A DNA stretch of 23,275 nucleotides from a virus, in IMG/VR virus record IMGVR_UViG_3300044619_001552, positions 1 to 23,275 of that record; one strand, 5' to 3'. Position numbers and translations under genes: made by a program. The notes beneath the pieces were generated by a model. That model was not told the DNA's origin and ran no database searches. It was given only the letters and a program-made list of their open reading frames with translations. Within the stretch, counting starts at the first letter, position 1, and every line of letters begins with the position of its first letter. Shown in pieces: positions 1 to 23,275 of this stretch.

Positions 1-174
1 CCCACCTCGCTTGAGGTAGGAGAGCTTGCTATTAACTATGCCGATGGTCTTTTATTTTATAAAGACTCAAGTAACACTATCGTTTCTTTTGACATTAGCG
101 GAACTTTTAGTACAACCCAGCTAGGTGAAGATTTAAATGACTTTGAAGTGTCACTAGCAATGCAGACTTTTTAA
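1..174 (+). CDS. C-terminus of phage structural protein (partial)
   Basis: The frame is open from base 1 and ends at TAA 172-174, giving the last 57 residues of a protein that starts upstream. The segment LEVGELAINYADGLLFYKD is a characteristic phage virion motif of the type LxxGELAxNxxDGxLxYKD, seen in head-fibre, decoration and tail-fibre proteins and related to the major-tropism-determinant N-terminal fold. Its place just upstream of the neck genes favours a head-associated fibre or decoration protein over a tail fibre. That role is inferred from position only. The missing N-terminus prevents a firmer call. Confidence 0.6.
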   Translation, partial: PTSLEVGELAINYADGLLFYKDSSNTIVSFDISGTFSTTQLGEDLNDFEVSLAMQTF

Positions 175-183
175 AGGCTGAAA

Positions 184-198
184 AACAGTAATACTGTT
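184..198. promoter_or_regulatory. 15-bp perfect palindrome at promoter-like element (operator candidate)
   Basis: AACAGTA and TACTGTT form a perfect 7-bp inverted repeat around a single central A. The right half-site overlaps the TG and the first T of the extended -10 box at 195-203. A one-base spacer suits a dimeric DNA-binding protein better than an RNA hairpin. The repressor or activator role is inference; no cognate protein is identified. Confidence 0.35.
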
Positions 199-203
199 AT
201 AAT
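195..203 (+). promoter_or_regulatory. Extended -10 promoter-like box for adaptor gene, leaderless spacing
   Basis: TG-T-TATAAT is a perfect extended -10 element. The last T (203) lies six bases before the A of the ATG at 210, so transcription would start at or next to the start codon. No Shine-Dalgarno sequence is visible between the previous stop and this ATG, and no convincing -35 box is present. Leaderless mRNAs are common in actinobacteria. Confidence 0.5.
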
Positions 204-209
204 TGAATT

Positions 210-1142
210 ATGGAAGATGTAAAGATTGATACAAGCAAGACACTGACTTTGACGCTTCCTTCTGACCCTACATCGAACGCAGTGTCTGTTAGCCTGTATC
301 ATGAGTTTGGGAATTTAGTAACCGGCCCAACCGCAGCAACAAGAGCGTCTGCTGGAGTTTACACAATAACATATGGACAGCAAGCTTCTGGACACTATGT
401 CTTTAATTCAGCAGGTAGGCATCGTGCTGATTTTACATATACTGTATCTGGCACTTCTTATACGAAATCCCAATATATAAATGTCTACACCCCTTACATC
501 ACGGCTGACACCTTCTTTGAGGATCATCCGGAACTGGAAGATGACTGGTATGACAAGTTTGATAAAATGGAGAAGAAAGTAAGAAACATTATCAATACAT
601 TTTGTGGTCAAAGTTTTGAAAGGTATCTTGATAAATCTTTTGTCATTTCAGGAACTAACAAGAAGACTTTACATCTTCCTTACCCAGTTGTTACTTTAAC
701 AAAAGTAACCATGAATGTCGGTGAGGACGATGAAGCAATACTGTTTGATTCCTCAGACCCTTCGTATACCAGTATTCAAAAATCAAAGGAGCCGCACAAT
801 TTCGGTAGTTCTTATTATATTGAATACAGAAGGTCAACTCTTGATAGCGTTCAAACAATTATTACAACGGCTAAATTTAGATCAGATGACTTCTTCACAA
901 TTGAAGGAGATTTTGGTTGGCAGTTTGTGCCAAACAATATTGAGCAAGCAGCAGACCTTTTGTTGGAAGATATGATGAATGACGACTCTGAGTTTAGAAG
1001 GCATGGTATTTCTAGAGTTGACATGGACACCATTGAATACGAAATGAGAAGAGATTCATCATTTTATGAATCAACTGGGAATATTGATGCTGATGTTCTA
1101 CTCATGGATTACACATTGTTTATTATGGACTATGTTGTCTAA
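210..1142 (+). CDS. Head-tail connector/adaptor (gp6-like) with N-terminal Ig-like region
   Basis: This 310-residue protein probably docks on the portal ring as the first neck ring. Residues about 1-95 look like a beta-rich Ig-like domain (alternating Thr/Val strands, YVFNSAGRHRADFTYTVSG). Residues about 96-310 resemble the gp6-like adaptor family: an early helical part (TFFEDHPELEDDWYDKFDKM), then beta strands, then the typical segment TIEGDFGWQFVPNNIEQAA followed by LLLEDMMNDDSEFRRHGISR. Classic gp6-like adaptors are nearer 100-200 residues, so the N-terminal domain is an addition. The next gene starts two bases after the stop, and the order adaptor, stopper, neck protein, terminator supports the call. 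The ATG at 210 is the only good start and is preceded by a -10 box rather than a ribosome site. Confidence 0.75.
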   Translation: MEDVKIDTSKTLTLTLPSDPTSNAVSVSLYHEFGNLVTGPTAATRASAGVYTITYGQQASGHYVFNSAGRHRADFTYTVSGTSYTKSQYINVYTPYITADTFFEDHPELEDDWYDKFDKMEKKVRNIINTFCGQSFERYLDKSFVISGTNKKTLHLPYPVVTLTKVTMNVGEDDEAILFDSSDPSYTSIQKSKEPHNFGSSYYIEYRRSTLDSVQTIITTAKFRSDDFFTIEGDFGWQFVPNNIEQAADLLLEDMMNDDSEFRRHGISRVDMDTIEYEMRRDSSFYESTGNIDADVLLMDYTLFIMDYVV

Positions 1143-1144
1143 TC

Positions 1145-1519
1145 ATGTCACGAGGAACATATCTACCACTATCGCATAGTATTGATGTATACACACGCAC
1201 CACTTCTGTAAATGATGCTGGTCAAAAAACAATGTCATACACCAAGGCTGGAACTATAAAAGCTTTTTTTCAATCGATGTCTTCAGAAAGAAGGACTTAT
1301 CCATATATAGACAATGTTGATGAAATTGAGTTTTACATTTCTCACAAAGATCAATCTTATGCTATTTACAATAACAGAATCCAAAATGTTGTTGATAGAT
1401 TTGGAAATGTTATAGAAGCTGGTCCAGTTGAAATCATTAATATTCATAAACAAACTGGCCTTAATGGAAAGGTTAGGCAAGTTCTTTTGACTTGCAGGAA
1501 GGTTGTTGAGAATGCTTAG
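1145..1519 (+). CDS. Head-tail stopper / head-closure protein
   Basis: This 124-residue, beta-rich protein fits the head-tail joining (SPP1 gp16-like) family by size, composition and place. It begins with a short strand region (SHSIDVYTRTTSVNDAGQ) typical of stoppers, where the conserved pattern of a strand, a D/N-x-G turn and a second strand opens the barrel, and ends with LTCRKVV. The family plugs the portal channel and provides the tail docking surface. It follows the adaptor by two bases and overlaps the next gene by eight bases (1512-1519), so translational coupling is likely. No catalytic residues are expected. The family call rests on pattern and synteny rather than a database match. 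Confidence 0.65.
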   Translation: MSRGTYLPLSHSIDVYTRTTSVNDAGQKTMSYTKAGTIKAFFQSMSSERRTYPYIDNVDEIEFYISHKDQSYAIYNNRIQNVVDRFGNVIEAGPVEIINIHKQTGLNGKVRQVLLTCRKVVENA

Positions 1520-2051
1520 TATCAGAATTAACAGAACAGCTTCGCTTCAATTGGAAACTGCCGCTATATTTTATTCAATTCTACCAGTGAGAGTTCAGTA
1601 TGCTCAGGCTGCAGGAATGGCGGGTGCAAAAAGAAGCATTAAACAGGCAGTGCTTCCAGTTGGTAAGGCTGCCAAGTATTTACAATATGAAATTATACCG
1701 TATGGTCCAACTGGAATGGTTTTGAAAATCACACCATATCCAAAAGAATATGTGAGAAAAGATGGCGGGAATATACAGATCGCTTCGGCAATTCTCCTTA
1801 CCGGAAAGAAGGGTGGTGGTTTTATTGTACCAAAGAAGGGTTTGGCAATGAAAACAAGATCAGCTTCTGTCAGCGCCGGGTATAAAGAGTTTTATCAAAC
1901 TGTAAGAAAAGTTGCTATCACATCCAAAAGAAAGCAAATACAGGAGATAGCAAGACAGGTTCTTTTGCAAGAATTAAAAATTTCTTTTGCGAAGCAGGGT
2001 TTTGGCATCCGTGGTGGCGCACCTACTGGTGCTAGAGATGTGGTAAGGTAG
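1512..2051 (+). CDS. Neck / tail-completion protein (HK97 gp10-like position)
   Basis: The 179-residue protein is basic and mostly helical at both ends. It has an N-terminal helix (LQLETAAIFYSILPVRVQYA), a central beta part (YEIIPYGPTGMVLKITPYP) and a Lys/Arg-rich C-terminal helix ending in GAPTGARDVVR. It sits where HK97 gp10-like proteins sit, between stopper and tail terminator, and has a comparable size. The ATG at 1512 is chosen because AGGAAGG (1495-1501) lies about 10 bases upstream; the TTG at 1503 would sit almost on that ribosome site. The start lies inside the end of the stopper gene. The specific role is inferred from order. Confidence 0.55.
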   Translation: MLSIRINRTASLQLETAAIFYSILPVRVQYAQAAGMAGAKRSIKQAVLPVGKAAKYLQYEIIPYGPTGMVLKITPYPKEYVRKDGGNIQIASAILLTGKKGGGFIVPKKGLAMKTRSASVSAGYKEFYQTVRKVAITSKRKQIQEIARQVLLQELKISFAKQGFGIRGGAPTGARDVVR

Positions 2052-2054
2052 ATT

Positions 2055-2465
2055 ATGCCAATTAGTGTATATGATGTTAATACATTCTTAAAAGCCGATG
2101 CTACTTTGGCAAATATTGCAGGAAAAGTAATGAACTTTTTCCCTGTTGTTGGCTATGGCACAGAAGCACCACCGTTTGTGATTTACTTCTACAGCCCCTA
2201 CATTCCCTCAGTGGAATCTTACTGGAATCGTTATGATGGAATCAGGTATTCTGTTTATGATAGTGATGTGGATAGAATGTTTAAAATTGGGGAAAGAATG
2301 ATTAAACTCCTTGGTGAAGGCGACCAAATCCAAGGTGATGTTCCAAGCTCTAATGTGCGTATCCTGTCTTCCCAACTGGTCAGTACTTCAGTAAGTGAGC
2401 CTATTGAAAAAGAAGGCTGGTATCAGATGGACCTTGATTTCTCGCTGTTTTCAGTTAGCCTCTGA
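2055..2465 (+). CDS. Tail terminator / tail-completion protein
   Basis: This 136-residue protein starts with MPISVYDVNTFLKADATLAN, an amphipathic helix like the first helix of tail terminators (a polypeptide that binds a small domain-wide sheet). It then shows a strand region (APPFVIYFYSPYIPSVES) and ends with a strand pair (GWYQMDLDFSLFSVSL), matching the alpha-beta fold of lambda gpU/SPP1 gp17-type proteins. Members form a hexameric ring that stops tail-tube growth and joins the tail to the head. It is the last gene before the tube protein block, as usual. AAGG at about 2045 may act as the ribosome site, and the start lies three bases after the previous stop. Confidence 0.65.
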   Translation: MPISVYDVNTFLKADATLANIAGKVMNFFPVVGYGTEAPPFVIYFYSPYIPSVESYWNRYDGIRYSVYDSDVDRMFKIGERMIKLLGEGDQIQGDVPSSNVRILSSQLVSTSVSEPIEKEGWYQMDLDFSLFSVSL

Positions 2466-2473
2466 TATATTTG

Positions 2474-2482
2474 TGGTATCAT
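2474..2482 (+). promoter_or_regulatory. Extended -10 promoter-like box upstream of 64-aa gene
   Basis: TG-G-TATCAT lies eight bases before the ATG at 2491, and no ribosome-binding site is visible in the 25-bp gap after the tail terminator gene. Transcription would start at or within a base or two of the ATG, so the mRNA would be leaderless or nearly so. No clear -35 box is seen. An AGTA-TACT palindrome (2495-2502) lies just inside the gene. Confidence 0.4.
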
Positions 2483-2490
2483 AAATACAT

Positions 2491-2685
2491 ATGAAGTATA
2501 CTGTAATTACATACATCGGTAAGACCCCAGGGTTTGCCGTGAAATTAGGAAAAGATCTTTATGATTTTGAGTGGCAAAAAGGCGTAGGAATAGGCCGCCG
2601 CTCCGATGAAATAAAACTAGACCACGCCATGAAGATTTCTAAATGGCGTGATCGCAGGGGCAAGAAAATATTTGTCCTTGAATAA
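2491..2685 (+). CDS. Small basic protein of unknown function, tail module
   Basis: I do not recognise this 64-residue protein. It starts with a strand-like run (MKYTVITYIGKTPGFAVKLG), continues with an aromatic DLYDFEWQKG segment, and ends with a basic helix (HAMKISKWRDRRGKKIFVLE). There is no signal peptide or membrane segment. It lies between the tail terminator and the major tail protein, and the tail protein's ribosome site follows its stop directly. It may therefore be a small virion or tail-assembly component, but that rests only on position. The extended -10 box just upstream suggests that it and the tail protein can be transcribed separately from the neck genes. Confidence 0.6.
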   Translation: MKYTVITYIGKTPGFAVKLGKDLYDFEWQKGVGIGRRSDEIKLDHAMKISKWRDRRGKKIFVLE

Positions 2686-2700
2686 TAGGAGGAAAATAAA

Positions 2701-3285
2701 ATGGCAGTAACAACTTCCAATATCGTGGTTGGTGAAGCAACAGTAAAAACTGGTGTTTCCAACATTACGATGACAAACTCAGATTTTGATAGCTTGACAG
2801 ATGTCGGTGCGACCCAAGGTGGTCTTGAAATTTCGTGGGAGCCAGACATGGTTGACATTGAAATCGACCAGTACGGTGATGCCGCAAAAGTCATTCAGTC
2901 AAAGGTGAAAGTAATGGTTAAGACAACCCTTGCAGAAGGAACTCTTAACAACCTTGCAACAGCATGGAGCTATGACAATACTGACGGTGGAGCAGACATT
3001 AAAGCAAACCTCGCCGGCTCAGGCGCAAACACAAAAACTTTCTTGTTTGGTTCACAAAGTGTGTATCCATTCGAGTACGCGCTGCAGGTCACGGGCAATG
3101 CCCCTGGCTCAACAGCTTCGGTTACAAAGACACGCAAGTTTAACACTAAGCGAGCAGTCTCTATGACCACTTCGATGATCTCGATGAAGAGAGCTGAAGC
3201 AACTGTGTTTGAAGTATCGTTCCGTATCCTGCCAGTAACTGAGGATACAGGCTACGAATACGGCAAGATTATTGATCAGCAATAA
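2701..3285 (+). CDS. Major tail (tube) protein
   Basis: This 194-residue protein has the properties of a siphovirus tube subunit: acidic to neutral, strand-rich, Thr/Val/Ser-rich and without helices of note. The segment DVGATQGGLEISWEPDMVDI followed by a stretch on the dependence of the tube sheet (IDQYGDAAKVIQSKVKVMVK) is typical of this family, as is the closing strand region (VFEVSFRILPVTEDTG). Subunits stack as rings around the tape measure to form the tail tube. It has the best ribosome site in the tail module, AGGAGG at about 2688-2693 before the ATG. A strong intrinsic terminator follows the stop, as expected for the most abundant tail product. Confidence 0.8.
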   Translation: MAVTTSNIVVGEATVKTGVSNITMTNSDFDSLTDVGATQGGLEISWEPDMVDIEIDQYGDAAKVIQSKVKVMVKTTLAEGTLNNLATAWSYDNTDGGADIKANLAGSGANTKTFLFGSQSVYPFEYALQVTGNAPGSTASVTKTRKFNTKRAVSMTTSMISMKRAEATVFEVSFRILPVTEDTGYEYGKIIDQQ

Positions 3286-3311
3286 TTAACACCAAAAATT
3301 TGTACTAACGG

Positions 3312-3357
3312 AAAACTCTCAGGCAACAGTATGATATACTGAAGTCTGGGAGTTTTT
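3312..3357 (+). terminator. Intrinsic terminator after the major tail protein gene
   Basis: AAAACTCTCAG (3312-3322) pairs with CTGGGAGTTTT (3346-3356) with one G-T pair. Two further pairs follow (3323:3345 wobble and 3324:3344), then an AA/AA internal loop, then a perfect inner stem CAGTAT (3327-3332) with ATACTG (3336-3341) around the loop GAT. Five T residues (3353-3357) close it. The A-tract and T-tract could also allow termination from the opposite strand. Its place right after the tube gene suggests it lowers transcription into the chaperone and tape measure genes. Confidence 0.8.
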
Positions 3358-3358
3358 C

Positions 3359-3364
3359 TATAAT
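3359..3364 (+). promoter_or_regulatory. -10 promoter-like box (TATAAT) downstream of the terminator
   Basis: A perfect TATAAT starts two bases after the terminator T-tract. A start near 3371 would give a leader of about 26 bases containing the ribosome site AAGGAG (3381-3386), ten bases before the ATG at 3397. No TGn extension and no clear -35 box are present; the upstream T-tract could act as an UP-like or melting-prone segment. It would restart transcription for tail assembly genes. Confidence 0.45.
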
Positions 3365-3396
3365 CCCTAAGACTATTTATAAGGAGTATTACAAAA

Positions 3397-3711
3397 ATGA
3401 CAACAAATGCAGATCTGTTCAAGGGAACTGAAATTACTTTTTCTGATGGGAAAACGAGAATTGTTAAGCCTTTGACAATCAAGCACCTTCGTGAATTTAT
3501 GAAGGTTGCTAACGAAATGAAGACGGACAACGATGCTGGAATGACTGACGAGGACATTGATAAGATGATTATGGCAGCATCAATTGCACTTCGTAAGTGT
3601 GACCCAGAATTGGCAGCAGACCGTGATGCTCTTGAAGATGTTCTTGATTTGAGAACCTTTGGTGAAGTCATGGCAGCCGCTATGGGGTCTGATCCAAACC
3701 CAAACCTCTAG
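3397..3711 (+). CDS. Tail assembly chaperone G (unshifted product)
   Basis: This 104-residue protein is the short product of the tail chaperone pair, equivalent to lambda gpG. It has an N-terminal strand part (GTEITFSDGKTRIVKPLTIK) and a helical body (HLREFMKVANEMKTD, DEDIDKMIMAASIAL), ending in ALEDVLDLRTFGEVMAAAMG and a short Pro/Asn tail. It sits directly between the tube and tape measure genes, the normal place. G-type proteins coat the tape measure and recruit tube subunits and are absent from the mature virion. The ribosome site is AAGGAG at 3381-3386. A slippery sequence at its end produces the longer G-T form. Confidence 0.8.
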   Translation: MTTNADLFKGTEITFSDGKTRIVKPLTIKHLREFMKVANEMKTDNDAGMTDEDIDKMIMAASIALRKCDPELAADRDALEDVLDLRTFGEVMAAAMGSDPNPNL

Positions 3712-4034
3712 GCGGGGACTCTGGTGGTGACGAACCACTATCTTGGAATGAAATCCCCCTTCTAAAATATGAATCGGAAATATTTGTTCAAACCGGGGCA
3801 TGGAAAAGCATTGAGGAATTAGAAGAATCGTTGATTCTTCATGAAATGTTTTTATTGTACCGTGCTTGCTCTAATGAGTTTAGTAAGAATATAAAAGCCG
3901 CTGCCCTTGCTCAAGGAGCAGATGTTGACTTTGAAGATGACTGGTATGACAATCAGGAGCGCACTCCTGCTGACCCTATGCGTCCATTTGAGGTTATGAA
4001 CTTTGGTATTCCATTGGGTTATGCACAAGAATGA
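3397..4034 (+). CDS. Tail assembly chaperone G-T (programmed -1 frameshift product)
   Basis: A -1 shift at 3699-3705 joins G to an open frame that runs to TGA 4032-4034, giving about 212 residues: 103 from G plus 109 from T. The T part reads on from PLGGDSGGDEPLSWNEIPLL and includes the helical SIEELEESLILHEMFLLYRA and an acidic middle (GADVDFEDDWYDNQ). There is no ATG in the T frame until 3843, well inside the conserved-looking region, so T has no convincing start of its own. A TGA at 3690-3692 in the T frame and the G stop at 3709-3711 confine the shift to a window of about 16 bases that contains the slippery site. G-T binds the tape measure through T in the lambda model. Confidence 0.8.
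3699..3705 (+). promoter_or_regulatory. -1 ribosomal frameshift slippery site CCCAAAC
   Basis: The heptamer C-CCA-AAC is in the G frame and fits X-XXY-YYZ exactly, so both tRNAs can re-pair as CCC and AAA. It lies four bases before the G stop codon. A short hairpin GTGGT (3724-3728) with ACCAC (3734-3738) lies 18 bases downstream; this is farther than usual for a stimulator, so the stop codon and other RNA structure may contribute. Confidence 0.8.
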
Positions 4035-4055
4035 TTATTGCTAATTACGCAATAA
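4035..4055. promoter_or_regulatory. Inverted repeat between chaperone stop and tape-measure promoter
   Basis: TTATTGC (4035-4041) and GCAATAA (4049-4055) form a perfect 7-bp inverted repeat around TAATTAC. It begins directly after the G-T stop codon and ends two bases before the extended -10 box. It lies where a -35 element would be, so it may be an operator. As RNA it would be a weak hairpin with no T-tract, so termination is less likely. Confidence 0.35.
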
Positions 4056-4057
4056 AA

Positions 4058-4066
4058 TGGGATAAT
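4058..4066 (+). promoter_or_regulatory. Extended -10 promoter-like box for the tape measure gene
   Basis: TG-G-GATAAT lies 16 bases before the ATG at 4083. A start near 4073 would leave a leader of about ten bases without any Shine-Dalgarno sequence. The same TGn-10 pattern occurs at 195-203 and 2474-2482. Confidence 0.4.
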
Positions 4067-4082
4067 TTACATTGGTACAAAT

Positions 4083-7000
4083 ATGTCTGATGTTGATCTC
4101 ATAATTAGTGTACATACAACAGGCGCTAAGGATATTGCCAATCTTAGCGCCTCTGTTCGCAACCTTGCTTTAGGAATTAAGGGTGTAACTGTGCCTATGC
4201 GGGCACTGGATACGCATACTCGGGCTGTTAATAAAGCTCTTGGTATCACTAATCGTGGTGTTGCTCAACATGCTAATAGTTTAAAAGAATTAAAGAAAAA
4301 TCAGGCTGCTCTTTCTGAAGAGTCAAAGAGGCTTCGCTCCAATATTCAGAGCTATAATTCTGCGATAGTAAGAGCTGGTGGTCCTACCACAAAACTTGGT
4401 CAGGAGCTGTCAAAGACTCAGAATGATCTTAAATCTTTTTCAAACACCCTTCGTGGTCTTAGGATTAGATCTTTTGGATCCGACCTAGGCAATATTTCTC
4501 TGAAATTGCAAAAGATGGGTAAGGATGCCCAATTTGTTGGTCGAAGCTTGATGATCAACTTGACTGCCCCGATCACATTGTTCGGAAGATTGGGTCTTCA
4601 GAGCTTAACTAAAGTCGATGGTGCTTTAGTCCGTCTTACCAAGGTTTTAGAAGATGTTGCCATGGATGCGGAGCAAGCTAGTTCTAAACTTGGCGGGGTG
4701 GGTGATCCACGACAAGTAGAGAAAATGATTGCAGCCTTTAATGTACTTGATCGCAGTCTTACAGGGGTCAGTAATAAATTTGGTGTTTCTAAAGATCTTG
4801 TTGTTAGCATAGCATCTGATTTTGCAGAACTTGGTATTACTACTAGTGAAAATATTGTTCAACTCACTACTTTAACTGCGAGTCTTGAAAAGCTTGGGTC
4901 AATGGATATTTCTGCAGCTCAGGATCTGACTCAGGCACTTTATTTTCAATCAAAAAGAGCACTTACGGCTTCTGGGGCACTCGATAAATTAAGTACTTCA
5001 AGAGAAAGAGAAACTCGTACAATAGCGGCAGCTACAGCCCAAGCATACTTGTTTAACTCTATTGAGAACGCTACTGCTCTTACATTGAAAGATGTTGCCG
5101 ATACACTCCCTGAACTTGGCGGTATGGCAGTTAGCTTTGGATTGTCAATGACAGAAGCAGCAGCTTTGCTTGCTCCGATGAAAGCTGCTGGTTTGGATGT
5201 TGGCGCATCCGCTAACTCAATTAAAGTTTCTCTTCAAAGAGCAATTAGTCCAACTAAGCAAAATATTGAATTAATAGCAAGCCTGGCTCAGAAATACGGT
5301 GTAGCAGATGATGCTACTAGTGCATTCAATAAAACTACGAAAACTGGTTTAACTGGTTTGCAAGCTATTGTTGATATTTTTGGCGAAGTTCGAGATTCTG
5401 CTGCGGGCCAAGAGGGTGCTCTCAAATTAATGTCTGACCTGTTTGAGAAGCGTCAGGGTCCAAGAATGTATATTGCGATTGAGCAGTTAAATCAATTTGA
5501 TAAAGCATTGAGTAACCTCAGTGCGACTGGTGCTGGTACATCTGAAAGAATTCTTGCGTCAGTCGCTGAAACAGCAATCAAGGGTTTCAATGAGCTTAAT
5601 GGAACAGCTCTTCCTGAAACAATTCGCCAGTTTAGCGATATTGGAATTATCGCCCGCATCGCTACAGCAACAGTCGGTCAGGTAGTAGAGGGGTTCAAAG
5701 GAGCTGGGCTTAAAGGGGTAGTTACTGAGGCAGAAATTAAGACTGCTAGAGAAGCTAGGAAGGCAGTATCTGATTTAATTTTAACAAAACAGCAAAATGA
5801 AGGTATAAACCTTATTGACGGCGCACAAACTGAAGCCGCAAAAACAATGCTTGTTGAACTGGCTGGTGCATCTAACGCCGGTGAGGTTGCAAATAGAGAA
5901 TTAGAACAATCACTTAGAGCTCTTGATGTCACGATTGGAAGAATTAAAAACGCTTTCAAACTTTTTGCAGGTGATTTGATGAAGGTTCTTAAACCTACAT
6001 TGGAAGCTATCGCTGATAAAATTACTGAACTCTATGATAAATGGGAAAAATTATCTGCTGAGACCAAAAAGAATATTTCAAGAATAGTCGTATTTGTTCT
6101 CGGGTTTCTTGCCGTACTTGGCCCAGTAGTTCTTGCTCTTGGTACTCTCCAAGCATCTATGGGCGTTTTAGGTAGAGCTTTTACAGTCTTTCTCCCTAAG
6201 TTATTAAAAAATTCAGATGGGTTCATTGGCCTGGGGGAATCAGCTTCTATAGCTAAGGGTAAAATTGAAGGTCTGTATAAATCCGTTAGTGAAAAGAATC
6301 TAACTAGAGCGCTACTTGGAATGACTGATGGAACTGAATTTGATGCGCTCGCTGACAAATTAATTCCTTCATCTTCGTCCCCTAGAGCGATGCCGAAGGT
6401 GCCGTTCCCAGATTTAGTCGTTCCCCCAGCGGCTCCTGCAGCGATAGCAGCTCCAACTAGGGTTCTTCCTAGCTCTGTCAAAACAGGGGCGGATCTTGAT
6501 AAGTTAATTAGATTAGAGCAGAGAAAAATGCTCTCTCACTTTGATCCAACAGATGTCGGCATAGCTCGTGGGACATTGAGAGGTCCGGGGGGTAGATTCC
6601 TGCCAGCGACTGCTGGTTCAAGAGCTGTAAGTGCAGTCATGGCTCCTGGTGGTGGTGCTGATTTTGCAGCAGCAGAAGCTACGCTGTTTGCAAGATTGGA
6701 AGCAGCCAAGGCTGCTTCTCATGCAAAAGACTTGGCTGCTCAAGAAGTACTCCATGCTAAAAAACTTGCAGATATTGCTGCAGAAAATGCAGCAAAAATG
6801 GCTGGGTATAATTCCCAGGTTGCACAGCAAACAATTTTTCATAATCAAAATTTAGCGCAAGATGCAAAACTCGCTGCTAATGCAAAGAAGAGGCAGATAC
6901 TTGAAAGCGCAGGGGTAACAAGTCGTTTGAGGAGAGATCCGAGTGGCAAGCCAGTTATCCAGAGAGTGTTTAGAGGTGTTGATGTAACGGATGACCAAGC

Positions 7001-10000
7001 GGGAAGGCTCGCAACAAGTAGATCCCCAATACTTAGAACAAGGCTTGCGCTTCAAAAGTTTAGACAAGATATTCCAACTTCAAAACCTGTAAATATGGGT
7101 AAAGGTTTTGTAGAAGCTTTAAGACCGATTAAGCAATTTAAACTAGGTGTGGCTGGTGCTGGTGCTGCAACTGATGCACTGCGGGCAAAAAATGCTTTAC
7201 TTGGCATGAGCGCCCCTGGTCAATTCAAAACAATGGCAACAGCCATGGGCGGATTCACCAGGAATGTAAAACTTGCAACTTCGGCAATGAAGATCATGAG
7301 ACTTGTTATGATCAGCACCGGTATTGGTGTCATCATACTTGGCATTGGTCTCGCTATAATGCTTGTTGTAAAAAACTTCAGCACTTTTAAAGAAAAATCT
7401 TCTGGTGCTATTAATAGTGTTAAGCAAGCCTTTAAGACATTCATGAGCGCACTTAAAGAGATTGCAAGACCAATTTTGGATCTGTTTAAAAGCTTTGATG
7501 ATGGTGGTGCAAAAGGTAAGAGTGCTATTGGTGGTTTGTCTAAAGCATTTGGAGGTATTGCTAAGGCTATAAGTTTTGTAGCAGATTTGTTTAAGAAATT
7601 TGTTCTCAATTTCATTCAGCCGTATCTTTATTACATCGTAAACCTTGTAATGGTTGTTGTTTCAATTTTTCAAGGTAATTGGGGTAACGCTCTCGACTTC
7701 TTAATATCAGCATTTTCTCATGTAGGAAAGATCATAGTTGTAATAATGAAATTTGCGTTTAAAGCGCTAGTTGCGGTAGCCGCTCTTGCAATTAAGGGAA
7801 TACTTACATCGATAACTTTAATTCCAAAAACTTTGGCAAAAGCTGCGGGCTTCCTTGGTAAATTTATACCAGGCTTTACTGCAATCTCCGAGGGTATCAA
7901 TTCTGTCGTAGATGGCATGTTCGGGATGGTTGATGGCGCTAAAAACCTTGCTATGGGCGCTATTGATGGAGTAGCTGATGCAATAGGTTCAAAGCTAGAA
8001 AGCGGAGCGAAGAAAGGTATCTCCAATACTAAGGAAGCAGTAGACCTTGGCGGAAAAAAGATTGTAGATTCTGGTGAAGAAATAGGTTATGATACTGGCG
8101 AAGCGATTGCGAATGCAGCAGGTGATGGCTATGATGATAATGACCCTAGCGAGAAGATTGGTAAAGCACTTAAAGACGGTATTGACGATGCCGTTCAAGA
8201 ACTGCAGGATTATGTAGCTGGTGAGCTAAAGAATGCAATTGATAAATATGTAAATGCATCAATAAAAGCATTAGAAAAACAGAAAACATCTGCTCTTAAG
8301 GTTTTTGATGTCCAATTAAAGACTCTCATGAAGCTTGAAAAGGCCGAAGAGTCTTTAACTAAAACTAAAGAGTATGAAGCTAACAAGCGTAAATTAATTG
8401 ATGACAAGGCTCTCAGCGATGAACAATACCGCCGCAACTATGCACTGGCAGTATACGAAGGTCGCATTGATGATGCCAGAATGCTTCAGCTTGAGCAGAG
8501 CGCTAGTGAAAAGAATTATAGTGAAAACTTAAAAGGTATTGAGTCGGACAGAGCCAAGGATCTTGCTAAAGAAAATCTTGAGGCTCTTAAAGAGGCTATT
8601 AACGAAGCAAAAGATGCGGCTTCTGTATTCTTTGATGAAGCTATTGAGAAATTCCAAGAGTCTATTGAAGTAATTACAAAGTTCCCTCCAGTAACAATTG
8701 AGGATTATAGAAATCAAATTGAACAGCTTTACACTATTACTAATGATACTGCTGCTGCAAATAGTGAAGCATTTGAAAAAATGTTTACTGATTTTGCATC
8801 TACAATTAATGACAAGATGCCTAATGAGGTTGTTGGGGCTTTCACTACAAATCTTGATGACCTTGTTCGTGTTGCAAGAGAGAAGTATGGTTTAGGCGGG
8901 GAAGCTGGCGAAGATACTATCATTGGAGCAACCATTGGCATGCTCGCAGATATTGGCGGGACATTTGGTGATGGTAAGCAAGTTGTTATTGATAAGTTTG
9001 GTGAAGTCACAACTGGGTTTAAAAATAATTTTGCGGCGGCAAGTACTGCCATTGTTAAGTCTGTTACTGATGATTTCTTAACTCCATTTGCTGAAGCAAC
9101 AACTAAATTTAGAGAAAATTGGAACAATGTGTATGTTCAAGCAATTAAAGATGGAAACCAAGCAATCACAGATAGCTTAAGAAATAATGTTAAAATTAAT
9201 GAAGAATTATTTAAAAAGTTGCGTGGTGAGCTTACTGAAACAAGTCTGTACTGGCTAAATCTTAAGGCTGCAGCAGACGCTGCAGCTGATGCGCAGTCTG
9301 CTGCATCTGGAGGAGGCGGAGTTGATAGTCCTACCTCTATTACCCCTAAAGGTTCTTTCACCCCTGCTGGTGGTCGGGCTGATGCATTTGAAAACAATAA
9401 TAGAAATAGGGTGGACAGGGGTCTTCCTCCAATATCTTATCAAGAATTTATTTCGGGCACTGGTCGGTCTACATCTCAACTTCAAATAATAAGAAATCCT
9501 ATTAGGCAGTTTGCTAAAGGCGGCATGGTCCCTTCGGGAAGCGTAAATCAAAATTTTGGGATGCCAGAAGGTTACATCTCAGCGCCAAGACAAGAAGGCG
9601 TACCAACACTTCTTCATGGCGGAGAGTACATTCTTAATGCGAAGGCGGTTTCCAGAATTGGTATAGGCGCTTTGAATAAGATGAATAATAATCTTCTTCC
9701 AAAATTTGCAAAGGGCGGTCAAGTTCCAGGCGGGAAGAGGGGTTCTGCTTCAAACACAAGAGGTAGCGCAGATAGACTTGAAGCGAGCAACCTAGCAAGA
9801 ATTTCAAAAGCTCAAAACCAAAGAAACGCTGATTTGAAAAATGTTGGTATTGCTAAAAACTTTATTGGCCCAATAGCGCCAGTCGTCAAGTCAGAGAGTA
9901 AGAGTATTTTAGGCAAGATTGGTAGCTTTGCTAGAGAGATGGCAAAGCCAAGCAATTCTTTTGCAATGATCGGCGCTGCAATTGGAACAGCGCTGGGTGG

Positions 10001-12167
10001 GCTAGGCGGTTTTGGATTTGGCGCTGTCCCAGGCGGTATCGGTGGAGCTGCTATCGGTGGTGCTATTGGTACATTTACTGAACAATCTTTTGACAAGGTA
10101 AAGGGCTTCCAACCGCTTGCCATTGCTAAGAATGCAGTAATGCAAGGAGTATTCCAAGCTGCTGGTATAGGTGTTGCTAAATATGTTGCTCCTTTGTTAA
10201 AGCCATCCTCTTTAAAACTGATGCTCCAATCTAAATTTCCAGGTGTTGGTTCATATCTTTCTGGCACAGTAGGTCGTTTGTTTGGGAAATCCGCAACCAG
10301 TGAAGTTGCAGATGTTGCGCTCAGAACAATACCTCTTCCTAAATTTCAGTCAGCACTTCCTGCTGGTTCTAGACCATTTGGAGCTCTTATGCAAGGAAAA
10401 GCTCCAGAGGCTGTAGAAAGTATTGCGGCTAAGGTTGAGGAGTTGGCTAGGATTAATGGGGCAATACCATTGCCAAGACCAGCCCCGACAGGACCACTGC
10501 CGACAGTGAATCTTTCCAATTACTTACTTCATGGCGGTCCAGCAACTGAGCAGTTACTTGGTGGTAAATTAAACCCCGAATTTATTAGAGGTGGAAAGCT
10601 CTGGAATGTTCTTAAGTCTGCCAGACTTGGAGGAAGTATTGGAAGGTCTAGCATGGATGAACCGTCTGTTTTGACAGGCAGTGAACTAGGTCAGAATCAG
10701 GACATTATAGAGTTATATAAAAAAATTATTTCTATTGCTAATAATGCAAATAAATATTCTGCTGATGATTATGTTCCATTAGCACTGAAAAGCGGCAGCG
10801 GCAGCGAAGTAGTTAGCGGGATACCATATTACTACGACTCGGCTAGGGGTAATGCTTTTTACCGATGGGGTGATCAGGTTAAAGCTGCTAAAAACTGGTT
10901 GATTGAGAATGCTGATATTGTTAAGAGAACCTTGAAGGGAGAATCTCATATGACAGGCGTATTTCCTTCATATGGTAGCCATACTTATGATCAGCATGGC
11001 GCAACTCATTTACTAAAAATTCCAGATAGCTTGAACTCAATTGCTGGGGAGTATCCACTCAGAGACATATTTTCTCTTCCTTCTCAAGAGATCCCTTTTT
11101 GGGGGATGCATACACCAATTGCATCTCTTCCTAAAGGTAGCCAGGTAATTGGTAATGATGTACAGACATGGTATAAAAAATTTTTCCCATTGATTGAAGC
11201 AATGATTGATGATGCGAATAAAACATTAAGCCCTACAGACCTAGCAGCTTTTGCTCTTTCTCAAAAAGCTTATGGTAACACCATAACTCCAGCTGCTAGA
11301 AGCTATATTATTTCCGAATTTAATAATAATGCATATAGGCTATATAATCGTGAGGCAATCCCTGCAATGGTTAAACAGCTTCAAATGGCTACATCAAAAG
11401 AGGAGATGTTGCAGATTGTAAGCAATGGGACTAGAATCATGACTGGCTCTGAGTATCAGATGAGTCCTGTTGAATTAGCGATTGATCAACTCAAAGGAAC
11501 AATTTCTCACTTTGCACCTAGACCACTTTCATTAGCAGGTAATGCTGCAACAGGTAACATTTTGAATAACATTATACAGTCTGGGACTGATGCTGCGATG
11601 TACGGTGTTGCAGACAAAGTTGGAAGTATCACATATGGAGAAGCGATATCTTCAGCACGAGATACGGCATTCCTGAACTCTCTACCAGAGCAGTCTCGCC
11701 AATTATTTATTGATGCTATGCATGGAGATGCTGTTAACCGTAGTCTTAAACTACTGCCAGATTTGCCAGATGTAGATATGACCATTAACAAGCTTAAAGG
11801 GCTTCCTGGTTTCAAAACAGGTGGCTATGTTCCTGGTTCTCCTTCAATGGCAATTCCTGCACTCCTGCATGGCGGTGAGTATGTTGTAAATGCTGATGCT
11901 GTAAGAAACATGGGTGTAAGAACAATGCAAAGCATTAACCAATCCAAGTTCAGAACCCCATCTAGCGCCCCATCCTATATGGGTGGAGGACAAACAACGA
12001 ATGTGTCTACGGTAAATATTAATGTTGATACATTTGTCGGGGAAGAAGAATGGTTTAAGTCTATGATGAAGAGTTACAATGTCAATGTCCTTCCAAAGCA
12101 ACAGAAAGCGGCTGGGATGGAGACAAGAACTTTTACAAGCTATAATGGTATAAACCAGGGGTTGTAA
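4083..12167 (+). CDS. Tail tape measure protein (2694 aa)
   Basis: By far the longest gene, placed after the chaperones, it sets tail length and enters the cell with the DNA. Residues about 180-390 match the TP901-type tape measure domain (FGVSKDLVVSIASDFAELGI, ADTLPELGGMAVSFGLSMTE, MKAAGLDVGASANSIKVSLQ). Hydrophobic candidate membrane segments lie at about 666-693, 1071-1099 and 1177-1247. A charged coiled coil spans about 1381-1512. A Gly-rich motif ending in LLHGGEYILNAKAV occurs at about 1810-1871 and again as LLHGGEYVVNADAV at about 2577-2621. Between them lie a Gly/Ala hydrophobic hairpin (about 1960-1998) and a non-repetitive region of about 570 residues. At 0.15 nm per residue the whole protein would span about 400 nm, but if the insertion is globular the tail would be shorter. 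No peptidase or lysozyme motif was recognised. Confidence 0.9.
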   Translation: MSDVDLIISVHTTGAKDIANLSASVRNLALGIKGVTVPMRALDTHTRAVNKALGITNRGVAQHANSLKELKKNQAALSEESKRLRSNIQSYNSAIVRAGGPTTKLGQELSKTQNDLKSFSNTLRGLRIRSFGSDLGNISLKLQKMGKDAQFVGRSLMINLTAPITLFGRLGLQSLTKVDGALVRLTKVLEDVAMDAEQASSKLGGVGDPRQVEKMIAAFNVLDRSLTGVSNKFGVSKDLVVSIASDFAELGITTSENIVQLTTLTASLEKLGSMDISAAQDLTQALYFQSKRALTASGALDKLSTSRERETRTIAAATAQAYLFNSIENATALTLKDVADTLPELGGMAVSFGLSMTEAAALLAPMKAAGLDVGASANSIKVSLQRAISPTKQNIELIASLAQKYGVADDATSAFNKTTKTGLTGLQAIVDIFGEVRDSAAGQEGALKLMSDLFEKRQGPRMYIAIEQLNQFDKALSNLSATGAGTSERILASVAETAIKGFNELNGTALPETIRQFSDIGIIARIATATVGQVVEGFKGAGLKGVVTEAEIKTAREARKAVSDLILTKQQNEGINLIDGAQTEAAKTMLVELAGASNAGEVANRELEQSLRALDVTIGRIKNAFKLFAGDLMKVLKPTLEAIADKITELYDKWEKLSAETKKNISRIVVFVLGFLAVLGPVVLALGTLQASMGVLGRAFTVFLPKLLKNSDGFIGLGESASIAKGKIEGLYKSVSEKNLTRALLGMTDGTEFDALADKLIPSSSSPRAMPKVPFPDLVVPPAAPAAIAAPTRVLPSSVKTGADLDKLIRLEQRKMLSHFDPTDVGIARGTLRGPGGRFLPATAGSRAVSAVMAPGGGADFAAAEATLFARLEAAKAASHAKDLAAQEVLHAKKLADIAAENAAKMAGYNSQVAQQTIFHNQNLAQDAKLAANAKKRQILESAGVTSRLRRDPSGKPVIQRVFRGVDVTDDQAGRLATSRSPILRTRLALQKFRQDIPTSKPVNMGKGFVEALRPIKQFKLGVAGAGAATDALRAKNALLGMSAPGQFKTMATAMGGFTRNVKLATSAMKIMRLVMISTGIGVIILGIGLAIMLVVKNFSTFKEKSSGAINSVKQAFKTFMSALKEIARPILDLFKSFDDGGAKGKSAIGGLSKAFGGIAKAISFVADLFKKFVLNFIQPYLYYIVNLVMVVVSIFQGNWGNALDFLISAFSHVGKIIVVIMKFAFKALVAVAALAIKGILTSITLIPKTLAKAAGFLGKFIPGFTAISEGINSVVDGMFGMVDGAKNLAMGAIDGVADAIGSKLESGAKKGISNTKEAVDLGGKKIVDSGEEIGYDTGEAIANAAGDGYDDNDPSEKIGKALKDGIDDAVQELQDYVAGELKNAIDKYVNASIKALEKQKTSALKVFDVQLKTLMKLEKAEESLTKTKEYEANKRKLIDDKALSDEQYRRNYALAVYEGRIDDARMLQLEQSASEKNYSENLKGIESDRAKDLAKENLEALKEAINEAKDAASVFFDEAIEKFQESIEVITKFPPVTIEDYRNQIEQLYTITNDTAAANSEAFEKMFTDFASTINDKMPNEVVGAFTTNLDDLVRVAREKYGLGGEAGEDTIIGATIGMLADIGGTFGDGKQVVIDKFGEVTTGFKNNFAAASTAIVKSVTDDFLTPFAEATTKFRENWNNVYVQAIKDGNQAITDSLRNNVKINEELFKKLRGELTETSLYWLNLKAAADAAADAQSAASGGGGVDSPTSITPKGSFTPAGGRADAFENNNRNRVDRGLPPISYQEFISGTGRSTSQLQIIRNPIRQFAKGGMVPSGSVNQNFGMPEGYISAPRQEGVPTLLHGGEYILNAKAVSRIGIGALNKMNNNLLPKFAKGGQVPGGKRGSASNTRGSADRLEASNLARISKAQNQRNADLKNVGIAKNFIGPIAPVVKSESKSILGKIGSFAREMAKPSNSFAMIGAAIGTALGGLGGFGFGAVPGGIGGAAIGGAIGTFTEQSFDKVKGFQPLAIAKNAVMQGVFQAAGIGVAKYVAPLLKPSSLKLMLQSKFPGVGSYLSGTVGRLFGKSATSEVADVALRTIPLPKFQSALPAGSRPFGALMQGKAPEAVESIAAKVEELARINGAIPLPRPAPTGPLPTVNLSNYLLHGGPATEQLLGGKLNPEFIRGGKLWNVLKSARLGGSIGRSSMDEPSVLTGSELGQNQDIIELYKKIISIANNANKYSADDYVPLALKSGSGSEVVSGIPYYYDSARGNAFYRWGDQVKAAKNWLIENADIVKRTLKGESHMTGVFPSYGSHTYDQHGATHLLKIPDSLNSIAGEYPLRDIFSLPSQEIPFWGMHTPIASLPKGSQVIGNDVQTWYKKFFPLIEAMIDDANKTLSPTDLAAFALSQKAYGNTITPAARSYIISEFNNNAYRLYNREAIPAMVKQLQMATSKEEMLQIVSNGTRIMTGSEYQMSPVELAIDQLKGTISHFAPRPLSLAGNAATGNILNNIIQSGTDAAMYGVADKVGSITYGEAISSARDTAFLNSLPEQSRQLFIDAMHGDAVNRSLKLLPDLPDVDMTINKLKGLPGFKTGGYVPGSPSMAIPALLHGGEYVVNADAVRNMGVRTMQSINQSKFRTPSSAPSYMGGGQTTNVSTVNINVDTFVGEEEWFKSMMKSYNVNVLPKQQKAAGMETRTFTSYNGINQGL
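9510..9695 (+). repeat. Tape-measure Gly-rich motif, copy 1
   Basis: Encodes residues about 1810-1871 with the pattern FAKGGMVPSG, GVPTLLHGGEYILNAKAV and a following IGIGALNKMN. A further short echo, FAKGGQVPGG, follows at about 9702. The same pattern returns at 11811-11945. The motif is widespread in tape measure proteins (GGxVPG ... VPAxLxxGEYVxNxxAV). The two copies bracket the large insertion. Confidence 0.7.
11811..11945 (+). repeat. Tape-measure Gly-rich motif, copy 2
   Basis: Encodes residues about 2577-2621: FKTGGYVPGSPSMAIPALL, then HGGEYVVNADAVRNMGVRTM. It aligns with copy 1 over roughly 45 residues with the same core HGGEY(I/V)(L/V)NA(K/D)AV. DNA identity is clearly lower than protein similarity, so this is an old duplication or convergent use of a family motif. 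Confidence 0.7.
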
Positions 12168-12587
12168 ATGTCAATTATTCAAAATCAACAATCTAATATA
12201 ACCCATCTTGTCGTGCTTAACGGTCAAGAGATTACAGAGCATGGTCGGGTGTTCAGTGGTGGAATGACTACATCTGCATCTAATGTTGAATTGTTAAACG
12301 GGAATAAAAAAAGGTTTATTAAAAATGCAAAGAATACTTATTCATTTTCATTCACTTATCTTCCGGATATGCCGGAAAAAACAGTTGATGGTCGCAAGAG
12401 CAGGGATTACCTGCTTTCAATTGCCAGAGCTCCATCGTCAGCAAGTCTTTCAATAAAGCTAGACCCATCAGAACCTTTTTATAATACTACCGTATATGTT
12501 GATTCATATTCGGAGACATTAATCAGGAGAGATATTCCCAACCAGTGTGCTTATTACAATGTTGAGATTTCTCTTAAAGAGAAATAA
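12168..12587 (+). CDS. Minor tail protein, distal-tail position
   Basis: This 139-residue protein starts on the base after the tape measure stop, the place of the distal tail (Dit) protein in siphoviruses. Its N-terminus (HLVVLNGQEITEHGRVFSGG) is strand-rich. Its body (TYSFSFTYLPDMPEKTVDG, then KSRDYLLSIARAPSS) and end (VDSYSETLIRRDIPNQCAYY) recur in the next protein, so the two are paralogues over about 90 residues. Dit hexamers link tube to hub, but a Dit fold is not proven here and a generic minor tail label is safer. Confidence 0.6.
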   Translation: MSIIQNQQSNITHLVVLNGQEITEHGRVFSGGMTTSASNVELLNGNKKRFIKNAKNTYSFSFTYLPDMPEKTVDGRKSRDYLLSIARAPSSASLSIKLDPSEPFYNTTVYVDSYSETLIRRDIPNQCAYYNVEISLKEK

Positions 12588-12589
12588 GA

Positions 12590-13660
12590 ATGGACATTAA
12601 TTTTTATTCTTTTTCTGATCCATTAAATAGCGGTATCGATTTCTTCACAGTTGATGAATTTAAAATTGCTGCGTCTGCATTAACAATTGAATCAAATGTT
12701 GCTGTACTGTCAAGTAAAATTGCTTTTTCACAAATCGCTATTGATTCCAATTCCTTGGTGCAAACAAGCGCAATCAAAATTGCATTTGCGCAATCTCAAA
12801 TTACAGACATCCTTAGTGCAACAGTAACTGTTGGAACTAGGGTTAAGAATGCAGAAATTGTAATCAATAGCTCTTGCCTAGTTGAGACATTAGCTATAAA
12901 GATTGCACATTCACAATGCTCTATTTCTATAGACAGTAATGTTGTAAGTAATTCTACTAAATTTGCAAGGGCAGCATCGGATATTTCTGGGTCGGCTGAT
13001 GTTTCTGCTTCTATGAAGAAAGAATCAAGAGCTGCAAGTAATATTGCAGTAACAAGCTCCCTGTCTGTAAATGCAATTAGGGTTCGGTTCATAGCAGCGG
13101 CTATGTCCGGCTCAGTCTCCTTGTCAACTGCTGGCAGGCTGTTCCTTATTACCGCAAAAATTAATGTTCTTTCTAATACTGATATAAGTGCTAAAGCTAT
13201 TAGGTTTAGCACAAATATTACTGCAGATAGTACATTAATCAGAACCCTGCTACTTCTTGACAATAAAGCTTTAACAAATCAAACAAGAATGCTGGATGTT
13301 TCGACAACCCCAATTTTTACGGAGAATACAAACTGGGCTGGAGATTCTTCAAGATATTACAAGAACAGCGCTGCTAATGGCGGTTCAAAAAGAACATTTA
13401 ATATTAAGTGGTCATTTATCCCAAATTACAGTAATGCAACTGTTGATTTAAATGAGTCAAGAAATTATATTAAAAATATTTCAATGGATGCCGATACTCA
13501 TACTTTGACAGTTATTAATCAAGATGAGGATGGTATAACTCCATATACGGAAGAGAATGTTACTGTGTTTGTTTCAAGTTTTTCTGAAAACTTAATAAGA
13601 AGAGACCTTATTAATGATGTATACTATTTTGATTGCGCGTTAGCGCTAGAAGAGGTTTAA
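12590..13660 (+). CDS. Repeat-containing minor tail protein
   Basis: This 356-residue protein has two parts. Residues about 23-220 are roughly ten degenerate repeats of about 20 residues, each with a Ser/Thr/Val strand and an (A)xKIAFAQSxI-like basic-aromatic segment, for example AIKIAFAQSQI, AIKIAHSQCSI and AIRVRFIAAAM. Such Ser/Ala repeats occur in tail proteins of other phages and suggest a beta-stacked rod. Residues about 240-356 (SKRTFNIKWSFIPNYSNATV to VSSFSENLIRRDLINDVYYF) match the C-terminal domain of the preceding protein. It probably attaches to the tail tip through this domain and projects the repeat rod. The gap to the previous gene is two bases, to the next one base. Confidence 0.65.
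   Translation: MDINFYSFSDPLNSGIDFFTVDEFKIAASALTIESNVAVLSSKIAFSQIAIDSNSLVQTSAIKIAFAQSQITDILSATVTVGTRVKNAEIVINSSCLVETLAIKIAHSQCSISIDSNVVSNSTKFARAASDISGSADVSASMKKESRAASNIAVTSSLSVNAIRVRFIAAAMSGSVSLSTAGRLFLITAKINVLSNTDISAKAIRFSTNITADSTLIRTLLLLDNKALTNQTRMLDVSTTPIFTENTNWAGDSSRYYKNSAANGGSKRTFNIKWSFIPNYSNATVDLNESRNYIKNISMDADTHTLTVINQDEDGITPYTEENVTVFVSSFSENLIRRDLINDVYYFDCALALEEV
12658..13250 (+). repeat. About ten degenerate 20-residue repeats in the minor tail protein
   Basis: The encoded protein repeats a unit of about 60 bases. Anchor points are the aligned segments SKIAFSQIAI, AIKIAFAQSQI, TRVKNAEIVI, AIKIAHSQCSI, STKFARAASDI, KKESRAASNI, AIRVRFIAAAM, GRLFLITAKI and KAIRFSTNI. The DNA units have drifted, so this is a protein-level repeat and not a direct DNA repeat. 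Confidence 0.7.
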
Positions 13661-13661
13661 A

Positions 13662-16600
13662 ATGTTGACATCTGGTATATACGGAAAGGAATTTTCTACT
13701 TCTTTTAATTCTTCTATTATATCTCCGGCCCAGAAGATTAAACCTAAAATTATGATTAAATGGCTGGATAGTCGCCATGTTGATAATCTGGTGATAACAA
13801 CAAATGATGCTCCTGCAAATACCGCCTACCCAAGCAGGGGATTTTTCTTCCCAGTGTCAGAGGCTATGAATGGAATTAAAAGACAATCATTTACTTGGGC
13901 AGTTGCTGGGGCTAAAGATGTAAATGGTGATGTGATTAAGGCAGATGGCACATGGTTTGCAATGCCCTCCCTAACATCAAATGATTTATCAAATACTCAG
14001 GTGGGCAGTAATCTTGAATTTGGATGGTGGTCGAATAGTACCAGTAATTCAAATACCCATGGTACATATAGCGGATATGGCTTTGTAACAAATCCTTATG
14101 TTGAAGCAACATTCACTACAAGAAAAGTAAATAAAATTAGGGTTGTTACATCTGAAGCGTATGGTCAAATATCTAATTATTTAGTGCAGGCATATGATGC
14201 TTCTTTAAATCTTGTTTTGAATGAAGAGGGTATTATAAAAGATGGTACATATTTTCAAGATCACAATATATCCTTAGCCGCTTCAACTCAAAATATATCA
14301 AAAATAAGAGTGACTGTGCGTACCACGAAAAATCCGGTTGATTTTGCAAGAATACAGGAAGTTGTCCCAATTTACGAAGAAGACATTAGTGATTACATAA
14401 TTGATTACTCTGTTAACAGAACTCGTGATGTCCATTCAACGAGCCTCCCAGTTGGCGGTTCAGGCATTGCTAGTGTTGATTTGAATCTAGATAATACAAC
14501 TAAGGTTTTTAACTTATTTAACACAAGCTCTACTTATGGTAAATATATGGTTAAAGACCTTGAGGTTGAGATATATACTGGCTGGAGAATCAAGAAGCCA
14601 TCATTTGATGATATCAATGCCTCATATTTGACAACGCAATTGGCGGCAAATATATCCAACTCTTCATCTACATTTACTGTTGTGGATAGATCAGCCCTGC
14701 CTGCTGGCGGAGCGGGTGATGAGTTTATTGTCATTCTGGATAAAGACACTCAGTCAGAAGAGATTGTGCTTTGTTCTTCTGTTAACTCTTCAAATGTTGT
14801 TACAGTCGCACAAAGAGGCTACGGCGGTTCTATAGCAAAATCTCACACTACTGGCTCCAGTGTCAGATTTGATGTTTATGAGTATGTGAAAAATGGAACA
14901 TTCTATGTTGATGAATGGTCAGTGAATACAGACATGACCGTGAGTGCAAACCTGCAGGACTGGACAAAGTTCCTTTCGGAAAGGACAATTAATTACGGGT
15001 TCTTTATGCAAAATGCGTATGTCGGTGATGCGGTAAAGAATCTTTTAATGAGAGCCAACTTCCCTAGCTCTGACATTGAGAAACTTAACTCTTATAAAAG
15101 AGGGGCTATTGAGAGGGGAGCTATCACCCTTTATTCATTTAATGAAGATACTATTGATCGAAGTGGAAACGACATTATCCCATCTACTGGGTTGCGTTCA
15201 AGATTTTGGGGGATGCCAGATAACAAGAAAGATGTTTCTGTAAAAGACATTGTTGCTGACGCTATAGACAAAGAATTGTCACCATTGGACAAAGCTCTTG
15301 GTGAAAAGAAATTTATATCCCCATCTAAAGTTGTTTTATCTAAAGATATTTCTGATTCAAACACATATGCTCTGAAGGTTACTGATTACCAGTTTACTGG
15401 TACAGACTCTAAAGTTTACAGTGATTATTATAATGGAGTTTTTGATGGTTACTATATACCGACAGACTCTGGTCTGCAAAGTTTAGTTGCGGTTATTGCT
15501 TATGGCGGGGTCAAGATTTATTTAGATGATGTTCTTATTTTGAACAGGTATAAATTAACCACTGTGTCAACTAGGTATCAATCAAGTACTGTTAATTTGA
15601 CAGCAGGTGTTCCACGAAAGATAAGAATAGAGTTTTATCATTCTTTTAATAATTCAGGCGCTGCTTCTTTTAAATTGTGGCTGTACAAGGCTTTGAGCGG
15701 GGGCTCGGATGTTCTTGTTAATGCCTCAGAGTGCACAACTATTGTTGGGCTGGATGCTGTTGGTTCAAAAAACCCATCATCGAATATTGCTGTAGCCGAT
15801 GCTTACAATCATAGAAATAATGCTGTATACATAAGTCTGCCGAAGATGAATCAACCAACTGGCTTGGTTTCTGATATAAATAATAAATCAATATTGTTAG
15901 AATCTAATGCTTATGTTAGAATCCCGTATCATGAAAGCTTTGATGTTGTAAACTCTAATAGTTATTTATATAATAATGAATGGACAATAGAGTTGCTTGC
16001 AAAATTCCATAACGGCTCGTTTAGCGTAGATGGAGAGTATGTCAGTAATTGGAATAATTCATCACCAACAACTGGATTTGAATTTTTTAATAACTCCAGT
16101 TCTCATGGTTTTAAAATAAAAACTTTAGCAAACTCAACAGTGACAACGGAAACTGTTTCATCCAATGTTGCTTTATCAAATAGTTCATTTCATCATTTAA
16201 CTGTTTCATATGATGGAAGTTCGTTAAAGTATTATGTAAATGGTGATTTAAAAGATACTGAACCTATTGAGGGTGTCCCTATTGCATGGACTTCAAAAGA
16301 TATTACGATTGGGGGTAGGGCGGCATCTTATTCTGCCGGGGCAGAAGTGCCTCCACCAAGTTTTAGAAGTTTTTATATTGATGAATTTGCTATATACAAT
16401 AAATGCCTGACGAGTAGTCAAATGTCTGATCGGTACACAGAATCGGCTATGCAGCCATTGACAGAGTTTGGTTTCCTGTATGGCAATGACAACTCAATTC
16501 AGGAAATTATAAACAATATAACATTTGCCGATATGGGCAGGGTGTATGTAGATGAAAACGATAAAGCTAAGTATGAACATTTTTACCGCTTCTTTGAGCC

Positions 16601-17579
16601 TTCTATTGCTCAGCATGCCAATGTGCAAACTTCATTTAGTGATTCAACAAATATTATAAATGCTTCCTATAATGTCGCTCTACAATGTAATAAAGTTGTA
16701 ATACCTATTGCATCAGTGCAAACAGCTTCTGGAACAGCACAGAGCCTCTGGGTAGCCCCTGACGGGTCTTCACTGGGCACTACTGAACTTACTGCCAATA
16801 TGACATCCAGTTCAAATGTTGCCTATGTCTCAAGCACAAAAAATCCAGTGTTCTCAGACACAGGATATCTTAAAATTGGGGATGAAATTGTAAAATATAT
16901 ATCGAAAACAGCAGTGTCTTTTAACGGACTAGAGCGTGGTCAGTTTCAAACAACAGCGGCGACTCACTTAACTTCCAGTAAAGTTAAGGAGTCAAGGTAT
17001 TATGATGTCAAGTTTGATAAAGCCCCAGCTTATAATATTAGAAGCCCTTTTGTGACTCAAATAATATTTGAAGAGCCGGACAAGATTGAAATAACAAAGT
17101 TTTTGCCGTATGCATATGGAGCTGAGTTGATCCTCTCAGCAACAGAAAACTCAATTGTTGGTGAAATTGCTATTATACAAGGAACAGACCCTATAACCCA
17201 GTACCCATATGCGACATCAATTGTCGGCACCGCAGTTTCTATAACAGAACAGAATGTTCAGGTTAAGGAGCAATCTGCTTCTACGAATGACAGTATTAAA
17301 AAATATGGGATTAAGGATTTGACTGTCCAAAGTCCTTTTATTACTGATGCAGTACATGCAAAAAAATTGGCTGATTTTATTATTGATAAAACACAAACAC
17401 CAGTGCCTATTATAAATATTAGTATTACGACCATGCCCAAGATTCAACTAGGTGATAGAATTAGAATAACAACTTTATCGGCTCTTGATATCACCAACAC
17501 TGATTATTGGGTTATATCTTATAATATGTCGATAGCTGATAATGTTACACAGAACTTGGTGTTGAGGAAAGTTTCTTAA
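13662..17579 (+). CDS. Multidomain tail hub / tip protein with PA14-like and LamG-like domains
   Basis: This 1305-residue protein is probably the tail hub plus adhesin. Residues about 55-245 resemble a jelly-roll, discoidin-like domain (LEFGWWS, VEATFTTRKVNKIRVVTSEA). A small beta module at about 324-402 contains SEEIVLCSS and QRGYGGSIAKSHTTGSSV. Residues about 563-700 look like PA14 (GGVKIYLDDVLILNRYK, LTAGVPRKIRIEFYHSFNN). Residues about 742-927 look like LamG/concanavalin-like (NEWTIELLAKFHNGSF, FHHLTVSYDGSSLKYYVNGD, SFYIDEFAIYNKCL). A second copy of the small module lies at about 1040-1109. The C-terminus (about 1160-1305, HAKKLADFIIDKTQTPVPII, KIQLGDRIRIT) resembles the ends of siphovirus hub proteins. 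PA14 and LamG folds commonly bind glycans, so receptor recognition is likely. The stop overlaps the next start as TAATG. Confidence 0.7.
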   Translation: MLTSGIYGKEFSTSFNSSIISPAQKIKPKIMIKWLDSRHVDNLVITTNDAPANTAYPSRGFFFPVSEAMNGIKRQSFTWAVAGAKDVNGDVIKADGTWFAMPSLTSNDLSNTQVGSNLEFGWWSNSTSNSNTHGTYSGYGFVTNPYVEATFTTRKVNKIRVVTSEAYGQISNYLVQAYDASLNLVLNEEGIIKDGTYFQDHNISLAASTQNISKIRVTVRTTKNPVDFARIQEVVPIYEEDISDYIIDYSVNRTRDVHSTSLPVGGSGIASVDLNLDNTTKVFNLFNTSSTYGKYMVKDLEVEIYTGWRIKKPSFDDINASYLTTQLAANISNSSSTFTVVDRSALPAGGAGDEFIVILDKDTQSEEIVLCSSVNSSNVVTVAQRGYGGSIAKSHTTGSSVRFDVYEYVKNGTFYVDEWSVNTDMTVSANLQDWTKFLSERTINYGFFMQNAYVGDAVKNLLMRANFPSSDIEKLNSYKRGAIERGAITLYSFNEDTIDRSGNDIIPSTGLRSRFWGMPDNKKDVSVKDIVADAIDKELSPLDKALGEKKFISPSKVVLSKDISDSNTYALKVTDYQFTGTDSKVYSDYYNGVFDGYYIPTDSGLQSLVAVIAYGGVKIYLDDVLILNRYKLTTVSTRYQSSTVNLTAGVPRKIRIEFYHSFNNSGAASFKLWLYKALSGGSDVLVNASECTTIVGLDAVGSKNPSSNIAVADAYNHRNNAVYISLPKMNQPTGLVSDINNKSILLESNAYVRIPYHESFDVVNSNSYLYNNEWTIELLAKFHNGSFSVDGEYVSNWNNSSPTTGFEFFNNSSSHGFKIKTLANSTVTTETVSSNVALSNSSFHHLTVSYDGSSLKYYVNGDLKDTEPIEGVPIAWTSKDITIGGRAASYSAGAEVPPPSFRSFYIDEFAIYNKCLTSSQMSDRYTESAMQPLTEFGFLYGNDNSIQEIINNITFADMGRVYVDENDKAKYEHFYRFFEPSIAQHANVQTSFSDSTNIINASYNVALQCNKVVIPIASVQTASGTAQSLWVAPDGSSLGTTELTANMTSSSNVAYVSSTKNPVFSDTGYLKIGDEIVKYISKTAVSFNGLERGQFQTTAATHLTSSKVKESRYYDVKFDKAPAYNIRSPFVTQIIFEEPDKIEITKFLPYAYGAELILSATENSIVGEIAIIQGTDPITQYPYATSIVGTAVSITEQNVQVKEQSASTNDSIKKYGIKDLTVQSPFITDAVHAKKLADFIIDKTQTPVPIINISITTMPKIQLGDRIRITTLSALDITNTDYWVISYNMSIADNVTQNLVLRKVS
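14631..14867 (+). repeat. Small beta module of the hub protein, copy 1
   Basis: Encodes residues about 324-402: a Leu-Ala-Ala-Asn-Ile-Ser strand with Ser-rich turn, VVDRSALPAGG, an E-E-I-V strand and QRGYGGSIAKSHTTGSSV. The same order of signals recurs at 16779-16988, about 700 residues later. Confidence 0.6.
16779..16988 (+). repeat. Small beta module of the hub protein, copy 2
   Basis: Encodes residues about 1040-1109: TELTANMTSSSNVAYVSS, GYLKIGDEIVKYISK, LERGQFQTTAATHLTSSKV. The shared pattern with copy 1 is a Ser-rich strand, G-(D/E)-E-(I)-V, V/L-x-RG-x-x-x-(S/T)-x-A-x-(S)H. Protein similarity is modest and DNA has diverged. Confidence 0.55.
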
Positions 17580-19147
17580 TGGTTAGTGAAAATACAATAT
17601 TCTTCTATTCTGGTCGTGGTGGGCATTCTCATGATGGGGAGAATTCAAGCTTTATTGATACTTCTAAGTATTCTTTGTTTGATTTTTCTTGGGGCTTATT
17701 GGGTGATCCTGATAGACAGGCTTCGCAAGATCGTAATTACAATAGCTTTAAAGATTTTATTATAAATACTGTCAACCAATCAATTTTAAATCCGGCGGGG
17801 CTGGTTCTTCAGCCGGGTATTGTTAACGGTTCTGCTCATATCATATCTCGATCTTTAACGACTGAGCTTATAGCGGCAAATGCAATTACTGCGAATGAGA
17901 TTCTGGCGGGGTCTATTACCGCAGATGAGCTGTCAGCAAATCTTGTTCTTGTTAATAATGTAATTAGAAGTAATAATTTTGATGGCAATATTGCAGCCAA
18001 TGGCGTTATTACTAGCAAAGGAACTGTTGGCTGGGCTGTCTCGGGTCATGGTGAAGCCGTTTTTGATACAACTTTTATTAGAGGTTCCCTTGAAGCTTCG
18101 TCGGTCTCTACTCCAGGTATTGATATCGACGCAAACGGTAATCTAACTGCTAATACTTTCGCACTTTACGCCAATGGTGCGATCATAACATCAAGCGGTA
18201 ATTTTAGCGTTAGTGCGTCTGGAAACCTAACGGCTAATAATGCAAACATCACTGGGACAATATACGCCACTGCTGGAAGCGTTAGCGGTGATTTAGTAAG
18301 CGGTGGAACAATTTCTGGCGTTGAGCTTGATATAGGTGCTAATTTTTCTGTTGATGCATCTGGTAATTTATTTGCACAAAATGCAGATATTTCTGGAGAA
18401 ATAACTTCAATATCTGGAAGCATTGGTGGCTGGACATTAAGCTCAAATGCTATCTCTGCAGGCGGTGGTGGAACGCAAATTAGTTTGAATTCTAGTGCTC
18501 AACTGAATGCACAGTTTGGCGGCGTAACAACTGATCTCAATTTTCAAACAGATACTGCATATGTTTTCAGGATAACCGATGGCAGTCAGCTTATGAGAAT
18601 CTCTCCGTTGCTAATTTCAGCGTCAGTCGGTGGTAGTTTTTCATACTTAGCAAATGATGGCATTGTTACAACTGGCGAGGTTAGTATGAATACTGGGTGG
18701 GTCACTGGCATTGGCATCGCATACCCTGGATGCACTACTGGTCCAGGTACTTCTAATTATATGGGGCTTGTTTGGGATAACCCAGATATACGAGGCACAG
18801 TTGATAATGTCGTATCAACTGTTCTTGGAACAGTATCGGATGTAAGATCAAAGTCGTATATTTTAAATGCAGAAGATACTTGGCTGAATAAATTATATGA
18901 TTCATTAAGGGTCGTGTCTTTTAACCCAGTAGATTTATTAGATGAAGAAAATCTGCATTTATACCCAAGAAGACTTGGTTTAATAGCGCAGGAACTTAAT
19001 GAGATTCTGCCTGATTTGGTGGTTTCGGCAAACCCGTATGATGAAGAAGCTTTCCTTTCAGTTAATTATCTTGGACTAGTTCCTTATTTAATACAGGCGG
19101 TTCAGGATCTAAACAATCGTGTGAAAGAACTGGAAAATGAGGTATAA
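17579..19147 (+). CDS. Tail fibre/spike with C-terminal S74 intramolecular chaperone
   Basis: This 522-residue protein is a trimeric-type fibre. The N-terminus (FFYSGRGGHSHDGENSSFID) is an attachment region. Residues about 95-170 carry the common fibre pattern AITANEILAGSITADELSAN and LVNNVIRSNNFDGNI. Residues about 175-290 form beta-helix-like repeats (SASGNLTANNANITGTIYAT, DASGNLFAQNADISGEI, ISGSIGGWTLSSN). The C-terminal 103 residues match the peptidase S74 chaperone: SDVRSK with Ser420 and Lys425 as the expected catalytic dyad, RRLGLIAQELNEILPDLVV, VNYLGLVPYLIQAVQDL and a coiled-coil end. S74 domains help trimerise the fibre and then cut themselves off just before the Ser, which predicts a mature fibre of about 419 residues. 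GAGGAA about 10 bases upstream of the ATG is the ribosome site. Confidence 0.85.
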   Translation: MVSENTIFFYSGRGGHSHDGENSSFIDTSKYSLFDFSWGLLGDPDRQASQDRNYNSFKDFIINTVNQSILNPAGLVLQPGIVNGSAHIISRSLTTELIAANAITANEILAGSITADELSANLVLVNNVIRSNNFDGNIAANGVITSKGTVGWAVSGHGEAVFDTTFIRGSLEASSVSTPGIDIDANGNLTANTFALYANGAIITSSGNFSVSASGNLTANNANITGTIYATAGSVSGDLVSGGTISGVELDIGANFSVDASGNLFAQNADISGEITSISGSIGGWTLSSNAISAGGGGTQISLNSSAQLNAQFGGVTTDLNFQTDTAYVFRITDGSQLMRISPLLISASVGGSFSYLANDGIVTTGEVSMNTGWVTGIGIAYPGCTTGPGTSNYMGLVWDNPDIRGTVDNVVSTVLGTVSDVRSKSYILNAEDTWLNKLYDSLRVVSFNPVDLLDEENLHLYPRRLGLIAQELNEILPDLVVSANPYDEEAFLSVNYLGLVPYLIQAVQDLNNRVKELENEV

Positions 19148-19336
19148 ATGAATAAAGATGAATTGACTACATATATTTATAATAATATGTCTCAATACAG
19201 ACCGCTTAATTTAACTTTAGCAACAAAACATGCTGAAACATTCTGGAGAGTATTTGAAACTAAATTAGTATCAAACGATACGGATATTGCGGGTTTACTG
19301 GATGCTTTCATTGAAAAGACCTTTAAAAGACAATAA
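19148..19336 (+). CDS. Small helical protein of unknown function after the fibre gene
   Basis: I do not recognise this 62-residue protein. It is predicted helical, with ELTTYIYNNMSQYRPLNLTL and AGLLDAFIEKTFKRQ, and has no membrane segment or cysteines. It starts on the base after the fibre stop with the ribosome site GAGGT (19139-19143) inside the fibre gene, so it is translationally coupled to it. A late-expressed virion or assembly component is possible, but only position supports this. Confidence 0.6.
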   Translation: MNKDELTTYIYNNMSQYRPLNLTLATKHAETFWRVFETKLVSNDTDIAGLLDAFIEKTFKRQ

Positions 19337-19341
19337 TGAGG

Positions 19342-19347
19342 TATAAT
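19342..19347 (+). promoter_or_regulatory. -10 promoter-like box (TATAAT) or overlapping ribosome site
   Basis: A perfect TATAAT ends six bases before the ATG at 19354, the same spacing as at 198-203, so the transcript would be leaderless. However GAGGT (19338-19342) could serve as a Shine-Dalgarno site for a read-through message, about 11 bases from the ATG. Both could operate. No -35 box at standard spacing is seen. Confidence 0.4.
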
Positions 19348-19353
19348 AGATAA

Positions 19354-20013
19354 ATGGCTTACGAGAACTATTTACAAGTTTCCTGGACTGATGGAACACC
19401 TATCACTGGCGATAGATTACAACAAATGTCAACTAACACCCAACAGGTTAAGGAAGCTAATGAGGATTCCCCACAAGGTATCAAGAAACTTAAAAGTGTT
19501 ACTTCAAATAGCGCTACTATCTCAGGCTTTGCAACGACTACAGAGATTATCTCATTAAAAAATGATTCTGGTACTGGTGGTCCTGATAACAGGGTTAGCG
19601 TCGATGCTAGCCGTTTCTATAAAGTAGTTCTTAATTTTACTGGTTTTGTTTTAACTGCAAAAGGTGCTGAGGATTCTCGTTACTTTGTTAGTTTGCATAG
19701 CGGTACCCATGGCAGTGCAAACTCTAAATTATACGAGGCAACCTTTACTCCTCCGGCAGGCATATTCGTTGACTCCGCAAATAGTAATACTATAACTTTA
19801 AGAAATGATGCTTACGATAATTTTTTTGGATCAGGAACAATTTCTACTGTCCTGCAATCAAACGCTTCTGGTTTTATAAATGAATCATTTTTTGCTGCGG
19901 TTAAGAGAGAGCAGGGCGCAAGCACATCTGGTGCGCCAGGTTATTATGTTCCCGCCTCATCCGGCTCTTATGTTCTTCAATTGTATGTTGAAGATGCGGG
20001 TGGAATTGCTTAA
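19354..20013 (+). CDS. Putative virion (minor tail) structural protein
   Basis: This 219-residue protein opens with YENYLQVSWTDGTPITGDRL and QQMSTNTQQVKEANED. A WxDGTPIT..RLxxMxxN start is a recurring pattern of phage virion proteins encoded near tail fibres, especially in actinophages. The rest is strand-rich (FYKVVLNFTGFVLTAKG, LYEATFTPPAGIF, SGSYVLQLYVEDAGG) and looks like a jelly-roll or similar beta fold. It has no cysteines and no signal peptide. A tail-tip or fibre-associated role is inferred. The following HNH gene starts on the base after its stop. Confidence 0.55.
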   Translation: MAYENYLQVSWTDGTPITGDRLQQMSTNTQQVKEANEDSPQGIKKLKSVTSNSATISGFATTTEIISLKNDSGTGGPDNRVSVDASRFYKVVLNFTGFVLTAKGAEDSRYFVSLHSGTHGSANSKLYEATFTPPAGIFVDSANSNTITLRNDAYDNFFGSGTISTVLQSNASGFINESFFAAVKREQGASTSGAPGYYVPASSGSYVLQLYVEDAGGIA

Positions 20014-20448
20014 TTGAAAGAAGTAAGGCTTGCCTCTCAAAGAAAAGATATTGAGTGGACAACGAAATTTGCTTCTGGTGAAGATAGTCCTAATTACAAT
20101 GGCGGAAAGTATATCGATGATAAAGGTTATGTTCGTGTATTGAAGCCTGAGCACCCTAAAAACATTAGAGGCTATGCTTACGAACATCGGCTGGTTATGG
20201 AAGAATATTTGAATAGATATCTCCAAGCATGGGAGACTGTTCACCATATTAATGAAATAAAGGTAGATAATAGATTGTCTAACTTGTTTCTTTGTACTCC
20301 GCAAGAGCATAGTGCCCTGCATAAGGAAGGTAATAAGATATCGGCTCAGCATCGGGCTAAAATGAGAGAAACGGCTAACAAAGTTAAACCTCATACAAGA
20401 AAGAAAAATGCTGTTAATCCTGTAACAATTAAAAAAAGACTCCCGTAG
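20014..20448 (+). CDS. HNH endonuclease, free-standing
   Basis: This 144-residue protein has a complete HNH core: YEHRLVMEEYLNRYL, then ETVHHINEIKVDNRLSNLFL (H77-H78, N86, N90), then CTPQEHSALH (H99, H103). The N-terminal GEDSPNYNGGKYIDDKGYVR segment with a strand pair is typical of phage HNH homing-like enzymes, and the basic C-terminus (about 110-144) may bind DNA. The enzyme would nick or cut DNA in a metal-dependent way. The best start is TTG at 20014, directly after the previous TAA; no ATG precedes the conserved part. It sits at the border between late and early modules, a common place for mobile endonuclease genes. Confidence 0.85.
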   Translation: MKEVRLASQRKDIEWTTKFASGEDSPNYNGGKYIDDKGYVRVLKPEHPKNIRGYAYEHRLVMEEYLNRYLQAWETVHHINEIKVDNRLSNLFLCTPQEHSALHKEGNKISAQHRAKMRETANKVKPHTRKKNAVNPVTIKKRLP

Positions 20449-20458
20449 CAACTTTCTG

Positions 20459-20475
20459 CTTATCCTTATGATAAG
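20459..20475. promoter_or_regulatory. Inverted repeat overlapping the early-gene -10 box
   Basis: CTTATC (20459-20464) and GATAAG (20470-20475) form a perfect 6-bp inverted repeat with loop CTTAT. The repeat covers the -10-like TATGAT at 20467-20472, so a bound protein would block the promoter. Short repeats of this size can occur by chance. Confidence 0.3.
20467..20472 (+). promoter_or_regulatory. -10 promoter-like box (TATGAT) before the early module
   Basis: TATGAT is one base off the consensus. A start near 20479 would give a leader of about 22 bases carrying AAGGAGT (20490-20496), which ends four bases before the ATG at 20501. No clear -35 box is present. The 52-bp gap after the HNH gene is the only gap in this part of the window, so a promoter is plausible here. 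Confidence 0.4.
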
Positions 20476-20500
20476 ATGTACAGAACCCAAAGGAGTCCTT

Positions 20501-21667
20501 ATGAAAGTTTGTGCAGGAGAAGGTTGTAATTTAGAGTTTGAGCCGCAAACGGCTAACCATAAATACGCCGATAAGCTATGTCGTCAATCAATTGATGTCA
20601 ATGGTTTATGTAAATATAGAAGGGATAATGGTTTGTTTGAAACACTTCCAGACCCTATCACTGGTGATATCCCTTCAAATGAAAGTGAGTTGCGTCTTTC
20701 TTACAATAAATTATTGTCTGAGTACAACAAAATTAAAACAAAGAGTGATGACCTTGCTGGAGCTATCTACCGCGCTGTTAAAGAAGATATCGAATCGGTT
20801 AAATATGTTCCGGTTAATAAACCTAAGTTTGAAAGAGCTTCAAAAAGTGAAGAGGTCGCTGTTGCAGTTCTTGCCGACTGGCAGTTGGCTAAGGTAACTC
20901 CTGATTATAATTCTCAAGTTTGCGAAGAGCGTATTAACCTTTTTGCAGAGAAAGTGATTCAGCTTACTGAGATTCAAAGAAAAGATCACCCAGTTAAGGA
21001 ATTGAGAATCTGGGCTCTTGGTGACATTATTGAAGGGGAGTTGATATTCCCAGGTCAATCTTTCTTGGTTGATGGCGGTTTGTATAGACAGATCACTGTT
21101 GACGGACCACGGATTATGAAAAACTTTATTAACAAAATGTTGGAGAACTTTGAAAAAGTAACATTTGTTGGAGTGATTGGTAATCATGGTTCTATTGGTG
21201 GTCGTGCCCGCAGAGATCACGATCCTGAAACCAATGGTGACAGAATGCTCTACCGCATCACTCAACTTATGTTTGAAAAAGAAAAGCGGATTGAGTTCAA
21301 GATTCCAGACGGTCGTGGTGAACGACATTGGTATGCTATTGACAAGATTGGGAATTATAAAGCAATGCTTTGTCATGGCGATCAGTTCGGCAGTCTTTCG
21401 GCGTTTCATTCTTTTCAGAAGAAAGCGTATGGCTGGAAGATCGGTGCTTTGAATGAGGACTTTGATGATATTTTCATTGGACACTTCCATACTCCGACAA
21501 AGATGACATTTAATACTGTTCAGTTAAGAATATCTGGTAGCCCTGAGTCGGTGAATACATATGCTGCAGAAGTTTTGGCGGCGGCTGGTCGTCCATCGCA
21601 ATCACTCTACTTCGTTCATCCTGAGAAGGGTATTGTTACTGCAGAGTACAACTGCTGGTTGAACTAA
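20501..21667 (+). CDS. Metallophosphoesterase (calcineurin-like) with N-terminal Cys cluster
   Basis: This 388-residue protein has the full set of calcineurin-like metal motifs: D126 in VLADWQ, D175 in LGDIIEG, N228-H229 in IGNHG, H292 in LCHGDQ and H328-x-H330 in GHFHT. Such enzymes hydrolyse phosphodiesters, often DNA or nucleotides, with two metal ions. Residues 1-41 hold four Cys (C4, C9, C27, C37) in a zinc-finger-like pattern, followed by a helical linker (about 55-105). A processing or repair nuclease role in the phage early phase is likely but the substrate is unknown. The ATG at 20501 is chosen because AAGGAGT lies just upstream; the ATG at 20468 would overlap the -10-like box. Confidence 0.85.
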   Translation: MKVCAGEGCNLEFEPQTANHKYADKLCRQSIDVNGLCKYRRDNGLFETLPDPITGDIPSNESELRLSYNKLLSEYNKIKTKSDDLAGAIYRAVKEDIESVKYVPVNKPKFERASKSEEVAVAVLADWQLAKVTPDYNSQVCEERINLFAEKVIQLTEIQRKDHPVKELRIWALGDIIEGELIFPGQSFLVDGGLYRQITVDGPRIMKNFINKMLENFEKVTFVGVIGNHGSIGGRARRDHDPETNGDRMLYRITQLMFEKEKRIEFKIPDGRGERHWYAIDKIGNYKAMLCHGDQFGSLSAFHSFQKKAYGWKIGALNEDFDDIFIGHFHTPTKMTFNTVQLRISGSPESVNTYAAEVLAAAGRPSQSLYFVHPEKGIVTAEYNCWLN

Positions 21668-21668
21668 C

Positions 21669-21887
21669 ATGACTAAAGCGACTGGCATATACTGCAGAAA
21701 TTGCGGAGGCAGGATGTTTTCTGGTCATCAATATTATGCATTTCAGAAAAATTATATTGACTTGACCTGTATAAGATGTTCATGCTCTGTTGATGTTGAA
21801 GTAAAAAAGCTTAATAAAATTCTAAAATATTTAGGGTTCAAAACAATAGAGGCAAGACATGATATCCAAGAAACCACAAGTAAATAA
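21669..21887 (+). CDS. Zinc-ribbon protein
   Basis: This 72-residue protein contains two CxxC knuckles, C9-x2-C12 and C34-x2-C37 with an extra C39, spaced about 21 residues apart and flanked by strands, typical of a zinc ribbon. A C-terminal basic helix (VEVKKLNKILKYLGF) follows. A nucleic-acid or protein-binding role is likely. It starts two bases after the phosphoesterase gene and overlaps the next gene by 29 bases, so it is part of the same operon. The exact family is not recognised. Confidence 0.75.
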   Translation: MTKATGIYCRNCGGRMFSGHQYYAFQKNYIDLTCIRCSCSVDVEVKKLNKILKYLGFKTIEARHDIQETTSK

Positions 21888-22293
21888 ATTTTACAGATAT
21901 GCCGGATCAATTGTAAAAATAAAAAAGATTTCTAAGGTAAAGAATAAAATCTTTGTAGAAAGGCTTTCTGACAAAGAAATTATTGTAATACCTTATGAGC
22001 AATCAGAAATTTTAATTGTTCGGCTGTATACTGTTGGTGAGGTTGCTAAGATTGTTGAAAGAAGGCCTGATACACTCCGTAAGTATGAAAGAAAGAACTT
22101 GATTCCATCAGCCAGTAAGTTTGGTGATGAATACAAAGGATATTCTGATTGGAGATATTATGATGAAAGTGAAATCTATGAAATGGTAGAATTCTTCAAT
22201 CAGCGCACACAAGGTCGCCCTGTCACTCAAAGTGGTGATATGGTTGGTAATAAGATAAAGTTAATAGAACAAAAAGTCAAACTTCACAAGTGA
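21859..22293 (+). CDS. MerR-like helix-turn-helix DNA-binding protein
   Basis: In this 144-residue protein residues about 57-118 form a winged-helix of the MerR/excisionase-like type: LYTVGEVAKIVERRPDTLRK (helix-turn-helix), YERKNLIPS, then the wing and DWRYYDESEIYEMVEFFNQR. The first about 55 residues form a small beta domain (VNKFYRYAGSIVKIKKISKV), perhaps SH3-like, and there is no effector-binding domain. It may regulate phage promoters or help recombination or replication. AGAGG (21848-21852) lies six bases before the ATG. The start overlaps the end of the zinc-ribbon gene by 29 bases. Confidence 0.8.
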   Translation: MISKKPQVNKFYRYAGSIVKIKKISKVKNKIFVERLSDKEIIVIPYEQSEILIVRLYTVGEVAKIVERRPDTLRKYERKNLIPSASKFGDEYKGYSDWRYYDESEIYEMVEFFNQRTQGRPVTQSGDMVGNKIKLIEQKVKLHK

Positions 22294-22300
22294 GGATATT

Positions 22301-22513
22301 ATGTCAAAAGAAAATGAAAAAGGTACAGAAATTTGGGCATCACTCGGCATTACTAAGAATCTTGGTAACTACGAGTCGTTGAGACTAGATGCTGGCGCAC
22401 GAACGCAGGCATCAGACCCTAATGACCCAGCGGCTTGGGCAAAAGTTTGGGAATCTATTGATGCTCAAATTGAAGCAAAGCTGCAGGAATTAGATAATGA
22501 AAGCCCTAAGTGA
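22301..22513 (+). CDS. Small conserved-looking phage protein of unknown function
   Basis: This 70-residue acidic protein has a central segment LGNYESLRLDAGARTQASD followed by an amphipathic helix (AAWAKVWESIDAQIEAKLQE). The pattern NLGNYESLRxDxG is one I associate with small early proteins of actinophages, but I cannot name a function. GAGG (22292-22295) is the ribosome site, overlapping the previous stop. It overlaps the WhiB-like gene by 17 bases. Single-strand DNA or replisome contacts are possible in view of the neighbours; this is speculation. Confidence 0.65.
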   Translation: MSKENEKGTEIWASLGITKNLGNYESLRLDAGARTQASDPNDPAAWAKVWESIDAQIEAKLQELDNESPK

Positions 22514-22796
22514 TTGGCTGAATTTAGCAGTTTGTGCAAATGATGACAACCCTACTGCTTGGCTATCGTATGATATTGAAAACATACGATATGCCAAGCA
22601 CGGCTGTTCGAAATGTAAAGTTAGGCAGCAATGTTTTTTAAATGCATGGCAGAATGAACCATATGTTGGTGTCAATGCAGGCATATCAGAATATGATTTT
22701 TTAATCCTTACATGGAAGGAGGCGAAGAAGGCTAATGGAAGTAACTGGTCAAGAACTAATAAAACACTTCAAAGAATCATGCAGGAAATTAAATAA
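22497..22796 (+). CDS. WhiB-like iron-sulfur transcription factor
   Basis: This 99-residue protein shows the four-Cys WhiB pattern: C13 after LSDWLNLAV, and CSKCKVRQQC with C37-x2-C40-x5-C46. The following GVNAGIS sits where the family has the G(V/I)WGG turn, and a basic C-terminus (KKANGSNWSRTNKTLQRIM) takes the place of the AT-hook-like tail. WhiB proteins hold a [4Fe-4S] cluster and bind the host primary sigma factor; phage members can alter host or phage transcription. The family is confined essentially to actinobacteria and their phages, so this is the best host marker. AGGA (22485-22488) lies about eight bases upstream of the ATG. It overlaps both neighbours. Confidence 0.8.
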   Translation: MKALSDWLNLAVCANDDNPTAWLSYDIENIRYAKHGCSKCKVRQQCFLNAWQNEPYVGVNAGISEYDFLILTWKEAKKANGSNWSRTNKTLQRIMQEIK

Positions 22797-23040
22797 GCTA
22801 TTTATTCCGGATTCCCCAAGGCAAGAAGCTGTTGCAGACGCTCTTGCTGAATTTTATAGCAAGAATGATTTATTCACAGCAGTTGATTTATTTATTAAAT
22901 CAAAGACAGGGCCGTTTTTGATATTTGATTTTGCAATAGAATCCAAGTCTTATGTTGATAAATCAAAATTTGAATCTAAGGCAGTTGACAATTTCAAGGC
23001 TATAGTGGAGCAAACAAGAAAGAGAATGGAATCTGAATGA
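22735..23040 (+). CDS. Early protein of unknown function, upstream of the helicase
   Basis: This 101-residue protein is predicted helical (TGQELIKHFKESCRKLNKLF, RQEAVADALAEFYSKNDLFT) with a charged end (VDNFKAIVEQTRKRMESE). It overlaps the WhiB-like gene by 62 bases and overlaps the helicase start as ATGA. A helicase-loader or replisome role is suggested by position only. AAGGAGG (22716-22722) upstream of the ATG at 22735 is a strong ribosome site. No catalytic motif is visible. Confidence 0.65.
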   Translation: MEVTGQELIKHFKESCRKLNKLFIPDSPRQEAVADALAEFYSKNDLFTAVDLFIKSKTGPFLIFDFAIESKSYVDKSKFESKAVDNFKAIVEQTRKRMESE

Positions 23041-23275
23041 ACTATGAGATTAGGTTACTTAACTGCATTATTGACAACGATGGCTATGTTGAGTCGGTCA
23101 ATGCTGGCGCAGAAAATGTTTTTGTTGAATACAAGGATATTTGGAATTTTATAATCAGTCATTATGACGAGCACAAAAAGGTTCCGTCTAAAGATACTGT
23201 AAAGCATCATCACCCAGATTTTGATTTTGTATCGACCCCTGAACCTCTTAAGTATTATCTTGATGAGGCAAAGAG
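23037..23275 (+). CDS. DnaB-like replicative helicase, N-terminus (partial)
   Basis: The frame runs from ATG 23037 to the window end, giving 79 residues. The stop of the previous gene (TGA 23038-23040) overlaps the start as ATGA. The sequence has the pattern of phage DnaB-like N-terminal domains: EIRLLNCIIDNDGYVESVNA, then YKDIWNFIISHYDEHKKVPS, then PDFDF and EPLKYYLDEAK. The helicase core with Walker motifs would lie outside the window, so the call rests on the N-terminal pattern and the early-gene context. Confidence 0.65.
   Translation, partial: MNYEIRLLNCIIDNDGYVESVNAGAENVFVEYKDIWNFIISHYDEHKKVPSKDTVKHHHPDFDFVSTPEPLKYYLDEAK

Follow-up and report, generated by a model that had tools for sequence, protein, structure and literature searches.

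A putative terminator and promoter nested in one hairpin between the tail-tube and chaperone genes of a phage group

Where does transcription of the tail-tube gene end, and where does transcription of the following genes begin, in a tail module in which the two are separated by a short intergenic stretch? The window, by which we mean the whole stretch of DNA analysed, is a single viral record, 23,275 bases long, that carries such a module (Table 1). The initial annotation had read the region as a cassette of a terminator, a promoter behind it and a ribosome-binding site, which would insulate tube expression and reset transcription for the genes downstream. Comparison with relatives places the promoter elsewhere, in the top of the terminator hairpin. 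We consider it probable (roughly 0.78) that the element is a nested terminator-promoter, which would end tail-tube transcription and restart the next unit, usually the chaperones and the tape measure gene.

Table 1. Coordinates of the features discussed (window positions unless a locus is named).
Feature	Position	Strand	Basis and remarks
Major tail (tube) protein gene	2701..3285	+	ORF; its transcription unit is predicted to end at the hairpin
5′ arm of terminator hairpin, with upstream A-run	3310..3324	+	fold, z −8.1
Putative promoter core, hairpin top (inner stem and loop)	3330..3340	+	TRTG 3330-3333, spacer A 3334, −10 TATACT 3335-3340
3′ arm of hairpin	3344..3358	+	fold; also holds predicted +1 (~3347)
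T-run (T5) of terminator	3353..3357	+	sequence
TATAAT named by the initial annotation	3359..3364	+	two bases after the 13-bp stem; probably chance
AAGGAG ribosome-binding site of first chaperone gene	3381..3386	+	sequence; ten bases upstream of ATG 3397
Tail assembly chaperone, first frame	3397..3711	+	ORF; PHROG 10504 4.7e-11, no function named
Tape measure protein gene	4083..12167	+	2694-aa ORF; downstream, would lie in the restarted unit
WhiB-type regulator gene	22497-22796		Pfam PF02467
Adenylylsulphate-kinase-like gene, 248 aa	L061:4631-5377; L224:2141-2887; L226:2141-2887		Pfam PF01583

The hairpin and the genes around it

The product of the gene upstream of the hairpin matched two families, PHROG 2175 (1.9e-22), which is labelled "protein with Ig domain", and PHROG 885 (2.9e-6), the major tail protein, and showed about 32–39% identity to the products of Streptomyces phage genes, many of which are annotated as major tail protein. 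The first open reading frame downstream occupies the position of genes annotated as tail assembly chaperone in Streptomyces phages, and the first 400 residues of the tape measure frame matched PHROG 10030 (tape measure, 3.6e-22). At the end of the first chaperone frame there is a slippery heptamer, CCCAAAC (3699-3705), and an open −1 frame runs from 3693 to 4034; together these fit the usual chaperone frameshift. CCCAAAC or CCCAAAT was also found near the end of the chaperone frame in 40 of 68 distinct relatives. The named relatives are recorded as phages of Streptomyces (127), Rhodococcus (5) and Microbacterium (2), and from these hosts and the WhiB-type regulator gene we infer that the host of the window phage is actinobacterial. 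An HNH endonuclease gene (Pfam HNH_3) at 20014-20448, in the tail region, is likely to be a homing gene.

Behind the major tail gene, AAAACTCTCAGGC (3312-3324) pairs with GTCTGGGAGTTTT (3344-3356) over 13 base pairs, two of which are G–U. Counting 3310-3311 with 3357-3358, the outer stem has 15 pairs and the whole hairpin spans 3310-3358. Within it lies an inner stem of six pairs, CAGTAT/ATACTG (3327-3332/3336-3341), with a three-base loop. The hairpin of the window is far beyond chance: a 58-nt piece folded at −27.0 kcal/mol, compared with −8.6±2.3 kcal/mol for 200 dinucleotide shuffles (z −8.1), none of which was as stable. Two sequence features of an intrinsic terminator are thus present, a stable hairpin containing G and C and a U-run directly after it. 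The nested 13-bp and 6-bp stems with a T-tract, as first described, are borne out in the window, and so is the ribosome-binding site of the cassette. The inner stem, on the other hand, is not conserved as such: in relatives the hairpin closes in other registers around the same motif; in L068 it does so with a six-base loop, TATAAT.

Simple scans had not listed the hairpin: the terminator scan allows loops of 3–8 bases, and the scan for DNA inverted repeats does not accept G–U pairs. A search of Rfam at gathering scores gave no match in the window, and the element therefore corresponds to no known regulatory RNA family there; a tRNA search gave no lead on it.

Conservation of the hairpin and of the motif in its top

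Relatives were collected from IMG/VR with the major tail protein as the query, the best 80 of 212 related loci having 71–100% identity. The first set comprised 80 loci, including the window and without L022, and yielded 41 distinct stretches behind the major tail gene, each of which contained a hairpin of about −24 to −32 kcal/mol with TGnTAnnnT inside. Two further searches brought the sample to 69 distinct sequences from 128 loci in 125 records, including the window; one of these searches contributed the best 80 of 163, and the sample leans to closer relatives. Loci of this later search on contigs that the first had already sampled were not used a second time, apart from the repeats L123, L130 and L213, which were kept among the 128 loci and which are why the number of records is 125, and L022 and L152, which are cut before the intergenic region, were excluded from the counts.

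A hairpin enclosing the promoter motif was present in every one of the 69 distinct sequences, with lineage representatives folding at −23.6 to −35.8 kcal/mol. Automatic scoring classified 66 of them as a T-run hairpin with a nested motif, and at least four T in some six-base window behind the motif were found in 68. In L218 and L225 the nested hairpin and the motif are present, and the T-run that adjoins the stem is poor. In L223, the roughly 160 bases after the major tail gene, which ends at 2076, hold a strong separate terminator without a promoter and, after it, a second long hairpin that encloses TATGATATACT and has no good T-run. The poor T-runs of L218, L225 and L223 suggest that termination may not be the only job of the hairpin.

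The same letters, TATGATATACT, form the putative promoter core of the window, and TRTGnTAnnnT was found at this site in 69 of 69 distinct sequences of the phage group. TRTG at −17 to −14 is described as a Gram-positive extension of the −10 element in the available text of a review of such promoters (PMC2613000). The motif-aligned letters are T-R-T-G-n-T-A-(T/A)-A-(C/A)-T, where the invariance of TG, TA and the final T is partly by construction, these five letters being the anchor of the search; T and R at −17/−16 lie outside the anchor and were present in 68 of 68. The chief −10 hexamers among the 69 sequences were TATACT (26), TAAACT (19), TATAAT (6) and TAAAAT (5). Outside the motif, information was mostly below 0.5 bit, with the exception of A-rich positions 26–27 bases upstream, runs of G on the 3′ side and the T-run. 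Across the aligned relatives there was no conserved −35 hexamer 16–18 bases upstream of the −10, a place that is occupied by the diverged 5′ arm. The predicted transcription start was set by rule, seven bases after the −10 hexamer. The distance from the end of the −10 to the T-run was 10–22 bases in 68 of the 69 sequences.

According to a statement quoted in the same review, there are no clear "pure" extended −10 promoters that lack both a −35 and an activator site, with galP1 given as an example without recognisable −35 homology (PMC2613000); the loop promoter may therefore need an activator. The WhiB-type regulator is a candidate for this role. In addition, among 68 distinct relatives, 22 have GTAC, often as TTGTACC/T, 5′ of the hairpin, compared with 8.4 expected by shuffling (3302-3305 in the window). 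This box sits 21–32 bases before the TG of the motif and could be an activator site.

The two arms of the hairpin change together. They form 22 lineages in 68 sequences, or 23 with L223. When folded with their own partners, the arms gave a mean of −28.0 kcal/mol, compared with −14.0±0.9 kcal/mol after permutation of partners among the 22 lineages, and only 3 of 462 single partner swaps were as stable as the own pair (L150 and L223 were outside these permutations). In the 10 lineages with at least three members, 771 of 824 pair cells were standard and 42 two-sided changes were seen, whereas slid controls on the same lineages gave 302–497 paired cells and 4–10 two-sided changes. The arms contain 127 G–U pairs and 4 C–A mismatches. 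In 66 of 69 sequences, and in all 23 lineage representatives, the sense strand gave the more stable fold, which in the window reached −27.0 kcal/mol against −16.7 to −19.0 kcal/mol for the antisense fold, depending on the piece folded; these differences have to be read with the caution that the folding program favours G–U, and that the sense fold is also the better one for 120 of 153 other hairpins from the same contigs. The excess of G–U over C–A and the more stable sense fold suggest that the arms are kept as sense RNA. Seen across the alignment, the arms look constrained as sense RNA and the hairpin top as DNA.

The combination is specific to this site. In six contigs of relatives (90–109 kb), TRTGnTAnnnT occurred in 6 of 237 hairpins with a T-run that reached −18 kcal/mol, counted on both strands so that one repeat may count twice; every contig had a single one, located behind the tail gene. 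Of the other 231, 6 contained the looser TGnTAnnnT. Four of the six contigs also had the stricter TRTGnTAWAHT at other intergenic places, six in all, and at one of these places (G004:54954) GGAG and ATG follow and a strong hairpin is lacking, as in an ordinary promoter. Separately, TATGCTAAACT lies in another inverted repeat without a T-run at G002:12840 (minus strand, locus L082), in a stretch rich in strong hairpins. Many strong hairpins with common motifs also occur in L105 (G005:1-9000) and at some other contig ends; among the recurring motifs are AACGTTAG in L105 and GTAACTTT in L082 and L099.

Tandem relatives and known systems

A group of Streptomyces phages, mostly Stanwilliamsviridae (Evy, StarPlatinum, Coruscant, Circinus and Beuffert; also Byblos), shares the flanking genes with the window and likewise has a terminator hairpin at the boundary, together with a promoter in most cases. 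In Evy, StarPlatinum and Coruscant a compact terminator is followed by TTGGAT, 16 bases and TATAAT, with TGn ending the spacer (spacing judged by eye). In these phages the terminator and the promoter are separate, whereas in the group of the window the promoter core lies in the hairpin top and no −35 is conserved. The order of terminator and then promoter, which had been proposed for the window, is therefore the one found in the Streptomyces phages. Among 19 distinct tandem sequences (22 loci, automatic scoring), the motif lay 16–33 bases downstream of the hairpin, except in L251, where it abuts. TATAAT is present and TG is missing in Circinus and Byblos, and no TGnTAnnnT was found at the tail-tube/chaperone boundary of Beuffert or of the more distant OscarSo and KimJongPhill.

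A tree of the major tail proteins with a midpoint root had 88 tips, one of the 89 proteins being too short. The 20 tandem or motif-less tips formed one group (support 1.0), and the 67 nested tips and L223 formed the other (0.90). This split and the two layouts indicate that the pair of signals is common to both groups and that nesting separates them. The nested layout does not appear to be explained by compactness. The gap from gene to gene was 82–113 bases in 65 of the 67 nested sequences in which it could be measured, 57 and 64 bases in two with an inserted kinase gene, and 94–120 bases in six Streptomyces phages with the tandem layout (L219 had no chaperone start by the rule used here). We rejected space saving as a sufficient reason for nesting, because the nested and tandem gap lengths overlap and little or nothing is saved.

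Close association of a terminator with a promoter is already known. In the frd/ampC overlap of E. coli, one hairpin and one promoter serve two adjacent units, as we propose for the window; unlike in the window, the promoter lies in the upstream gene, the hairpin behind it is both terminator and attenuator, and the two are not nested.

Among phages, Staphylococcus phage vB_SauM-515A1 (Kayvirus) has promoter p98 right after terminator t97, and its early promoters carry a TRTGN extension (PMC7698491). It resembles the window in that a terminator adjoins a promoter before a structural gene and in the extension; it differs in that the promoter follows the terminator, and the accessible part of the report does not describe the two as nested. 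In the T7-like phage LUZ100, a strong terminator stands right behind the major capsid gene and cuts off a major structural transcript, as is predicted for the window, but the capsid gene is served by a local promoter of the phage polymerase that lies outside the terminator, as far as the available text describes it (PMC10134795). The virion polymerase of phage N4 uses hairpin promoters whose extrusion depends on gyrase (PMC4496689). There, too, promoter information lies within a hairpin; it is a DNA hairpin read by a phage polymerase, whereas the window shows a sense-RNA constraint and a motif of the cellular sigma type.

In the open-access literature, with subscription papers mostly outside its range and the sources represented in part, we found no promoter core that a phage clade keeps within the top of a terminator. 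Searches on phiC31 early promoters and on Stanwilliamsviridae promoters turned up nothing describing such an element, and the accessible texts on Mycoplasma, Zymomonas and AbiF described nothing of the nested kind.

Proposed mechanism and competing readings

We propose that the RNA of the tail-tube gene, which would contain both arms, folds into the hairpin and ends at the T-run. As DNA, the hairpin top would act as an extended −10 promoter of the housekeeping-sigma type without a recognisable −35. New transcripts would begin inside the 3′ arm and continue through the genes that follow (the chaperones and the tape measure gene in the window); because the predicted start lies in the 3′ arm and the 5′ arm is missing, such a transcript could not form the terminator. 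As a result, the tail-tube mRNA would be cut off, and the next unit would be driven at its own, separately set rate. The insulation and reset first proposed for this region are thus plausible in view of the two signals that relatives keep, although the promoter had been misplaced.

If this interpretation is correct, one stretch of about 50 bases appears to be both terminator and promoter, parts that are usually treated as separate, and the two constraints are visibly separated in evolution, with arms that covary as RNA and a top that seems fixed as DNA. If active, the element would be a minimal part for insulating and restarting transcription. The natural division of the phages into tandem and nested groups allows a direct in vivo test of the role of terminator–promoter distance in polymerase recycling. 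Moreover, such an element can escape both a terminator scan limited to short loops and a promoter scan that requires a −35, as happened here.

Two further proposals would add to the nested terminator-promoter rather than replace it. In the first, which we regard as rather unlikely but which is compatible with it, the 3′ arm pairs with the bases that follow the T-run, and the resulting second hairpin caps the 5′ end of the new transcript, for stability or escape. Such a hairpin starts no more than five bases from the predicted 5′ end in 40 of the 41 distinct sequences, L061 being the exception, and it folded with its own partners at −7.18 kcal/mol, compared with −5.37±0.40 kcal/mol after permutation among 21 lineages (0 of 5000; L218 and L223 were outside the second-hairpin tests). 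This co-change signal is ambiguous, because these bases can also be read as lengthening the main stem (−29.49 against −28.07±0.35 kcal/mol, 1 of 5000). Compared with dinucleotide shuffles, the second hairpin had a mean z of −1.1, with 20 of 41 sequences below −1 and the window at +0.1, and in L076, L080, L135 and L144 the 3′ arm pairs only within the T-run boundary.

The second proposal is an extension of the nested terminator-promoter, in which the terminated polymerase remains bound to the DNA and starts again at the loop promoter, a few bases upstream, so that downstream expression would keep a fixed ratio to tail-tube traffic. A precedent comes from post-termination recycling in vitro, where, in the available text, release of RNA precedes release of polymerase in 94% of the cases studied, and polymerase that retains sigma diffuses and re-initiates at nearby promoters, which according to the authors had not yet been seen in vivo (PMC6978380). 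The overlap of terminator and promoter, in a layout that saves little or no space, is also in line with such a hand-off. However, the tandem relatives, L251 excepted, manage with the spacing given above between hairpin and motif, and a terminating polymerase could equally block the promoter; we consider the hand-off unlikely. The stronger claim, that nesting is a dedicated device which delivers sigma-bearing polymerase to the loop promoter and makes the next unit proportional to completed tail-tube transcripts, builds on this in vitro recycling and seems to us quite unlikely. If true, it would be a natural, conserved system selected for post-termination re-initiation.

The loop might instead be conserved as RNA, in a hairpin for protein binding, processing or antitermination whose loop letters are read in the transcript. 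The sense-RNA constraint on the arms is consistent with this possibility, as is the retention of the hairpin in L218, L225 and L223 despite their poor T-runs. On the other hand, the conserved letters are those of an extended −10, with the usual freedom at hexamer positions three to five. The TRTGnTAWAHT sites elsewhere in the contigs, including the one without a strong hairpin, argue against a role confined to an RNA loop, and tandem relatives have TGnTATAAT outside the terminator hairpin. Given also the lack of an Rfam match in the window, we find this reading very doubtful.

A promoter separate from the hairpin, as the initial annotation had it, would consist of the TATAAT two bases after the 13-bp stem, with a start near 3371. 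The hexamer is indeed present and perfect, and the tandem order is that of the Streptomyces relatives. However, among the 69 distinct sequences it is found at this place once, in that of the window itself (7 of 128 loci), and no TRTGnTAnnnT follows the T-run in any of the 69. The two strands of the window together hold 38 copies of TATAAT, compared with 23.5±5.3 in shuffles, and a single occurrence is not beyond chance. A promoter scan that asks for a −35 lists neither this hexamer nor the loop promoter. We therefore rejected the downstream TATAAT as the promoter, an ordinary terminator followed by it being highly improbable; the conserved element within the hairpin moves the predicted start upstream to the 3′ arm.

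A cruciform promoter, in which supercoiling would drive extrusion of the hairpin so that the −10 letters are exposed, as in phage N4 (PMC4496689), would suit promoter letters in the top of a long inverted repeat and the hairpin kept in L223 beside another terminator, but we rejected it as scarcely credible, because G–U pairs, which are mismatches in DNA, are common in the arms (127 against 4 C–A), the antisense fold is the weaker in 66 of 69 sequences and in all 23 lineage representatives, and the motif is of the cellular sigma factor type.

In three relatives, L061, L224 and L226, the adenylylsulphate-kinase-like gene (PF01583, 6.5e-21 in L061 and 1.5e-20 in L224) sits between the nested element and the chaperone gene. 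Because it lies directly behind the element, the restarted unit would begin with the kinase-like gene in these phages. Between this gene and the chaperone, L224 and L226 have a second hairpin (about −30 kcal/mol), whose loop contains TGTGATATAAT, and L061 has the motif without a strong hairpin (−9.7 kcal/mol). L223 is the sister of L224 on the tail-protein tree (0.997) and has no kinase-like gene between tail gene and chaperone; its second hairpin is similar by eye to that of L224, and gain or loss of the gene would explain its odd layout. The ATG of the kinase-like gene stands close behind the T-run, and the only visible candidate for its ribosome-binding site is GAGG of the 3′ arm, which, lying within that arm, would be accessible only in RNA initiated within the loop.
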